Assembly: GCF_003073135.1 (NCBI RefSeq)
Contig: NZ_PGDQ01000001.1
Span: forward strand, 124,001 to 188,000
Length of the DNA: 64,000 nt
Source: Euzebya rosea
Lineage (GTDB): Bacteria; Actinomycetota; Nitriliruptoria; Euzebyales; Euzebyaceae
Reading direction: 5' to 3'
The position numbers and the translations under genes are program-made. Under the pieces are notes generated by a model. It saw only the letters and a program-made list of their open reading frames with translations. It did not search any database and was not told the origin of the DNA. The stretch's first letter is position 1, and each line of letters starts with the position of its first letter. Below, piece by piece: positions 1 through 64,000 of the stretch.

Positions 1-889
1 GCCCGAGGATCGTGGTCCGCGACGCGATGCCGGTCAAGCCCTCCAGCTTCTCGGCCAGCGTGGCCGTCGACTGGGTCAGCTGGTGTTCGTAGGCCGCGAT
101 GGCCTGCTTCGCCGCGGCCTTCTCGTCGCCGTTCGTCGCGTCGGCCTTGGCGGCCAGCAGCCGGTCGAGCTCGGCCTTCTCCTCCGTGGAGACCGCACCC
201 TCGCTGATCGCCACGATGGAGAACCGGCTGCCCGACGACTTGCGGGCCATGAGGGTGTCCGCCACCTTCTCGAGGCTGTAGGGGATCTCGGGGATGAGGA
301 TGACGTCGGCACCACCGGCAAGCCCCGCGCCCAGCGCCAACCAGCCGGTGTTGTGCCCCATGACCTCCACGACCATCGTGCGATGGTGGCTGTGGGCCGT
401 GGAGTGGAGTCGGTCGATGGCCTCCGTGGCGATCGACAGGGCCGTGTCGAAGCCGAAGGTCCGTTCGGTGCCCCACACGTCGTTGTCGATGGTCTTGGGC
501 AGCGTGACGACGTTCATGCCGGCGTCGGCCAGCCGCTTGGCGTTCTTCTGGGTCCCGCCCCCGCCGAGGCACACGATGGCCTCCACCCCCATGTTGGCGG
601 CGGTCTCGACCATGGCCGCGGTCATGTCCAGCGTCTGGTCGCCCACGCGCATCTTGTGGGGTTTGTCGCGGGACGTGCCGAGGATGGTCCCACCCTTGAT
701 GAGGATCCCCGACAGCGCGTCGGAGTCCAGCCGGACGTGGCGCCGGTCCATCAGGCCGCGGAACCCGTCGAGGTAACCGACGACCGACAGGCCGTGCTTG
801 CGGATCGCGGACTTGCCGATGGCCCGGATGGCGGCGTTGAGCCCAGGGGCATCACCGCCTGCGGTCAGCACGCCGATGCTCTTCACCAT
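1..889 (-). CDS. pfkA: 6-phosphofructokinase, C-terminus cut by window edge
   Basis: Phosphorylates fructose 6-phosphate to fructose 1,6-bisphosphate, the committed step of glycolysis, in the cytosol. About 296 codons are present with no stop. The protein opens [19 protein letters not shown], the N-terminal glycine loop of PFKs. It continues with GGGGTQKNA at the ATP/PPi-discriminating loop, PKTIDND around the catalytic Asp, and [10 protein letters not shown], the family's MGRHAGW position. The visible end reads SRTTILG, just before the family's GHxQRGG motif, so roughly the last quarter is missing. The Lys of PKTIDND is typical of PPi-dependent and mixed-clade enzymes, whereas Gly in the discriminating loop favours ATP, so the phosphoryl donor is unclear. 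About 45 charged residues are inserted between ISEGAV and LEGLTG. The start at 889 is set by a strong AGGAGG a few bases upstream; TAGGCT (917-922 on this strand) is a plausible -10 box. Confidence 0.9.
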
Positions 890-971
890 GGGTCTTCCTC
901 CTCGCCGAGTCAGACCAGCCTAGTTGCCCACGACGTCGAGGAGGGGTCGGTGAGGGGTCGGTCGCGTCACG

Positions 972-1907
972 TCACGTCACGGCGACCGAGGGTTCGGGCC
1001 GCGCGACCCGTCGGCGGGCGGTCGCCCCGGTGGCGTGCAGCAGGGCCAGCACGACCAGCGCCACCCCGGCCAGCTGCACAGGGGTGGGCCGCTCCCCGAG
1101 CAGGCCCGCGCCCAGCAGCATCGAGCCGACGGGCTGGAGGGTCAGCACGACGGACGTGACCGCCGCCGGCAGCCTCGGCAGCGACGAGGTGATCAGCAGC
1201 CACGCGATCACCTGGGAACCGACGGCAAGGGCCAGCAGCCAGCCCGCCGACGGCCACGACGGCACCAGCGATCCAGCCTGCCCCTGTGCGACGGCGACCA
1301 CCGCGGTCCCGATCGCCCCGAGCGCAGTGGCATCCCGCAGCGCACCCGCCGGGCGGACACCCCCGACGTTCGCCTGGCGCAGCGCGAGGAGGAACCCCGC
1401 GTAGGCCACACCGGTCCCCACACCCAGCAGCGATCCGCGCACGGGATCGGTTCCGTAGGTGCCGGTCCCCAGGACGCCGGAGATGATGACCACCCCCGAC
1501 GCCAGGACCGGGATGGCCGCGAGCACCCGGCCGTGCGGCCTCTCGCCGAGCAGTGCCCAGGAGGCCAGCGGCACGATGACGACCTGACCGGCGGCGAGCA
1601 CGGTCGCCAGGCCGGCACCGACCAGGTCCATGGCGGTGTGCCACATGATCAGGTCAGCGGTGAAGAACAGCCCTGCCAGCCCACCCATGAGCCGGGCTCG
1701 CATCGCGACCGGCTCGGCGGGCCGTCGGCGCCAGGCCACGAACGCCAGCAGGGGGAGGGCGTAGGCGCAGCGGAAGAACGCGGCCGGCGCGGGCTGCACG
1801 TCGGCGAGCACCACCCAGATCCCGCTCATCGCGATGCCGAGGGATCCGACGACGGCGCCGACGAGCGGCGAACGGACAGCGGTGCGGGATGGGGGTGACA
1901 GCAACAT
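972..1907 (-). CDS. EamA/DMT-family transporter
   Basis: Predicted ten-helix inner-membrane transporter of the drug/metabolite superfamily, about 311 residues in two EamA repeats. Hydrophobic segments run along the whole chain, beginning with VGAVVGSLGIAMSGIWVVL. The second repeat has the typical tail in which ALLGERP-like and GLLGERPTP motifs follow helices 4 and 9. The substrate cannot be told from sequence; relatives export amino acids, nucleosides or drugs. It is divergent from a LysR regulator across a cluster of inverted repeats, the usual arrangement when the regulator controls the exporter. An upstream in-frame ATG at 1931 would add eight residues but would abut those repeats, so 1907 is preferred without a clear ribosome site. 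Confidence 0.85.
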   Translation of the reverse strand: MLLSPPSRTAVRSPLVGAVVGSLGIAMSGIWVVLADVQPAPAAFFRCAYALPLLAFVAWRRRPAEPVAMRARLMGGLAGLFFTADLIMWHTAMDLVGAGLATVLAAGQVVIVPLASWALLGERPHGRVLAAIPVLASGVVIISGVLGTGTYGTDPVRGSLLGVGTGVAYAGFLLALRQANVGGVRPAGALRDATALGAIGTAVVAVAQGQAGSLVPSWPSAGWLLALAVGSQVIAWLLITSSLPRLPAAVTSVVLTLQPVGSMLLGAGLLGERPTPVQLAGVALVVLALLHATGATARRRVARPEPSVAVT

Positions 1908-1932
1908 CGAGCACAGCGTGCACCGGTACATG

Positions 1933-1980
1933 TCGAAGCACAGCTTCGATGTTCTTCATCGAAGATGAAGTGCTGCTTCA
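1933..1980. promoter_or_regulatory. Clustered overlapping inverted repeats, probable LysR operator
   Basis: Four overlapping inverted repeats built from GAAG/CTTC half-sites: TCGAAG-N5-CTTCGA (1933-1949), CTTCGATG-N5-CATCGAAG (1944-1964), CTTCATC-N3-GATGAAG (1954-1970) and TGAAG-N5-CTTCA (1966-1980). They fill the short gap between the transporter and regulator genes. LysR-type proteins bind several such sites near divergent promoters. The binding role is inferred. Confidence 0.6.
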
Positions 1981-2002
1981 TCGAGCGTGGTTTACTGTGG
2001 CG

Positions 2003-2986
2003 GTGCTGCACCCCACTCGCCTCGTGACCCTCGCCGCCGTCGACGATCACGGTGGGGTGGTGGGTGCGGCCGCAGCGCTGCACCTGACCCCGTCTGCGGT
2101 GTCCCAGCAGCTGCGCCAGCTCGAGCGCGAGGCCGGTGTGGGGCTGCTGGACCGGTCCGGTCGGCAGATCCGCCTGACCGAGGCGGGTGCGCGCCTGGCC
2201 GCACGCGGCCGGACGATCGGCCGAGAGGTCGTCCTTGCCACGGACGACCTGGCGGACTGGTCGGACTCCGACGCCAGGCCCGTGGAGATCGCCACGTTCC
2301 AGACCGTGATCTGTCAGATGCTGGCGCCGCTCATGGGGTCGGGCGTGCTGCGGGACGCGGGACTGGACCTGCGGATCGTCGAGCTCGAGGGCCCTCCCGC
2401 CCTCGCTGCCCTGCACGCCGGTCGGGTGGATGTCGTCATGACCGAGGAGCTGCTGGGGACGGCGCCGCCCCGCGGTGACCGGTCGGCCCCGGTCACCCGG
2501 CTGCTGATCGACGACCGCTACCGGGTCATCGTCCCCGCCGCGTGGGACGTCGACGACGCCACACCGGATCGGCTGCGTGCCGACCTCGTCGCGCGCCCCT
2601 GGATCGGGCAGGTCCCCGGCAGCGCCGGAGGGGCCATGCTGGCCGACCTCGAGCGGCGCTGGAGCTTCTCCGCACGGTTGGTCCACATCTGTGACGAGTA
2701 CGTCAGCGCCGTCACCCTCGTCGAGGCCGGGTTGGGTGCCACGCTCGCACCCCACCTCGCGGTGCCGGCGCACGTGTCGGGGGCGGAGTCCCGCACGGTC
2801 AGGTTCCTCGACGGTGCCCCGGACCTGGGCATGCGCCGTGTGCGCGCCCTGTGCCGTCCGTCGCGTCGGCCGGTAGCCGCGGTCGACCGGCTGCTGCAGG
2901 TCCTCGCCGACCGCGCGCGGGTGATGGGGCTGCGACCGCAGCTGCTGGCGCACGACGAGTCGACCGCGCCTCCGACGGACAACTAG
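2003..2986 (+). CDS. LysR-family transcriptional regulator
   Basis: DNA-binding regulator of about 327 residues, probably controlling the divergent DMT transporter and its own expression. The N-terminal winged helix-turn-helix reads GAAAALHLTPSAVSQQL followed by LEREAGVGLLDRSGR, the LTTR recognition helix and wing. The rest is the periplasmic-binding-fold effector domain with stretches such as RVDVVMTEELL. Several in-frame starts exist (1889 ATG, 1949 ATG, 1997 GTG). GTG 2003 is preferred because it gives the family-typical opening LHPTRLVTLAAV and lies just after a TTTACT element (1991-1996), which suggests a leaderless transcript. The actinobacterial LysG/LysE pairing is a possible parallel, but the effector is unknown. 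Confidence 0.88.
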   Translation: MLHPTRLVTLAAVDDHGGVVGAAAALHLTPSAVSQQLRQLEREAGVGLLDRSGRQIRLTEAGARLAARGRTIGREVVLATDDLADWSDSDARPVEIATFQTVICQMLAPLMGSGVLRDAGLDLRIVELEGPPALAALHAGRVDVVMTEELLGTAPPRGDRSAPVTRLLIDDRYRVIVPAAWDVDDATPDRLRADLVARPWIGQVPGSAGGAMLADLERRWSFSARLVHICDEYVSAVTLVEAGLGATLAPHLAVPAHVSGAESRTVRFLDGAPDLGMRRVRALCRPSRRPVAAVDRLLQVLADRARVMGLRPQLLAHDESTAPPTDN

Positions 2987-3044
2987 GCTCCGGGCGCCCA
3001 CGGTCGGCAGGCGGTGTGGAGCTCGGCAGGAAGGTCACGGAGGC

Positions 3045-4943
3045 ATGCGCGCAGGACGGCTCGTCGACGGGGTGGTCCGGCTCGCCCGATCGCGGCCGGT
3101 CCGGTCCGGCGTGGAGTGGTTGCGTCCGGATCCGGCGTCGCCGTCGGCCCCGATGGCCACCGTGGCGTGGCTGGACTCCTTCTCGCCATCGCTCATGCCG
3201 CGGACCTCGGCGCTCCAGGGCGTCGTGGGCGGCCTCGCCGTGCTGTCCGCCCGCGCCATCGCCGACCGGAGCGAGGCAGCGCTCGAACCACTCCTCGGCC
3301 CACATCTCGCCACCCGCCGCCGGCTGCTCGTCCGTGGCGGCCTGGCGGTGCTCGGGCTGGGCCTGTCCAACCTGCCCGAGCGCGGTCACGAGCGGTTGTG
3401 GTGGTCCAGCCTCCGCGGGGGCGGTGCCATGCTGCGGTCCATCGCCACCGGAGGCGCGATCCACGACATCGGACATGCGGCCTGGGCACGCCAGCCCGAA
3501 CGATCGGGGGTGCGCGCCGTCGTGGCCACGGCTTCGGTCGTGGCCGGGGTGGGCCTGTGGGCCGACCGCCGGCTGCACCAGCGGATCGCCGCGATCGAGC
3601 CGTGGCCGATCGAGCAGCGGACCGCGGTCCCGCAGAGCGCGGCGATCAGCGCCGCCGTCGTGCTCGGCGGACGTCTGCTCGGCGAGGCCGTGCACGCGAC
3701 CGGACGGTCACTGGGTTCATGGCTGGGCCCCGGCCGCGCCAAGGCCGCCCTGGCGTTCGTGGCCAACGGCATGCTCTGGACACGCGCCGTCAACGCCCTG
3801 TACCACGCGGCCGTGGAACGTGTCGGGCAGGGCAACGCCGCCATCGAGGCCGGCTACGACCGGGCACCGTCCCGGCCGACCGTCTCCGGCGGGCCGGGCA
3901 GCCAGTCGCACTTCGCCGAGCTCGGACGGCAGGGACGCCGGTTCGTCACCGATGTCCTGGACCGTGACCTGATCCAACGGGTCATGGGCGAACCAGCGGC
4001 CGCGGATCCGGTTCGGGTCTACGTCGGGCACGACGCCGAGCCGCTGTATCCGACCGCCCGCGCGGAGCTGGCGCTGGAGGAGCTCGAGCGCACCGGCGCC
4101 TACGACCGGCGCTTCCTGCTGCTCACCTCGCCCACCGGGACCGGATGGGTTGACCAGACGCTGGTGGAGTCCGCCGAGCTGTTCGCGCGTGGCGACATCG
4201 CCACGTGTGCGATCCAGTACGGCCGCTATCCCTCCTACCTGGCGCTGCAGAACATCCCGCTGGGCCGCAGCCAGTTCCGCATCCTCCTGCTCGGTGTCCG
4301 GGAGCGCCTGCGGGCCGTCCCACCGGAGCGGCGTCCCACGGTCCTCGTGTTCGGCGAGAGCCTCGGGGCGTGGACCGCGTCGGACGTGATCATGCACCTC
4401 GGCATCGGCGGGTTCGACCACTACGGCATCGACCGGGCCCTCTGGGTGGGCCTGCCGTGGATGGCCAGGTGGTCGCGCAGCGGCATGATCCGCGGCAGCT
4501 CCGACCTGGTCCCGCCCGGCACCGTCGGGGTGTTCGACCGGTGGGCACAGCTCGAGGCTCGCTCCCCGGCCGAGCGCGAGCGCCTGCGTGCGGTGATCCT
4601 GTCCCACGACAACGACCCGATCGCCGTGCTCGGCCCCGACCTGGCCGTCCAGCAGCCCCGCTGGCTGCAGGGCGACCACCGGGGGCGAGGGGTTCCCGAC
4701 GGCATGCGCTGGTCACCGGTCGTGACGTTCCTCCAGACGGCCGTGGACGCGGTGAACTCCATGGTCCAGGTGCCGGGGGCCTTCACGTCCTACGGGCACG
4801 ACTACCGAGCCGACATGGCCCGCTTCGTGCACGCGGCCTACCGGATGCCCGACGTCGACGAGGCGACGATGCGCCGGGTCGAGGAAGCCCTGGTCGACCT
4901 GGACCTCGCCCGAGCCAAGCGCCTGGGCACGCTGCACGCCTGA
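3045..4943 (+). CDS. Membrane-anchored alpha/beta-hydrolase family protein
   Basis: A 632-residue protein matching the actinobacterial alpha/beta-hydrolase family that has an N-terminal membrane domain (Abhydrolase_9 type). The first 250 residues hold several hydrophobic helices, including LLVRGGLAVLGLGLSNLP and SAAISAAVVLGGRLLGEAV. The C-terminal half carries the nucleophile elbow FGESLGAWTASDV, with serine in GESLG. Cytoplasmic or membrane-surface ester hydrolysis is likely; in relatives the substrate is not settled, with lipids suspected. The start at 3045 follows GGAGG at good spacing. The downstream phosphatase is convergent, 27 bp away. Assignment to the family is firm; the reaction is inferred from the fold. 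Confidence 0.8.
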   Translation: MRAGRLVDGVVRLARSRPVRSGVEWLRPDPASPSAPMATVAWLDSFSPSLMPRTSALQGVVGGLAVLSARAIADRSEAALEPLLGPHLATRRRLLVRGGLAVLGLGLSNLPERGHERLWWSSLRGGGAMLRSIATGGAIHDIGHAAWARQPERSGVRAVVATASVVAGVGLWADRRLHQRIAAIEPWPIEQRTAVPQSAAISAAVVLGGRLLGEAVHATGRSLGSWLGPGRAKAALAFVANGMLWTRAVNALYHAAVERVGQGNAAIEAGYDRAPSRPTVSGGPGSQSHFAELGRQGRRFVTDVLDRDLIQRVMGEPAAADPVRVYVGHDAEPLYPTARAELALEELERTGAYDRRFLLLTSPTGTGWVDQTLVESAELFARGDIATCAIQYGRYPSYLALQNIPLGRSQFRILLLGVRERLRAVPPERRPTVLVFGESLGAWTASDVIMHLGIGGFDHYGIDRALWVGLPWMARWSRSGMIRGSSDLVPPGTVGVFDRWAQLEARSPAERERLRAVILSHDNDPIAVLGPDLAVQQPRWLQGDHRGRGVPDGMRWSPVVTFLQTAVDAVNSMVQVPGAFTSYGHDYRADMARFVHAAYRMPDVDEATMRRVEEALVDLDLARAKRLGTLHA

Positions 4944-4970
4944 CCGGTCCCGAACCGACGGGGGACGGCC

Positions 4971-7046
4971 TCAGGCGCCGGGGTCGAGGCGCTTGATCGC
5001 GAGCACGGCCAGGTCGTCGCTGGTGCGGCCCCCCTGCAGCTCCACCGTCCGGCGCTTCAGGTGGTCGGCGACGACCGACGCGGACGTGCCCCCCACCTCG
5101 CTGACCATGCTGGCCAGCCCCTCCTCGCCGAGCAGGCCGTGTTCGGTCCGGGCCTCGATCAGCCCGTCGGTGTACAGCACGAGGACCTCGCCGACGGCCA
5201 GGTCCACCTCGCTCGTGGTCAACGACGGCTCCTCGAGGACACCGAGCAACGATCCGCGGGCGCCGACCGGCGACACGCTGCCGTCCGCGGTCAGCCGCAG
5301 CGGCGAGGGATGGCCGGCGCGGACCAGGCGGAGCGTGCCCGGTCGGGACAGGTCGACCTCGACGTAGGCTGCGGTGCAGAACGTGGGTTCCTCGTCCTCG
5401 TGGACCAGGATCGCCTGGTTCACCAGCCGCAGCACCTGGACGGGGTCGTGGGACTCCACGGCAGCTGCACGTGCGGTGTACCGCACCAGGGCGGTCAGCC
5501 GCGCGGCCGACACCCCCTTTCCGCGGACGTCACCGATCAGGGCTGCCCAGCGGGTGTCATCGAGCTGGAAGACGTCGTAGAAGTCGCCCCCGATCTCGGC
5601 ACCGTCGCCGGCGGGACGGAACGCCACCCCGACGTCGTGCCCCGGGATCTGCGGCAGCGTCGCAGGCAACATCGAGTCCTGCAGGGTCGTCGCGACCCGG
5701 AACAGCTCGTCGCGGCTGCGGGCCAGCGCATCCTCGACGGCCTTGCGTTCGCTGATGTCGCGGAGGTACCCGACGAACTCGGGCGGCTCGATGCCCTCGA
5801 GCTGGGTGATGGCGAGCTCGACGGGGAACTCGCGTCCGTCGGCGTGGACGGCCCGCAGCTCCAGCGGTTGGCCGAGGATCCGCGGTCGCCGCGTCTCCAT
5901 GAACCGCTGGAGGCCCTGTCGGTGGGCCTCACGCAGGTCCTCTGGGACGATCAGGTCGGCGAGCGCCCGCCCGACGGCGTCCTGATGGGCGTAGCCGAGG
6001 ATGCGCTCGGCGGCCGGGTTCCAGTCCGTCACGGTGCCGTGGTGGTTGATGCCGATGATCGCGTCGAACGCCGACATCAGGATGGCCGTCTTGCGGGCGT
6101 CGGACCTGGCCACGTCCCGGTCGGCTGCCCGTCGGTGCAGGAACTCCCCGACGCGACGGCCGACCTCGGCGACGATCGTCAGCAGCCCGGCGTCCACGGC
6201 GACCGGTTCGCGTGACATCAGCTCGACGACGCCCTCCACTCGCTCGTCACGGAGGATCGGGAACGCGAAGGTCGTGCTGATGCCCAACCGCTCGGCGGTC
6301 CTGCGCCGGAAGTAGCCCGGGTCGTCGGCGATCATCTCGATCCACGCCGGCTTGCGCGTCTTGATGACCCGGCCGGGCAGCCCGCGGCCGGGAACGGTCA
6401 CGAGGCCGGGGTCGGCCATCTGCTGGAAGTCGTCGCTGAGGGCGTCGGTGTGCCAGTAGTCCGCCGGTCGCGCGCTGCCGTTCTCGGCCACCAGCCAGAA
6501 GATGGCGGCGTCCCAACGCAGGGCCTTGGTCAGCGCCCGCAGCAGCACCGAGGAGGCGTCGCTGAGCGTGTGGACGTCGTTGACCAGCGCGATCTCGGTC
6601 GCCACCTCGGCGGTGACCGCGTGGTACTGCGCGATCGTGGCCGTCCACTCCAGCTGGCGATCGGTGGACAGGTCACGCAGGACCCCCACCGACACCAGCG
6701 TGTCGTCGGGCATGCGATGGTCGGTCAGGGTCAGCTCGACCTCGACCTCGTGGCCATCGTGGTGCCGTGCCGGCAGGACCACCGGCGGGCCACCGGTGAT
6801 GCGGGCCGTCCCCTTCGCCATGTGCTCGGCGAAGGCCGCGAAATGGCGCTCGCGAAGGTGGTCGGGGACCAGGACGGCCAGCGGTTGGCCGACCAGGTCG
6901 GCGGGGGACCAGCCGAGCATGCCCTTGAGCGCGGCGTTGGCGTACACCACGTCCCCGGCAGGGTCCACGGCGATCACCACGTCGGTGACGGCGTCGAGGA
7001 ACGCGAGGTCGCCGAGGCCGAGGGTGGACTGCTCGTCCGGCTTCAT
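4971..7046 (-). CDS. PAS-GAF-PAS-SpoIIE sensor phosphatase (RsbU-like)
   Basis: Cytosolic PP2C-type Ser/Thr phosphatase of 691 residues with sensory domains. Order: PAS at about 15-125 (VVIAVDPAGDVVYANAA), GAF at about 150-310, PAS at about 330-450 with its PAC tail, and SpoIIE/PP2C from about 480. Metal-binding motifs are intact: GGDFYDVF, GDVRGKG, AGHPSPL, LYTDGLIEAR and DDLAVLAI. Such enzymes dephosphorylate anti-anti-sigma factors in partner-switching cascades, so it could feed the SigF/RsbW-like pair near 33 kb, although no RsbV-like gene is present in the window. ATG 7046 is chosen over upstream starts because GGAGGAGCACGAGG precedes it. A TATCGT element lies at 7105-7100 on this strand. 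Confidence 0.9.
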   Translation of the reverse strand: MKPDEQSTLGLGDLAFLDAVTDVVIAVDPAGDVVYANAALKGMLGWSPADLVGQPLAVLVPDHLRERHFAAFAEHMAKGTARITGGPPVVLPARHHDGHEVEVELTLTDHRMPDDTLVSVGVLRDLSTDRQLEWTATIAQYHAVTAEVATEIALVNDVHTLSDASSVLLRALTKALRWDAAIFWLVAENGSARPADYWHTDALSDDFQQMADPGLVTVPGRGLPGRVIKTRKPAWIEMIADDPGYFRRRTAERLGISTTFAFPILRDERVEGVVELMSREPVAVDAGLLTIVAEVGRRVGEFLHRRAADRDVARSDARKTAILMSAFDAIIGINHHGTVTDWNPAAERILGYAHQDAVGRALADLIVPEDLREAHRQGLQRFMETRRPRILGQPLELRAVHADGREFPVELAITQLEGIEPPEFVGYLRDISERKAVEDALARSRDELFRVATTLQDSMLPATLPQIPGHDVGVAFRPAGDGAEIGGDFYDVFQLDDTRWAALIGDVRGKGVSAARLTALVRYTARAAAVESHDPVQVLRLVNQAILVHEDEEPTFCTAAYVEVDLSRPGTLRLVRAGHPSPLRLTADGSVSPVGARGSLLGVLEEPSLTTSEVDLAVGEVLVLYTDGLIEARTEHGLLGEEGLASMVSEVGGTSASVVADHLKRRTVELQGGRTSDDLAVLAIKRLDPGA

Positions 7047-7146
7047 CCTCGTGCTCCTCCGCCCGGGCCGACGCGCGTCGACCAGCCTTCTCAGTGGACA
7101 CGATAGCGACGACCGGGCCGAACAGGAACGCACCACCGGTCACCTT

Positions 7147-7198
7147 GCGACGACGCTCGGCAGGAGTCGGCAACAGGCGTTGCCGACTCCGTCGTCGC
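7147..7198. other. Two-part perfect stem-loop between divergent genes
   Basis: An inner 12-bp perfect stem (7163-7174 with 7179-7190, loop AGGC) sits inside an outer 8-bp perfect stem (7147-7154 with 7191-7198), with an 8-nt bulge on the left side only. It lies between two divergently transcribed genes, where a terminator would have no obvious job. The only open frame there (60 codons, rich in Arg) has no family signature. Candidate leader structure, small-RNA terminator or protein-binding site. Confidence 0.5.
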
Positions 7199-7317
7199 GG
7201 GACTCCTCGGCCCAGCACCCGTCGGCTGACCGACCTCGAGCCGCGCCTGCGCGAGATGGTGGCGGCGGCGGTGTAACCCGACGGTCGCAGCCACCGCGGA
7301 TGGTTAAGGTGGCGGCG

Positions 7318-9000
7318 ATGCGGGACGACACGCTTGCCGGTGGGCTGCGGCAGCTGCGCGACGAGCTGGCGGCGGTGACGCTGTCGTTGCCGCTCGCGGC
7401 GACCGAGGACGGGATCGCCACCCGCGACGAGGCCGTCGCGCAGATCGAGGACTACCTGCTGCCACGGCTGGCGCACCTCGACGCCCCGCTGCTCGCGGTG
7501 CTCGGCGGGTCGACCGGATCCGGCAAGTCGACGTTGACCAACTCCCTGGTGGGCGAGGAGGTGTCGGCCGCCGGGGTGCTCCGGCCCACCACCCGGGCGC
7601 CCGTGCTGGTCCACCATCCCGACGACACGGCGTGGTTCTCCGGCGACGGGGTGCTGCCCGACCTGCCGCGCACCACGGGCGAACGCGGCACCGGCCACGC
7701 CCTGCACCTGGTCGCCAGCCGGGCGATGTCCCCGGGGCTCGGGCTGCTCGACTCCCCCGACATCGACTCCATCGAGGTCGCCAACCACGAGCTGGCCGCC
7801 CAGCTGCTCGGCGCCGCGGACCTGTGGCTGTTCGTCACCACCGCGGCGCGCTACGCCGACGCCGTGCCGTGGCAGTACCTCGCCCGGGCCAGCGAGCGGA
7901 CGGCCGCCGTGGCGCTGATCGTCAACCGCATCCCGCCGACACCCGACGGCAGCGCCGTCCGCGACATCGGGGCCGACGTTCGCCGCATGCTCGACGCCAA
8001 CGGCCTGTCGGAGGCCCGCCTGTTCACCATCGTCGAGACACCCTTGGTCGACGGTCGGCTCGACGGGGCCGAAGGGGAGGTCAGGGCCTGGATCGAGGCC
8101 CTGGTCGACGACGCCGACGCCCGGGCGGAGACCATCCGCCGGACGGTCATGGGTGCGGTGGACTCCCTCCAGCCCCGCGTCGGACGCGTCATGCAGGCGA
8201 TGCGCGAGCACCGTCAGGCGGCCGACGCCCTCGTGTCGGCCTCGACGTCGCAACAGGCCAGCACGGTGACTGCGGTCAGGGACCAGCTGGCCAGCGGCGT
8301 CCTGCTCCGCGGCGAGGTGCTCGACCGGTTCCGAGAACAGGTCGGGACCGCAGAGTGGATGGACCGGCTGCAGCGCGGTGTCGGTAGGCTGCGCGACAGG
8401 ATCGGCCAGATGGTGACCGGGCGGTCGCCGGAGGTCGAGGCCGCCAAGGGACAGCTGCGGTCCAACCTCGTGGGCCTGATCGACGACGCCGTCGCGTCCG
8501 GCCTCGAGCGCACGGTGGAGAGCTGGCAGGTGCTTCCCGGCGGACCGGAGGTGCTGGCGCAGGCCCACGACCCGGTCGCCCTGTCCGCCCCGGACCTGCG
8601 GGCCGTGGAGACCACGGTGGCGGCGTGGCAGGACCACGTCGTCGCGATGGTCCGGGAACGTGCGGGGTCCAAGATCGCCGTCGCCCGCGGCATGTCGCTG
8701 GGGGTCAACGGGGTTGGCGTCGCGCTCATGATGGCGATCTTCGCCTCCACCGGCGGGCTGACGGGCGGCGAGGTCGCGGTGGCCGGTGGGACGGCGGCGT
8801 TCGGCCAGGCGGTGCTGTCGGCGGTCTTCGGCGAGCAGGCGATCCGCGACCTGGCCGCCGCTGCACGCGCGGACCTGCTCGACCGGGTGGAACGGCTTGC
8901 CGAGGATCGTCACGAGCAGCTCCGGGCCCTGCTGGACGGCCTGCCGGATGCCGATGCGATCCGCGCGATGGAGGATGCGGTGGACGGGGTGTCGCGATGA
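7318..9000 (+). CDS. Dynamin-like/YfjP-type GTPase, first of tandem pair
   Basis: A 560-residue GTPase of the bacterial dynamin/YfjP group. The P-loop is GGSTGSGKST (about residues 63-72), followed by switch-I threonines in RPTTRAP and a G3-like LLDSPDIDS. The G4 position reads VNRIPP instead of NKxD, so guanine specificity may be altered. A long helical region follows, then an amphipathic or membrane-spanning stretch near residues 460-510 (GVALMMAIFASTGGL). It probably acts at the cytoplasmic membrane face. Start 7318 lies 7 nt after TAAGGT, consistent with leaderless transcription, and AAGGTGG could also serve as a ribosome site; ATG 7300 is an alternative. Its stop codon overlaps the next GTPase, so the two are surely co-transcribed. 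Confidence 0.85.
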   Translation: MRDDTLAGGLRQLRDELAAVTLSLPLAATEDGIATRDEAVAQIEDYLLPRLAHLDAPLLAVLGGSTGSGKSTLTNSLVGEEVSAAGVLRPTTRAPVLVHHPDDTAWFSGDGVLPDLPRTTGERGTGHALHLVASRAMSPGLGLLDSPDIDSIEVANHELAAQLLGAADLWLFVTTAARYADAVPWQYLARASERTAAVALIVNRIPPTPDGSAVRDIGADVRRMLDANGLSEARLFTIVETPLVDGRLDGAEGEVRAWIEALVDDADARAETIRRTVMGAVDSLQPRVGRVMQAMREHRQAADALVSASTSQQASTVTAVRDQLASGVLLRGEVLDRFREQVGTAEWMDRLQRGVGRLRDRIGQMVTGRSPEVEAAKGQLRSNLVGLIDDAVASGLERTVESWQVLPGGPEVLAQAHDPVALSAPDLRAVETTVAAWQDHVVAMVRERAGSKIAVARGMSLGVNGVGVALMMAIFASTGGLTGGEVAVAGGTAAFGQAVLSAVFGEQAIRDLAAAARADLLDRVERLAEDRHEQLRALLDGLPDADAIRAMEDAVDGVSR

Positions 9001-10544
9001 CCGACCTGCAACGACGGCTGGACCTGCTGGCCGACGCCGCCACCCTGCTCGCCCGGCACGGCATCGTCGTCGACGACGTCGACGGGGTCGTCGAACGGTC
9101 CCGTGGGCGGCTGCGGCACGGCACCGACCACACCGTCGCCGCGCTGGTCGGGTCGACCGGGTCCGGGAAGTCCTCGATCCTCAACGCCATGGCGGGGGCG
9201 CCGGTCGCCAGGGCCGGGGTGACCAGGCCGACGACGGCCATCACCCAGGCCGTCACCTTCGGCGACACCGCCGACGGCCTGCTCGACAGCCTCGGCATCA
9301 CGCAACGGCACCACCTGGGCGACGCCGACCCCGCGCTGTCGGGACTGGTGCTGCTCGACCTGCCCGACTTCGACTCCGTCACGGTCGCCCACCGCCTGGA
9401 GGTCGACCGGCTCGTGGCGCTGGTCGACCTGATGGTGTGGGTCACCGACCCGCAGAAGTACGGCGACGAATCGCTCCACGCCGGTTACCTGCAGCCGCTG
9501 TCCACGCATGGTGACGTCATGCAGGTCGTGCTGAACAAGGTCGACACCCTGGACCCGGCGGCGCGCCGGGAGTGCCTTGCCGACCTCCGCCGCCTGCTCG
9601 TGGCCGACGGGCTGCCGCAGCTCGAGCCCATCGCCGGGTCGACGATCCCCGGCCCCGACGGCAGCGACGGGCTGGACGAGCTCCGAGGAGTGCTCGCGGC
9701 CGAGGTCAACGCCAAGCAGGCCGCCATCGAGCGCATCTCCGCCGACATCGACGAGCTGGTCACCCGCATGCGCAGTGCCGCCGGTGCACGCGCCGGCGTG
9801 GACGTCGAGCGCCTGCGCGGGCCGCTCGTGGACGGGCTGGCCGCCGCGGCCGGGGTCGATGCGGTGGCGGCGCTGGTTGCCGCCCAGCACCGCCGGGATG
9901 CGACCCTCGCCACCGGCTGGCCGCCCCTGCGCTGGATCCGCCGGTTCCGGCGGGCCCCGCTTGGTCGCCTGCGCACCACCGTCGACAACACCCTGGCCGT
10001 CGCCGAGGTCAGCCGGACGTTGCGCAGCACCGCCGCCGCGGCGGCCGACGGGGCCGACGCAGGCTGGGCACACGCGGCGTCGGCGACCGTGCGGGACAGC
10101 CAGGACGCGGTCGTCGAGGCGCTCGACACCGGCATCAGCCGGCAGGTCCAGGTGCTGCGACAACCGCCCCGCTGGTGGGGACCGGTCTCCGGACTGCATC
10201 GCCTGCTGCTGGTCGTCGCTGCGGTGGGTGGCCTGTGGCTGCTCGGCCTCGCGCTCGCCGAGACGTTCCTCCTGATCGACACGGACGCGTTCGTCCTGCG
10301 CTGGCGCGGCGTCGCGTTGCCCCCGGCGCTGCTCATCGGCGGCCTGGCCGTCGGCATCGTCGTCGCCGCCGTGGCGGGCCTCGCCGCTCGTGTGGGCGGG
10401 CGACGGCAGGCGCGCCGGGCCACGGCGCAGCTGCGCGAGCAGGTCGCCGCGGTGGCCGACAGCCAGGTCCTCGACCCCCTCGACGGGGTGCGGGACGATG
10501 CCGGACGAGTGGACGAGCTGATCGCCGGCGCCGCCTCGCGCTGA
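8997..10544 (+). CDS. Dynamin-like GTPase, second of tandem pair
   Basis: A 515-residue partner of the preceding GTPase, starting in a 4-bp ATGA overlap, the mark of translational coupling. It has VGSTGSGKSS (P-loop), RPTTAIT (switch I), LLDLPDFDS (G3) and LNKVD (G4, canonical). Two transmembrane helices lie near residues 400-455 (RLLLVVAAVGGLWLLGLAL and LLIGGLAVGIVVAAVAGL), followed by a short cytoplasmic tail. Paired bacterial dynamins often form hetero-oligomers that remodel or stabilise membranes, for example DynA/DynB at Streptomyces sporulation septa. A comparable role here is an inference. Sequence divergence from its partner suggests an old duplication. Confidence 0.85.
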   Translation: MTDLQRRLDLLADAATLLARHGIVVDDVDGVVERSRGRLRHGTDHTVAALVGSTGSGKSSILNAMAGAPVARAGVTRPTTAITQAVTFGDTADGLLDSLGITQRHHLGDADPALSGLVLLDLPDFDSVTVAHRLEVDRLVALVDLMVWVTDPQKYGDESLHAGYLQPLSTHGDVMQVVLNKVDTLDPAARRECLADLRRLLVADGLPQLEPIAGSTIPGPDGSDGLDELRGVLAAEVNAKQAAIERISADIDELVTRMRSAAGARAGVDVERLRGPLVDGLAAAAGVDAVAALVAAQHRRDATLATGWPPLRWIRRFRRAPLGRLRTTVDNTLAVAEVSRTLRSTAAAAADGADAGWAHAASATVRDSQDAVVEALDTGISRQVQVLRQPPRWWGPVSGLHRLLLVVAAVGGLWLLGLALAETFLLIDTDAFVLRWRGVALPPALLIGGLAVGIVVAAVAGLAARVGGRRQARRATAQLREQVAAVADSQVLDPLDGVRDDAGRVDELIAGAASR

Positions 10545-10576
10545 CGCCGCGACGGCAGGTGGCTGGACACATGGGT

Positions 10577-10612
10577 GCGGCCCGGCCTCACAGGGGAGAG
10601 AGACCGGGCCGC
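10577..10612 (+). terminator. Probable terminator of GTPase operon
   Basis: A 9-bp perfect GC stem, GCGGCCCGG with CCGGGCCGC, separated by 18 nt and lying 32 bp after the GTPase stop. No T tract follows, as is common in high-GC actinobacteria. Confidence 0.5.
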
Positions 10613-10620
10613 GAAGCCGA

Positions 10621-10651
10621 CGGGAGCCTTGAGGGGGGTGGGCGGCTCCCG
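10621..10651 (-). terminator. Probable terminator of EAL gene
   Basis: An 8-bp stem, CGGGAGCC with GGCTCCCG, around a 15-nt loop, 12 bp beyond the stop codon of the minus-strand EAL gene. With the neighbouring stem-loop it separates two convergent units. Confidence 0.45.
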
Positions 10652-10663
10652 CCAGCAGGTCGT

Positions 10664-11914
10664 TCAGCGCTGGAGGAGGGCCTCCTGCGACTCGGGGCGG
10701 GCGATGAACCAGCCCTGCGCGTAGCGACAGCGGAGCCAGCGGAGGCCCTCGAGCTGCTCGGCGTGCTCCACGCCCTCAGCGATGACGGGCAACCCGCGGC
10801 TGCGACCGATGTGCACGGCCATGGCGGCGGCGGTCGCGTCGGGTTCGTCGAGGCCGATCTGTGCGGTGAGGTGGCGGTCGACCTTCAGCATGTCGGCGTC
10901 CAACCGAGCCATTTGCTCCAGCGTGGAGTACCCCGTGCCGAAGTCGTCCACCGCGAGGCGGACACCACGTCGCCGCAGGCCGTTGCGGACCGCGGAGTCC
11001 GGGGTGGGTGAGGCGATGCCGGTCTCCAGCACCTCCAGCACGAGCATGTCGGGGTCGGCACCGGTGGCGATCGCGGCGTCGTCGATCATCCACAGCAGCT
11101 CCTCACGGGCGAGCTGCTCGGGCGGCAGGTTGACGCTGACGTGGCGGACGTCGGCTGCACGGGCGCTCCACTCCACCGCCGTGGCCATGGCGTGGCCGAT
11201 CATGCGCCGGGTCAGCTCCAGCTGGAGGGTGTCGTCCAGCAGGGGCAACACGATCGCGGGGGACAGCCGTCCCAGGGAGGGGTGGTCGATGCGCATCAGG
11301 GCTTCTGCGCCCACGACCTCGTTGTCGCGCAGGTCGAGGATGGGCTGGTAGATCGCCGACAGGTTGTCGCGAAGCAGGCGCGGCAGGTCGTCGCTGACCA
11401 GGTGTCGCAGGTGCAGCTGTGCCTCGACGGTGCGGTCGTGGATGCGGACGGGATGTCCGGCGCTGGCCAGGGCCAGGGCACGACGAGCACGGGAGATGCG
11501 TTCCATGGCCGAGCCGCTGCGGGGATCGGGCCGGCTGATGCCGACACGCAGCTCGACCGGGACGATCTGCCCGTCGACCTCCAGCGGTCGTCGGAGCTGG
11601 GCGAGGACGAACTGCTCGAGGTCCTGTGCGGACACCGGGGTGGCGATGCGCACCGCCACGACCGTCTCGTGCTCCGCGACCCTGGTGGAGACCGCGGTGG
11701 AGCCCTCGCCGATCAGCCGGGACTTGAGCATGCGGACGGCGTCGTCGAACATCGCACCGGTCAGCGAGCGGGCGATGGTGACGTTCTCGACGCGCAGCAC
11801 GGCGACGATCACAGGTGTGTCGCCCTCGATGATGCGGTACATCTCGGTACCGTCGACGGGGCGCACCAGGTCCGTGGGAAGGAACCCGCTGCCGAGGATG
11901 TGGTCTGTCGCCAT
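10664..11914 (-). CDS. Degenerate GGDEF / intact EAL cyclic-di-GMP phosphodiesterase
   Basis: A 416-residue cytosolic protein. The N-terminal 170 residues resemble a GGDEF domain whose signature is lost: RVAEHETVVAV stands at the GGDEF position. From about residue 175 comes a full EAL domain with every expected catalytic and metal residue: GAEALMR, VSVNLP, LEVLETG, DDFGTGYS, LKVDR and VIAEGVE. It should therefore hydrolyse c-di-GMP to pGpG, and the dead GGDEF part may bind GTP or c-di-GMP as a regulator. There is no transmembrane or PAS segment. ATG 11914 is preferred over GTG 11935, because the latter overlaps a perfect hairpin; a second inverted repeat touches the chosen start. Confidence 0.88.
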   Translation of the reverse strand: MATDHILGSGFLPTDLVRPVDGTEMYRIIEGDTPVIVAVLRVENVTIARSLTGAMFDDAVRMLKSRLIGEGSTAVSTRVAEHETVVAVRIATPVSAQDLEQFVLAQLRRPLEVDGQIVPVELRVGISRPDPRSGSAMERISRARRALALASAGHPVRIHDRTVEAQLHLRHLVSDDLPRLLRDNLSAIYQPILDLRDNEVVGAEALMRIDHPSLGRLSPAIVLPLLDDTLQLELTRRMIGHAMATAVEWSARAADVRHVSVNLPPEQLAREELLWMIDDAAIATGADPDMLVLEVLETGIASPTPDSAVRNGLRRRGVRLAVDDFGTGYSTLEQMARLDADMLKVDRHLTAQIGLDEPDATAAAMAVHIGRSRGLPVIAEGVEHAEQLEGLRWLRCRYAQGWFIARPESQEALLQR

Positions 11915-11962
11915 GTGAACAAGCTTCACAGGCACCGGGGTGACGCCGAACCATCACCCCGG
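11914..11962. promoter_or_regulatory. Two perfect inverted repeats upstream of EAL gene
   Basis: TGTGAA-CAAGC-TTCACA (11914-11930) begins at the EAL start codon. CCGGGGTGA-N10-TCACCCCGG (11935-11962) follows it 4 bp away. The second could be the terminator of the upstream LuxR gene, which ends 33 bp away, or an operator for the EAL gene. No T run follows. The function is not decided by sequence. Confidence 0.5.
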
Positions 11963-11995
11963 GAGACACTTCCCGACGACGTCTCCCGTTGTCGT

Positions 11996-14272
11996 TCAGG
12001 TTTGGTCGAGCGCCCCCGGTTGCAGGGCCTTCCAGGCTTCGACGGCGGCTCGCCGGCTGGTCACCCCGAGCTTGCGGTACAGCCGCCGCCGGTAGGTCCG
12101 CACGGTGTTGTGGGACAGGTGCAGCTCCATGGCGATCTCGCGTTCGGTGAGCGCGGTGTCGAGCAGCCGTATGACCTTGCGTTCGCCGTCGGTCAGCTCC
12201 TCACCGTAGCCCTCGAGCGTGGGGCCCTCGCCCAGCTCGCCGCGGACCCGCTCGACGATGCGCGGCAGGACGCCCGGGTCGGGGATCTCGTCGAGGATCC
12301 GTCGCACGTCGGCCACCAGCGCCGACGGGTCGTCGGTGCGGACGCCGGCCCCGTAGGCGTCGGCGACTGCGTCCCCGACCGGCGCACCCGTCGCCAGCCG
12401 ACGTGCGCGGGCCAGGCGGACCATGGCCTGCGCTCCCGGTTCGGGCATGCAGGCCGAGATCAGCTCCGCATCGACCAGCCCGTCACGACCCGCGACGCCG
12501 TCCTCGGAGAGGGCGACCGTGACGGAGGTGATGAAGTGGGCGAGGTCGGGTGCCTGGGTGGTGCGCTGCTCCAGCAGCTTGGCCATCGCGGCATGCGTGG
12601 CCGGGTCGTGCTGACCCTCCAGCCAGGCGATGAGGGCGAGGTAGGAGTGGGCCACCGCCCGCATCGGGCCCGGGACGTCACCCCCGGTCACCATCTCGAA
12701 CGCGGTGATCGCCGTGTCGAGGTCGCCCGCGAGGAAGGAGGCCATGCCCATGTCGAGGGGGGCCCGCGTGCGGATGGAGTCGGCGTAGCTCCACTCGGCA
12801 TCGACCTCGGTGTCGCGCAGCAGCGCAAGGCCCTCGCGGACCGCCCGGACGGACTCGGCGTACTCCCCCTTCCTGCGCAGCAGGTGGGCGCGGAGGCCCT
12901 GGACCTCGGCGCGGATGAACCTGCCCCGTTGCCCGCGGATGGTGGTTGCCGCGGCGGTGCGCATCGCCTCGGTCGCGAGGTCGTCGAGGCCCGCCTGCAC
13001 CGCCCCCCACGCCGACGCCAGCGACAGCTCCGGCAGGTGGGGCAGACGGGACTGCAGGGTCGACGCGAGCTCGTGGACACGCAGCCCGTGGCCGGAGGTC
13101 GACATGCCGAGGTGGACGCGCAGCAGCAGTCGTGCGGCCTCGTAGTCGTCGCCGCTCTGCATCGCGAGGACCGCGCCCTCCTCGAAGTCGCCCTTGCGGA
13201 CCATGGCCCACGCGGCGTTCAGCACGACTTCGGTCGCCCGGTCGGGATCGGTCGTCCGCAGCTCGTGGCGACCGAAGTCCCTGATGATCGGGGGCACGAC
13301 CCACGTGGCGCCGTGCAGGTCGGTCCTTGGCTCCAGCAGCCGGCGGACCTGCAGGTCCTGCAGCAGCCGCGCGCAGTCCTCGCGGCCCGTGGCGGTCGTG
13401 GCCATCGCCACCGACACGTGGGGCAGCATGCACAGCTCCAGCAGGAAGGTGGAGAGGTGGTCGGGCAGCCCGTCGACGATCGCCTCCCGGAGGAACCGCG
13501 CGACGGGCTGGGCGCGGATGTCGAAGACGGGGCCGTGCGGATCGCGGGGGGACGCGAGGACGACCCCTGCAGCCCACCCACCCGTGGCCACGTGCAGCTC
13601 GTGCACGCGGTCGTCGTCCAGCGCGCCGTGCCTGGACGCGGCGATGCGCGCGGTTTCCGCCTCGGTGAGCACCAGCTCGTCCTCTCCGAGGACGAGCGCG
13701 CCTGACCCCCGTTGCAGCCGGTCGGGGTCGAGCAGCAGGTCATCGCGGGTGGCCAGGACCAACCGCAGGTGCGGGGGCCTGTAGCGCAGCAGCCGACGGA
13801 GACCGCTGACGATCGACGGGTGCCGGAGCTGGTCGAGGTCGTCGATCACCAGCGTGACGGGGTCGTCCAGGTGCTCGAGGTCGCACACGCCCATCCGGAA
13901 CGCCAGCGACTGGGCGGCGTCGGTGGCGTTTCCTGCGGCCACGAGCGCCTCGGTGAAGAGGTCGGGATGCACCATGGCGAGGGCTTCGAGGGCCGCGGTG
14001 AGGAACACCTGGGGGTCGTCGTCGTGGGAGTCCAACGACAACCATGCGGTCGCGGACGGTCGCGGATGGCGGGCGTACTCGCTGAGGAGCGTGGACTTGC
14101 CGAAGCCATCCCCGGCGCTGAGGAGGACGACGCCGCTGCGCGCCAGGCCGTCCTCGATGGCCGAGACGAGTGCGGGCCGGGCGACATGGCCGTCGGGCAA
14201 CGGTGGGGGCCGCAGCTTTCCCGGCCACGTGCGAGGCCCGCGGCCGTTCCGACCCGCAGGGGAAACCGCCAT
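11996..14272 (-). CDS. MalT-like LuxR-family STAND ATPase regulator
   Basis: A large transcription activator of about 758 residues. The N-terminal P-loop GDGFGKSTLLSEYA and a Walker-B-like LVIDDLDQLRHPSI show a STAND NTPase module. The middle is alpha-helical, TPR-like sensor repeats (about 330-680). The last 65 residues are a LuxR/FixJ helix-turn-helix (ALTEREIAMELHLSHNTVRT). MalT-type proteins bind an inducer, hydrolyse ATP and activate target promoters; here the inducer and targets are unknown. It ends 81 bp before the EAL start, so the two may be functionally linked. Starts at 14329 (ATG) and 14272 (ATG) are both possible; neither has a clear ribosome site, and 14272 is closer to the usual family start. 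Confidence 0.87.
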   Translation of the reverse strand: MAVSPAGRNGRGPRTWPGKLRPPPLPDGHVARPALVSAIEDGLARSGVVLLSAGDGFGKSTLLSEYARHPRPSATAWLSLDSHDDDPQVFLTAALEALAMVHPDLFTEALVAAGNATDAAQSLAFRMGVCDLEHLDDPVTLVIDDLDQLRHPSIVSGLRRLLRYRPPHLRLVLATRDDLLLDPDRLQRGSGALVLGEDELVLTEAETARIAASRHGALDDDRVHELHVATGGWAAGVVLASPRDPHGPVFDIRAQPVARFLREAIVDGLPDHLSTFLLELCMLPHVSVAMATTATGREDCARLLQDLQVRRLLEPRTDLHGATWVVPPIIRDFGRHELRTTDPDRATEVVLNAAWAMVRKGDFEEGAVLAMQSGDDYEAARLLLRVHLGMSTSGHGLRVHELASTLQSRLPHLPELSLASAWGAVQAGLDDLATEAMRTAAATTIRGQRGRFIRAEVQGLRAHLLRRKGEYAESVRAVREGLALLRDTEVDAEWSYADSIRTRAPLDMGMASFLAGDLDTAITAFEMVTGGDVPGPMRAVAHSYLALIAWLEGQHDPATHAAMAKLLEQRTTQAPDLAHFITSVTVALSEDGVAGRDGLVDAELISACMPEPGAQAMVRLARARRLATGAPVGDAVADAYGAGVRTDDPSALVADVRRILDEIPDPGVLPRIVERVRGELGEGPTLEGYGEELTDGERKVIRLLDTALTEREIAMELHLSHNTVRTYRRRLYRKLGVTSRRAAVEAWKALQPGALDQT

Positions 14273-14381
14273 GTGCGGTAAGTGTACGGGAGCGACGGAG
14301 CCGCTTTCCCGGCTACCGCACCATTGCATTCAATGAACATGATTCATTTGCCATGACGGTGGGTGGCTCCGCGTCCGCGAC

Positions 14382-15416
14382 TCAGGCCGGGTAGCGGGCC
14401 CACAGGTCACGAACCCAGCCGGTCACGGCACCGATGAACAGCTCGGAGTGGGGGCCTCGGTCGCCACCGGTCATCCATCGCCGCAGGTGCTCCTCGTCGT
14501 CGACGGCGACGGCGTGCATGCCGTGGTCGGCGCCTCGGACGATCACCAGCGTGACGTCGTCGTTGCCGGCGGCGCGGAGCGCGGCTGCCGAGTCGTGGGC
14601 CTGCTGGACCGGCACGTTGATGTCCCTGTCGCCGTGGATCACCATCACCGGCTGGGTCACGTTGGCGAACTGCTCGGGGTAGGCGTGCTCGAGCTCCTGG
14701 ATGGTGCGGGTCAGGTACCGGATGTGGGGCTCGCCGTCCTCGTCGGTCCACTCGAAGGTCGTCTCGCCCCGGCGGGCGGCTTCGAGCATCGCCGGCCACC
14801 GGTCCGCCGTGGCAAGGGCACCGGGCTTGTTCGCCTCCAGCGCCTCCCGTTCGGCGTCGCCACGCGCGGCCCAGGATCGGATGAGCGCGTAGATGTAGTC
14901 GGCGAACTCGTCGATCTCCTGGTGCACCCCGCCCCACAGGACGTAGCCGGCGGGCACGTCGGTCCGTGCAGCGGCGCGACAGGTGAAGTGTGCCCCCGCG
15001 CTGGTTCCCATGACGACGATCCGTCGCCGGTCGATCCATTCGTGGGCGGCCAGGAAGTCCACCGCGGCCAGGAGGTCGACGACGTCGGTCTCCACGCTGG
15101 CGTGAGCGTCGCGGTCGCCCGGCGGGTCACCCGCTGCACGGTCCCCGCCGGTGCTCGCCCCCACACCACGCTTGTCCCAGCACATCTGGGCGATACCCGC
15201 CGCGGCCAGCCGATCGCCGACCCAACGATGCCGTGGATGGGGGTCCACGGTGCCGTCGGGCAGGACCTGGTTGCCGTAGCGATCCTGCGGCCCGGTGCCC
15301 GCCACGCTGAGCACGACCGGATGCGGTCCTGGCCCGTCGGGCAGCACCAGGTCGCCGACCAGCAGCTCCTCGCCGCTGGGGAAGCTGACCTCGGTGCGGG
15401 TCCAGGTGCCGTCCAT
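14382..15416 (-). CDS. Alpha/beta-hydrolase (esterase/dienelactone-hydrolase-like)
   Basis: A 344-residue soluble hydrolase. The nucleophile elbow is VVMGTSAGAHF, the acidic residue probably lies in VIHGDRDINVP, and the catalytic His in GADHGMHAV; the order and spacing fit the alpha/beta-hydrolase triad. An oxyanion-loop-like SVAGTGPQDRYGN lies near residue 40. It is the last gene of the long minus-strand unit containing an Opp-type importer, and its start directly abuts the stop of the cupin gene. Context suggests it cleaves or de-esterifies the imported compound; that is inference, as no substrate can be read from the sequence. Confidence 0.8.
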   Translation of the reverse strand: MDGTWTRTEVSFPSGEELLVGDLVLPDGPGPHPVVLSVAGTGPQDRYGNQVLPDGTVDPHPRHRWVGDRLAAAGIAQMCWDKRGVGASTGGDRAAGDPPGDRDAHASVETDVVDLLAAVDFLAAHEWIDRRRIVVMGTSAGAHFTCRAAARTDVPAGYVLWGGVHQEIDEFADYIYALIRSWAARGDAEREALEANKPGALATADRWPAMLEAARRGETTFEWTDEDGEPHIRYLTRTIQELEHAYPEQFANVTQPVMVIHGDRDINVPVQQAHDSAAALRAAGNDDVTLVIVRGADHGMHAVAVDDEEHLRRWMTGGDRGPHSELFIGAVTGWVRDLWARYPA

Positions 15417-15953
15417 CTACGACGACACCACCGAACGGGCGAAGGTGCGTGCCGGGTGGTCCTCCGGCAGCTCGGCAAGGGAGAAGACCTCGCCGTTGTC
15501 GGCCTCCTCCTGCAGGTGGTCGCGAGCCCCGATCATCGCCTGCTGCATCTCGGCGTACGTGCCCGGCTCGCCCTTCAGGATGAGGATGACCGCGGGCTCC
15601 TCGAAGGGCGTCTCGAAACCGGTCGGCACGTCGGGGACGAAGTGGAACAGGTCGCCGGCCTCGATGACGGTGCGGACCTCCTCGCCGTCCTCGGTGGTGC
15701 AGAAGACCCAACGCCCGGAGATGGTGTAGATCAGGCTCTCCGTCGGGTGGGGGTGGGGGTAGCACCACTGCCCCGGGTGCATGACGATCAGGTGGGAGCG
15801 GATGTCGATGCCGCCCATCAGCGGGACGAGGCGACCCTCCAGGGTCTCCACGCCGGGCTGCTCGGCGACGTTGCGGAGCACCCGGCACTCGCCGATCCGT
15901 TCGAGTCCCTCGGGTTCGGTGGGCAGGGCGGTGGTGGTGGCACGGTCGGTCAT
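15417..15953 (-). CDS. Cupin-domain protein
   Basis: A 178-residue single-cupin protein. The metal-binding first motif is visible as GQWCYPHPHPTESL, with the histidines and Glu expected to ligate Fe, Mn or Ni, and the second motif region reads GDLFHFVPDVPTGFE. The C-terminal 45 residues are helical. Cupins include dioxygenases, isomerases and small-molecule sensors, so the reaction is open. Start 15953 has AGAGGA upstream; an ATG at 16004 would only add a Pro/Glu-rich tail. It sits between OppC and the esterase, with 94 bp to the permease, and probably belongs to the same transcription unit. Confidence 0.78.
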   Translation of the reverse strand: MTDRATTTALPTEPEGLERIGECRVLRNVAEQPGVETLEGRLVPLMGGIDIRSHLIVMHPGQWCYPHPHPTESLIYTISGRWVFCTTEDGEEVRTVIEAGDLFHFVPDVPTGFETPFEEPAVILILKGEPGTYAEMQQAMIGARDHLQEEADNGEVFSLAELPEDHPARTFARSVVSS

Positions 15954-16047
15954 GGTCACGGGTCCTCTCGGCTGGGGTTCGGGTTCGGGGTCGGATGTGG
16001 GCATGGCGAGGTCGGGCTCCCACGGTGGGGAGCGGCGGCGGGACTGT

Positions 16048-16944
16048 TCACAGGCGGGGGTTGATGCGCTCCTCCAGCGAGAACGCGAGGAGGGCGAAGC
16101 CGAGCGAGGCGGCCATGATCATCAGGCCGGGCGGGAGCACCCACCACTTCCAGGCCGGGCCGAAGAACGCGCCCCGAACCTGCGCCCAGTACAGGATCGA
16201 GCCCCAGCTCTTCTGCAGCGGATCGCCGAGGCCCAGGAAGCTCAGCGCCGCCTCGAGCAGGATCGCGCTGGCCGTCGCCTGCACGAACTCGCCGCTGGCC
16301 AGCAACGCGGTCCGGGGCAGGACGTGCCGCCTGATGGCCCAGCGGTCGGTGGCGCCCATGGACTTGGCGGCCAGCACGTAGTCACGGGTGCGCAGCGACA
16401 GCACCTGTGCGCGGATGACCCGGGCCGATCCGGCCCAGATCAACGAGCCGATCACCAGCGTCGTGGTGATCAGGCTGCGTCCCAGGTAGGCGGCCAGCAC
16501 GATCAGCAGGGGGAGGAACGGCAGGATCAGGACGACGTCGACGCCCCGCATGAGCGTGGCGCCCAGCCGCCGGGGGTAGTAGCCGGCGACCGTGCCGATG
16601 GTGCCGCCGATGACGATGGCGACCGTGGCAGCGACGATCCCGACCAGCAGCGACACGCGGGTGCCGTGGATCAGCTCGCTCAGCAGGTCCTGGCCGACGT
16701 CGTTGGTGCCCAGCAGGTGGTCGGCGCCCGGCGGCGAGAACGGCACGCCGACACGTTCGGTCGGGTCGTAGGGGGCCAGCTGCGGGGCGAACACGGCGAT
16801 GAGCACGAGGGCCACGACGATCGCGCCCCCGACCCAGCCGAGCACGGTGGCCAGGCGGGGCAGCCGGCGAGTCGACTCGTCGGACTGCGGGTCGGCAGGG
16901 TCCTCGGCGGGCAGGACGTCCACGGGATCGACGACCTGGCTCAT
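16048..16944 (-). CDS. Opp/Dpp-type ABC transporter permease (OppC-like)
   Basis: Inner-membrane permease of 298 residues for a peptide/nickel-class ABC importer. An N-terminal helix (VLGWVGGAIVVALVLIAVF) precedes the OppC_N stretch FSPPGADHLLGTNDVGQD. The BPD_transp_1 core follows with five helices and the EAA loop YVLAAKSMGATDRWAIRRH, which docks onto the ATPase. The segment ending SFLGLGDPLQKSWGSIL is diagnostic of DppC/OppC. It overlaps the OppB-like gene by ATGA. Confidence 0.92.
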   Translation of the reverse strand: MSQVVDPVDVLPAEDPADPQSDESTRRLPRLATVLGWVGGAIVVALVLIAVFAPQLAPYDPTERVGVPFSPPGADHLLGTNDVGQDLLSELIHGTRVSLLVGIVAATVAIVIGGTIGTVAGYYPRRLGATLMRGVDVVLILPFLPLLIVLAAYLGRSLITTTLVIGSLIWAGSARVIRAQVLSLRTRDYVLAAKSMGATDRWAIRRHVLPRTALLASGEFVQATASAILLEAALSFLGLGDPLQKSWGSILYWAQVRGAFFGPAWKWWVLPPGLMIMAASLGFALLAFSLEERINPRL

Positions 16945-17915
16945 GCCGACGCCCTCGTGCGCGGGTCCAGCAGCGGGTAGACCAGCTCGGCCAGCAGGTT
17001 GGCGGCCAGCACCGCGAAGGTGAAGACCAGGAAGGCGGCCTGCATGACGGGGTAGTCGCGGCCACCCACGGCCTCGAAGACGAGCCGGCCGAGGCCCGGG
17101 TAGGAGAACACCGTCTCGATCACCACCGTTCCCCCGAAGGCGTAGCCCAGGCGCAGGGCAAGCACCGTCAGGACCGGTGCGAGCGCGTTGCGGGCCACGT
17201 GGCGGAACAGCAGCCGACGTTCGGTTGCACCCTTGGCGCGGCCGGTGCGGATGAAGTCCTCGCCGAGGACCTCCAGCATGCTGTACCGCATGGTCATGTA
17301 GACCCCCGGGGTCGAGACGATGGACAGGGTCAGGACGGGCAGCACGGCGTGCTCGGCGATGTCGACGAACCGGTCCCAGCCCTCCAGCCCGCTGACGGCG
17401 GTCTCGGCGCCGAAGGACGGCAGCACCCCCAACGACACGGCGAAGCCCGAGATCAGCAGCATCCCGAGCCAGAAGGCCGGCATCGACTCCAGGCCGATCA
17501 TGGAGGTCAGCAGGGTCAGGTCCAGCGCGCCGCCCCGTCGCCAGGCCGAGATGGCCCCTGCGACGATGCCGATGACGCCCGAGATCAGGAGGGCCGAACC
17601 GGTCAGCAGCAAGGTCCAGGGCAGCCGCTCCAGCAGCATCCCGAGGATGGCCTGTCCCGACCGGTAGGAGTAGCCCAGGTCCAGGGTCAGCAGGTCCTGC
17701 CAGTAGCGCACGTACTGCTGCCAGACCGGGGTGTCGAGGCCGAACTCCGTGACCAGCTCGGCGCGCTGGTCGGGAGTCAACAGGCCGACGTCGACGCCGG
17801 CGATGAGCGCCAGCGGGTTGCCGGGCATCAAACGGGGGAGCAGGAAGTTGAGGGTGACGGCGATGACCAGCACGAGCCCGTACTGGCCGATTCGTCGGGT
17901 GTCGAAGCGTCCCAT
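16941..17915 (-). CDS. Opp/Dpp-type ABC transporter permease (OppB-like)
   Basis: A 324-residue permease partner of the OppC-like protein. It opens with RRIGQYGLVLVIAVTLNFLLP, the conserved first helix, and PGNPLALIAG. The EAA loop FIRTGRAKGATERRLLFRH and the terminal GRLVFEAVGGRDYPVMQA are typical of DppB/OppB. ATG 17915 is chosen because GAAGGA precedes it and the protein then begins in the family's usual place. Some 77 bp separate it from the upstream binding-protein gene. Confidence 0.92.
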   Translation of the reverse strand: MGRFDTRRIGQYGLVLVIAVTLNFLLPRLMPGNPLALIAGVDVGLLTPDQRAELVTEFGLDTPVWQQYVRYWQDLLTLDLGYSYRSGQAILGMLLERLPWTLLLTGSALLISGVIGIVAGAISAWRRGGALDLTLLTSMIGLESMPAFWLGMLLISGFAVSLGVLPSFGAETAVSGLEGWDRFVDIAEHAVLPVLTLSIVSTPGVYMTMRYSMLEVLGEDFIRTGRAKGATERRLLFRHVARNALAPVLTVLALRLGYAFGGTVVIETVFSYPGLGRLVFEAVGGRDYPVMQAAFLVFTFAVLAANLLAELVYPLLDPRTRASA

Positions 17916-17992
17916 CGTGCGGTCCTTCGGGTGGAGGCCGTGCGGCCGGGTGGGGGGTGGGGCCCCGGCCGCACGGCTGGTCGTGACGTGGG

Positions 17993-19744
17993 TTACGGGC
18001 GGGCGGCGGGCTCCAGCAGCGACAGCTTGGAAACGATGCCCTGCCCGTTGACGAAGGCCCAGCCGTCGTACACGGCGGCGTCGTAGGCGTACGCGCCGTC
18101 GGGGTACAGCAGGGTCACGAACGGGAGCCGTTCGGCGAACAGCGACTGCAGCTCGCCGATCAGCTCGGTGCGGGTGGCGTCGTCGCCCTCGACGGTCAGG
18201 GCCTGGGCGACCTCGTCCATCTCGGGGTCGGCGAAGGCGGTCAGGTTCAACGACCCGATCTCGATCTCGGAGTGGACCAGCGATGCCACGCGGCTGGCGT
18301 CGGCCTGGATCGGCGCCGACCAGCCCCACATGGCAAGGTCGTAGTTGCGGCCGTTGGCGACGTCGAAGCCGGGCCAGACCGCCTCCTCCCAGGTGGCCTG
18401 CTCGACCGACGAGACGTTGGCCTGGATGCCGATGTCGGCCAGCATCGCCGCGACGAGCTCGGCGGTCCGCAGGCGCAGGGAGTCGCCCGACGGGGTCAGC
18501 AGCTCGTAGCTCATGGGTTCGCCGTCGGCCTCGCGGATGCCGTCGCCGTCGCCGTCGGTGTAGCCGGCGTCCTCCAGCAGGGTGTTGGCCTGCTCGACGT
18601 CGGTGGTCGTCTCGACGGCGCTGTTGAACGTCGGCTGGTCGGGGTGGATCCACCCGGCGGAGCCGACGGTGGCGGCGCCGAGGAAGACGGTGTCGACCAG
18701 GTCCTGTCGGTCGACGGCCAGCGACATGGCCTGCCGCACGGCGATGTCGTCGAACGGGGCCTTGGAGGCGTCGAAGTACAGCAGCTGCGAGCTGTACTCG
18801 GGGCCCTGGGCGATCTCGATGGTGCCCTGCTGGCCGAGGAGGTCGACCTGCTCGGGGGCGATCTGGTCGAACACGACGTCGACCTCACCGGAGCGGATGG
18901 CGGCCAGCGCACCGGCGTCGTCGGCGAACTGCACGATCACGAGCTCATCCACGGTCGGGGTGCCGCGGAAGTAGTCGGGGTTGGCGACGAGGCGATAGCT
19001 CGTGTCGGCCTGGTACTCCTCCAGGGTGTAGGGGCCGGTGCCGATGTTGGGCCCCTCGAACTGGTGGGTCTCGGGGTCCTCCACGGTGGACCAGATGTGC
19101 TCGGGAAGGATCGGCACGTCGCTGAGGGTGCTCAGGGGGAAGGAGGGGCTGGGTGCCTCCAGGGTGAGGGTGACACCGAGGTCACCGTCGGCGGTTGCCT
19201 CGGTCACCGCGCCGAGGTTGCGGCTGAACCGGCCGGCCGCGTTGGCCAGGAAGTAGTCGACGGTGAAGACCACGTCGTCGGAGGTGAAGGGTTCGCCGTC
19301 GTGCCACGTCACCCCCTCGACGAGGGTCAGGTCGTAGGTCAGGCCGTCGTCGCTGACGTCAACGGTCTCCGCCAACCACGGCTGCGGGACCCCGTCGACG
19401 TCGATCTGCATGAGCGAGTCGTACTGCAGCATCAGCAGGTTCCAGCCGGGGAAGCCGGTGACGTAGGTGTAGGGCGTGAGGGTGCCCTCGTCGCCGGTGA
19501 TGGCGGCACGCATGGAAGCCACCGCGGCGCCGTCGCCCGTGTCGTCGGCATCCGTGTCGTCGGCATCCGTGTCGTCGGCGTCCGTGTCGTCGTCGGTGCC
19601 CTCGTCGGGCTCGTCGGACGCGGCGGCGTCCTCCCCCCCTCCGTCGTCGGCGGAGTCGGTGGTGTCGTCGGTGGACGAGCACGCGGCGAGCACGAGGACC
19701 AGCAGGAGCAGCAGCGCTGCCCACCGGTTGTAGACGGTCGTCAT
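17993..19744 (-). CDS. Extracellular substrate-binding lipoprotein, SBP family 5
   Basis: A 583-residue lipoprotein that delivers substrate to the Opp-type permeases. The signal peptide ends in the lipobox LVLAACSS, so the mature protein is lipid-anchored outside the membrane. An acidic low-complexity linker of about 60 residues follows, with repeated DTDAD units. The SBP_bac_5 domain starts around residue 90; characteristic segments include GVTWHDGEPFTSDDVVFT and NIGTGPYTLEEY. Start 19744 is backed by GAGAGGAA. The gene lies 13 bp after the ATPase fusion. Substrates of this family range from peptides and nickel to opines; the pocket cannot be read here. Confidence 0.92.
   Translation of the reverse strand: MTTVYNRWAALLLLLVLVLAACSSTDDTTDSADDGGGEDAAASDEPDEGTDDDTDADDTDADDTDADDTGDGAAVASMRAAITGDEGTLTPYTYVTGFPGWNLLMLQYDSLMQIDVDGVPQPWLAETVDVSDDGLTYDLTLVEGVTWHDGEPFTSDDVVFTVDYFLANAAGRFSRNLGAVTEATADGDLGVTLTLEAPSPSFPLSTLSDVPILPEHIWSTVEDPETHQFEGPNIGTGPYTLEEYQADTSYRLVANPDYFRGTPTVDELVIVQFADDAGALAAIRSGEVDVVFDQIAPEQVDLLGQQGTIEIAQGPEYSSQLLYFDASKAPFDDIAVRQAMSLAVDRQDLVDTVFLGAATVGSAGWIHPDQPTFNSAVETTTDVEQANTLLEDAGYTDGDGDGIREADGEPMSYELLTPSGDSLRLRTAELVAAMLADIGIQANVSSVEQATWEEAVWPGFDVANGRNYDLAMWGWSAPIQADASRVASLVHSEIEIGSLNLTAFADPEMDEVAQALTVEGDDATRTELIGELQSLFAERLPFVTLLYPDGAYAYDAAVYDGWAFVNGQGIVSKLSLLEPAARP
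19537..19592. repeat. 15-bp tandem repeat in linker of binding protein
   Basis: About 3.7 copies of CCGTGTCGTCGGCAT, encoding the DTDAD linker on the minus strand. An in-frame 15-bp unit means copy-number change would only lengthen or shorten the linker. Confidence 0.85.
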
Positions 19745-19757
19745 GGTTGGGTTCCTC

Positions 19758-21878
19758 TCATCGGGTTCGGACGTCCTGGGGCGGCTCGACGGTTGGGGTC
19801 CGGCGGTCGGCGACGAGGCGGGCCCCGTCGGCGTCGACCTCGACCAGGTGGCAGGCGACCCGCCTGTCCGGTCCGGCTGTGCGAAGGGCAGGGACCTCGG
19901 TGTCGCAGACACCGGGGACCGCAAGCGGACAGCGGGTGTGGAAGCGACAGCCCGCGGGCGGGGCGCTGGGGCTCGGCAGGTCGCCCTGCAGGGGCACGCG
20001 GTCGTCGTCCGCGCCGGGTTCGGGCGTCGGCACGGCGTCGAGCAGGGCCCGGGTGTAGGGGTGCAGGGGGTCGGCGTACAGGACGTCGCGAGGTCCCTGC
20101 TCGACGACCTGCCCGAGGTACATCACCGCGACCTCGTGGGAGATCTGCCGGACCACCGCGAGGTCGTGGGCGACGAACACGAACGCCAGCCCCTCCTCCA
20201 CCTGCAGCTCGCGGAGCAGGTTGACGATCTGGGCCTGGACCGACACGTCGAGGCTGGACACCGCCTCGTCGCAGACGATGACCTCGGGCTGGGCGGCCAG
20301 CGCCCGGGCGATGGCGATGCGCTGCCGCTGTCCGCCGGAGAACTCGTGGGGGTGCCGGTCCATCGTCGCCGCCCGGATCCCGACCCGCTCGAGCAGGTTG
20401 CCGACCACCTCGTCGATCTCGGACTCGGGGTGCAACCGGTGGATCCGGATGGGCTCGGCGACGATGTCGCGCACCCGCATGCCGGGGTTCATCGACGAGA
20501 ACGGGTCCTGGAAGACCATCTGCACCCGGCGACGGTGACGGCCGGGCCGGGTCGACAGGGGCGTGCCGTCGATGCGGACCTCGCCGTCGGTCGGGTCGAT
20601 CAGCCCCACGACGGTCCGGCCCAGGGTGGTCTTGCCGCAGCCGCTCTCGCCGACGATGCCGAGCGTCCGACCGCGATGCACTCGTAGGTCCACGCCGTCC
20701 ACGGCACGCACGACGCTGCGGTGCCGGCCCAGCAACCCGCGACGCACGGGGAAGTGCACCGCCACACCGTCCATCTCCACGATCGCGTCCGTGGCGGCGG
20801 CCGCCGTGTCGACGGCACCGTCCGCGACGGGACGGTCGGGCTGCCACGCCAGCCCGTCGTCCACGCATCCGGTGTGCAGACAGGCCGACAGGTGGGTCGC
20901 CTCCCCGTGGTGTTCCAGGACGGGGAGCGTGTCGTGGCACTCGCTGGTCGCCGCGGGGCAGCGGGGGGCGAACGCGCAGCTCGCCGAGGGGTCCGAGCGA
21001 GTCGGGGGGCTCCCGGGGATCTCCGGCAGGACGTCCTCGACCGGACGGTTCAGCCGAGGGATCGACCGCAGCAACCCGGAGGTGTAGGGGTGCTGGGTGG
21101 CGTTGTAGATGCGGTCCGCCGGCCCGCACTCCACGACCCGACCGGCGTACATCACCGCGACCCGGTCGGCCAGCTCGGCGACCACGCCGAGGTCGTGGGT
21201 GATCCACACCACCGACATGCCCGTGTCGGCCTGCAGCGTCCTGACCAGCTCGATGATCTGGCTCTGCACGGTCACGTCGAGGGCGGTGGTCGGCTCGTCG
21301 GCGATCAGCAGCTTGGGGTCACACGCCAGGGCGATCGCGATCATGGCGCGCTGGCGCATCCCGCCGGAGAACTCGTGGGGGTAGCTGTCCACCCGGTCGG
21401 CCGCGGCGGGAATGCCGACCCGGTCCAGCAGCTCGATCGCCCGGGCACGGCGGGCGCGACGATCCAGTCCGGTGTGGAGCAGGAGCATCTCCTCGACCTG
21501 CTGCCCGACGGTGTGCACCGGGTTGAGCGACGACATCGGGTCCTGGAAGACCATGGCGATGTCGCGCCCCCGAACCTGACGTATGTGACGGGCCGAGCAC
21601 TGCAGCAGGTCCGTGCCGTCCAGCGCGATGGTGCCCGAGACGGTCGCGGTCCCGGGCAGCAGCCCCATCGTGGCCAGCATCGAGACGCTCTTGCCCGACC
21701 CGGACTCGCCGACGACGGCGAGGACCTCACCGGGGTCGACGTGCAGGTCGACGGCATCCACCGCGAGGACGCGGCCCCGGGGGGTGCGGAAGCTGACGCG
21801 CAGGTCCTCCACGTGCAGGAGGGGACCCCTGGCGTCGGGCGAACCGGTGGTGGCGGTGGTCGGTGTCGTCAGTGGCAT
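19758..21878 (-). CDS. Fused dual-ATPase for Opp-type importer (OppD-OppF)
   Basis: A 706-residue ABC ATPase containing both nucleotide-binding domains of the importer. Domain 1 (about 20-270): Walker A GESGSGKS, signature [15 protein letters not shown], Walker [14 protein letters not shown]. Domain 2 (about 345-600): [27 protein letters not shown] and [13 protein letters not shown]. Each is followed by the Opp C-terminal Cys-rich segment ([29 protein letters not shown]) that in related DppD proteins can hold an Fe-S cluster. It is the promoter-proximal importer gene and lies 43 bp behind the CDF gene. ATG 21878 lacks a clear ribosome site. Confidence 0.92.
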
Positions 21879-21921
21879 GCGGCGTGGATCATGGGTGACA
21901 GCGGGTTTCCGGGGCGTGACG

Positions 21922-23115
21922 CTAGGCGTCGGTCCGCGGGAGCATGCCAAGCCGCTCGAGGTGGTGGCGCGTCGTTTCGTGATGTTCGTGATCCCCGTCG
22001 GGGTCGACGTGCACGACCACCTCGTCGAGCTTGTCGACACCGTGGAAGAGCTCGTGGCGCACGTCCTCGGCGACTGCGTGGCCCTCGGCGACGGTCAACG
22101 ACGCGTCGACCACGACGTGCAGGCTGGCGTCCAGCCGGTGCCCCACCCAACGGACACGGACGCTGTCGGTCGCGAGCACGCCGGGGACGGCTGCGGCGAT
22201 GGACTCCACTCGCAGTGTGGTCGACTCGTCGACGCCGTCCATGAGGCGCCGGAACACCTGGCGCATGGCGTCGCGGAGCACGAAGAGGATCGCCACGGTG
22301 ATGAGCAGGCCGATGATCGGGTCGGCCATCGGGAAGCCGAAGTAGACGCCGATCGCGCCGAGCACGACGGCGAGGGACGTCAGCCCGTCGGTGCGGGCGT
22401 GGTGGCCGTCGGCGACCAGGGCGGCCGAGCCGATGCGCTCGCCGATGCGTATCCGGTACACCGCGACGGCCTCGTTGCCGAGGAAGCCGATGATGCCGGC
22501 GGCGACGAGCAGGCCGAGGTTCTCGACCTCGACCGGGTCGACGATCCGGCGGATGGACTCGTAGCCGGCGATCACGGCGGACAGGGCGATCATCGCCACG
22601 ATGAACAGGCCGGCGAGGTCCTCGGCGCGGCGGTAGCCGAAGGTGTAGGACCGGGTGGCGACACGGCGGCCGATGACGAAGGCGATCCACAGCGGGATCG
22701 ACGTCAGGGCGTCGGAGAAGTTGTGGATGGTGTCGGCCAGCAGCGCCACCGAGCCCGTCACGAGCACGACGAGGACCTGCAGGACCGCCGTGACCATCAG
22801 CGCGGCCAAGCTGATCTTGACCGCGCGGATGCCCTGCGCGGAGGTCTCCAGCGCCGAGTCGAAGGAGTCGGCCGCGTCGTGGCTGTGCGGTCGGAAGAGC
22901 TCGTCGATCATCCCGCGGAGACCAGACCGGTGCTCGTGGTCGTGGTCGTGTCCGTGGTCGTGTCCGTGGTCGTGCTCGTGGTCGTGCCCGTGGTCATGGG
23001 CCTCGTGGTGGTCCTCGGCGTGCGGCGCGTGGTCCTCGGCGCCATGGCCTCGGTCGTGTCCCTCGTGTGGGGCATGCTTGGCGCCGCTGCTCGGTCGGTC
23101 GTTCGGAAGGTCCAC
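21922..23115 (-). CDS. Cation diffusion facilitator (CDF) metal efflux protein
   Basis: Membrane Zn2+/Fe2+/Co2+-type exporter of 397 residues. The first 65 residues are strongly His-rich (HD/HG repeats), a likely metal-sensing or buffering tail. Six helices follow, with transport-site motifs HNFSD in helix 2 and HARTD in helix 5, and then a CDF cytoplasmic ferredoxin-like domain (VRVRWVGHRLDASLHVVVD). The start is GTG 23115. It is the first gene of the minus-strand unit leading into the Opp-type importer and is divergent from an FCD-type GntR regulator across an AT-rich island. The metal is not determined by sequence. Confidence 0.9.
   Translation of the reverse strand: MDLPNDRPSSGAKHAPHEGHDRGHGAEDHAPHAEDHHEAHDHGHDHEHDHGHDHGHDHDHEHRSGLRGMIDELFRPHSHDAADSFDSALETSAQGIRAVKISLAALMVTAVLQVLVVLVTGSVALLADTIHNFSDALTSIPLWIAFVIGRRVATRSYTFGYRRAEDLAGLFIVAMIALSAVIAGYESIRRIVDPVEVENLGLLVAAGIIGFLGNEAVAVYRIRIGERIGSAALVADGHHARTDGLTSLAVVLGAIGVYFGFPMADPIIGLLITVAILFVLRDAMRQVFRRLMDGVDESTTLRVESIAAAVPGVLATDSVRVRWVGHRLDASLHVVVDASLTVAEGHAVAEDVRHELFHGVDKLDEVVVHVDPDGDHEHHETTRHHLERLGMLPRTDA
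22929..22994. repeat. Short tandem repeats encoding His-rich tail
   Basis: Repeated GTGGTCGTGTCC-like 12-mers on the plus strand encode HDHG/HDHE units in the CDF N-terminus. Slippage here would change the number of histidines in frame. Confidence 0.8.
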
Positions 23116-23143
23116 GGGATAGCCTCGAGAGTTTCGGACGGGT

Positions 23144-23190
23144 ACAGATATGTACGTAGATATATGAGATAGCAGACGTAGATATATCAG
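23144..23190. promoter_or_regulatory. AT-rich island with 22-bp-spaced direct repeats
   Basis: ACGTAGATATAT occurs at 23154-23165 and 23176-23187, start to start 22 bp, that is two helical turns on the same DNA face. A partial third copy AGATAT(G) lies at 23146-23152. This is the most AT-rich spot noticed in the window. It lies in the 91-bp gap between the CDF gene and the divergent GntR gene, so a two-way promoter with an operator is likely. Confidence 0.6.
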
Positions 23191-23206
23191 AGGTTACGAG
23201 GTTGTT

Positions 23207-23947
23207 GTGTCCGGATATCGCGGAACGTCACACGAACCGTCCGCATCGTCGGCGCAGAGCGCCACGGTGCGGGCGTACCGCCACCTGAAGGGGCAGATCC
23301 TCACCTGTGCGATCCCGCCCGGTGCGACCCTGTTCGAGGGCGCGCTGGCCGAGGCGCTCGGCATGAGCAAGACGCCCGTCCGCGAGGCGCTCGGAATGCT
23401 GTCCCACGAGGGCTTCGTGAAGGTGCGGCCGCGGCAGGGGTACCTCGTGACCGAGGTCACGCTGGCCGACGTCCAGGAGATGTTCCACCTGCGCGTGTTG
23501 CTGGAGCCGGCCGCGGCGGAGCTGGCCGCACGCAACGCCACCGAGGCACAGCTCGCGCAGCTGCGCGAGCTGTCGGTGCACAGCCACGACGCCGACTACG
23601 CCGCACTGGTGCAGCAGGCCAGCGACTTCCACGTCCTGCTGGCCGCCGCGTCGGGCAGCGCCCGCTTGGCAGCGATGCTGGAGAACCTGCTCGAGGAGGG
23701 GGAGCGGCTGTTCTTCCTCGGCCTGGACCTCACCGCCGACGTGCAGGTGCACGACAGCGACCATGCCGACCTGCTCGAGGCCCTGGAGAAGCGCGACGCC
23801 GCGCTGGCGCGGGAAACCGCACGGCGACAGGTCGAGACCAGCCGGGCCAACATCCTCGCGGCCGTGACGGCGGCGCTGACCAACCCGCTCCCGGGCGGCG
23901 CGGCATCCGCGGTGAACCTGTACCGAGGCGAGCAGCCCACCGCCTGA
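23207..23947 (+). CDS. GntR-family regulator, FCD (FadR-like) subgroup
   Basis: A 246-residue repressor. The N-terminal winged helix (about 20-85) contains the signature LAEALGMSKTPVREALGML and the wing VRPRQGYLVTEV. The all-helical FCD domain follows (LADVQEMFHLRVLLEPAAAELA), with Asp/His residues (DFHVLL, HDSDHADLLEALEKRD) where FCD proteins bind a metal that helps hold a carboxylate ligand. GTG 23207 has GAGG upstream. Being divergent from the CDF-Opp unit across paired repeats, it is the best candidate for that unit's regulator. The ligand is unknown. Confidence 0.9.
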   Translation: MSGYRGTSHEPSASSAQSATVRAYRHLKGQILTCAIPPGATLFEGALAEALGMSKTPVREALGMLSHEGFVKVRPRQGYLVTEVTLADVQEMFHLRVLLEPAAAELAARNATEAQLAQLRELSVHSHDADYAALVQQASDFHVLLAAASGSARLAAMLENLLEEGERLFFLGLDLTADVQVHDSDHADLLEALEKRDAALARETARRQVETSRANILAAVTAALTNPLPGGAASAVNLYRGEQPTA

Positions 23948-24015
23948 CACCCGTTCGCGGGACGATCAGCCGAAGTTCCGCCCCACGACACCGCCGGACG
24001 CGCAACACTGGACAC

Positions 24016-24174
24016 GTGACGCACGTGACCACGGCCGAGGCGCCAGGGGCGGTCCGCAGGGACCGCGGTCGCGGTGTCGTCGTGGCCGCCGACACGGACG
24101 TGTTCGAGGAGATGATGCTGCTCCACGGGCCCAGCGGCGCCCGGATGTCGCCACCAGGACCCCTCGGGAGGTAG
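24016..24174 (+). CDS. Possible small ORF upstream of HNH gene
   Basis: A 52-codon GTG-initiated frame, mixed Arg-rich and acidic (RRDRGRG then DTDVFEEMML), ending 4 bp before the HNH start. A CAACACTGGACAC stretch upstream might serve as a -10 region. No family is recognised and there is no clear ribosome site. Listed because its end and the HNH ribosome site overlap, which would allow coupling. Confidence 0.25.
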   Translation: MTHVTTAEAPGAVRRDRGRGVVVAADTDVFEEMMLLHGPSGARMSPPGPLGR

Positions 24175-24178
24175 CGCA

Positions 24179-24697
24179 GTGCAGGACCGGATGATCCCCG
24201 TGAAGCCCACGAGGCCAACGCTGGTCCTGAACGGTGCAGGCCTGCCCCTCGGTGCCATTCCCCTGTCCCGCGCCGTCTCGCTGGTGATGACCCAGCGGGC
24301 CGAGACGCTGGCCAGCGAGGGCGTGATCCGCAGCCCATCGGTCACGTTGCCGGCCCCGACCGTGATCGTGCGTGTCGGCTGGGTTCCGTCACCGGCGGGG
24401 GTGCACACCCGGGTCACCAAGTCCGCGCTGCTGGCCCGTGACCGGTGGTCGTGCGGCTGGTGCGGCATGCCGGGTGACACCGTCGACCACATCGTGCCCA
24501 GGTCCAGGGGCGGCCGGCACGAGTGGGCCAACGTGGTCACGTCGTGCCTGTCGTGCAACAACGACAAGGGCAGCGCGATGCCCGACTGGTCCACCCTGCG
24601 CGTCCGGCCGGTTGCCCCGAGCCGGCTGGTCGTGCTGTCGCGCCAGCTGGCCCGCCTCGGCCGCGGCGCGTGGGAGCCGTACCTGCCCGCCGCCTGA
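24179..24697 (+). CDS. HNH endonuclease family protein
   Basis: A 172-residue protein with a zinc-ribbon HNH nuclease domain at about 85-135: CGWCG, then VDHIVPRSRGGRHEWANVV, then CLSCNNDKG. The two CxxC pairs and the H-N-(N/H) residues are all present, so it is probably an active metal-dependent nuclease. This compact actinobacterial type usually occurs alone as a housekeeping gene, not linked to a restriction system. GTG 24179 is set by GGGAGG 6-8 nt upstream. Its biological role in the family is not established. Confidence 0.82.
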   Translation: MQDRMIPVKPTRPTLVLNGAGLPLGAIPLSRAVSLVMTQRAETLASEGVIRSPSVTLPAPTVIVRVGWVPSPAGVHTRVTKSALLARDRWSCGWCGMPGDTVDHIVPRSRGGRHEWANVVTSCLSCNNDKGSAMPDWSTLRVRPVAPSRLVVLSRQLARLGRGAWEPYLPAA

Positions 24698-24787
24698 GGC
24701 GCCCTGCCCGAGTCGGGACCGGGAGTTGTCCACGAGGCCGGACCAGTTTCTCGACGCCGCGCCGTCCTGGCGTCGGATCATCCGGCC

Positions 24788-25468
24788 ATGGGATACGCCT
24801 GCACCACCGATGACACCCTGACCGTCGACCCGCCGCTGAACCCCCGCGAGCGGGCCTACCTGCGCCGCCTCGGCCGCGGGACGCCGTCGCGCGGCCGGTG
24901 GCCGGGGTCGTCGCTGCCGTGGACGATCGACGACGACGGGGCCACCCTGTCGATGGATGTCGAGTTCGGCACCAAGGAGCCGATCGCCGAGTGGGTCGTG
25001 TTCCTCCGGACCCACTTGCTGGGAGAGGAGGGGCCGGCCCTCGTGGGCCGCACCTTCGCGGGCTTCACCTACGACCATCGGGTCCTGGGAGAGGCAACCG
25101 TCACCGGTGAGATCAGCACCGACCGGTGGACGCTGATGGCCGACGAGGACGGTGTGGTCGTCGACCGGTTCTCGATGCCGTGTCCGTCCTGCTGGGCCGG
25201 GACGTTGCTCACCGTGCGGCCGAGCAACGCCTATCGCTTCCTGCATCCCGTGGCGGAGGGCAACATGCTCGACGGCCGGGTCCCCGAGCTGCCGGCTCGG
25301 CACGACGCGCGCTGCATCACCTTCGGCTGGCCGCCCGTGGAGCGACAGCGCAGCATCACCTGGCCGTGGTCGCCGGACTTCCTCCACGACTGGTGGATCG
25401 ACCTGTCCCGGATCCCGGACGCCCGCCCGCTCGGCTGGCACGACGACTCGTCGGCCTGGACCGGCTGA
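24788..25468 (+). CDS. Uncharacterised protein with CPSCW motif, paralogue 1
   Basis: A 226-residue soluble protein of no recognised family. The middle section holds EPIAEWVVFLRTHLL, then DRWTL, then a short strand leading into MPCPSCWAGTL; these three blocks recur in the same order in the next gene. The single CxxC followed by Trp could bind a metal (with partners elsewhere) or be redox-active. There is no signal peptide or transmembrane helix. The C-terminus is Trp-rich (ITWPWSPDFLHDWW) and absent from its paralogue. The start ATG lacks an obvious ribosome site. Confidence 0.7.
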   Translation: MGYACTTDDTLTVDPPLNPRERAYLRRLGRGTPSRGRWPGSSLPWTIDDDGATLSMDVEFGTKEPIAEWVVFLRTHLLGEEGPALVGRTFAGFTYDHRVLGEATVTGEISTDRWTLMADEDGVVVDRFSMPCPSCWAGTLLTVRPSNAYRFLHPVAEGNMLDGRVPELPARHDARCITFGWPPVERQRSITWPWSPDFLHDWWIDLSRIPDARPLGWHDDSSAWTG

Positions 25469-25495
25469 CATCGGTCGGCTGACGGAGGCGGTGTC

Positions 25496-26083
25496 GTGCC
25501 CGTGACGGACCATCCCCTGCACACCGGCGTGCTGGCCGTGTCTCCGCGACTGACCCGGGCGGAGCACGAACGCCTGCGTGCCATGTCGGTCCACCCGGCG
25601 GGCCGAGCGCATCGTCCGGGGGACGTCGTGCCGTGGGAACCGACCGCCGACGGTCGCGCGCTTCGGGTGGTCGATGTGCTCGCCCGGGACGAGCCCATCG
25701 CCGAATGGGCGGCGTACCTGCTCGACCACCTCGCGGACGCACCCGTGGAGGCCGGGACGTCGCGGTTTCGCGGCACCGTCACCGTCGTCGGGGTCCATCC
25801 GTCGGACCGCTGGACGCTGCGCATCCGTTCCGGCCGAGTCGTGGTCGTCCGCTGCATGTTGCCGTGCCCGTCCTGCTGGGATCGGATCGTCCGGCATGCA
25901 CCCTTCAGCGGCGCCTACGCCTTCGACCACCCCGACGGGAACGTCGCTGTGCCGGTCGACGGCGCCTTCGACCGCATCAGCCTGCAGCGGGCCTGTCCCG
26001 GCGACGGATGGGTTCCGTCGGCCACCGAACGGGTCATCGGCCGGTCAGGTGGTGACGCACGTTCAGGAACGCGTGTTGCCTGA
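25496..26083 (+). CDS. Uncharacterised protein with CPSCW motif, paralogue 2
   Basis: A 195-residue paralogue of the preceding gene, 27 bp downstream and thus probably co-transcribed. Shared blocks are EPIAEWAAYLLDHLA, SDRWTLRI and MLPCPSCWDRIV; the ends differ. GTG 25496 follows GGAGG at 7 nt. The tandem arrangement with diverged termini indicates an old duplication with separate roles, or subunits of one complex. No function can be assigned. Confidence 0.7.
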   Translation: MPVTDHPLHTGVLAVSPRLTRAEHERLRAMSVHPAGRAHRPGDVVPWEPTADGRALRVVDVLARDEPIAEWAAYLLDHLADAPVEAGTSRFRGTVTVVGVHPSDRWTLRIRSGRVVVVRCMLPCPSCWDRIVRHAPFSGAYAFDHPDGNVAVPVDGAFDRISLQRACPGDGWVPSATERVIGRSGGDARSGTRVA

Positions 26084-26170
26084 ACGCGGGCTGGGCAGTG
26101 CACGAGCGGACGAGTGCGTAGGTTGCACTCTCACCGACGAGCAGACGTTGGGGTACCCGAGGGAGGCAAC

Positions 26171-28441
26171 ATGCGCAGAATCCGTACGTCGTCCATGGCC
26201 ACGGTCGTCATCTGGTCGGTCCTGTGGGCGGGAATGCTGCCTGCGCAAGCGGTTCCGACCACGTTGTCACAGACCGCGACGCAGAACATCGTCCAGTTCA
26301 ACTCGGTGTCCTGCAACAGCGGCGCGCACACGGACAACAGCTACTTCCGGCTGTTCGACCTGCCCGCCCTCGGGCTCCGCGGCATGGACGTGACCAGCCT
26401 GACGATCGGTGTGGAAACGGCGTCCTCTGGCTCCGGGACCCAGCCTGCTGTCGTACGGCTGTTCAGCACGCAGAACGACACACCGGGCATCGACGGGCTC
26501 ACCCTGCTGGTCGACAGCCCCATCGCCGTCGGCAACCAAAGCCTCACGCTCCTGGACGTGGCGCTGAACACCCCGGTGGCCGTGCCCGACTACTCCAACC
26601 TCGTCGTCGAGGTCTTCACCCCCAACGGGCAGGGTGCCGGCAACACCTTCTTCATCGGTTCCAACAGCGATGGCCAGACGGCGCCCGGCTACCTGCTCGC
26701 GCCCGATTGCGGCGTGACCACGCCGACCCCCACCGGCGACCTCGGGTTCCCGAACATGCACATGGTGCTCGAGGTCAACGGTGACGCCTCACCCCGACCG
26801 GCCCTCGCCGTCACCGTCGAGCAGGGCGCGGCGCAGCCCGACCCCACCGACCGGCTGCCGGTCGCCTTCGACGTGGAGTTCAGCGAACCGGTCACCGGCT
26901 TCGACGCCACTGACATCGACTTCACCGGCAGCACCGTGCCCGGCATGCTGTCGGCGACCGTGAACGGCATGGGCAGCAGCTACGAGGTGCTGGTCGACGG
27001 TGCGACCGGGACGGGCGTCATCACCGTCTCCGTGCCGGCCGGTGCCGCAACCGCCCCCGGCGGCGAGCTGACGCCGGCCTCGACGAGCGTGGACAACACC
27101 GTTCGCATCGGCACGCCGTCGGTCACCAGGCCGACCGCGGTCGACGACGCCTACGAGACCACGGCCGGTGTGGTGCTGGATGTCCCCGCCGATGGGGTGC
27201 TGGCCAACGACCTGGCCAACAACCTCGGTGAGCTCACCGCTGACCTCGAGGACGGCCCGTCCAACGGGACCGTCGAGCTCGATCCCTCCGGTGCGTTCAC
27301 CTACACCCCGGACGCCGACTTCGCAGGCACCGACACCTTCACCTACACGGTCCTGGCGAGCGCGCGGCGAAGCAACGTGGCGACCGTGACGATCGACGTG
27401 GCCGAGCCGCCGAGCGGCGTCGACGTGCTCGTCGTGGACTCCGCGGGCGACAACGTCGACCGATCCATCGCCTGGTCCGGGTTGACCTCGACCGGACCGG
27501 CGTTCGCCGCCCTCGACGGCAGCAGTCCCTCCCTCTCCACGGCGACGAGCACCGGGGCCGCCTTCGCCCAGGACGGCGGGGGCCAGACGGTCCTCGTCGG
27601 CCGTGACGACCTGTTCGCCGACTCCTTGGCCTCCGGCGGGGCGCAGGGGCTGCTGGACGCACCGCTGCTGCTGACCGGAGGTGACGGCCTCGACCCCCGC
27701 GTCGCCGACGAGCTGGAGCGGCTCGGTGCCAACCGTGTCGTGCTGCTCGGTGGCACCTCAGCACTCTCCGAGCAGGTCGACACCGACCTGGCTGACCTCG
27801 GCTACGCCGTCGAGCGCCTCGGCGGCGCCAGCCGCATCGAGACGGCGGTCGAGATCGCCGGTGACATCGCCCCCACAGCGGACCGGGCCGTGCTCGTCCG
27901 CGGCTACCCGGCAGGTGATGCGGACACGACACAGGCGTTCGCCGACTCCCTGGCTGCCGGGGCGCTGGCTGCTGACCTCGGCATCCCGCTGTTGCTGACG
28001 GAGTCCGGCGCCCTGTCGACGGCGACAGCCGGCTACCTCACCGACGCTGGAGTCACCGAGGTGCTCGTGGTCGGTGGGACTGCTGCCGTCGACGAGCAGG
28101 TCGTGACCGACCTCGGGGCGCTGGGGATCACCGTCGAGCGCCTGGCCGGTGACACCCGCTACGCGACCGCGGTCGCCATCGCGGCCGAACGCGGGGCACC
28201 CACCGCCGCGGACGCCGACGAGACCATCCTCGTGGACGGTGCCGACCCGGATGCATGGGCCGATGCCTTCCCCGCGGCGCTGCGAGCGAGCCGCAGCCTC
28301 GCCCCGATCGTGCTGGGCCAGGGCGAGACGCTGCCGGCCCCGACCGTCGACTACCTCCGGGGTGGCGGCACGTCGCTCGTCTGTGGAACGACCACGACGA
28401 GCGCCGCCTGCGACGCCGCCGAGGCCGCCCTGAACGAGTGA
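26171..28441 (+). CDS. Secreted cell-surface protein with Ig-like, cadherin-like and CWB2 repeats
   Basis: A 756-residue exported protein. A signal peptide (about 1-27, ending near PAQA) precedes a beta-rich domain to about residue 210. Next comes a bacterial Ig-like domain (FSEPVTGFDATDIDFTGS, about 220-315), then a cadherin/VCBS-like domain (about 320-410, with VLANDL and SGAFTYTPDADFAGTDTF). Finally, about three cell-wall-binding CWB2-type repeats run to the end (VVLLGGTSALSEQV; VLVVGGTAAVDEQV). CWB2 repeats bind secondary wall polymers, so the protein likely sits on the outer wall with its N-terminal domains exposed. Start 26171 follows GGGAGG. A strong terminator follows the gene. Confidence 0.85.
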   Translation: MRRIRTSSMATVVIWSVLWAGMLPAQAVPTTLSQTATQNIVQFNSVSCNSGAHTDNSYFRLFDLPALGLRGMDVTSLTIGVETASSGSGTQPAVVRLFSTQNDTPGIDGLTLLVDSPIAVGNQSLTLLDVALNTPVAVPDYSNLVVEVFTPNGQGAGNTFFIGSNSDGQTAPGYLLAPDCGVTTPTPTGDLGFPNMHMVLEVNGDASPRPALAVTVEQGAAQPDPTDRLPVAFDVEFSEPVTGFDATDIDFTGSTVPGMLSATVNGMGSSYEVLVDGATGTGVITVSVPAGAATAPGGELTPASTSVDNTVRIGTPSVTRPTAVDDAYETTAGVVLDVPADGVLANDLANNLGELTADLEDGPSNGTVELDPSGAFTYTPDADFAGTDTFTYTVLASARRSNVATVTIDVAEPPSGVDVLVVDSAGDNVDRSIAWSGLTSTGPAFAALDGSSPSLSTATSTGAAFAQDGGGQTVLVGRDDLFADSLASGGAQGLLDAPLLLTGGDGLDPRVADELERLGANRVVLLGGTSALSEQVDTDLADLGYAVERLGGASRIETAVEIAGDIAPTADRAVLVRGYPAGDADTTQAFADSLAAGALAADLGIPLLLTESGALSTATAGYLTDAGVTEVLVVGGTAAVDEQVVTDLGALGITVERLAGDTRYATAVAIAAERGAPTAADADETILVDGADPDAWADAFPAALRASRSLAPIVLGQGETLPAPTVDYLRGGGTSLVCGTTTTSAACDAAEAALNE

Positions 28442-28460
28442 CATCGACCGCGTGATGCAC

Positions 28461-28495
28461 CACGGCCTCGGGGAGTCCCCCTCCCCGAGGTCGTG
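28461..28495 (+). terminator. Strong stem-loop terminator
   Basis: A 15-bp stem with one G-T pair and a 5-nt loop TCCCC; the core is CCTCGGGGAG with CTCCCCGAGG. It starts 19 bp after the stop of the surface-protein gene and has no T tract. Confidence 0.7.
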
Positions 28496-28560
28496 TCGTC
28501 CGACGGTGATGAACCACCTTCGGCGGTTGGGTCGCCGGGGCGCAGGGTAGGTGACGGGCC

Positions 28561-29496
28561 ATGCGCACGATCCTCGCCCAGACCGCCTCGCCCACCCCCG
28601 ACGCCGTGGTCGACGTCGACCCATCGGCCCGGATCGCCGAGGGTACGGAGGATGCGCTGGCGTCGATCGCCGAGCAGGTCCCGCAGATCCTGCTCGCGAT
28701 CGTCGTCCTGGTCGTGTTCGTGCTGCTCGGACGGCTCGTCGCGACGCTCGTCCGCAAGGCGCTTTCCTCGACCACGGACCGTTCCGACTCCTTCCTGGAC
28801 GTCATGTCCCGTCTCGCCCGAGGAGGCGTGGTGTTCCTCGGGGTGCTGGTCGCGCTGGTCATCGCCGTGCCGAGCGTCGACCTCGCGGCCGTGATCGGGG
28901 GCCTGGGCATCTCCTCGGTCGCGATCGGGTTCGCGTTCAAGGACATCCTCCAGAACACCCTCGCCGGACTGCTGCTGCTGTTCCGACAGCCGTTCGAGAT
29001 CGGCGACCAGATAGAGGTGGCCGGGCACACCGGCACGGTCGAGGCGATCACCATCCGCGAGACACGCCTGAAGACCTACGACGGGCAGCGCATCCTGATC
29101 CCCAACTCCGACGTCTACTCCTCCTCGGTACGGGTCCAGACCGCCTACGACGTCAAGCGGTCGGTCATCGCGGTCGGGGTCGACTACGACGCCGACCTCG
29201 AGCGGGCCAGGCAGGTCGCCCTGGAGGCCGTCGAGGGGGTGGAGGGCGTCGAGTCCGACCCGGCGCCGCAGACCCTGTACACCCAGCTCGGCACGTCCAC
29301 GATCGACTTCGACGTCCGGTACTGGACCTCCTCGCGTCAGGCAGACATCCGGACGGTGCAGGACCGCGTCGTCGTGGCGCTGACCAACGCCCTCAACGAG
29401 GCCGGGATCGCCATGCCGGCCGACGTGATCGAGCTCGACGCCCGCGCGTCGTTCAGCGAGGCCGTGACCCGGGGTCGCCAGGACCGGGCGGCCTGA
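28561..29496 (+). CDS. mscS: MscS-family mechanosensitive channel
   Basis: A 311-residue inner-membrane channel that releases solutes on hypo-osmotic shock. Three transmembrane helices end in the pore helix GLGISSVAIGFAFKDILQNT. The MscS beta domain follows (FEIGDQIEVAGHTGTVEAI; LIPNSDVYSSSV), then the mixed alpha/beta C-terminal domain. Length matches small-type MscS. It has its own promoter region and is flanked by terminators and a convergent gene. Together with the compatible-solute genes at 41.6-46.4 kb it fits an organism exposed to varying salinity. Confidence 0.93.
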   Translation: MRTILAQTASPTPDAVVDVDPSARIAEGTEDALASIAEQVPQILLAIVVLVVFVLLGRLVATLVRKALSSTTDRSDSFLDVMSRLARGGVVFLGVLVALVIAVPSVDLAAVIGGLGISSVAIGFAFKDILQNTLAGLLLLFRQPFEIGDQIEVAGHTGTVEAITIRETRLKTYDGQRILIPNSDVYSSSVRVQTAYDVKRSVIAVGVDYDADLERARQVALEAVEGVEGVESDPAPQTLYTQLGTSTIDFDVRYWTSSRQADIRTVQDRVVVALTNALNEAGIAMPADVIELDARASFSEAVTRGRQDRAA

Positions 29497-29514
29497 CCGT
29501 CGCCCCCCGGGGGC

Positions 29515-30384
29515 TCAGCCGTGCACGCCACGGAGGTGTGCCAGCACGACGGGGTCGACGTGGTCGTCGTCGGCCCAGCGCTCCTCCAGGTTCTCCCAGC
29601 CCATGAAGTCCATCAGCGCCGCCGGCAGGGCGGTGTGGTCGTCCAGCCAGCCACCACGGCGCAGGAGCGCGGCGACCTCGCCGCGGACCTCCCCCTCCAG
29701 CGGGAACCACGCCGAGGGCGGGGTCCGGTCGAAGTGGAAGTCCCTGACCTCCAGCAGCTCGGCCAGTCGGCTGATCGGGTCCTCGTCGTGGTCGACCCGG
29801 AGGTCGACCAGCCGGTCGTGGTTGCCGCCGTACCCGCCGCCGGGCCTGGCGACGACCAGCGCCGACGACTCCATCCCGCGCTTCTCGCCGCCCGCGTCCT
29901 GACCGGCCTGCAGCGCGGCCAGCAGCCGATGGGCCAGCGGACCGGTGTGGTCGAGGAACGTCGTCGCCATGGCCGCCAGCACCTCGGGGCCGGCCAGCAC
30001 GTTGCCCTGCACGGCGTAGCCCGGTCCGACGAGGGATCCCCGGTGGTCGAAGCAGTCCTCTCCGGTGTGCGAGGCGGCACGCCCGTCAGCCGCCACGAGG
30101 CCGGTTTGCCGCTGGGACGCCATCGGGTCGGCGCGAACCAGCGCGTCGAGCACGGCGTCGGGGTCCTCGCCCGCTGCCAGCCGATCGAGCGCCCGGGGCC
30201 CCACGGTCACGTCCGGGAACGCCTGGACCGCCGCCGCGCCGACGCCTCCACGTGCCCACGGCACGATCGCCCCCACCGCGAGGAACTTGGACTGCACCGC
30301 CACCCCGACGTCGCCCGCGTCCGGGTCGGCGCCGACGATGGAGAAGGTGGAGAGGTGCAGCGACGGACGACGGGAGCGGGTCAT
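29515..30384 (-). CDS. DUF1028 Ntn-hydrolase-like protein
   Basis: A 289-residue protein of the DUF1028 family, which has the Ntn-hydrolase fold. Family landmarks: STFSIVGADPDAGDVGVAV near the N-terminus, AVQAFPDVTVGPRALD, RQTGLVAADGRAASHTG and YAVQGNVLAG. The C-terminal 60 residues (EDPISRLAELLEVRDFHF onward) form the extra segment seen in some members. The catalytic activity of the family is not established. TAGGCT (30397-30392) lies 7 nt before the ATG, suggesting a leaderless transcript. Confidence 0.88.
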   Translation of the reverse strand: MTRSRRPSLHLSTFSIVGADPDAGDVGVAVQSKFLAVGAIVPWARGGVGAAAVQAFPDVTVGPRALDRLAAGEDPDAVLDALVRADPMASQRQTGLVAADGRAASHTGEDCFDHRGSLVGPGYAVQGNVLAGPEVLAAMATTFLDHTGPLAHRLLAALQAGQDAGGEKRGMESSALVVARPGGGYGGNHDRLVDLRVDHDEDPISRLAELLEVRDFHFDRTPPSAWFPLEGEVRGEVAALLRRGGWLDDHTALPAALMDFMGWENLEERWADDDHVDPVVLAHLRGVHG

Positions 30385-30391
30385 GCCGCGG

Positions 30392-30397
30392 AGCCTA
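30392..30397 (-). promoter_or_regulatory. -10 box of leaderless DUF1028 gene
   Basis: TAGGCT on the minus strand, 7 nt before the start codon. Confidence 0.5.
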
Positions 30398-30410
30398 GAA
30401 CCGCGTCGGC

Positions 30411-31772
30411 TCAGCTGTCCTCGCCGACCGAACGCAGGGCAGCGGCGACGAGCTGGTCGAGGCCGAGCTCGTCACCGGTGATCTCCGGCGTGAAGCCCAT
30501 GCGGACCACGACGAGGTCGGCGGACGGCACGACGAAGACCTTCTGGCCGTCGTGGCCCGATGCCCAGAACGTGTCCGACGGGAGGTCGGCATGCTGCAGG
30601 GTGCCGTCGGGCATCCGGTTGGCCCACCAGTGGGCGGCGTGACCCTCCTGTTCGCCTTCCCGGGGTTCGGTTCGGCTGGAGTACTCGACCCAGTCCTCCG
30701 GCAGCAGCTGCACCCCGTCCCACTCGCCACCGCGGGCGAACCACAGGCCGAACCGTGCCCAGTCGCGCGGCGTCGCCCACAGGTAGGAGGAGCAGACCAG
30801 CCCGCCGTCGGCGTCGGGTTCCAGCACGGCCGACGCCATGCCGAGGGGCTGGAACACCAGTTCGTGGGCCAGCTCGACGCCCATGCCCGTCCGGTCCTGC
30901 AGCAGGTCGCAGACGATGTTGGTGGTGCCGCTGGAGTACTGCTGGTGGCTGCCCGGGTCGTGGACCAGGGGCTGTGCGGCCGCGAAGCCGCCCATGTCCT
31001 CGCGCAGGTACAACATCTCGGTGATGACGCTGCCCAACGAGTAGGCCTCGTCCCACTCCAGTCCGCTGGACATGCGCAGCAGGTCGTCGAGGGTGATGTC
31101 GGCACGGCCGTCGGTCCAGTCCTCGTGCAGGTGGTCCTCCTCGACGTCGAGCTCGCCCTCGGCGACCAGCCGGCCGACCATGGCGTTGGTCACCGACTTG
31201 GCCATGGACCAGCCGAGCTGTCGGGTGTCGGCGTCGAACCCGTCGGCGTACCGCTCGGCCACGATCCGCCCGTCGTGGACGACCACGACGGCACGGGTCC
31301 CGACGGCCCGGTCCTCCGGGTCGTCCTCGGCGAAGGCGTCGTCGATGGCCTGCGCCAGCAAGCCGGTGTCGACCGCTGCCGGTGGGGCGTCGACCCGGTC
31401 GCCGTCCGGCCACTCGCCGTCGGCGTCGGTCGTCACGGCTGGTGGGCTCGGCAGGTCGGGACGATCCTCGGCCAGCGTGCAACCCAGGCCGTCGATGTGG
31501 TGGGCCGTCTGCCGGAACAGTCCGAACACCCCCGCGGTCGCCGTCCCCTCCGAGGCGTCCACGCTCGTCGACATCACGGGGACCAGCGGGTTGGGCGGCA
31601 GGTCGGCGGCGGGCGCATCGGCGTCGCGGCCGGCGACCAGCTGGACGGCGCAGGCGTTGTGCGAGGCGTACCCGGTGCCGGTCAGCAGCAGCGGGCGGGC
31701 CCATGCGACGGCGCCCCCGAGGGCCACGACGACGAGGAGCAGGACGAGGAGGAGCATGCGGCGGCGGCTCAT
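30411..31772 (-). CDS. Secreted or anchored serine hydrolase, beta-lactamase class C type
   Basis: A 453-residue protein of the beta-lactamase/penicillin-binding (AmpC-like) family. The N-terminal hydrophobic segment MLLLVLLLVVVALGGAVAWA acts as signal anchor. The catalytic SxxK is in GWSMAKSVTNAM; a Tyr motif lies in QYSSGTTN and the third motif in SGHDGQKV. Such proteins are usually esterases or D-aminopeptidases acting outside the membrane rather than true beta-lactamases. ATG 31772 is preferred over upstream ATGs because TATGGT lies 6 nt before it. Confidence 0.87.
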   Translation of the reverse strand: MSRRRMLLLVLLLVVVALGGAVAWARPLLLTGTGYASHNACAVQLVAGRDADAPAADLPPNPLVPVMSTSVDASEGTATAGVFGLFRQTAHHIDGLGCTLAEDRPDLPSPPAVTTDADGEWPDGDRVDAPPAAVDTGLLAQAIDDAFAEDDPEDRAVGTRAVVVVHDGRIVAERYADGFDADTRQLGWSMAKSVTNAMVGRLVAEGELDVEEDHLHEDWTDGRADITLDDLLRMSSGLEWDEAYSLGSVITEMLYLREDMGGFAAAQPLVHDPGSHQQYSSGTTNIVCDLLQDRTGMGVELAHELVFQPLGMASAVLEPDADGGLVCSSYLWATPRDWARFGLWFARGGEWDGVQLLPEDWVEYSSRTEPREGEQEGHAAHWWANRMPDGTLQHADLPSDTFWASGHDGQKVFVVPSADLVVVRMGFTPEITGDELGLDQLVAAALRSVGEDS

Positions 31773-31778
31773 GCGCGA

Positions 31779-31784
31779 ACCATA
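31779..31784 (-). promoter_or_regulatory. -10 box of leaderless serine hydrolase gene
   Basis: TATGGT on the minus strand, 6 nt before the ATG. Confidence 0.45.
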
Positions 31785-31842
31785 GCCACCGGGTGGCCGG
31801 ACGGTCATCGGTGGCCGGGGATGTGGCACCGGACCGGACGTC

Positions 31843-31848
31843 TACCGT
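31843..31848 (+). promoter_or_regulatory. -10 box of leaderless YczE-like gene
   Basis: TACCGT, 6 nt before GTG 31855; the same hexamer precedes the FKBP lipoprotein gene. Confidence 0.45.
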
Positions 31849-31854
31849 GGCGCG

Positions 31855-32574
31855 GTGACCACGTTGCGCACGCCGACACCGGGCCTCGGCACCCCTCGCC
31901 GCTGGGCCGTCTTCGGCGTCGGCGTCGCGCTGCTGCTGGTGGGGATCGCCACGTCGATCAACGCCAACCTCGGCGTGGGGTCGTGGCAGGTCCTGGAGAC
32001 GGGACTCGCCCGGGTGACCGGTGCGGGACTCGACCTGGTGATCCTCGGCGAGGCCGCGCTGGCGATCGTGCTCGCCTGGGTCTGGCTGGGTGAACGACCG
32101 TGGATCGCCACGGTCCTGCTGGCGTTCGGCGGCATCGGCATCACCGCTGCCATCGACGTCGTCCCGGTGCCCGGCACGATCCTCGGCCAGTCGATCCAGC
32201 TCGGGGTCGGCATGGTCCTGCTCGCCTTCGGCGTCGCCTTCTACCTGGCCTCCGACCTCGGCGCGTCCGCGCAGGATTCGTTGTTCGTGGGGGTCTACCG
32301 CAAGTACCGGCTGCGTCCCTCGTGGGTCCGGTTCGGCGTCGACGCCCTCGTGGTGGTGCTCGGCATCATGCTGGGTGGCCAGTTCGGCATCGGCACCTTC
32401 GCGGTCACCCTCGGCGTCCCGCTGCTGATCGAGCCTGCCCTGCGGATCGGCCACCGGCTGGCCGACACCCCGCTGCCCGAGGCGATGCGGCCACCGGCGC
32501 CCGAGGGCGCCGAGATCACACCTGCTGCGGCGGTCGAGACCGCTGTCGCCGGTCGGGTCGACCGGACCGGCTGA
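31855..32574 (+). CDS. YczE/YyaS/YitT-type membrane protein
   Basis: A 239-residue integral membrane protein with five to six helices. It has the family's opening helix with NANLGVGSWQVLETGLA, and the paired motif ASDLGASAQDSLFVG in the second half. These proteins are widespread but functionally unassigned; some are linked to transport or membrane integrity. GTG 31855 lies 6 nt after a TACCGT element. The C-terminal tail from about residue 205 is soluble and Pro/Ala-rich. Confidence 0.8.
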   Translation: MTTLRTPTPGLGTPRRWAVFGVGVALLLVGIATSINANLGVGSWQVLETGLARVTGAGLDLVILGEAALAIVLAWVWLGERPWIATVLLAFGGIGITAAIDVVPVPGTILGQSIQLGVGMVLLAFGVAFYLASDLGASAQDSLFVGVYRKYRLRPSWVRFGVDALVVVLGIMLGGQFGIGTFAVTLGVPLLIEPALRIGHRLADTPLPEAMRPPAPEGAEITPAAAVETAVAGRVDRTG

Positions 32575-32623
32575 ACACCACCGGCCCGATCGTCAACGTC
32601 GAGGGCTGCTGCCCCCGTCGGGG

Positions 32624-33397
32624 TCAGAAGGTTGCGTCCGGGTCGTCCTGGCGCGCCCGGAGGAACCGCAACGTGCGCGTCAGCTGTCGCGACACGTGCA
32701 TCTGGCTGATGCCGAGCTCCTCGGCGATCTGGGACTGGGTCATCGCCTGGAAGAAGCGCAGGTACAGGATCCGCTGCTCGCGTTCGTCGAGGTCAGCCAC
32801 CGCCGGGGCGATGGAGGCGAAGTACTCCATCTGGTCCAGGCGTGCGTCCTCGTCGCCCAGCATCTCGCCGAGGGTGGCGCCGTCCTCGCTGGTGCCGACC
32901 TTGGCGTCCAGCGAGCCGGTGGAGTAGGCGAGGGAGGCGTCGTAGGCCTCGATGGCCTCGTCCTCGGTGACGCCGAGCTCGGCGGCCAGCTCGGCGACCG
33001 TCGGGGCACGACCGAGCTCTTGGCGCAGCCGAGCCGTGGCCTTGCCGAGGCGAAGCGACAGCTCCTGCAGCCGGCGCGGCACCCGAACCGACCAGCCGGA
33101 GTCGCGGAAGTACCGCTTGATCTCGCCGACGATCGTCGGGGTGGCGTAGGTGGAGAACTTGACCTCTCGCTCCAGGTCGAAGCGGTCGATGGCCTTCATC
33201 AGCCCGACGGAGCCGACCTGGACGAGGTCCTCCAACGGCTCGCCGCGGTCGGCGAAGCGCTTGGCGAGGTACCGCACCAACGGCAGGTGCAGCTCGGAGA
33301 GCCGTTCCCGGTACTGCTCGTCGCCGGTCTCGCGGAGCAGTCGGAACAGCTCACGCGTGTCGTCGCGGTCGTAACCGCGGGTGGCGTCGCTGCTCAC
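32624..33397 (-). CDS. sigF: SigB/SigF-type RNA polymerase sigma factor
   Basis: A 257-residue group-3 sigma factor that directs RNA polymerase to stress or development promoters. Region 2 contains LEDLVQVGSVGLMKAIDRF and KFSTYATPTIVGEIKRYFR; region 3 RAPTVAELAAELGVTEDEA; region 4 ILYLRFFQAMTQSQIAEEL followed by GISQMHVSRQLTR. The start GTG 33397 overlaps the TGA of the RsbW-like gene (GTGA), so the two are translationally coupled as in other sigF operons. Confidence 0.93.
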   Translation of the reverse strand: MSSDATRGYDRDDTRELFRLLRETGDEQYRERLSELHLPLVRYLAKRFADRGEPLEDLVQVGSVGLMKAIDRFDLEREVKFSTYATPTIVGEIKRYFRDSGWSVRVPRRLQELSLRLGKATARLRQELGRAPTVAELAAELGVTEDEAIEAYDASLAYSTGSLDAKVGTSEDGATLGEMLGDEDARLDQMEYFASIAPAVADLDEREQRILYLRFFQAMTQSQIAEELGISQMHVSRQLTRTLRFLRARQDDPDATF

Positions 33398-33753
33398 CGG
33401 GCGGTCGCCACCTGCTGGAACTGCATCACGACGGTGGTCTGGCCGGTGGACTGCTGCAGGTCGACGTGGTCGGTCATGCCCTGGAGGATCACCCAGGCAA
33501 GGGTGTCCCGGCCCATCTCCACGCCGTCCGCCGACTGCACCGACACCTCGATGCGAAACGGCGAGGACGTGGGGTCCGCCGTCATCGTGATCGGTACACC
33601 AGCCGCCAGCAGCACCACGCCCGCCTCCTCCACGGCCATGCGGACGTCGTCGATCTGGTCGAGCGTCAGTGACGCACGGGCGGCGATTGACCCAGCGGTG
33701 GCACGGATGACGGCCAGGGCACTGGGCTCTGCGGGAACGGTCAGGCTGATCAT
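33394..33753 (-). CDS. RsbW-like anti-sigma factor, degenerate ATP site
   Basis: A 119-residue GHKL-fold protein upstream of and coupled to sigF, the standard position of the anti-sigma kinase. The alpha-helix with DQIDDVRMAVEEAGVVLL matches the N-box region, but the Asn that coordinates Mg-ATP is replaced, and the glycine-rich G1/G2 loops of RsbW are not visible. It may bind SigF without kinase activity, or belong to an actinobacterial branch with altered nucleotide binding. ATG 33753 lies 11 nt after TAGCCT (33770-33765). Confidence 0.75.
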   Translation of the reverse strand: MISLTVPAEPSALAVIRATAGSIAARASLTLDQIDDVRMAVEEAGVVLLAAGVPITMTADPTSSPFRIEVSVQSADGVEMGRDTLAWVILQGMTDHVDLQQSTGQTTVVMQFQQVATAR

Positions 33754-33855
33754 GGGTGAATGGCAGGCTACCCACGTCCTGCGGATCCACGCATGGCCCG
33801 ACACCGAAAGTGCCTTCGACGCGACCGTGGGGCACCCGATGTCACAGGGGGCACC

Positions 33856-33861
33856 TAGGAT
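33856..33861 (+). promoter_or_regulatory. -10 box of leaderless lhr gene
   Basis: TAGGAT, 8 nt before ATG 33870; decides the lhr start. Confidence 0.5.
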
Positions 33862-33869
33862 CCTGCGGG

Positions 33870-36800
33870 ATGGACGAGGTGCTGGAACGGTTCGGACCGG
33901 CCACGCGGGAGTGGTTCCGGGCGGCGTTCCCCGCGCCCACCCGCGCCCAGGTCGGGGCATGGAGCCACGCGGTGGAGGGGGACAGCGTCCTGGTCAGCGC
34001 CCCCACCGGGTCGGGCAAGACCCTCGCGGCCTTCCTTGCCGCGATCGACCGGTTGACCACCGAACCACCTGCCGATCACACCCGGGTGCTCTACATCTCC
34101 CCGCTGAAGGCCCTGGCCTACGACGTCGACCGCAACCTCCGGGCACCGCTGGTCGGCATCCAGCAGGCTGCCGCCCGGCTCGGCGTGCAGCTGAACCCCG
34201 TCACCGTCGGGCTGCGCTCCGGTGACACCGACCCCAAGGAACGCCGCCGGTTGGTGTCGGACCCCCCCGACATCCTGATCACCACGCCCGAGTCGTTGTT
34301 CCTCTACCTGACGTCGCGGGCGCGGACGACCCTCGCCGGCGTCGACACCGTCATCATCGACGAGGTCCACGCGGTCGCCGGATCCAAGCGTGGCGCCCAC
34401 ATGGCCGCCTCGATGGAACGTCTCGAGGCGCTGCGGGCCGAGGCCGGCGCCGACCGCCCGCTGCAGCGCATCGGCCTGTCGGCAACCCAGCGACCCCTGA
34501 CGGAGGTCGCCACGTTCCTCGGCGGCGGCACGGTCGGCGCCGACGGCTGGCAGCCCCGACCGGTCCGGATCGTCGAGGTCGCCAGCGACAAGGTGCTCGA
34601 CATCGAGGTCGTCGTCCCGGTCGAGGACATGGCGCGGCTGGGCGAGACGATCCCGTCCACGCCCGAGGGACCCGCGTCGGCCGGGTCGACCGGCTACATG
34701 TCGGAGACCCCGTCGATGGACGCACGCCGGTCGATCTGGCCGGCCGTGCATCCCCTGGTGCTCGACCTGGTCATGGCCCACCGGTCCACGATCGTGTTCA
34801 CCAACTCCCGGCGCCTCAGCGAGCGGCTGTGCGCCCGGCTGAACGACCTGGCGGCCGAACGGTGGTTGGCCGAGCAGTCGACCGAGGACGGCGCCGACCC
34901 CCCCGGTGCCCCGCCGATCATCGCCCGCGCCCACCACGGCTCGGTCGCCCGCGAGCAACGGATGCTGATCGAGGAGGACCTCAAGGCCGGCCGCCTGCCG
35001 TGCGTCGTCGCCACCTCGTCCCTCGAGCTCGGCATCGACATGGGGGCGGTGGACCTGGTCATCCAGGTCGAGTCGCCCGGCAGCGTCGCCAGCGGCCTGC
35101 AGCGGATCGGCCGTGCCGGACACCAGGTCGGGGCCCCCTCGGTCGGCAAGATCTTCCCCAAGTACCGGGGCGACCTGGTCGAGGCGGCCGTGGTCACGCG
35201 ACGGATGCTCGACGGCGAGATCGAGACGACGTCCTACCCGCGCAATCCGCTGGACGTCCTGGCCCAGCAGGTCGTCGCCATGGTGTCGATGGACACCTGG
35301 CAGGTCGACGATCTGTTCGCCGTGCTGCGGGGTGCCGCGCCGTTCGCCGACCTGTCCCGGTCGCAGCTCGACGGGGTGCTGGACATGCTGGCGGGCCGCT
35401 ACCCCTCCGACGAGTTCGCCGAGCTCCGCCCACGGCTCAACTGGGACCGCGTCGCCGACTCCATCACGGGACGTCGCGGGGCCCAGCGGATCGCCGTGAC
35501 CTCCGGCGGCACCATCCCCGACCGTGGCCTGTACGGGGTGTTCCTCGCCGGCGAGGGCCCGGGCCGTCGGGTGGGCGAGCTCGACGAGGAGATGGTCTAC
35601 GAGACCCGCCCGGGCGAGACGATCGTGCTCGGTGCATCGACCTGGCGGATCGAGGACATCACCCGCGACCAGGTGCTGGTCACCCCGGCCCCCGGCGAAC
35701 CCGGCCGGCTGCCGTTCTGGCACGGGGACACGCCCAGCCGCCCGGTTGAGGTCGGCAGGGCCGTCGGGGCCTTCCTCGGCGAGGTCGCCAGGTCCGCGCC
35801 GGCTGACGCCATCGCCACGCTGCGCGAGCGGTACGGCCTGGACGAGCTGGCCGCGACCAACCTCAGCGCCTACGTCGAGGACCAGCGCGAGGCCACCGGG
35901 GTCCTGCCGTCGGACCGGCAGATCGTCGTCGAGCGGTTCCGCGACGAGATCGGCGACTGGCGTGTCTGCATCCTCTCGAGCTTCGGCGGACGGGTCCATG
36001 CCCCGTGGGCGCTGGCGATCGAGGCACGTGCTCGCGAGCGGTTCGGGATCGAGATCGCCACGATGGTCTCCGACGACGGGATCGTCCTGCGGCTCCCCGA
36101 CGCCGGCTGGGGGGACCTGCCCGGCCTCCACGGGCTGGACGACTTCGGTGTCGGGGGCTTCGGCCCGGACGGGGCCGACGACGACGCGGCGCCGGCACCC
36201 GAGCCGGTCCCGGACTGGACCGACGACCGCACCCTGCTCGAGGTGCTGCTGCCCACCGCCGACGAGGTCGAGGACCTGGTCGTCGGCGAGCTGGCCAACT
36301 CCACGTTGTTCGCCAGCCGGTTCCGCGAGTGCGCGGCGCGGGCGCTGCTGCTGCCCAAGCGACGGCCGGGTGGCCGAACCCCCCTGTGGCAGCAACGCCA
36401 GCGGGCACAGGACCTGCTGCGGGTGGCCAGCCGGTTCGGGTCCTTCCCCATCGTGCTGGAGGCCTATCGCGAGTGCCTGCGCGACGTCTTCGACGTCCCG
36501 GCGCTGCGCGGCCTGCTCGGCGACATCAACAGCCGCAAGGTCAGGGTCTCCCAGGTCGCCACCGAGATCGCCTCGCCCTTCGCGTCGTCGCTGCTGTTCG
36601 ACTACGTCGCCGGCTACATGTACGACGGCGACGCCCCGCTGGCCGAACGGCGGGCCTCGGCGCTGACGCTCGACCGCGACCTGCTGGCCGAGCTGCTCGG
36701 CGCCGACGAGCTGCGCGACCTGATCGACACCGACGCGCTGACCGAGCTGGAGCTCGAGCTGCAGCGCTTGGTGCCCGAGCGCCACGCCCGAACCGCCGAC

Positions 36801-38585
36801 GACGTCGCCGACCTGCTGCGCGTCGTCGGTGACCTGCGCACCGACGAGGTCGTCGCACGCACCGACGGCCCCGCAGATGAGTGGCTGGCCGAGCTCGAGC
36901 GCGAACGACGGATCTACCTCGCCCGGGTGGCGGGGGAGGACCGGTGGGTCGCCGTCGAGGACGCCGCCCGCATGCGCGACGGGCTGGGCGTGCCCGTCCC
37001 CGTCGGGCTGCCCGCGGTGCTGGGTCAGGCGGTCGAGCAGCCGCTGCTGGACCTCGTCGCCCGGTTCGCGCGCACCCATGGCCCGTTCCTGCCGGCCGAG
37101 GTGTCGGCCAGGCTCGGGCTGCCACGCAACGCCGTCGACCTGGCCTGCGCGGCGCTGGCCGAGCAGCAACGCCTGACCTCGGGCCACTTCAGGCCCGACG
37201 GCGTCGGTGGTGCCCGGCCGGGAGCCGGCCGCGAGTGGATCGACAACAGCGTCCTTCGACGGCTGCGTCGCCGATCGTTGGCGGCGCTGCGACGCGAGGT
37301 CGAACCCGTCGGCCCCGAGGTGCTGGCCCGGTTCGTCCCGGCCTGGCAGGGCGCGGCGATGTCACCCCGCACGCCGGGGGTGGACCGCACCTTCGAGGTC
37401 GTCGAGCAGCTGCAGGGCGCGCCCATCCCTGCGTCCATCCTCGAACGCGACGTGCTGTCCACCAGGGTCCGCGGCTACACCCCCGCGTGGCTGGACGAGC
37501 TCGCGGCGACCGGCGACATCGTCTGGGCCGGGCTGGGCGCGCTCGGGTCCAGCGACGGCCGCGTCGGGCTGTACCTGCGCGACCAGGCCGCACTGCTGAT
37601 CGACGTGCCTGCGGTCCCCGACGGCCTCGACGAGCCCCAGCAGGCGATCGTCGACCACCTGACCAGCCGCGGCGCCTCCTTCTGGCCGGACCTGTACCGG
37701 GCCGCGGGTGGGGGCGACGAAGCCGACGCGCTGGCGGCCCTGTGGGACCTGGTCTGGCAGGGCCTCGTCACCAACGACAGCCTCCAGCCGCTGCGCGCCC
37801 TGACCGGGGCCGGCCCGCTCCGCCGTGGCCGTTCGGGCCGGGCGAGGCGCCCCGGCCGTGTCGCCAGCCGAACCGGGCCGCCATCGGCGGCCGGCCGCTG
37901 GTCGCTCGTGGCCGACGTCGTCGGACCGGGTGTGCCTGCCACCGAACGGATCGCCGCCAGGGCTGCCGTGATGCTGGCCCGCTACGGCGTCGTGACCAGG
38001 GACTCGGTCGTGGCAGAGGGCAACGTGATCGACGCCGCACACGTGGCGACGCCGGGTTCGTTCAGCGGCATCTACCCGGTGCTGAAGGCCATGGAGGAGG
38101 CCGGCCGTGCCCGTCGCGGGTACTTCGTGGAGGGCATGGGCGGGGCGCAGTTCGCGCTGGCGGGCGCCGTTGACCGGCTGCGATCGATGCGCGAGGACGT
38201 CGAACGTCCCGATGTCGAACCCGAGGTCATCGCGCTGGCCGCCACCGACCCGGCGAACGTCTACGGCGCCGCGGTCGCCTGGCCGACACCCTCCGAAGGG
38301 GGCAAGGGACGTGCTCGACGGGTCGCCGGTGCCCACGTGGTGCTGGTCGACGGTCACCTCGTGCTGTTCCTCGACAAGGGCGGCCGCACCGTGCTGACCT
38401 TCACCGACGACCGGGCACGGCTCGACGCCGCCGCGGCTGCGGCCGCCGGCCTGGTCGAGGCCGGCCGGGTCCGCGACCTGCGCATCACCAAGGTCGACGG
38501 CGAGGTCCCGGCCCAGCAGCCGCTGATCACCTCCTTGCGTGAGGCCGGCTTCACCGACCACCCCAAGGGCCTGGTCCGGCGGTAG
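33870..38585 (+). CDS. lhr: Large ATP-dependent helicase Lhr
   Basis: A 1571-residue superfamily-2 helicase, a 3'-5' translocase acting on DNA:RNA and DNA:DNA duplexes in repair. The N-terminal core (about 1-500) has APTGSGKTLAAF (motif I), DEVHAVAGSKRG (motif II), GLSATQRPL (motif III) and QRIGRAGHQVG (motif VI). It is followed by the Lhr-core winged helix and domain 4, and the long Lhr C-terminal extension (about 870-1571) typical of the full-length actinobacterial type. The start 33870 gives the family's usual N-terminus and lies 8 nt after TAGGAT. It ends 5 bp from a convergent Nei-type glycosylase gene, a neighbourhood also seen in mycobacteria. Confidence 0.93.
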   Translation: MDEVLERFGPATREWFRAAFPAPTRAQVGAWSHAVEGDSVLVSAPTGSGKTLAAFLAAIDRLTTEPPADHTRVLYISPLKALAYDVDRNLRAPLVGIQQAAARLGVQLNPVTVGLRSGDTDPKERRRLVSDPPDILITTPESLFLYLTSRARTTLAGVDTVIIDEVHAVAGSKRGAHMAASMERLEALRAEAGADRPLQRIGLSATQRPLTEVATFLGGGTVGADGWQPRPVRIVEVASDKVLDIEVVVPVEDMARLGETIPSTPEGPASAGSTGYMSETPSMDARRSIWPAVHPLVLDLVMAHRSTIVFTNSRRLSERLCARLNDLAAERWLAEQSTEDGADPPGAPPIIARAHHGSVAREQRMLIEEDLKAGRLPCVVATSSLELGIDMGAVDLVIQVESPGSVASGLQRIGRAGHQVGAPSVGKIFPKYRGDLVEAAVVTRRMLDGEIETTSYPRNPLDVLAQQVVAMVSMDTWQVDDLFAVLRGAAPFADLSRSQLDGVLDMLAGRYPSDEFAELRPRLNWDRVADSITGRRGAQRIAVTSGGTIPDRGLYGVFLAGEGPGRRVGELDEEMVYETRPGETIVLGASTWRIEDITRDQVLVTPAPGEPGRLPFWHGDTPSRPVEVGRAVGAFLGEVARSAPADAIATLRERYGLDELAATNLSAYVEDQREATGVLPSDRQIVVERFRDEIGDWRVCILSSFGGRVHAPWALAIEARARERFGIEIATMVSDDGIVLRLPDAGWGDLPGLHGLDDFGVGGFGPDGADDDAAPAPEPVPDWTDDRTLLEVLLPTADEVEDLVVGELANSTLFASRFRECAARALLLPKRRPGGRTPLWQQRQRAQDLLRVASRFGSFPIVLEAYRECLRDVFDVPALRGLLGDINSRKVRVSQVATEIASPFASSLLFDYVAGYMYDGDAPLAERRASALTLDRDLLAELLGADELRDLIDTDALTELELELQRLVPERHARTADDVADLLRVVGDLRTDEVVARTDGPADEWLAELERERRIYLARVAGEDRWVAVEDAARMRDGLGVPVPVGLPAVLGQAVEQPLLDLVARFARTHGPFLPAEVSARLGLPRNAVDLACAALAEQQRLTSGHFRPDGVGGARPGAGREWIDNSVLRRLRRRSLAALRREVEPVGPEVLARFVPAWQGAAMSPRTPGVDRTFEVVEQLQGAPIPASILERDVLSTRVRGYTPAWLDELAATGDIVWAGLGALGSSDGRVGLYLRDQAALLIDVPAVPDGLDEPQQAIVDHLTSRGASFWPDLYRAAGGGDEADALAALWDLVWQGLVTNDSLQPLRALTGAGPLRRGRSGRARRPGRVASRTGPPSAAGRWSLVADVVGPGVPATERIAARAAVMLARYGVVTRDSVVAEGNVIDAAHVATPGSFSGIYPVLKAMEEAGRARRGYFVEGMGGAQFALAGAVDRLRSMREDVERPDVEPEVIALAATDPANVYGAAVAWPTPSEGGKGRARRVAGAHVVLVDGHLVLFLDKGGRTVLTFTDDRARLDAAAAAAAGLVEAGRVRDLRITKVDGEVPAQQPLITSLREAGFTDHPKGLVRR

Positions 38586-38590
38586 GCAGC

Positions 38591-39454
38591 TCAGCGTCGA
38601 CGGGGACCGGGCCCCTGGCAGCTGGGGCACCAGTAGGTCACCCGGGCGTGATCACCCAGCGACGCCGACCGGATCGGCGTGCTGCACCGGGGGCACGGCC
38701 GTCCCGCCTTGCCGTAGACCCAGACCGACTCCGATCCCCTTTGGCGGCCGGTCAACCGTGCCACCTGGGCGGGGGGACGGGTGGTGATGCGACCGGACCC
38801 GCCGTGGGCGATGTTGGCCTGCAGCAGCGCGGCGGACACGGCCAGCAGTCGATCCCGGACCTCCGGCGGCACCTCGGCCACGGGTGTCCACGGGTCCACC
38901 CGGCAGATGAACAGGACCTCGTTCCTGTAGACGTTGCCGACCCCGGCCAGCACCCGCTGGTCGAGCAGGGCCACGCCGATCGGGGTGTCGGCCAGCGTGT
39001 CCAGCCGCTTGCGGGACTCCGGCAGGTCCAGCTGCTCGCCCTCGGGGACGTGCAGCGGGTCGGGGCCGAGGTTGGCGATCGCCCGGTGGCTGGCGACCTG
39101 CGCCGCCGACAGCAGCTCGACGACCGGGACGGAGAACGCCACGGCCTCGACGTCGGCGGTCCGAAGCACGAGCTTCGCGAAGTGGGCGGGCTTGCGCCAC
39201 TTGCCGCCGGGTGGATAGGTGTGCCACGACCCGGTCATCCGCATGTGGGTGTGCAACGCCAGACCCGACGGGGCGAACCAGTGCAGCAGGTGCTTGCCCC
39301 GCGCCTCGACCCGTTCGACGGTCTGGCCGACCAGCCGTTCGGGCATCAGTCGCCGGACCTGCGGCACCGTCGTGTCGACCCCGGTGATGACCTTGCCGGC
39401 CATGGCGCGCTGCAACGTCGCTGCGGCCCGGAAGATGGTGTCGCCCTCGGGCAC
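38591..39454 (-). CDS. nei: Fpg/Nei-family DNA glycosylase/AP lyase (Nei-type)
   Basis: A 287-residue bifunctional base-excision enzyme removing oxidised bases. After Met removal the N-terminus is Pro-Glu (PEGDT), the catalytic pair. GKHLLHWF holds the beta-lobe Lys, and the helix-two-turn-helix region reads LLDQRVLAGVGNVYRNEVL. The C-terminal zinc finger has two CxxC pairs (CPRC and CPSC). It fits the actinobacterial Nei group rather than MutM. The start is GTG 39454 with GAGG just upstream. Adjacent to lhr, a conserved repair neighbourhood. Confidence 0.9.
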   Translation of the reverse strand: MPEGDTIFRAAATLQRAMAGKVITGVDTTVPQVRRLMPERLVGQTVERVEARGKHLLHWFAPSGLALHTHMRMTGSWHTYPPGGKWRKPAHFAKLVLRTADVEAVAFSVPVVELLSAAQVASHRAIANLGPDPLHVPEGEQLDLPESRKRLDTLADTPIGVALLDQRVLAGVGNVYRNEVLFICRVDPWTPVAEVPPEVRDRLLAVSAALLQANIAHGGSGRITTRPPAQVARLTGRQRGSESVWVYGKAGRPCPRCSTPIRSASLGDHARVTYWCPSCQGPGPRRR

Positions 39455-39587
39455 CCTCAGCCATCCAGCCCGGTCGTCATCGTGGCCATCCTAACGAGCA
39501 GGTGTGACGAAACCCTCGTGGGGGAAACCATGGCGAAACCGATCGGACACTTCTCGACGTTCAACTGATCGCACCCACACCGAATCC

Positions 39588-39617
39588 TTGAGTTGGCCGC
39601 CCGCGTGCCGATATCAC
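39588..39617 (+). promoter_or_regulatory. Candidate promoter for small ORF
   Basis: TTGAGT, an 18-bp spacer and TATCAC, about 46 bp before ATG 39663. The -35 match is good; the -10 match is weak. Confidence 0.3.
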
Positions 39618-39662
39618 AGGTGAAGGAAAATCGACCTCGTGACAGCCCGGAAGGGGGCAGGC

Positions 39663-39866
39663 ATGGAGCAGATCCGGATCGACCGCCGGGAGCTCCGCCT
39701 GCGAGCGCGGCACCGCCAGGAACGCGTTGCCGCCCGCGCCGAGGGACTCGTGCCGCTGCGGTACACCGCCGCACCAGCCGGTGGGGACGCCGACGACGAC
39801 TTGCTCGCCCGCATCGACGAGGTGCTCGGCCAGCAGCGGATCGCCGAGGACGAAGACCAGGCCTGA
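39663..39866 (+). CDS. Small charged hypothetical protein
   Basis: A 67-residue soluble protein: an Arg-rich N-terminal half (RIDRRELRLRARHRQERVA), a short linker, then an acidic helical end (DDDLLARIDEVLGQQ). No known family. ATG 39663 has GGGGGCAGG upstream; GTG 39639 would add eight residues. Charge layout resembles small nucleic-acid- or ribosome-associated proteins, but this is a loose analogy. Possible stem-loops follow the gene (CCAGGCC at 39872 with GGCCTGG at 39905). Confidence 0.5.
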   Translation: MEQIRIDRRELRLRARHRQERVAARAEGLVPLRYTAAPAGGDADDDLLARIDEVLGQQRIAEDEDQA

Positions 39867-39871
39867 GACGA

Positions 39872-39911
39872 CCAGGCCCGATAGGACCGGGCTCGACAGG
39901 ACCTGGCCTGG
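39872..39911 (+). terminator. Possible terminator after small ORF
   Basis: A 7-bp outer stem, CCAGGCC with GGCCTGG, enclosing an alternative inner stem GCCCG/CGGGC. It lies just after the 67-codon gene and before the FKBP lipoprotein promoter. Confidence 0.35.
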
Positions 39912-39973
39912 ATACGCCGGTCGGACGGCCGTACCGGTCCGGGGGGCCGAGCGGTGGGCCCCGATCGTGCTGC

Positions 39974-39979
39974 TACCGT
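39974..39979 (+). promoter_or_regulatory. -10 box of leaderless FKBP lipoprotein gene
   Basis: TACCGT, 8 nt before ATG 39988. Confidence 0.45.
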
Positions 39980-39987
39980 CGCCGCCC

Positions 39988-41019
39988 ATGATTTCACGCC
40001 CCTCCACGCGCACGCTGGCCGTGCTGCTCGCCTGCCTGTCCCTGCTCGCCACCGCCTGCGGTGCCAGCACGGACGCCACCACCGAGGACGCCTCGGAGTC
40101 CGCCGCGACCGACACGGCCACCGACACGACGAGCGAGGACTCCGCGGCCGAGGATGACGCCGACGCCACCTCCACCGTCGAGGTGTCGACCGACGCCCGC
40201 GGTGTCGAGGTCTCCGAGGGCCTCGACAGCAAGCCCGAGATCACGCTGCCCGACGGCGAGCCGCCGGCCGAGCTGGTCGTGGTGGACATCGTCGAGGGCG
40301 ACGGCGAGGTCGTCCCCGAGGGCGCGACCGTCACCACCGACTACGTCGGCGTGTCGTGGACCAACGACGGCGAGGAGTTCGACTCCTCCTGGGACCGTGG
40401 CGAACCGGCGACGTTCCCGCTGTCGGGCGTGATCCAGGGTTGGACCGAGGGCATCCCCGGCATGAAGGTCGGCGGCCGCCGGCTGCTGATCATCCCACCG
40501 GACCAGGCCTACGGCGAGGCGGCCCCGAGCCCGGCCATCGCGGCCAACGACACCCTCGTGTTCGTCATCGACCTCGTCGAGGTCGTCCCGCCGCCGGAGC
40601 CCATCACCCCCACAACCGACGCCCGCGGCGTCGAGGTCGAGGGCGACCTGGACAGCAAGCCCGAGATCACGCTGCCCGGCGGTGAGCCGCCGGCCGAGCT
40701 CGTCGTGGTCGACATCGTCGAGGGCGACGGCGAGGTCGTGCCGTTCGACGCCGCCGTCACCACCGACTACGTCGGCGTGTCGTGGACCAACGACGGCGAG
40801 GAGTTCGACTCCTCCTGGGACCGCGGCGAACCCGCCACCTTCCCGCTGTCCGGCGTCATCCCCGGCTGGACCGAGGGCATCCCGGGCATGAAGGTCGGCG
40901 GCCGCCGGCTGCTGATCATCCCGCCGGACATGGCCTACGGTGCCTCTGCCCCGAGCCCGGCCATCGCGGCCAACGACACGCTCGTCTTCGTCATCGACAT
41001 GGTCGAGATCGCCGGCTGA
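39988..41019 (+). CDS. Lipoprotein with two tandem FKBP-type prolyl isomerase domains
   Basis: A 343-residue surface lipoprotein. The signal ends in the lipobox LLATACGA. An acidic Thr/Ser/Asp linker follows to about residue 70, then two FKBP peptidyl-prolyl cis-trans isomerase domains (about 72-205 and 214-343). Each has VTTDYVGVSW, FDSSWDRGEPATFPL and IPGMKVGGRRLLIIPP. The domains are nearly identical in protein and DNA with a 426-bp period. It probably folds exported proteins at the outer membrane face. A cytosolic-type FKBP gene follows 49 bp later. ATG 39988 gives the signal peptide and lies 8 nt after TACCGT. Confidence 0.9.
   Translation: MISRPSTRTLAVLLACLSLLATACGASTDATTEDASESAATDTATDTTSEDSAAEDDADATSTVEVSTDARGVEVSEGLDSKPEITLPDGEPPAELVVVDIVEGDGEVVPEGATVTTDYVGVSWTNDGEEFDSSWDRGEPATFPLSGVIQGWTEGIPGMKVGGRRLLIIPPDQAYGEAAPSPAIAANDTLVFVIDLVEVVPPPEPITPTTDARGVEVEGDLDSKPEITLPGGEPPAELVVVDIVEGDGEVVPFDAAVTTDYVGVSWTNDGEEFDSSWDRGEPATFPLSGVIPGWTEGIPGMKVGGRRLLIIPPDMAYGASAPSPAIAANDTLVFVIDMVEIAG
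40201..41010. repeat. 426-bp intragenic tandem duplication (FKBP domain)
   Basis: The two FKBP domains of the lipoprotein gene repeat at DNA level with a 426-bp period, including long identical stretches around 40333-40400 and 40759-40826. Near-identity suggests a recent duplication or gene conversion. Confidence 0.85.
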
Positions 41020-41068
41020 CCAGCCGGCCCCGACCGCCGACACCCCCAAGCATCCACAGGAGTCATCC

Positions 41069-41467
41069 ATGTCCGCAGCAGACATCACCGTCACCGGTGA
41101 CCGGGGCGCCAAGCCCGTCATCTCCCTCCCCGACGCGCCGCCCCCCGCTGACTTGGTCGTCACCGACCTGGTCGAGGGCGACGGCCCCGAGGCCGGCCCC
41201 AACGCGACCGTGACCGTCCACTACGTGGGCGTGTCGTGGACCCACGGGGGCACGCAGTTCGACGCCTCCTGGGACCGGGGGGACACCATCTCCTTCGGCC
41301 TCAACCAGGTCATCGCCGGCTGGACCGAGGGCATCCCCGGCATGAAGGTCGGCGGCCGTCGCATGCTGGTCATCCCGCCGCACAAGGGCTACGGCGCCCA
41401 GTCGCCCACCCCCGCCATCGCGGCCAACGACACGCTCGTCTTCGTCATCGACCTGGTGGCCGTCTAG
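41069..41467 (+). CDS. FKBP-type peptidyl-prolyl cis-trans isomerase
   Basis: A 132-residue single-domain FKBP without a signal peptide, so cytosolic. The motifs VHYVGVSWTHGGTQFDASW, WTEGIPGMKVGGRRMLVIP and NDTLVFVIDLV match the active-site strand, flap and terminal strand of FKBPs. It is closely related to the two domains of the preceding lipoprotein but more diverged than they are from each other. ATG 41069 follows AGGAG. Likely co-transcribed with the lipoprotein gene. Confidence 0.92.
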   Translation: MSAADITVTGDRGAKPVISLPDAPPPADLVVTDLVEGDGPEAGPNATVTVHYVGVSWTHGGTQFDASWDRGDTISFGLNQVIAGWTEGIPGMKVGGRRMLVIPPHKGYGAQSPTPAIAANDTLVFVIDLVAV

Positions 41468-41622
41468 AACCCACGATGCAGCTGTTCGGGCTGGCGTTCG
41501 CCGGCCCGAACAGGTATGACCGAGGCCAGTCCTGGGAACCATGCGTGACCAGATCGAGGCCGCCCGCCGATGTCACCGCCGCCCCTGCGGGCTGCGGGTC
41601 GGGCGACCGCGACGAACCGACC

Positions 41623-41651
41623 TTGACCTCTATCCCACCCAAGGGTGTGAC
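41623..41651 (+). promoter_or_regulatory. Candidate promoter of osmolyte gene trio
   Basis: TTGACC, a 17-bp spacer and TGTGAC, ending 5 nt before ATG 41657, which would give a leaderless message. The -35 match is strong, the -10 weak. Confidence 0.4.
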
Positions 41652-41656
41652 CACAC

Positions 41657-43432
41657 ATGTGCGGCTTCGCCGGCGAGCATCGCTTCGACGGACGCCATCC
41701 GGATGATCGTGCCGTGGCCAGGATGGCCGCGACCATGGACGACCGAGGACCCGACGGGCAGGGGATGGAGATCCTCGGCCGCGTCGCCCTCGGCCACCGC
41801 CGGCTGAAGATCATCGACCTGTCCGACGCCGGCGCGCAGCCGATGCGTCGCGACCGGTACGGGCTGGTCTTCAACGGCTGCATCTACAACTACCCCGAGC
41901 TGCGGCAGGAGCTGGCCGAGGCCGGCTGGGAGTTCCGCTCCACCAGCGACACCGAGGTCATCCTCGTCGGCTGGATGCACTGGGGCGAGGGGTTGCTGGA
42001 CCGCCTGCAGGGCATGTTCGCCTTCGCGATCCACGACGAGCGCACCGGCGAGACGGTGCTGGCCCGCGACCGCCTGGGCATCAAGCCCCTGTACCTCGCG
42101 GAGGGGGCCGGTCGGCTGCGGTTCGCCTCGACCCTGCCGGCCCTGCTGGCCGGCGGCGGGATCGACACCGAGATCGACCTGGTCGCCCTCCACCACTACC
42201 TGACGTTCCACTCCGTCGTCCCTGCCCCGCGCACGATCCTGCGCGGTGTCCGCAAGCTGCCCCCGGCCACCGTCATGCGCATCGCCGGTGACGGCACGAC
42301 CAGCCAGCGCACCTACTGGAAGGCCGAGTGGGCCCGCCGGGAGGACCGCTCGGACTGGACGCACGCCGACTGGGTCGACGGGACCCTCGACGTCATGCGC
42401 CGGGCGGTCACCCGCCGGCTCGTCGCCGACGTGCCTGTCGGTGTGCTGCTGTCCGGCGGCCTCGACTCCTCCCTCGTCGTCGGGCTGCTCGCCGAGCAGG
42501 GCCAGCAGGGGCTGTCGACCTTCTCCGTGGGCTTCGGGGCCATACGTGGCGAGGCCGGTGACGAGTTCGAGTACTCCGACATCATCGCCCGCGAGTTCGA
42601 CACCGACCACCACCAGATCCGCGTGCCCGGCCTGCGGACCCTCGAGGCGCTGCCGCCGACCATCGCCGCGATGAACGAGCCGATGGTCAGCCACGACTGC
42701 GTCGGCTTCTACCTCCTCAGCCAGGAGGTCGCCAAGAACATCAAGGTCGTGCAGTCCGGGCAGGGCGCCGACGAGCTGTTCGCCGGGTACCACTGGTATC
42801 CGCCGCTGGCCGACGTGACGCCCGAGGAGGCGCTGGCCACCTACCGTGCGGCGTTCTTCGACCGTCCCCACGAGCACATGGCCGACGTCCTCTCGCCGGC
42901 CTACCGGCTGGACCACGACGCCTCCGGAGCCTTCGTGGCCGAGCACTTCGGTGCCCCGGGTGCCGACAGCGCCCTTGACCGGGGCCTGCGCCTGGACGCC
43001 AACGTGATGCTGGTCGACGACCCCGTCAAGCGCGTGGACTCCATGACGATGGCGTGGGGCCTGGAGGCCCGTGTGCCGTTCCTGGACCACGAGGTCGTGG
43101 AGTTCGCCGCGTCCGCCCCGCCGGAGCTGCACCTCGCCGACGGCGGCAAGGGGCTGCTCAAGGCAGCCGGTCGCAAGGTCATCCCCAGCGAGGTCATCGA
43201 CCGGCCCAAGGGGTACTTCCCCGTCCCGGCGCTGAAGTACCTGGAGGGCGAGGTGCTGGACATGGTGCGTGGGGCCGTGACCGGCGACACGGCCCGACAG
43301 CGCGGCCTCTTCGCGCCCGCCTACCTGGATCGACTGCTCGAGGCCCCCAACGAGGACCTGACACCGCTGCGCGGCAACCGTCTCTGGCAGCTCGCGCTGC
43401 TCGAGCTGTGGCTGCAGACACACGGGGTGTGA
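41657..43432 (+). CDS. asnO: N-acetylglutaminylglutamine amidotransferase (AsnB-like)
   Basis: A 591-residue class-II amidotransferase of the asparagine-synthetase family. It converts N-acetylglutaminylglutamine to its amide, the osmolyte NAGGN. The protein starts MCGFAGEHRF, exposing the Cys nucleophile after Met removal. The glutaminase domain has GHRRLKIIDLSDAGAQPM and FNGCIYNY, with Cys in the usual FNGEIYNY position. The synthetase domain has the PP-loop LLSGGLDSS at about residue 265. It is first of three tightly packed genes known as a conserved trio. Start 41657 is fixed by the required Cys2. Confidence 0.93.
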   Translation: MCGFAGEHRFDGRHPDDRAVARMAATMDDRGPDGQGMEILGRVALGHRRLKIIDLSDAGAQPMRRDRYGLVFNGCIYNYPELRQELAEAGWEFRSTSDTEVILVGWMHWGEGLLDRLQGMFAFAIHDERTGETVLARDRLGIKPLYLAEGAGRLRFASTLPALLAGGGIDTEIDLVALHHYLTFHSVVPAPRTILRGVRKLPPATVMRIAGDGTTSQRTYWKAEWARREDRSDWTHADWVDGTLDVMRRAVTRRLVADVPVGVLLSGGLDSSLVVGLLAEQGQQGLSTFSVGFGAIRGEAGDEFEYSDIIAREFDTDHHQIRVPGLRTLEALPPTIAAMNEPMVSHDCVGFYLLSQEVAKNIKVVQSGQGADELFAGYHWYPPLADVTPEEALATYRAAFFDRPHEHMADVLSPAYRLDHDASGAFVAEHFGAPGADSALDRGLRLDANVMLVDDPVKRVDSMTMAWGLEARVPFLDHEVVEFAASAPPELHLADGGKGLLKAAGRKVIPSEVIDRPKGYFPVPALKYLEGEVLDMVRGAVTGDTARQRGLFAPAYLDRLLEAPNEDLTPLRGNRLWQLALLELWLQTHGV

Positions 43433-43435
43433 CCC

Positions 43436-45247
43436 ATGGCGTCCGCCAACCCTGGCAACCCGAAGCGCTTCGACCCACGCGTCAACCGTGGTGACCGGCT
43501 GTCCACAGGTCACCACGACCCCTCCGTCGAGGGGCTGACCGAGGGACTGAGTCCCCAGTCCACCGTCGACCTCGGCTGGGGGCGCCTGATCTTCGGCCAG
43601 ACCTTCGCCGACCACGGGTCGATCCGTGACGTCCTGCTCGACGAGGGTGCGGGGCAACGCGACATCGCCATGTACCTGCGTGACCCGCAGGTGCTCGTCG
43701 GCAGCGCCCCCGCGGAGCTGTTCATCGACCCGTCGCTGACCTACCGCCTGTGGCTGCATCGCTACCGCAGCCGCAAGGACCCGGTGAAGGGCATCGTCGT
43801 GCGGCCGATGGACCGGCCGGGCGACGCCGAGGAGATCAACCGGATCTACGCCGCCTGCGGCATGGTCACCGCCGACCCCGACGTCATGTCGGCCAACCAC
43901 CGACACAACGGCGTGGTCTACCTGCTGGCCGTCGACACCGACCGCAACGAGATCGTCGGCACCGTCACCGGCATCGACCACACCGACGCCTTCGGCGACC
44001 CCGAGTCGGGATCGTCGTTGTGGTGCCTGGCGGTCGACCCCCAGACCGCCCGCCCCGGCGTCGGCGAGGCGCTGGTCCGCCACCTGTCGGAGCGGTTCAA
44101 GGCGCGTGGCCGGGCCTACATGGACCTGTCGGTCCTGCACGACAACACCGCCGCCATCCGCCTGTACGAGAAGCTCGGCTTCGAACGTGTCCCCGTGTTC
44201 CTGGTCAAGCGCAAGAACCCCATCAACGAGGGCCTGTACACCGCGATGGGGGAGGAGGGCAAGCTCAACCCGTACGCGAAGATCATCGCCGACGAGGCCC
44301 ACCGCCGGGGCATCGCCGTCCATGTCGTCGACGCCGAGTCGGGCCTGATGAAGCTGACCTACGGCGGCCGGACCATCGCCACCCGCGAGTCGTTGTCGGA
44401 CCTGACCACGGCCGTGGCGATGACCCGCTGCGACGACAAGCGCCTGACCCGTCGGCTGCTGGAGGGCGCCGGCCTGTCGGTGCCCGCGGGACGTGTCGTC
44501 GGGCGCGACGCCGAGGACCTGACGTTCCTCGACGCCCACGGCGAGGTCGTCGTCAAGCCTGCCCGTGGTGAGCAGGGGAACGGCATCACCGTCGGCGTGC
44601 GCACGCCCGACCACCTGATGCGGGCCATCGACGAGGCCGCCCGGGTCTGCCCGATCGTGCTGATGGAGGAGCTCGTCGACGGCGAGGACCTGCGCATCAT
44701 CGTCATCGACGGGAAGGTGATCGCGGCGGCCGTGCGTCGGCCCGCCATGGTCGTCGGCGACGGCCGCAAGTCCCTCGACCAGCTGATCGGTTCGCAGAGC
44801 CGGCGCCGCCAGGCCGCTACCGGCGGCGAGTCCGTGATCCCGATGGACGACCACACCTACGACACGATCGCCGACCAGGGGTTCGCCACCCACGACGTCG
44901 TACCTGCCGGCCGCACGGTGCAGGTGCGTCGCACCGCCAACCTGCACACGGGCGGCACGATCCACGACGTGACCGCGCGCCTGCACCCGACGCTCGCCGA
45001 GGCCGCCGTGTCCGCCGCCGAGGTCCTCGACATCCCCGTGGTGGGCATCGACCTGCTGGTGCCGGATGTCGAACGCCCCGAGTACGTCATCATCGAAGCC
45101 AACGAACGCCCGGGCCTGGCCAACCACGAGCCCCAGCCGACCGCCCAGGCGTTCCTCGACCTGCTGTTCCCGCGCACCCGCAGGACGGCAGGCACCCCCG
45201 CCCGACTGCCCCGCACCGACACCCCCGAGGAAGCGACCGACGAGTGA
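43436..45247 (+). CDS. ngg: N-acetylglutaminylglutamine synthetase (GNAT + ATP-grasp)
   Basis: A 603-residue two-part enzyme. The GNAT acetyltransferase module (about 110-270; CLAVDPQTARPGVGEALV) acetylates Gln. The C-terminal ATP-grasp ligase (about 310-580; VVKPARGEQGNGITVGV; IIEANERPGLANHEP) joins a second glutamine, giving N-acetylglutaminylglutamine. It starts 3 bp after the amidotransferase stop. It was first characterised in proteobacteria such as Sinorhizobium and Pseudomonas under salt stress; here the whole set is in an actinobacterial genome. Confidence 0.93.
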   Translation: MASANPGNPKRFDPRVNRGDRLSTGHHDPSVEGLTEGLSPQSTVDLGWGRLIFGQTFADHGSIRDVLLDEGAGQRDIAMYLRDPQVLVGSAPAELFIDPSLTYRLWLHRYRSRKDPVKGIVVRPMDRPGDAEEINRIYAACGMVTADPDVMSANHRHNGVVYLLAVDTDRNEIVGTVTGIDHTDAFGDPESGSSLWCLAVDPQTARPGVGEALVRHLSERFKARGRAYMDLSVLHDNTAAIRLYEKLGFERVPVFLVKRKNPINEGLYTAMGEEGKLNPYAKIIADEAHRRGIAVHVVDAESGLMKLTYGGRTIATRESLSDLTTAVAMTRCDDKRLTRRLLEGAGLSVPAGRVVGRDAEDLTFLDAHGEVVVKPARGEQGNGITVGVRTPDHLMRAIDEAARVCPIVLMEELVDGEDLRIIVIDGKVIAAAVRRPAMVVGDGRKSLDQLIGSQSRRRQAATGGESVIPMDDHTYDTIADQGFATHDVVPAGRTVQVRRTANLHTGGTIHDVTARLHPTLAEAAVSAAEVLDIPVVGIDLLVPDVERPEYVIIEANERPGLANHEPQPTAQAFLDLLFPRTRRTAGTPARLPRTDTPEEATDE

Positions 45248-46395
45248 CCACCGAGCCCAAGCTGCTGGAGATCGACCGCGACTACATGGTGGACCTGATG
45301 GTCCGGCTGCTGGAGACACCCAGCCCCACCGGTCGCACCGACGAGATCATGCGGCTGCTGGGGGAGGAGGTCGAGCAGCTGGGCCTGCCGGTCGAGCTGA
45401 CCCGGCGAGGTGTCCTGCACGCGGAGATGACCGGTGAGCGCGAGGACCTCAAGCGGGTCGTCGTCGTGCACGCCGACACGATCGGCTGCATGGTCAAGGA
45501 CATCAAGCCCAACGGACGGCTGCGGGTCGTCCCGGTGGGCACGTGGGCGGCCCGCTTCGCCGAGGGCGCCCGGGTGACGATCTTCACCGACGAGCCGGGG
45601 ACCAGCTACACCGGCACGATCCTGCCGCTGAAGTCCTCGGGGCACGCCTTCGACATCGAGGTCGACACCCAGCCGGTCGCGTGGGACAACGTCGAGGTGC
45701 GCATCGACGAGCGGGTCGAGGGGGCCGAGGACGTGCGTGCCCTCGGCATCCAGATCGGTGACTTCGTCGCCCCGCACGCGCTGCCGTCCATCAGCGACTC
45801 GGGGTTCATCAACGCGCGGCACCTCGACAACAAGGCCGGTGTGGCGGCGGCGATGGCGGCGTTCAAGGCCGTCAAGGAGTCCGGGCTGCCCGTCCCGGTG
45901 ACCGCCACGCTGGTGTGCACCGTGGCCGAGGAGGTGGGCCTGGGGGCGACCAACCTCGGCCCGGACGTGGCCGAGACGCTGTCGATCGACGCCGCCGTCG
46001 TCGCGCCGGGGCAGCACTCCCGCGAGGACACCGTCAACATCGCGATGCACGACATGTCGGGCCCGTTCGACTACCACCTGACCCGGCGCATGGACGCCAT
46101 GTGTCGGCACCTCGGGATCCCCTTCGAGCGGGACCTGTTCACGTTCTACCGCTCCGACATCGCGGCGGCGCTGGAGGCCGGGGCCGAGATGCGTGCGGCG
46201 CTGATCGGCTTCGGCACCGACGCCAGCCATGGCTGGGAGCGCACCCACATCGACGGCGTCGAGCGGATCGCCCAGCTCGTGGCCGGGTACCTCCAGGTGC
46301 CGTTCATCTTCGCCCACGACGCCGAGCCCTCCGGGCCGGTGGAGACGTTCCCCGAGCAGGAGCAGGAGGTCGGCCTGAAGGTCGACCCGTCCTGA
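45244..46395 (+). CDS. M42-family peptidase of the NAGGN osmolyte system
   Basis: A 383-residue metallo-aminopeptidase fold protein. Di-zinc ligands are visible: VVVHADTIG, HLDNKAGVAAA, AEEVGLGAT (general base Glu plus ligand) and FGTDASHGWE. GTG 45244 overlaps the ngg stop (GTGA), so translation is coupled. This subfamily is found with the amidotransferase and synthetase and is presumed to turn over the osmolyte dipeptide or adjust its pool when osmolarity falls; that role is inferred in the family. Confidence 0.92.
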   Translation: MTTEPKLLEIDRDYMVDLMVRLLETPSPTGRTDEIMRLLGEEVEQLGLPVELTRRGVLHAEMTGEREDLKRVVVVHADTIGCMVKDIKPNGRLRVVPVGTWAARFAEGARVTIFTDEPGTSYTGTILPLKSSGHAFDIEVDTQPVAWDNVEVRIDERVEGAEDVRALGIQIGDFVAPHALPSISDSGFINARHLDNKAGVAAAMAAFKAVKESGLPVPVTATLVCTVAEEVGLGATNLGPDVAETLSIDAAVVAPGQHSREDTVNIAMHDMSGPFDYHLTRRMDAMCRHLGIPFERDLFTFYRSDIAAALEAGAEMRAALIGFGTDASHGWERTHIDGVERIAQLVAGYLQVPFIFAHDAEPSGPVETFPEQEQEVGLKVDPS

Positions 46396-46401
46396 TCGGT
46401 C

Positions 46402-46887
46402 TCAGGACGACGCGCCGTCGACGCACCGGTCGAGGGCGTCGGCGAGTCGGGGGAGCGCCGCGTCGAGCGTGTCGGCGACCGAGCAGCGGATCAGCAGCAG
46501 CTGCATGTCGGTGAGGGCATGCACGGTCCGCAGCTGGATCCGCCGCTGCCGCATGCAGCGCAGGCCGATGGTTGTGCCGCGCGAGATGACGAGGTCACGG
46601 TGGCCGGGACGGCTGGCGACTGCCCTGCCGCTGACGATCACGAAGGCACGCGGCGAGGGCGGGCCGGGCACGGCAAGGCGGTCGCCGTCGGTCACCGACA
46701 CGATGGTGAACATGCGCCTGGCCACCTCGACCTCGGCCGGGTCGAGCGGAACGGGCAGGACGGGTGGGGCCAGCGCCTCCTCCAGCGTCAGCCCGATCCG
46801 CAGGCAGGTGGACGGACGCAGGTCATCGGGTGCGGTCGTGGTGTCGCGCATGGCGCGGACCTCCGGGAGCGTGGGTGCGATGGTCAT
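46402..46887 (-). CDS. Small cNMP-binding-fold protein
   Basis: A 161-residue protein. The central 100 residues look like a cyclic-nucleotide-binding beta-roll: DGDRLAVPGPPSPRAFVIVS, SGRAVASRPGHRDLVISRG and TVHALTDMQLLLI follow the order of Crp-type domains. The phosphate-binding cassette (GExxxL...RxA) is not recognisable, and there is no helix-turn-helix, so it may sense something else or act through protein contacts. ATG 46887 follows GAGGGC. It is convergent with the osmolyte trio, 6 bp away. Confidence 0.6.
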   Translation of the reverse strand: MTIAPTLPEVRAMRDTTTAPDDLRPSTCLRIGLTLEEALAPPVLPVPLDPAEVEVARRMFTIVSVTDGDRLAVPGPPSPRAFVIVSGRAVASRPGHRDLVISRGTTIGLRCMRQRRIQLRTVHALTDMQLLLIRCSVADTLDAALPRLADALDRCVDGASS

Positions 46888-47060
46888 GCCCTCAAGGAGC
46901 GCCGACCGGCCTCGCTGATACACGCCCCCGGATTCCGTGTGCCGGTCGCCCGGCCCACCCCGACGCGTGTCGCCCGGGTCGGCGGCGGGTGCCGGTGAGA
47001 CGACAGGCCTGTGGTGTGTGTCGCCTGGTCGGCGGGCCACAACGGTGAGTCGACGCGCTT

Positions 47061-47188
47061 GAGGGACTCGGCCCTCGGGGGTTCGAAAGGGGGCGGAGCC
47101 CCCTTGGGGAGGACAGCGCCGTAGGCGCTTGGGACCTCGAGCGCCCTTTCGGGCGCGAGACAGCAACGCTATGCGTTGCTGTCCCAAG
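47061..47188 (-). ncRNA. Candidate structured RNA or hairpin array behind tRNA-Arg
   Basis: Non-coding stretch directly 3' of tRNA-Arg on the same strand. Perfect helices: H1 47124-47135 with 47181-47192 (12 bp, closing a branched fold and reaching into the tRNA 3' end); H2 47159-47169 with 47173-47183 (11 bp); H3 47141-47146 with 47151-47156 (loop GAAA on the minus strand, a GNRA tetraloop); H4 47115-47120 with 47124-47129; H5 47087-47094 with 47098-47105; H6 47061-47065 with 47072-47076. H1 and H4 exclude each other; H1 and H2 share 3 bp. H5 is terminator-like. It could be a tRNA trailer with terminators, or a stable RNA of its own. Confidence 0.4.
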
Positions 47189-47261
47189 CGCCCCCGGAGC
47201 GATTCGAACGCCCGACACCTGGTTCCGGAAACCAGTGCTCTATCCCCTGAGCTACGGGGGC
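47189..47261 (-). tRNA. tRNA-Arg (anticodon CCG)
   Basis: A 73-nt cloverleaf: 7-bp acceptor GCCCCCG/CGGGGGC, D-arm with AGCTCAGGGGATAGAGC, anticodon stem CTGGT/ACCAG with loop TTCCGGA (anticodon CCG, reads CGG) and T-loop TTCGAATC. The 3' CCA is not encoded. An 11-bp hairpin lies a few bases downstream. Confidence 0.97.
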
Positions 47262-47328
47262 AAGGGAGGGGATGGTAGCCGGTCGGGGCGGCTCGGGCCA
47301 CATGGCGCCGCGGCGTCCGATCGCCCGG

Positions 47329-48195
47329 CTACAGCGCCGCCAGTCCCTGCGCGAAGGGGTTGGGGTCGGGGGTGACGGGGTGCGGGGTCTCGGTCGGCCC
47401 GGCGGTCGCGGCAGCGGCCTCGCGCTGGTCGGCGTACCAGTCCAGCGAGGGTCCGAGCAGGGCCTCGTAGGCCCGGCGGAACGCCTCGGCGGCCGGCTGG
47501 CCGAGCCAGTCGTCGGGCAGGACCGCTGCCGGCAGGCCCGGGTCGGCGAAGAGGAACGACCGCCACCGATGCACCAGCCGCAGCCGGGCGGCGAACGCGG
47601 CCTCGCCGTCTTCGGGGACCTGCACGTCGGTCCACTCCTCGAGGAACGCCCGGTGGTCCGCCCGCAGCCGCTCCAGGTCCCAGGCCAGGTGGGCCAGGGT
47701 GTCGTCGGGGCCCTCGACCCGAGCGGTCATCCGCATCACGTCAACGCGGGCCGCCTCGGGCATGCGGTCGAGCACCGCCTCGACGGCGCGGCCGTGGTCG
47801 TGGGGGCTGACCCAGACGGTCGGCTCGAGGCGTCCGTAGCCGATCCACCCGAGCTCCGCGGCCAGCTCGCCGTCGGCGTCGAACTCGTCCAGCCCGGGGG
47901 TGACCAACATGCGCCACGACCCGTCCCACGGCCGCGTTCGCAGCCGGTAGATCCGCTCGGCCGCCTCGTCCAGGCGCGTCACGCCCTTGTCGGTCAGCCG
48001 GTAGGCGGCGTACCGCCCGGCCCGTCGGGGTTCGACCCAGCCCTCACCCGTCATGCGGTGCAGCGCCGTGCGGACGGCTTGCGGGTTGAACCCGAGGGTG
48101 CCCATCGCGGCGGTGATCGTCGAGAGCCACGCCTCCCCGCCCGTCGGCCGGACGACGTCCCCGAAGAGGGTGAACAGCGCGGATCGTGCGCGCAC
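47329..48195 (-). CDS. PaaX-family transcriptional regulator
   Basis: A 288-residue repressor of the PaaX family, whose founding member controls phenylacetate degradation in response to phenylacetyl-CoA. An N-terminal winged helix (about 1-75) has FGDVVRPTGGEAWLSTI and NPQAVRTALHRMTGEGWV. The central domain (WDGSWRMLVTPGLDEF) and C-terminal helical PaaX_C domain follow. GTG 48195 is supported by GGGAGG. No paa genes lie nearby, so the regulon must be elsewhere; many PaaX-like proteins respond to other acyl-CoAs. Confidence 0.9.
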   Translation of the reverse strand: MRARSALFTLFGDVVRPTGGEAWLSTITAAMGTLGFNPQAVRTALHRMTGEGWVEPRRAGRYAAYRLTDKGVTRLDEAAERIYRLRTRPWDGSWRMLVTPGLDEFDADGELAAELGWIGYGRLEPTVWVSPHDHGRAVEAVLDRMPEAARVDVMRMTARVEGPDDTLAHLAWDLERLRADHRAFLEEWTDVQVPEDGEAAFAARLRLVHRWRSFLFADPGLPAAVLPDDWLGQPAAEAFRRAYEALLGPSLDWYADQREAAAATAGPTETPHPVTPDPNPFAQGLAAL

Positions 48196-48302
48196 GTGGA
48201 CCTCCCGGGACGGTGACCTGACGTGTTACAGCATAGGCCCGGATCGTCGGGGCGGCGTCACACGTCCGGGGCGCGGGTTGTGGCGGCCCCGCGGCAGGCG
48301 GG

Positions 48303-48308
48303 TACAAC
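48303..48308 (+). promoter_or_regulatory. -10 box of leaderless lipoprotein gene
   Basis: TACAAC, 7 nt before GTG 48316; decides the start. Confidence 0.5.
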
Positions 48309-48315
48309 TCCTCGG

Positions 48316-48849
48316 GTGACCTCCGCCAGAGTGCTGCCCCTCCTCCTCCTGCTGCTCGCCGTCCTCGGAGCGGCGTGCGGTGACGCCCCCGACGTGCTGC
48401 CCGACCCCCGTGGCGGGCGCTCCGGCCTGCAGATGTCCGGGCTGTTCAGCGACCGCCAGATCGCCGTCAGCGACGGGCTGCCGGTCCTCAACACGACCGA
48501 CTGCGACGTCAACGAGGGGCCGGACCGCGACGTGTGCATCGTGACGCGCGACATCAACGGCGAGCTGCTGCGGGTCATCTTCGAGAACCCCGTCGCGCTG
48601 CAGGAAGGGGCCGTCCTGCCCGTCGGCTCGGACTGCGCCACCGACGAGGCGTGCGACGAGGTCCTCGACGCCGCGGTCATCGACTTCGAGTTCGGGGACC
48701 GCCGACGGGTCCGCGCAGAGTCCGGTACGCTGCGCATCGAGGTCGTCGAGCCCGGGCAGCGCTACCGGGGCGAGTTCGACGTCCGCCTGCCGGACGGGTC
48801 GCTGTCCGCCACCTTCGACCTGGTGCCCCGCCCCGACGAGCTCTCCTGA
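48316..48849 (+). CDS. Hypothetical lipoprotein
   Basis: A 177-residue exported protein: signal helix LPLLLLLLAVLGAACG with lipobox GAAC, then a beta-rich domain containing four cysteines (TDCDVNEGPDRDVC; DCATDEAC) likely to form two disulfides outside the cell. No known family recognised. GTG 48316 lies 7 nt after TACAAC. Convergent with the thioesterase gene. Confidence 0.75.
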   Translation: MTSARVLPLLLLLLAVLGAACGDAPDVLPDPRGGRSGLQMSGLFSDRQIAVSDGLPVLNTTDCDVNEGPDRDVCIVTRDINGELLRVIFENPVALQEGAVLPVGSDCATDEACDEVLDAAVIDFEFGDRRRVRAESGTLRIEVVEPGQRYRGEFDVRLPDGSLSATFDLVPRPDELS

Positions 48850-48868
48850 CGAGCGGGTCGCGACCCAG

Positions 48869-49231
48869 CTAGCTCGAGGTGCCCAGGGCCACCTGGGTGA
48901 ACGTGGCGGTGGCCTTGACCTCGCCGTCGTGCACGAAGGTGACCGACGTCTCCATCCGGCGACCCTCGGCATGGGTGACCGTGGCGACCACGTCGACCGT
49001 CGCACCGACGGGCACGGGGGCATCGTGGCGCAGCTGGATGGACGCGCCCGCACCCTCCTCACCCGGCTCGAGGCCCTGCCGGAAGAGGTACCGCGAGACG
49101 TGCTCGGCGTCGCGGACCATCGCCACCGTCGAGTAGAGGTCGTGGATGTCCTCGTCGTCGAACGCCGCACGGTCGCTGTCGAGCACCACCCGTCGCATCG
49201 ACACGACGGTTCCCACCGCAGGCCAGCGCAT
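48869..49231 (-). CDS. Hotdog-fold thioesterase, FlK-like
   Basis: A 120-residue hotdog protein resembling fluoroacetyl-CoA-type thioesterases. The signature strand IQLRHDAPVPVGATVDVVA holds a His; the upstream helix VAMVRDAEHVSRYLF has Asp where FlK has its catalytic Glu. It probably cleaves small acyl-CoAs. Its ATG shares one base with the stop of the cupin gene (TGATG), so the two form a coupled pair. A paralogue lies at 51298-51678 on the other side of pepA. Confidence 0.75.
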   Translation of the reverse strand: MRWPAVGTVVSMRRVVLDSDRAAFDDEDIHDLYSTVAMVRDAEHVSRYLFRQGLEPGEEGAGASIQLRHDAPVPVGATVDVVATVTHAEGRRMETSVTFVHDGEVKATATFTQVALGTSS

Positions 49232-49716
49232 CAGCCGCTCCCCAACCCGCGACGCAACCGGTCGAGCAGGCCCGGCTTCTCCGCGGCGGCCCGACGTTCC
49301 GCCGTCGACTGCTCGGTCACGCCGGCCGGCACCACCGGCGCCTCGTCGGGCGGGGAGGTCACGACCTGCAGGATCAGCGGGTCGGCGGAGGAGTTGCGCA
49401 GCCCGTGGGCGATCCCCGCGGGCACCATCACGGCCTGGAGGGACTGCAGCGTCACCTCGGCATCGTCGGTGACGACCCAGGCCTGGCCGCCCAGCACCGT
49501 GTAGACGGCGTCGGCCGTCTCGAACGTGCGCGCGTCGAGGGTCTGCTGGGGTTCGAGGCAGATGAGGTCGAGCGCCAGCACGTCGGTCTCCATGACGCGT
49601 CTGCCAGCCGGCAGGTCGAGGTCGAACTCGACGTAGTCGCGCAGGTCGACCGCGATCGGCTCGAACGGCACGTCCGGCGGCGCGGGGGTGGTCTGCTCTG
49701 GTGGGTCGTCGTCCAT
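49231..49716 (-). CDS. Cupin-domain protein with helical tail
   Basis: A 161-residue cupin: GGQAWVVTDDAEVTLQSLQA and AVMVPAGIAHGLRNSSADPL form the second half of the barrel, and the final 30 residues are a charged helix (AERRAAAEKPGLLDRLRRG). The metal-ligand His set is incomplete, so it may bind rather than catalyse. ATG 49716 lies 9 nt after TACACT. Coupled to the hotdog thioesterase downstream. Confidence 0.7.
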   Translation of the reverse strand: MDDDPPEQTTPAPPDVPFEPIAVDLRDYVEFDLDLPAGRRVMETDVLALDLICLEPQQTLDARTFETADAVYTVLGGQAWVVTDDAEVTLQSLQAVMVPAGIAHGLRNSSADPLILQVVTSPPDEAPVVPAGVTEQSTAERRAAAEKPGLLDRLRRGLGSG

Positions 49717-49725
49717 CGCCGCGGC

Positions 49726-49731
49726 AGTGTA
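49726..49731 (-). promoter_or_regulatory. -10 box of leaderless cupin gene
   Basis: TACACT on the minus strand, 9 nt before ATG 49716; it decides the start over an upstream in-frame codon. Confidence 0.5.
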
Positions 49732-49798
49732 GGGCGACGGCAGGGGCACGGCCCGAGGACGGTGGTGAATCGGCCGAGTGCCCGACTGTGCTGCTCGC

Positions 49799-49804
49799 TA
49801 GTAT
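49799..49804 (+). promoter_or_regulatory. -10 box of leaderless pepA gene
   Basis: TAGTAT, the best -10 match in the window, 9 nt before ATG 49814. Confidence 0.55.
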
Positions 49805-49813
49805 CCCGCCTCG

Positions 49814-51268
49814 ATGGCCACTTCACTGCAGCTCAGCACCGGTCCACTGTCCGACGTCGACGCGGGGGCGGTGGCACTGCTCGTTCCCTCCGACGACGAG
49901 GGGCGTGCCGCGGCGCTCGCCGCGATGTCGGAGGCCAGCGGCGTCGACCTCGGCGCAGCGCTGGCCGCCGTCGACGTGACGGGCAAGGTCGGCGAGGTGG
50001 CGCGGATCCCGGTCGGAGGCCGCCTGCTGATCGTCTCCGGCCTGGGCGAGAAGCCCGACGAGGAGGTGTACCGCCGCGCCGCCGCGACGGCGGTCCGCAA
50101 CACCCCGAAGGACACCACCCTCGCGATCGGGGTCTCCGGTGACGCTGCGGTCGTGCAGGCCGTCGCCGAGGGTGCCGGGCTCGGCGCGTACGCCTACACC
50201 GAGCACCGCAAGAAGCCCCACGATGCCCCGACGGTGGAGACCGTGACCGTCGTCACCGCCGATGCCGTCGACGAGGCCGAGGACGCGATCGCCCGGGCAA
50301 GCGTCGTCGTCGCCGCCGTCTGCGCCGCGCGTGACATGGTGAACTGCCCGCCCGGCGACAAGCGTCCCCCGGCGCTGGCCGACCGCATGGCCGCCCTCGT
50401 CGCCGACGCCGACGTCACCGTCCGGATCCGCGACGAGCAGGAGCTGGCCGAGGGTGGCTTCGGCGGGATCATCGGCGTCGGCAAGGGATCCTCCGAGCCG
50501 CCCCGCCTGGTCGAGCTGACCTACGCCCCCGAGGGTGCGACCACCCACGTGGTGCTGGTCGGCAAGGGCATCACCTTCGACTCCGGCGGGCTGTCGCTGA
50601 AGCCGTGGAAGTCGATGCTGACCATGAAGTCCGACATGGCCGGTGCCGCCGGCGTCGCGGCGACGATGTCGGCGCTGAAGGACATGGGCGTCACCGTCAA
50701 GGTCACGGGCCTGTGCGCGCTGGCGGAGAACATGCCGTCGGCGACGGCCCAGCGACCCGGTGACGTGATCCGCCACTACGGCGGCACCACGGTGGAGGTG
50801 CTCAACACCGACGCAGAGGGTCGTCTGGTCATGGCCGACGCCCTGGCGTACGGCGCCGAGATGTCACCCGACGCGATGATCGACATGGCCACCCTCACCG
50901 GTGCGCAGGTCGTGTCACTGGGCGAGGACGTCGCCGCCGTGATGGGCACCGACGAGGCGCTGGTGCAGGCGCTGCGCGACGCCGCGGAGACCTCCGGTGA
51001 GCAGATCTGGCCGCTGCCGCTCGTCGAGCGCTACACCGAGACCCTGAAGTCACCGGTCGCCGACATGCAGAACATCGGCAAGGCGGGCCACGCCGGCACC
51101 ATCACCGCCGGGCTGTTCCTGCGGGCCTTCACCGGCGACATCCCCTGGGCACACCTCGACATCGCCGGGCCCTCCTTCATGGAGGCCCCGAACGAGAACT
51201 ACCTGTCCGCAGGCGGCACGGGCTTCGGCGTCCGTACCCTGCTGACTTACCTCGCCGGCCTGAGCTGA
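49814..51268 (+). CDS. pepA: Leucyl aminopeptidase, M17 family
   Basis: A 484-residue cytosolic exopeptidase that removes N-terminal residues from peptides, forming hexamers with two metal ions per site. The N-terminal domain (about 1-160) is variable. The catalytic domain shows VGKGITFDSGGLSLKP (Lys, Asp), MKSDMAGAAGV (Asp), and the hallmark NTDAEGRLVMAD (Asp, Glu, Arg). Length and layout are normal for the family. It is transcribed from its own leaderless promoter and ends 29 bp from a convergent thioesterase gene. Confidence 0.95.
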   Translation: MATSLQLSTGPLSDVDAGAVALLVPSDDEGRAAALAAMSEASGVDLGAALAAVDVTGKVGEVARIPVGGRLLIVSGLGEKPDEEVYRRAAATAVRNTPKDTTLAIGVSGDAAVVQAVAEGAGLGAYAYTEHRKKPHDAPTVETVTVVTADAVDEAEDAIARASVVVAAVCAARDMVNCPPGDKRPPALADRMAALVADADVTVRIRDEQELAEGGFGGIIGVGKGSSEPPRLVELTYAPEGATTHVVLVGKGITFDSGGLSLKPWKSMLTMKSDMAGAAGVAATMSALKDMGVTVKVTGLCALAENMPSATAQRPGDVIRHYGGTTVEVLNTDAEGRLVMADALAYGAEMSPDAMIDMATLTGAQVVSLGEDVAAVMGTDEALVQALRDAAETSGEQIWPLPLVERYTETLKSPVADMQNIGKAGHAGTITAGLFLRAFTGDIPWAHLDIAGPSFMEAPNENYLSAGGTGFGVRTLLTYLAGLS

Positions 51269-51297
51269 CCGCCGGCGCCTGCGTCGCGCAGGACCGC

Positions 51298-51678
51298 TCA
51301 GCCCGCGAACCGCTCCCGGGCCACCACGACCCGGCGGTGCGTGCCGCGGGCGACCTCCGTGTCGTCCTCCCGGACCGAGACGACGAAGGTCAGCTTGCGG
51401 CCGTCGACGTCCTCGAGGGTCGCCGCGGCGGTGACCTCGCCGCCCACCTGCGTCGGCCGCAGGTGGTCGAGCTCGATGCGGACCCCGACGGTGGTGTGAT
51501 CGGGGTCGAGGTGGCCGACGAGCGCCGTGCACGCCGCTTCCTCGGCCAGGGCCACGACACGGGGGGTGGCCAGCACGGGCACGTCGCCCGAGCCGTGGGC
51601 GATGGCGGTGTCGTCGCTGGTCACCGTGTGGGTGACCGAGCCGGCCAGGCCGGCTTCGAGGCCGTCGGTATCGGTCAT
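51298..51678 (-). CDS. Hotdog-fold thioesterase, FlK-like paralogue
   Basis: A 126-residue hotdog thioesterase. VVALAEEAACTALVGHL supplies a Glu at the FlK catalytic position, and IELDHLRPTQVGGEVTA the His; threonine is found in VLATPRV. It is therefore closer to the canonical active site than its paralogue at 48869. Start 51678 follows GAAGGA. A general small acyl-CoA thioesterase is likely; true fluoroacetate resistance is not implied. Confidence 0.82.
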   Translation of the reverse strand: MTDTDGLEAGLAGSVTHTVTSDDTAIAHGSGDVPVLATPRVVALAEEAACTALVGHLDPDHTTVGVRIELDHLRPTQVGGEVTAAATLEDVDGRKLTFVVSVREDDTEVARGTHRRVVVARERFAG

Positions 51679-51845
51679 GGAATCGTCCTTCTGGGTCTGG
51701 ATGGCGGGTGGCCACCCCACCGGTTGGGTGGGAACGGGCCCGTGCAGGCAGTATGGAGGGCCATCTCGTCCTCGCCGACGAACGTCTGCACGACGCGTCG
51801 GGCGAGCGCCGAAACCCTCAACCCCTGTTCAGGACGGTGAAGCCA

Positions 51846-52607
51846 GTGTCCGGCGCTGCCGGTGTGATGTCGGTCATCCTGCTCGAAACCGCGGTCGGCG
51901 GTGCGGTCGTCATGTGGGCCGGCGGTGTGTGGGGAGTGGTCCGCAAGGGCTTCTTCGTCCTCACCGGCGTGTTCCTGGCGCTGTGCGCTGCGGGTGCGTG
52001 GGCGATCGCCGGCGGGGAGAGCAGCACGGTCAACACCGCGCTGGCGGTCTTCACCGGCCTGCTGGTCGCCTGGCAGGTCCTGCTGCTGATCGGCCAGGAG
52101 TCCATCAGCCGCTGGGTCGGGCTTGCTGCGGCGGTTGCCGGTGTGGCCAGCCTTCCGGCCTACGCCACGCTGCGGGAGGCCGCGGTGGGACGTGGCGTCG
52201 CCGAGCTCGTGCTCGGGTCGATCTTCCTCGGCTCCGCCTTCTACGGGCTGCTCCTGGGGCACTGGTACCTGGTCGAGCGCCGGCTGAGCAAGGACTACAT
52301 GATCCGTTCGGCATGGTGGTTCGTCGCCGGGACGGTGATGTCGATCGGCGCCGCGGTGCTGAGCGCGCAGAACCCGGTGCCGTCGGACGCCACCCAGTTC
52401 TCGCCCTTCCTGCAGACCGCGAACTTCACGGTGCTGCTGGCCGGCGGCCTGGTGGCCATCTGCGCGGTCATCGCCGGGTTCCTGATCCGCCTCTCCAACG
52501 AGGGGGGCAAGTCCATCCAGGCGGCGACGGGGTACTTCTACCTGGCGGTCATCATGGCGTTCTCCGCCGAGCTCGCCACCAAGTTCCGCTTCTTCGTCGA
52601 GGGCTGA
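51846..52607 (+). CDS. Eight-helix membrane protein, unknown function
   Basis: A 253-residue integral membrane protein with about eight hydrophobic helices (for example GGAVVMWAGGVWGVV; VFLALCAAGAWAIAG; FTVLLAGGLVAICAVIAG). A His and charged residues in LLLGHWYLVERRLSKDYM between helices 5 and 6 are the most notable conserved-looking spot. No family recognised. GTG 51846 has AGGACGG at good distance; GTG 51837 is an alternative. It lies 7 bp before the septum-formation gene, suggesting one operon. Confidence 0.65.
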   Translation: MSGAAGVMSVILLETAVGGAVVMWAGGVWGVVRKGFFVLTGVFLALCAAGAWAIAGGESSTVNTALAVFTGLLVAWQVLLLIGQESISRWVGLAAAVAGVASLPAYATLREAAVGRGVAELVLGSIFLGSAFYGLLLGHWYLVERRLSKDYMIRSAWWFVAGTVMSIGAAVLSAQNPVPSDATQFSPFLQTANFTVLLAGGLVAICAVIAGFLIRLSNEGGKSIQAATGYFYLAVIMAFSAELATKFRFFVEG

Positions 52608-52614
52608 TCGGGTC

Positions 52615-53334
52615 GTGCAGTCACGCCTCGGTCGACCCACGTTCGGCCCCGCGATGGTGCTGGGGCCCGTCGTGGCGCTGCTCCTGCTGATCGGCGTGGT
52701 CCTCGCCGTCACCCGGTCCGGAGACGACCCGGACACCGTGCTGGACGACGGCGCCGATCGAACGGCAGCCAGCGCCGACGACGACGGGACCTCCGGAGCC
52801 GACGCCGACCCGGACCGCCCGGCCGGCCTGGAGTCCCTCGCCGAGGGCACCATGGACGACAGCGCCGGCGGTGCGTCGCCGTCGCCGTCCTCGTCCGGGG
52901 GGACCGAACCCGACGCCACCCCGTCCACCGGGGCGACCACGCCACCGCGTCCGGGCACCCCCGTGATCCCCGACGGCGGCCTGTCGATCGCGGTCGGCGA
53001 CTGCTTCACCGGCACCGCCACCACGTCGCGTGACGTCACCCCGATCCCCTGCGACGGCCCGCACGGCAGCGAGATCTACGCCGTCCTGCTGTCGCCGGGG
53101 GACGCCAGCGCCCCCTATCCCGGGCAGGAAGCGCTCCTCGACCAGGTCGCCCCGATCTGTCGGGAGGACGCCTTCACCGACTACGTGGGCGTGCCGTGGA
53201 ACGAGTCGCGGTACTTCACCGCGCCGCTGGTCCCCAGCGACGTCACCTGGGCGGAGGGCGACCGCGTGGTCGCCTGCTTCCTGTACGACCTGCGCGGCGA
53301 GCAGACCGAATCCGTCCGGGACGCCGCCGGTTAG
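52615..53334 (+). CDS. Septum-formation family membrane-anchored protein
   Basis: A 239-residue protein: one N-terminal helix (LGPVVALLLLIGVVLAV), a long acidic Ser/Thr/Pro linker (about 40-125), then an extracellular Septum_form-like domain. Diagnostic residues: VGDCF, PCDGPHGSEIYAVL, YPGQEALL, then C in APICRED, FTDYVGVPW, and WAEGDRVVACFLYD. Two disulfides are probable. The family name comes from actinobacterial cell-division loci; the role is not proven. GTG 52615 closely follows the membrane-protein gene. Confidence 0.82.
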   Translation: MQSRLGRPTFGPAMVLGPVVALLLLIGVVLAVTRSGDDPDTVLDDGADRTAASADDDGTSGADADPDRPAGLESLAEGTMDDSAGGASPSPSSSGGTEPDATPSTGATTPPRPGTPVIPDGGLSIAVGDCFTGTATTSRDVTPIPCDGPHGSEIYAVLLSPGDASAPYPGQEALLDQVAPICREDAFTDYVGVPWNESRYFTAPLVPSDVTWAEGDRVVACFLYDLRGEQTESVRDAAG

Positions 53335-53362
53335 GTCGAGTGCAATGCTCGGCGATGCCCAC

Positions 53363-53368
53363 TAGCGT
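53363..53368 (+). promoter_or_regulatory. -10 box of leaderless VOC gene
   Basis: TAGCGT, 7 nt before ATG 53376; it favours that codon over ATG 53355. Confidence 0.45.
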
Positions 53369-53375
53369 CCTGCCC

Positions 53376-53813
53376 ATGACTGTGCAGCGCATGGACAACG
53401 TCGGCATCGTCGTGGAGGACCTCGACGCCGCAGTCGCCTTCTTCGTCCAGCTCGGCCTCGACCTCGAGGGCCGGGCCACGATCGACGGGGACTGGTCGGG
53501 ACGCGTCACTGGGCTGCCCGGCCAGCACGTCGAGATCGCCATGATGCGTACCCCCGACGGGCACAGCCGGCTCGAACTGTCGCGCTTCCTCACACCATCG
53601 GTCGTCGCGGATCACCGCAACGCCCCGGTGAACGCCTTCGGCTACCTGCGTGTCATGTTCACCGTCCACGACCTCGACCGGACCCTGTCCCGTCTCGAGG
53701 CCCACGGTGCAGAACTCGTCGGTGAGGTGGTTCGGTTCGAGGACGCCTATCGGCTGTGCTACATCCGTGGTCCGGAGGGCCTGCTCATCGGACTCGCCGA
53801 AGAACTCGGCTGA
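53376..53813 (+). CDS. VOC-superfamily (glyoxalase-like) protein
   Basis: A 145-residue vicinal-oxygen-chelate protein. Strand-helix openings MDNVGIVVEDLDAAVAFF and FTVHDLDRTLSRLEAHGAEL mark the two beta-alpha-beta-beta-beta modules. Candidate metal ligands are in QHVEIAM and the C-terminal region near RGPEGLLIGLAEEL. Members are dioxygenases, epimerases or resistance proteins; the reaction here is open. ATG 53376 is chosen from the -10 box. Confidence 0.82.
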   Translation: MTVQRMDNVGIVVEDLDAAVAFFVQLGLDLEGRATIDGDWSGRVTGLPGQHVEIAMMRTPDGHSRLELSRFLTPSVVADHRNAPVNAFGYLRVMFTVHDLDRTLSRLEAHGAELVGEVVRFEDAYRLCYIRGPEGLLIGLAEELG

Positions 53814-53822
53814 CGCAACCGG

Positions 53823-56174
53823 TCAGAAGCCCATCGACCTGCCGATTATCTCGGCCATGATCTCGTCGGTGCCGCCCCCGATTGGGCCGAGCCGGGCGTC
53901 GCGCAGCCATCGCTGGGCGGGGTACTCCATCATGTAGCCGGCGCCGCCGTGGATCTGCACCGCCCAGTCGGCGCAGTCGACGGCCAGCCGCTGCGTGAAC
54001 CGCTTGGCCTTGGCGGCCTCGACCGCGGCGTCGTCCCGCCCGGCCAGCATGACCCGCAGCGCGTGGTCGGTCAGGGCGCGGCCCTCGGCGATGCGCGTGG
54101 CCAGGTCGGCGAACCGGTGACGCCACGTCTGGAAGCTGCCGATCGGTCGGCCGAAGGCCTGCCGCTCGCGGCCGTAGGCCATCGCGCCGAGGACCGACTC
54201 CTCCGCGGCCACGACGGCGCCCAGCGACATCGACACCCGCTCCCACGCGAAGTTCTGCATCACCTGGTAGAAGCCGGTCCCCTCCTCGCCCAAGCGGTTG
54301 GCGTCGGGGACCCGGACGTCGGTGAACGACAGCTCACCAGTGTGGGAGGTGTGCCAGCCGAGCATCGACAGGCGACGCCGGTCGAACCCCGGGGTGTCCG
54401 CCTCGACGACGAACAGGGACTTCCCGCCGTGCCCGGCCTCGGCGTCCGTGGTGGCGAGGACCACGACGAAGTCGCTCCAGGACCCGTTGGTGATGTAGGT
54501 CTTGGCGCCGTTGATGACCCAGTCGTCGCCGTCACGAACCGCGCGGGTGCGGATGCCGTTGACGTCTGAGCCGGCGTCGGGTTCGGTGATCGCCAGCGCA
54601 CCGACGACCTCGCCGGCGATGGAGGGGACCAACCAGCGCTGCTTCTGCTCCTCCGTCCCCGCCCGGTCGATGTAGAGGGCTGGCAGGTCGGAATGGGCGC
54701 CGAGGTCAGCGGCGAGGCCGCCCGAGCCGGCCCGGGCGAGCTCCTCGATCCAGACGGCCTGCGCGACGAAGTCGGGGCCCGACCCGCCGTGGGCCGGATC
54801 GAACTTCATGCCGAAGAACCCGGCTGCGCCGACGGTGCGGAACAGCTCCCGCGGGAAGTCTCGGGCGGCCTCCCACTCCTCCACGTGGGGGGCGATCTCG
54901 GCCTCGACGAACGCCCGCGCGGACTTGCGCAGCGCCTCGTGCTCCTCGCGGTACAGCGGCTGGACACCCACGCCCCGGTCCTCGCCGACCGCGACCTGTG
55001 CACGGGCTGGTTCGCGCAGCCCGCCGGACCCCTCGATCAGCTTGCCGATGACCTCGAGCTGGACCTCGTCGGCGCCGCCACCGATCCGCAGCAGCCGCAT
55101 GTCCCGCCACAGCAGCGGGATACCGGACTCCTCGGCGTAGCCGAACCCGCCGAACAGCTGCATGACCTCGTCGGACACCCAGTGGGCCAGCCGGGCGCCC
55201 GCCAGCTTGATCATCGCGATCGACAGGGTGGGGTACAGGCCACGCTCCCACGCCTCGGCCGTCTCGTACACCAGCCGGCGGGTCGCCTCGATGCGGGTGG
55301 CGATCTCGGCCAGCCGGTGGCGCTGCACCTGGAAGCGGCCGATGGGACGGCCGAACGCCGTGCGCTCGCGGGCGTAGGCGGTCGCCCGCTCCAGCAGCTG
55401 CTCGGCCGTGCCGACGGCCTGCAGCGCGCCGATGATCCGTTCGCCCTGCAGCTGCCACATGATCTCGGCGAACCCCATGCCCTCCTCGCCGAGCAGGGCC
55501 TCGCCGGGCACGCGCACGTCGACCAGCGACAGCTCAGCGGTGTCGGAGGACCGCATCCCCAGCTTGTCCAGCTTCTTGGCGACGGTGAAGCCGGGCAGGT
55601 CGGTGTCGACCAGGAACAGCGAGACCCCGGAGTGGTCGCCGGGCTGGCCAGCCGTGCGGACCACCATGGTGCAGAAGTCCGCTCGGGTCCCGTTGGTGAT
55701 GTAGGTCTTGGCGCCGTTGATGATCCAGTCGTCCCCGTCACGCACCGCCCGGGTGCGGATCCCGGCGACGTCGGAGCCGGCGTCGGGTTCGGTGATGGCG
55801 ATCGCGGCGACCTTCTCGCCCCGCACCGCCGGCTCCAGCCAGCGGCGCTTCTGCGCGTCGGTGCCGAACTCGAGGATGGGCGGGGTGGCCATGTCGGTCT
55901 GCACTCCGAGGGCCATCGGCACGCCACCGAAGCCGGCCCGCCCGAGCTCCTCGCCCCACACCACCGTCGCCCAGTAGTCGCCGCCGGACCCGCCCCACTC
56001 CTCGGGCACGGACAGGCCCAGGAACCCCAGCTCACCGGCCCTGCTGAACACCTCCCGGGGGAAGATCCCCTCGGCTTCCCACGCCGCGGCGTGGGGGGTG
56101 ATCTCCTCGGCGACCCACTTCCGGATCGTCTGGCGCAGCTGGTCGTGGTCCTCGGTGAACGGCTCGATCCTCAT
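53823..56174 (-). CDS. Double acyl-CoA dehydrogenase fusion
   Basis: A 783-residue protein made of two complete acyl-CoA dehydrogenase units (about 1-385 and 400-783) joined by a short linker. Each has the FAD/substrate segment IAITEPDAGSDV or LAITEPDAGSDV, INGAKTYITNGT or GS, and the C-terminal GGxGY helix (QLFGGFGYAEES; QIHGGAGYMMEY). At the MCAD catalytic-Glu position (YEGT) both read GGG, but QGERI and AWERV offer the LCAD/IVD-type Glu. ACAD enzymes oxidise acyl-CoA thioesters and pass electrons to ETF. Two diverged units in one chain suggest two substrates or a pseudo-dimer. ATG 56174 lies 8 nt after TATGTT. Confidence 0.9.
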   Translation of the reverse strand: MRIEPFTEDHDQLRQTIRKWVAEEITPHAAAWEAEGIFPREVFSRAGELGFLGLSVPEEWGGSGGDYWATVVWGEELGRAGFGGVPMALGVQTDMATPPILEFGTDAQKRRWLEPAVRGEKVAAIAITEPDAGSDVAGIRTRAVRDGDDWIINGAKTYITNGTRADFCTMVVRTAGQPGDHSGVSLFLVDTDLPGFTVAKKLDKLGMRSSDTAELSLVDVRVPGEALLGEEGMGFAEIMWQLQGERIIGALQAVGTAEQLLERATAYARERTAFGRPIGRFQVQRHRLAEIATRIEATRRLVYETAEAWERGLYPTLSIAMIKLAGARLAHWVSDEVMQLFGGFGYAEESGIPLLWRDMRLLRIGGGADEVQLEVIGKLIEGSGGLREPARAQVAVGEDRGVGVQPLYREEHEALRKSARAFVEAEIAPHVEEWEAARDFPRELFRTVGAAGFFGMKFDPAHGGSGPDFVAQAVWIEELARAGSGGLAADLGAHSDLPALYIDRAGTEEQKQRWLVPSIAGEVVGALAITEPDAGSDVNGIRTRAVRDGDDWVINGAKTYITNGSWSDFVVVLATTDAEAGHGGKSLFVVEADTPGFDRRRLSMLGWHTSHTGELSFTDVRVPDANRLGEEGTGFYQVMQNFAWERVSMSLGAVVAAEESVLGAMAYGRERQAFGRPIGSFQTWRHRFADLATRIAEGRALTDHALRVMLAGRDDAAVEAAKAKRFTQRLAVDCADWAVQIHGGAGYMMEYPAQRWLRDARLGPIGGGTDEIMAEIIGRSMGF

Positions 56175-56182
56175 GGACGTGG

Positions 56183-56188
56183 AACATA
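56183..56188 (-). promoter_or_regulatory. -10 box of leaderless ACAD fusion
   Basis: TATGTT on the minus strand, 8 nt before ATG 56174. Confidence 0.45.
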
Positions 56189-56247
56189 GACCCGTTCCGT
56201 GTCTCGTGCCTGATCGTGGGCCGTGGCGGGGGAACCCCCGCGGGAGG

Positions 56248-56883
56248 TCAGCTGGCGCGCAGGACGGCAGCCATCAGGCCGTCGTCGATCGGCAGCAGGA
56301 TGCTGGCGAGGTCCGGGTCGTCCTTGACCGTCTCGTTGAAGGTGCGCAGGCCCTGCGTGTCCTCGTCGTCGACGAGCGGATCCGCGACCTTGCCGGACCA
56401 CAGCACGTTGTCGGCCAGCAGCACGCCGCCGGGACGGAGCAGGCGCTTGGCGTGCTCCAGGTATTCGGGGTACTCCGACTTCATCGCGTCGATGAAGACG
56501 ATGTCGTAGGCGGAGTCCGCCAGCTTCGGCAGCATCAGCAGCGCAGGGCCGAGCAGCGACCGGACTCGGGACGTCAGCCCGGCTTCGTTGAAGGCCTGCT
56601 GGGCCAGCGACTGGTTGCCCGAGTCGATCTCGATCGTGGTCAGGATCCCCTTGGGGTCCATGCCGCCGAGGAACCACAGGCCGCTGTAGCCGCCGCCGGA
56701 GCCGATCTCGACCACGGTTCGTGCACCGGTGGCGCGGGCCATGAAGCGCAGCACCGAGCCGATCTCGCTGCTGACCGCGGGGATGTCGCTCTCCTCGCTG
56801 CGCGCACGAGCGGCCCGAAGGGGTTCGTCCTCCCCTTCGGCATGGGATCGAAGGTACGCAGTCACGCGCTGATCGTTCAGCAT
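56248..56883 (-). CDS. O-methyltransferase, caffeoyl-CoA type
   Basis: A 211-residue class-I SAM-dependent methyltransferase. Motif I is VVEIGSGGGYSGLWFL, followed by IEIDSGNQSLAQQAF, and motif II/III with YDIVFIDAMKSEYPEY (metal-binding Asp) and LLADNVLWSG. Relatives methylate small catechols; the substrate in actinobacteria is unknown. It lies divergent from htrA, the same arrangement as the mycobacterial methyltransferase beside sigE-rseA-htrA-tatB. Its ATG lies 9 nt after TAGGCT. Confidence 0.9.
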   Translation of the reverse strand: MLNDQRVTAYLRSHAEGEDEPLRAARARSEESDIPAVSSEIGSVLRFMARATGARTVVEIGSGGGYSGLWFLGGMDPKGILTTIEIDSGNQSLAQQAFNEAGLTSRVRSLLGPALLMLPKLADSAYDIVFIDAMKSEYPEYLEHAKRLLRPGGVLLADNVLWSGKVADPLVDDEDTQGLRTFNETVKDDPDLASILLPIDDGLMAAVLRAS

Positions 56884-56892
56884 CTCGCAGGC

Positions 56893-56898
56893 AGCCTA
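56893..56898 (-). promoter_or_regulatory. -10 box of leaderless methyltransferase gene
   Basis: TAGGCT on the minus strand, 9 nt before ATG 56883; the same hexamer occurs before the DUF1028 and phosphofructokinase genes. Confidence 0.45.
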
Positions 56899-56977
56899 CC
56901 TGCCGAGGCGTCGGGAACACGACAACGACAACGGTCGCCGCGATGCCCGGGTCCGACGGGTCCGGCATGCTGGCAGC

Positions 56978-58087
56978 GTGGAGGAACCCGAGGTCGCAGA
57001 CCTGCCGTCGACGTCGCCGACCGGACGGCTGTCCCTGGTGTGGGTGGCTGCCGTCGCGGGTCTCATCGGTGTCCTCGTGGGGGCTGGGCTGGTGGCCCTG
57101 GTGCTCCCCGGCAGGCAGGGGCCTGCCGGGCCGGTGGCCCGTCCGGTCATCCAGGTCGACGGGGTCGCCGACCCCGACCTGGTGGCCGCCGTGGCCGAGG
57201 TCGTGTTGCCCTCGGTGGTCCGGGTGGACGTCGACGGCATCGGCAGCGGCGCGGGCAACGGCTCGGGTGCCATCGTGTCCGACAGCGGGCACGTCGTCAC
57301 CAACCTGCACGTCGTCGCCGGGGCCACCCGCATCGAGGTGGTCTTCCACGACGGTCGCAGCGAACCGGCTGCGCTCGTCGGGACCGACGCGCAGGCGGAC
57401 CTGGCCCTGCTGCGAGTCGGCCGCACGGACCTTCCCCCGCTGGCCCGGGCCGACGTCGACGACATCCGGGTCGGCCAGCTGGCCGTCGCCGTCGGCGCGC
57501 CCTTCGGCCTGGACGGCACCGTCACCGTCGGGGTCGTGAGCGCCATCGACCGGGCGATCGACCTGGCGGGGTTGGACGGCTCCACCCTGCGGCTGTCCCG
57601 CGCCCTGCAGACCGACGCGGAGATCAATCCCGGCAACAGCGGCGGCCCGCTGGTCGACAGCGAGGGACGGATGCTCGGCATCACCTCCGCCGTCCTGTCC
57701 GGCGACCGGCCCTCCGGGTCGGGGGTCGGCTTCGCGGTGCCGGTCGACATCGTTGCCGACACCGTGGCCCAGCTGATCGCCCACGGGACCGTCGACCGTC
57801 CGCGACTCGGCATCAGCGGACGGTCCCTGACCCCGGACGAGGCACTGGCCGCTGACCTGCCGGGGGGTGTGCTCGTGGAGTCCATCAGCCCCGGCTCGGC
57901 GGCCGCGGCGGTCGACCTGCGGGAGGGTGACGTGCTCGTGGCCGTCGACGGGGAGCTCCTGCGGACCATCGACGACCTCGTTGACCGTGTCCGCGCAGCC
58001 GGTGTGGGCGGTACCCTCGGGGTCGAGCTGGTCCGTGACGACCAGCACCGCTCGGTGACGGTCACCCTGCGGTCGGATCAGTCCTGA
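56978..58087 (+). CDS. htrA: HtrA/DegP-type membrane-anchored serine protease with PDZ
   Basis: A 369-residue envelope quality-control protease. One transmembrane helix (about 20-42, VWVAAVAGLIGVLVGAGLV) anchors it. The trypsin-like domain has the complete triad: His in VTNLHVVAG, Asp in ADLALLRV, Ser in NPGNSGGPLV. A single PDZ domain (about 285-365; ESISPGSAAAAVDLREGDV) binds exposed C-termini. GTG 56978 follows CATGCT by 6 nt. tatB is 38 bp downstream, as in mycobacteria, but sigE/rseA are missing upstream. Confidence 0.93.
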   Translation: MEEPEVADLPSTSPTGRLSLVWVAAVAGLIGVLVGAGLVALVLPGRQGPAGPVARPVIQVDGVADPDLVAAVAEVVLPSVVRVDVDGIGSGAGNGSGAIVSDSGHVVTNLHVVAGATRIEVVFHDGRSEPAALVGTDAQADLALLRVGRTDLPPLARADVDDIRVGQLAVAVGAPFGLDGTVTVGVVSAIDRAIDLAGLDGSTLRLSRALQTDAEINPGNSGGPLVDSEGRMLGITSAVLSGDRPSGSGVGFAVPVDIVADTVAQLIAHGTVDRPRLGISGRSLTPDEALAADLPGGVLVESISPGSAAAAVDLREGDVLVAVDGELLRTIDDLVDRVRAAGVGGTLGVELVRDDQHRSVTVTLRSDQS

Positions 58088-58125
58088 CGGCCCACGGCCG
58101 TCGACGCGGGAGTTGACGCACACAC

Positions 58126-58506
58126 ATGGGCAGCCTCGGTTTCTGGGAGCTCGTGGGCCTCGCGGTGCTCGCGTTGTTCATCTTCGGCCCCGACCGCCTG
58201 CCCGGCATCGCCCGCACCGTCGGGCGCACCGTCAGCCAGGTCCGCCGGGAGGCCAACAAGACCCTCGGCGAGCTGCGGGACGCCGCGGGGGTCGACGAGG
58301 ACCTGGCGGAGCTGACCCGTGAGGCACGACAGCTCCGCAGCTCCCTCACCGACCTGAAGGGCACCGCGACCCAGGCCATCGTCGGGCCGATGAACGAGAC
58401 GATGGACGAGGTGAAGGGCATCTCGACCGGAGGCCCCAAGGAGATGGCGATGTCGGCGAACGGGCTCGAGCCGGGCAACGCCCCGTTCGACCCCGACGCG
58501 ACCTGA
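58126..58506 (+). CDS. tatB: Twin-arginine translocase subunit TatB
   Basis: A 126-residue Tat component. The N-terminal helix FWELVGLAVLALFIFGPDRL carries the conserved Glu8 and the FGPDRLPG hinge, then an amphipathic helix (ARTVGRTVSQVRREANKTL) and a long charged coil. Position after htrA and the Glu8 favour TatB over TatA. It works with TatC to receive folded Tat substrates; tatA and tatC are not in the window. Confidence 0.9.
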   Translation: MGSLGFWELVGLAVLALFIFGPDRLPGIARTVGRTVSQVRREANKTLGELRDAAGVDEDLAELTREARQLRSSLTDLKGTATQAIVGPMNETMDEVKGISTGGPKEMAMSANGLEPGNAPFDPDAT

Positions 58507-58528
58507 TCCTGCGACGGTCCGCAACCCC

Positions 58529-59089
58529 ATGACCCACCCCCTGCTTCGCCGCGTCCGCAGCCTCGTCAACCCGATCGGCCCGCTGGACGTCCGGCTGGCG
58601 ACGGCATGGCGTCGCCTGATCCGCCGCCATCCCGCCCTGGACACCCTGGCGGTCAACACCACCGACCTCGGGTCGATGTACACCGTCGCCGGTGCGGCCG
58701 GCCTGCTGGCTGCGACGGGTCACCGTCGGGACGCCGCCGACCTGGCCATCGCCGGCACCGCCGCATGGTTCATCGGCCAGGAGAGCAAGCGGCTGTTCAA
58801 CCGGCGTCGTCCCTTCGAGGCCGACCCGGCGCTGGAGCGGCTGATCAAGCCTCCCACCGGGTCCTCGTTCCCCTCGGGGCACGCCACGGTCGCTGCGGCC
58901 ATGGCGACGCTCATGACGCGTCGCGCCGCCGGTGGACGCCGCTGGCCGTGGACGGCGATCGCGGTGTGGGTTCCCCTGACGCGGATCCACGTCGGCGTGC
59001 ACTACCCGGGCGACACCGTCGCGGGGGCCGCCCTCGGATGGTCCATCGCCCGTGGTGTCGAGTCGCTGGTGCGCACCAGGAGGGACTGA
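58529..59089 (+). CDS. PAP2-family membrane phosphatase
   Basis: A 186-residue membrane lipid phosphatase. The three catalytic motifs are present: KRLFNRRRPF, SSFPSGHATV and RIHVGVHYPGDTVAG. Four to five hydrophobic segments surround them, placing the active site on the outer face. Likely substrates are undecaprenyl pyrophosphate or phosphatidic acid. It begins 22 bp after tatB and is probably co-transcribed. Confidence 0.9.
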   Translation: MTHPLLRRVRSLVNPIGPLDVRLATAWRRLIRRHPALDTLAVNTTDLGSMYTVAGAAGLLAATGHRRDAADLAIAGTAAWFIGQESKRLFNRRRPFEADPALERLIKPPTGSSFPSGHATVAAAMATLMTRRAAGGRRWPWTAIAVWVPLTRIHVGVHYPGDTVAGAALGWSIARGVESLVRTRRD

Positions 59090-59220
59090 CCGGACGCGCT
59101 CGCGACCGCCATCGGCTGGTCGGGAATGTCGGGTGTGTTGCGGGCCGTCGCGGTCGTCTACTCTTCCGCGCGTCAATCGGGGGAGAGCGGTTCCATTACT
59201 CGACGCAAGGATTCACTTTC

Positions 59221-61356
59221 ATGGCTGCACGTGTCATGCCCGGGGCGAGTCGCCCCTTGGCGCTGGTCCTCCTGCTGGCGATGGTCTTCGCCGGTCTGCT
59301 CGCCACCCCTGCTGGTGCCGCGCTCCCGAGCGGTGACCGGATCGGTGCGTCCGATGCACCGACCGCCGCCTCCATCGACATCGCCCAGCGGACCGTCGCC
59401 GACGGCGCTGCCACTCGCGTGGCACTCGGCCGCAACGACGTCTTCCCCGACAACCTGGCCGGCTCCGCCGCGGCCGGCGCCGACGGCGTGCTGCTGCTGG
59501 TCGACCCCGCGCCCGCGGGCCTCGACGACGCCGTCGCTGCCGAGCTCACCCGCCTGCTCGGGTCCCCCGCCGAGGACGAGTGCACCGACGCCAACGTCGT
59601 CCTGCTGGGAGGGGAAGCCGCACTCGGGGCCGAGCTGGCCGCCGACCTGACCGACGCCGGCTGGTGCATCGACCGCCTGTCCGGTCCGTCCCGCGTGGAG
59701 ACCGCCGTCGACATCGCCCTCGACGTCGTCGGTGACGGCCCCCGCGAGACCCTCCTCATCGCCCGTGACGACAACCCAGCTGACTCGGCCACGGCCGGTG
59801 CCTGGGCCGCCGCCACCGGCACGCCCATCGTCGTCACCCCGACCGACTCCCTCCACGAGGCCGTCGGGACGCTGCTGGCCCCGGGCGAGGACCCGTGGGA
59901 CGACGTGATCCTCCTCGGTGGCACCGCGGCGCTGTCCGCAGACGTCGAGACCCTCGTCATGGAGGCTGCCGGCACCGACACCGAGGTGCGGCGCATCGCC
60001 GGCGTGACCCGTGACGACACCGCGCTGCGCATCGCCGAGGACCTGTGGGGTGAGCTGGCCGGCGACGCCGTGGCGATCGTCAACGGGTTCACCGACACCT
60101 TCTGGACCTACGCCCTCCCCGGCGGCGTGGCCGCTGCCTCGGAGAACGCCCCGCTGCTGTACGTCACCGCCGACTCGGTGCCGACGACCACCGCGGGGTA
60201 CCTGGGCCGCGAGATGCCGGCCGTGACCACGATCGGCCCGGCCACCGCCGTCCCCGACGCCGTCAAGGCCGAGGCCGAGGCGCTGGCAGGTGGCGACGGT
60301 CCCGGTGGCATCGGCGAGGACCTGCGGATCGTCGAGCTTCCCCTTCCCGAGGACGGCGGCGGCACCGCCACGGTGCCCATCGCCGAGGGCGACATCTCCG
60401 TGCTCTTCATGGTCCAGGGCGGCACCTCCGACGGGACCATGGTCATCGACGGCGTCACCGGTCCCGACGGCTTCGCGCTGACGGCCGAGGACATCCCCGA
60501 GAACAGCAACCGTCCCGACGTCGCACTGTCCCTGCCGCAGTTCCCCGGCCAGTTCGAGGGTGACACCCTGCCGGCCGGCGACTACGCGTTCACCTACTCC
60601 TCCGAGGCCCCCATCTCCCGCGTCGTGGCGCTGGTCAAGTCCGGCGACCCCGCCGCCCGTCAGGAGATCGACGTCAACTACGTCGACGTCAGCACCGTGG
60701 GCCACGTCGACACCCCGGAGGAGCAGGCGGCCGTCGTGGACGTCTTCGACACCGTCGGTGAGGAGATCATGGGCGGCTTCGGGCTGCACCCGGGCGCTAC
60801 GTCCTTCACCACCGCCCCTGAGCAGGTCAGGACGGACTACTCGGTGGTCGACTCGAGCACCACCGACATCGCCGACCTGTGCCGCGCGATCGTGGACGCC
60901 GACACCGACCGTCGGGCCCTCAACTTCGCGTTCGTGGACCGCATCACCGAGGGTGGCGAGGACGTCGGCATCGACGGGTTGTCCTCCGGGCTTCCCGGCA
61001 GCGTGGTCCTCGGCGGCTTCGGCGTCAGCTGCGTGATCATCGCCACCGACGTCCCCGACACCGAGGACGGCCAGCCGGGCATCCTCGGCGCTGGTCCGGT
61101 GGCGTGGCACGAGGCCGGCCACCTGATGGGCCTGGCCCACACCACCCAGGCGGACGGCATCGAGCACGACCTGCTTGCCGACACCCCCGAGTGCGACATC
61201 GCCAACGACGCCGATGACAACGGTGAGGTCGACGACGTCGAGTGCGGCGAGCTCGGCGACAACTTCATGTTCTGGACCGGCCTGTCCAGCACCATGACGG
61301 CCGACCAGGCGTTCATGCTGGCACGCAACCCGCTGTTCCAGCCCCGCGCCGGCTAG
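59221..61356 (+). CDS. Secreted CWB2-repeat metalloprotease
   Basis: A 711-residue exported protein. The signal peptide LALVLLLAMVFAGLLATPAGA is followed by about three CWB2-type wall-binding repeats (about 50-360; VVLLGGEAALGAEL, VILLGGTAALSADV). A beta-rich middle and a C-terminal zincin domain follow, with the metzincin-type signature WHEAGHLMGLAHT near residue 630. The three His and Glu are intact, so it should be an active zinc peptidase tethered to the wall. ATG 59221 follows AAGGA; TACTCT at 59159-59164 may be the -10 box. A strong terminator follows. Confidence 0.88.
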   Translation: MAARVMPGASRPLALVLLLAMVFAGLLATPAGAALPSGDRIGASDAPTAASIDIAQRTVADGAATRVALGRNDVFPDNLAGSAAAGADGVLLLVDPAPAGLDDAVAAELTRLLGSPAEDECTDANVVLLGGEAALGAELAADLTDAGWCIDRLSGPSRVETAVDIALDVVGDGPRETLLIARDDNPADSATAGAWAAATGTPIVVTPTDSLHEAVGTLLAPGEDPWDDVILLGGTAALSADVETLVMEAAGTDTEVRRIAGVTRDDTALRIAEDLWGELAGDAVAIVNGFTDTFWTYALPGGVAAASENAPLLYVTADSVPTTTAGYLGREMPAVTTIGPATAVPDAVKAEAEALAGGDGPGGIGEDLRIVELPLPEDGGGTATVPIAEGDISVLFMVQGGTSDGTMVIDGVTGPDGFALTAEDIPENSNRPDVALSLPQFPGQFEGDTLPAGDYAFTYSSEAPISRVVALVKSGDPAARQEIDVNYVDVSTVGHVDTPEEQAAVVDVFDTVGEEIMGGFGLHPGATSFTTAPEQVRTDYSVVDSSTTDIADLCRAIVDADTDRRALNFAFVDRITEGGEDVGIDGLSSGLPGSVVLGGFGVSCVIIATDVPDTEDGQPGILGAGPVAWHEAGHLMGLAHTTQADGIEHDLLADTPECDIANDADDNGEVDDVECGELGDNFMFWTGLSSTMTADQAFMLARNPLFQPRAG

Positions 61357-61375
61357 CACACACCCCAACAACGCG

Positions 61376-61405
61376 AGGAGCCCGCACCGGATGGTGCGGG
61401 CTCCT
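61376..61405. terminator. Strong bidirectional terminator
   Basis: A 13-bp perfect stem, AGGAGCCCGCACC with its complement, and loop GGAT, 19 bp after the metalloprotease stop; it can also serve the convergent mrp gene, which ends 49 bp away. Confidence 0.75.
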
Positions 61406-61454
61406 TCGTGCCGCGGGGCGAGTCCGGCTCGAGGGCCGGGAAGCCGACGACCGG

Positions 61455-62573
61455 TCAGAACTTCAGGGGGAGCGACTTGCCGACCAGCGACGTCTTGGTC
61501 TTCGCGAGGCGCTTGGCCATCTCGGTGAACCGCTGCGACGCCGTGGCGTCGGGGTCCGCGACGACGATCGGTGTGCCGTTGTCGGACCCCTCCCGCAGGC
61601 GGGGGTCGATCGGGATGGACGCCCACAGCTCGGTGTCGAGCTCGGCCGCCAGCAGCTGGCCGCCGCCCTCGCCGAAGATGCGGTACTCCTTGCCCGTGTC
61701 GGGGGCGACGAAGGTCGCCATGTTCTCGATGACGCCCGAGACCCGCATGCCGGTCTGCGCCGTCATCTGGCCGGCACGCAACGCCACCCGCTGCGCAGCC
61801 TGCTGCGGGGTGGTGACGACGAGCATGTCGGCGTTGGGCAGCATCTGCGCCAGGGAGATGGCGATGTCGCCGGTACCCGGGGGCAGGTCGCACAGCAGGA
61901 AGTCCAGGTCGCCCCAGTGCACGTCGGCGAGGAACTGCTGCAGCGCGCGGTGCAGCATCGGGCCACGCCAGATGACGGGGCGCTCGCTGTCGACGAAGAA
62001 GCCGATGGAGATGACCTTCACGCCATGGGCCTGCAACGGCATGACCATGTTGTTGAAGGCGACCGGCTTGCCCTCGACCCCGAGCATCCGGGGGATGGAG
62101 TAGCCCCACACGTCGGCGTCGAGGACACCCACGTTCAGGCCCTCGTTGGCCAGCGCGACCGCGAGGTTGGCCGTGACCGAGGACTTGCCGACGCCGCCCT
62201 TGCCCGAGGCGATGGCCACGACCTTGGTGCGGCTGTCCGTCTCGGCGAAGGGGATGACGACCTGTCCGCCGGGGGCACGGCCCGCGCCGCCGCGGACCTT
62301 CTCCGCGACGCTGGCACGCTGCTGCTCGGTCATCGAACCCAGCCGCACCTCGACGGCGGTGACGCCCTCGACCTTCTGCACGGCGGCCGTGACCTCGCGG
62401 GTGATGGTGTCCTTCATCGGACAGCCGGGAACGGTCAGCAGCACGTCAACGGTGACCTTGCCGTCGTCGGCGACGTCAACGCCGTCGACCATGCCCAGGT
62501 CGGTGATCGGCTGGCCGATCTCGGGGTCGTTGACCGTGCCGAGGGCCTGCATCACCTGGTCGGTCGTGGGCAT
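61455..62573 (-). CDS. mrp: Mrp/ApbC-type P-loop ATPase lacking CxxC
   Basis: A 372-residue MinD-like ATPase implicated in Fe-S cluster carriage. An N-terminal MIP18/DUF59 domain (about 4-80, PEIGQPITDLGMVD) precedes the deviant Walker A SGKGGVGKSS and GVLDADVWGYSIP. At the site where ApbC carries CxxC (E. coli CSNC), this protein reads VAPDTG, so both cluster-binding cysteines are absent. The location next to the htrA-tatB cluster matches mycobacterial synteny. ATG 62573 follows AGGAG. Confidence 0.92.
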   Translation of the reverse strand: MPTTDQVMQALGTVNDPEIGQPITDLGMVDGVDVADDGKVTVDVLLTVPGCPMKDTITREVTAAVQKVEGVTAVEVRLGSMTEQQRASVAEKVRGGAGRAPGGQVVIPFAETDSRTKVVAIASGKGGVGKSSVTANLAVALANEGLNVGVLDADVWGYSIPRMLGVEGKPVAFNNMVMPLQAHGVKVISIGFFVDSERPVIWRGPMLHRALQQFLADVHWGDLDFLLCDLPPGTGDIAISLAQMLPNADMLVVTTPQQAAQRVALRAGQMTAQTGMRVSGVIENMATFVAPDTGKEYRIFGEGGGQLLAAELDTELWASIPIDPRLREGSDNGTPIVVADPDATASQRFTEMAKRLAKTKTSLVGKSLPLKF

Positions 62574-62665
62574 GGCAACAACACTCTCCTTGAGGGATTG
62601 CGGGGGACCGTCATGGTATCGGCGGCCCGAGATCCCGCCCAAGGCGACGCAGGAGGGGTGGCTGG

Positions 62666-62908
62666 TCAGGCGGTCAGGCGGTCCACCGGCATCGTCTGCG
62701 CGTCCTCCGCGTCGCCGTCCGTGCGTCCGTCGGCGACGACGAGGAGTCGCTTCCCGTCGAGGCCGACCGGCGTGGCGGTGTCCGGTTCGGGTTCGGCTGG
62801 GTTGCGGTCGTACCACTCGCCGAACCGCCAGTAGCCGAAGGCGAGGGTCGCCCACACGGTGACCGCGAAGATCATCGTGCCGATCAGCAGCAGCACCTGG
62901 TCGCTCAT
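62666..62908 (-). CDS. Small membrane protein, second of pair
   Basis: An 80-residue protein with a single transmembrane helix (VLLLIGTMIFAVTVWATLAF) followed by WRFGEWYDRNP and a cytoplasmic charged tail. It overlaps the preceding small membrane-protein gene by ATGA. No family recognised. Likely functions as a complex with its partner. Confidence 0.6.
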   Translation of the reverse strand: MSDQVLLLIGTMIFAVTVWATLAFGYWRFGEWYDRNPAEPEPDTATPVGLDGKRLLVVADGRTDGDAEDAQTMPVDRLTA

Positions 62909-63144
62909 CGGGTGCGCTCCCCGGTGAGGACCAACGTGCCGAGCGAGTGGATGCTGGGCACCCACAGGCCGACGAAGATGGCCTGGGTCTGGTTGCCGAG
63001 CGCCCAGAGCGTCACGCTCAGCGCGAGGGACAGGAAGCTTGCGACCATGAAGGCGACCTTGGTCGCCCAGAAACGCCGGTCGGCGTCGGTGCGGGGTGAC
63101 GTGGCTGACGTCGCCTCGCTCGTGCGGTCCATGACTGATGGCAT
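62905..63144 (-). CDS. Small membrane protein, first of pair
   Basis: A 79-residue protein with two hydrophobic helices: KVAFMVASFLSLALSVTLW and AIFVGLWVPSIHSLGTLVL. The start is backed by GAGGAGACGACC. It lies between the acyl-CoA synthetase gene and its coupled partner, so the three may form one unit. Function unknown; the VGLWVPSI motif may be useful for finding relatives. Confidence 0.6.
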   Translation of the reverse strand: MPSVMDRTSEATSATSPRTDADRRFWATKVAFMVASFLSLALSVTLWALGNQTQAIFVGLWVPSIHSLGTLVLTGERTR

Positions 63145-63211
63145 CGGGTCGTCTCCTCGGTGGGGGGTGTGGCGTCACCCTGCCCATCCGAGGAGTTGTT
63201 CGAACGATCGA

Positions 63212-64000
63212 TCAAGTCTGGTTCGGCGCCTTCGGCGACAGTTGCGTCGCCAGGACGTTGCGCAACGGCTTGCCCGAGGCGGTGCGCGGCAGGTCGTCCA
63301 GCACGAGGACGGCCTTGGGGGTCTGGAACCCGGCGAGGCGAGCCCTGAGGAACGCCCTGATCTCCTCACCGTCCGGTGAGGTCCCGCGGCGACCGACGAC
63401 TGCCGCCGTGACTCGCTGCCCCCACTCCTCGTCGGCGACGCCGAACACCACGCCCTCGGCGACGGCGGGGTGGGCGAGGAGGACCCGCTCGACCTCCGCG
63501 GGGTAGACGTTGACGCCGCCGGTGACGATCAGGTCGGTGCGGCGGCCCGAGAGCGTCAGGTAGCCGTCGGCGTCCAGCGAGCCGAGGTCCCCGACGGTGA
63601 ACCGGTCGCCCCGCCAGGCGCGGGCCGTCGCGTCGGGGCTGCGCCAGTAGGCGAACCGGGCGTGTGGGGGCGAGGAGACCCAGACGGTGCCGACCTCGTC
63701 CACGTCGGCGGTGCTGCCGTCCTCCCTGGTGACCTCCAGCGTCCGGCCGGTCCGGGCCCGGCCGACCGAGCCGGGCCGCTCGAGCCACTCCGCGGGGGTG
63801 ATGTCGGTGAACTGACCCTCCGTCGATCCGTAGAACTCGTGCAGCACCCCGTCGGGGAACGCCTCGAGGGCCCGACGCTTGAGGGGTTCGGGGCAGGCGG
63901 CGCCGGCGTGGTGGATCCACCGCAGGCTCGACAGGTCGGTGGTCGCGAGGTCCGGGTGGTCCAGCAGCCGTGACAGGTGGGTGGGGACCATGAACGCGGT
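63212..64000 (-). CDS. AMP-dependent acyl-CoA synthetase, N-terminus cut by window edge
   Basis: The last 262 residues of an ANL-superfamily synthetase/ligase that activates a carboxylate as acyl-AMP and then acyl-CoA. Visible motifs: FYGSTEGQFTDI (A5 region), SGRRTDLIVTGGVNVYPAEV (A7/A8 hinge) and PRTASGKPLRN with the catalytic Lys. The frame runs off the window, so the AMP-binding P-loop is not seen. A fatty-acid or aromatic-acid substrate is possible. Confidence 0.9.
   Translation of the reverse strand, partial: TAFMVPTHLSRLLDHPDLATTDLSSLRWIHHAGAACPEPLKRRALEAFPDGVLHEFYGSTEGQFTDITPAEWLERPGSVGRARTGRTLEVTREDGSTADVDEVGTVWVSSPPHARFAYWRSPDATARAWRGDRFTVGDLGSLDADGYLTLSGRRTDLIVTGGVNVYPAEVERVLLAHPAVAEGVVFGVADEEWGQRVTAAVVGRRGTSPDGEEIRAFLRARLAGFQTPKAVLVLDDLPRTASGKPLRNVLATQLSPKAPNQT

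Follow-up and report, generated by a model that had tools for sequence, protein, structure and literature searches.

The stretch of DNA directly 3' of the tRNA-Arg(CCG) gene of Euzebya rosea is crowded with perfect helices, one of which reaches back into the tRNA, which raises the question of whether it specifies a functional RNA or owes its shape to another cause. The original prediction, made on the 64,000-nucleotide stretch of contig NZ_PGDQ01000001.1 analysed here (the window), took it for a switchable or processed RNA, either a tRNA trailer or a separate stable RNA. As the tRNA gene is located on the minus strand, the folded stretch is its 3' trailer, and this part of the prediction holds. 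ARAGORN ends the tRNA at 47188 (47188-47261), and Rfam family RF00005 matches 47189-47261 with 60.4 bits. The acceptor 3' strand occupies 47190-47196 (CGGGGGC) and the discriminator G is at 47189; the sequence continues with CTTGGGAC, and CCA is not encoded. The present genome (G000) was compared with its closest relative (G003), two other relatives in the genus (G001 and G002), a sister genus (G004) and an outgroup in the class (G032), the genome-level statistics being drawn from selected genome stretches.

All six of the helices described earlier were found in the sequence. The outermost, P1, is a perfect 12-bp closing helix on the tRNA strand in which 47181-47192 (X, the 5' arm, spanning the tRNA 3' end and beginning with 47190-47192 and the discriminator) pairs with 47124-47135 (X', the 3' arm, repeating the tRNA 3' end and its flank in inverted form). 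Given the positions of the acceptor strand and the discriminator, P1 covers three acceptor bases as well as the discriminator, so that it does reach the acceptor end as proposed. Between the two arms lie hairpin 1 (47159-47183, minus strand), with 11 bp, the loop TAT and three bases shared with P1, and hairpin 2 (47141-47156, minus strand), with 6 bp and a loop reading GAAA on the tRNA strand. On the far side of X' a second, local pairing is available: X'' (47115-47120; minus strand GGCGCT) repeats the tRNA end in direct orientation and forms with X' a 6-bp hairpin with a loop of three (47115-47129, minus strand), which is the competing hairpin of the original prediction. Repeat searches identified the next segment, 47076-47114 on the plus strand and thus antisense to the tRNA, as a copy of a dispersed repeat, element E_I (CGGGGGTTCGAAAGGGGGCGGAGCCCCCTTGGGGAGGAC). 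Its core is the hairpin at 47087-47105 (8 bp, loop GGA) that had been called terminator-like. A weak 5-bp hairpin (47061-47076, minus strand; 47061-47065 with 47072-47076) follows past E_I, and the sequence match between G000 and G003 stops at 47076.

The minus strand of 47061-47193 has a minimum free energy of -78.9 kcal/mol, compared with -55.2 +/- 4.0 for shuffled sequences (z -6.0), and none of 200 shuffles was as stable; the fold therefore exceeds chance, and z is -4.9 when tRNA-Arg(CCG) is included in the folded sequence. When the tRNA was held as a cloverleaf by constrained folding, the optimal fold of the 110-nt trailer contained no P1 and consisted of hairpin 1, now lengthened to 13 bp, together with hairpin 2, the 47115-47129 hairpin and the E hairpin. 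The energy of this cloverleaf tRNA plus trailer (-101.3) is equal to that of the unconstrained optimum of the same length, and P1 emerges only in a longer fold of 201 nt, at the cost of a disrupted tRNA. The 12-bp helix enclosing two hairpins thus exists by sequence but is missing from the best fold with an intact tRNA. P1 and the X'-X'' hairpin are mutually exclusive by sequence and, because the tRNA is synthesised first, the branched P1 fold would more aptly be regarded as competing with the resting state.

The same layout was found behind ten tRNA genes in four genomes of the genus, in the order tRNA 3' end X, at least one hairpin, X', a short loop, X'', and then one of two GC-rich repeated elements, E_I or E_II. 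X' is a 9-13 bp inverted copy of X, and X'' is a direct copy of 4-7 nt of the tRNA end. The members are tRNA-Arg(CCG), Ala(CGC), Pro(CGG), Val(TAC) and Met in G000, Arg(CCT) and Ile in G001, Ala and Met in G003, and Tyr in G002, the last of which was read directly and stands as the tenth member outside the class test. That test, which scored a perfect helix of at least 10 bp between a tRNA 3' end and its own trailer, was positive for five of 32 trailers in G000 (all with 12-13 bp), two of 32 in G001 and two of 57 in G003, compared with none of 35 in the sister genus and none of 32 in the outgroup. When the trailers of G000 were exchanged among tRNAs (300 permutations, same threshold), a mean of 0.22 and a maximum of two such helices were obtained. 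The X'-X'' hairpin is present in all ten members; the competition noticed at 47115-47129 is real and is a rule of the trailer family. None of the nine scored members encodes CCA, compared with 43 of 111 other tRNAs (Fisher p 0.026, the rows not being independent). Tandem copies occur behind tRNA-Ala, Pro, Val and Ile. At the tRNA-Ile of G003 (L132, 1350-1650) the unit is doubled and the inverted copy extends 16 nt into the tRNA (GTGGGCCATCGAGGAC), being antisense to the T-arm and acceptor end. Between X and X' the hairpin sequences mostly differ from member to member and thus do not show that the module is of common descent. The palindrome CACGCGGAC..GTCCGCGTG was considered as a freely dispersed element and rejected, as its occurrences in 41 genomes are confined to tRNA-Ala and tRNA-Met loci in G000 and G003. 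The smaller contig of G003 also carries about 24 tRNA genes within 14 kb (G003:C2:345478-358993), probably a plasmid or prophage tRNA array.

X' is matched to its own tRNA in each case, and nine of the 12 P1 pairs are changed on both sides (21 cells). Over nine P1 arms 89.8% of cells are paired, with no one-sided or G-U changes, and the covariation score is 0.62 versus 0.18 after shuffling. The compensatory changes that the original prediction proposed to look for are two-sided among paralogous tRNAs, but three tRNA-Arg orthologues lack the structure and the helices in G003 are unsubstituted. Helices selected as RNA usually include some G-U pairs, and the lack of such intermediates in X' suggests DNA-level copying of the tRNA end. 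On the sequences compared, the covariation of P1 is real, yet it is not proof of RNA function, because a copied inverted repeat gives the same pattern.

At the tRNA-Arg(CCG) locus itself, the folded structure is absent behind the orthologous genes of G001, G002 and G004, and tRNA-Arg(CCT) has the layout in G001 only. In G003 the trailer is about 96% identical but lies about 28 kb from the working tRNA-Arg(CCG), past two integrated elements. These are arranged in tandem at the 3' end of the tRNA (G003:C1:1296513-1324591; L034, L051 and L052) and are absent from the window; fragments of the tRNA are found at 1296513 and 1304187 and the whole tRNA at 1324517, and the shared core stops two bases past the discriminator, adjoining the module. 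G003 also has about 5.9 kb of additional DNA inserted precisely where E_I ends on its outer side (G003:C1:1290663-1296513; L050, 13664-19513), which includes, as judged by eye, an ABC-2-type permease-like gene. In G002 the whole tRNA-Arg(CCG) gene is immediately preceded by a 51-bp partial copy of it, and the flanks are repeated (L033, 720-770). Between G000 and G003 only six of 147 aligned sites of the trailer and tRNA fragment differ, versus 9.7% in the flanks (Fisher p 0.017), and the six differences are clustered just past the X'-X'' hairpin. No substitution falls in the approximately 75 nt that P1 and the X'-X'' hairpin delimit, and a single base is deleted, in the GAAA loop. This would mean either that the trailer fold has been kept or that the detachment in G003 is recent. 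The lack of substitutions is the main objection to the view that the repeat is idle, as such conservation exceeds what an idle repeat would need.

The best-surviving of the rival explanations is an RNA device in which P1 would hide the tRNA 3' end, the X'-X'' hairpin would free it, and an exchange of strands between the two would control or proofread the 3' maturation of tRNAs without encoded CCA. The occurrence of both mutually exclusive pairings in ten trailers, the missing CCA of the nine scored members and the unsubstituted fold of two species all speak for it. Nevertheless, we regard it as unlikely: only five of 32 trailers in G000 have the arrangement and orthologous tRNA-Arg genes manage without it, the detached trailer of G003 is equally conserved, P1 is without G-U or one-sided changes, and the fold with an intact tRNA does not contain it. 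With three orthologues lacking the structure, and a trailer that is detached in G003 yet nearly identical, the special function of a switchable or processed RNA is unsupported. It seems improbable as well that this is an ordinary tRNA trailer plus terminator, with GC-rich palindromes giving rise to the additional helices as by-products. A single simple hairpin does lie downstream of many other tRNAs in G000, and the 8-bp E hairpin has UUU behind it. However, this is all that follows it, no U-tract terminator site being detected in 46850-47400, and neither the folding z-score nor the recurrence of inverted tRNA-end copies far above the permutations would be accounted for. The hairpin regarded as terminator-like is better described as part of the dispersed repeat E_I.

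Copies of E_I with up to three mismatches number 12 in G000 and seven in G003. Outside tRNA loci they are mostly located past stop codons, often about 50 nt from the stop, and at most protein-gene loci the last 13-38 bases of the gene, including the stop codon, are repeated on the far side of the element. At L095, L100 and L146 the automatic test detected no significant gene-end copy, with a short imperfect one visible by eye at L095. Two loci have empty counterparts. Between a pyrC-like and a carA-like gene, E_I lies between two copies of the gene end in G003 (L102, 1401-1640), while G000 has a single copy (L263) and G001 also appears empty. Past a lysS-like gene, a 43-bp E_I is flanked by two perfect 37-bp copies in G000 (L104, 1401-1640), with one copy in G003 (L257); the duplicated stretch is a hairpin overlapping the stop codon. 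The single-copy gene end at both loci is 36-38 bp long. Because of these empty sites, E_I is best read as an insertion accompanied by a long duplication. Unlike at the protein-gene loci, no long duplication was found flanking the E_I of the window at tRNA-Arg, and no empty site for the module was observed at tRNA loci, unlike for E_I at pyrC and lysS; both absences count against a repeat-derived trailer. Past the protein genes at L097, L092 and L105, a unit of gene end, conserved spacer and E_I occurs two or three times in tandem.

E_II, single or in tandem, is located behind tRNAs for Met, Ile, Ala, Pro and Val and was found only in G000, G002 and G003 among the five genomes searched. The exact E_I core had a single match in a set of 84,980 genomes, which may lack near relatives, and none in viral contigs. 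This copy, in Nonomuraea sp. G32 (L282, 5080-5112), is the sole exact core outside the genus in that set and is intergenic, among palindromes. A scan of named genomes by means of the neighbouring gene gave no matches. Under strict settings, a generic scan for combined direct and inverted repeats returned nothing in the window or in 59 kb of G003; with the settings relaxed, 400 kb of G000 gave mostly noise, which suggests that the repeat family is rare.

A DNA-level role, in which the palindromic arms would belong to a site beside the attachment core of elements integrating into tRNA-Arg(CCG), has in its favour the tandem elements of G003 with their 50-bp and 37-bp tRNA fragments, the core ending next to the module, and the 5.9 kb insertion abutting E_I. 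It is nonetheless very unlikely, since the layout also occurs at tRNAs of G000 with no adjoining element seen, X' varies with the tRNA, and the elements of G003, which cross over within the tRNA, have no need of the module. A separate stable small RNA, for which the very stable fold could be cited, is the least credible reading, as no sigma-70-like promoter was found at the locus, the members have no common hairpin sequences, and the only Rfam match at gathering score is the tRNA (no riboswitch, T-box or other family), the permissive matches (E up to 5) being at chance level, far below threshold and without RtT.

The structure is thus, in the reading that we hold to be fairly probable, a palindromic trailer that derives from repeats, is specific to the genus and follows a tRNA gene without encoded CCA, and the trailer is probably transcribed and then discarded; neither a regulated switch nor a separate small RNA is supported. 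In this palindromic trailer the module adjoins the tRNA, with an outer helix made from X and its inverted copy and hairpins inside; X' can pair with either the tRNA end or X'', and E_I lies behind the module at this locus. X' would have originated by DNA-level copying of the tRNA end, through insertion with duplication or template switching, and would not have been shaped base by base by selection on RNA. RNA polymerase would transcribe the tRNA together with the trailer and the tRNA would fold first, after which X' would pair with X'' and leave the acceptor end free. Transcription of the trailer would stop at or before the E hairpin, and the trailer would be removed ahead of CCA addition; it may play a part in tRNA 3' maturation. 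A more speculative and rather doubtful proposal is that tiny mobile hairpin elements settle at gene 3' ends, where they duplicate the end of the gene and, by template copying, also produce it in inverted form. Since such elements would copy whichever gene end they adjoin, an antisense arm fitted to the acceptor end of each tRNA would follow.

Searches of the literature on tRNA trailers, gene-end duplications and the genus returned nothing on point, and several known systems offer partial parallels. In the E. coli tyrT/rtT operon (Rfam RtT) the tRNA gene is followed by repeat units in which 19 bp of the tRNA 3' end recur in direct orientation. The present units likewise hold a direct copy (X'', in all members) and are in tandem at Ala, Pro, Val and Ile; however, the copy is far shorter (4-7 nt), there is in addition an inverted copy that makes a long helix with the tRNA end, the arrangement occurs at several tRNAs and RtT does not match. 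As in REP/REPIN sequences, the palindromes are short, GC-rich, dispersed, extragenic, non-coding and sometimes tandem, but their copies are found at the 3' ends of genes, whose end they carry or duplicate. A RAYT/REP origin was rejected, as neither G000 nor G003 has the Y1 (RAYT-type) transposase PF01797. Intrinsic terminators of tRNA genes share the hairpin-rich trailer directly 3' of the tRNA, whereas here there is no U-tract and the outer helix makes use of the end of the tRNA itself. Group IIC introns are inserted downstream of terminator hairpins, and E_I similarly lies past gene ends, at lysS past a hairpin overlapping the stop codon; unlike these introns, it is about 43 bp long, non-coding and flanked at lysS and pyrC by a 36-38 bp duplication.

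If the copying mechanism exists, as the empty sites suggest, it would represent a kind of insertion that combines a short hairpin, a 36-38 bp duplication and targeting of gene ends, for which no transposase or other enzyme was identified in this analysis. More generally, a striking tRNA-linked RNA fold can arise from repeats that copy the end of the adjoining gene, and automated RNA discovery would be misled by the strong covariation that such paralogues appear to show.
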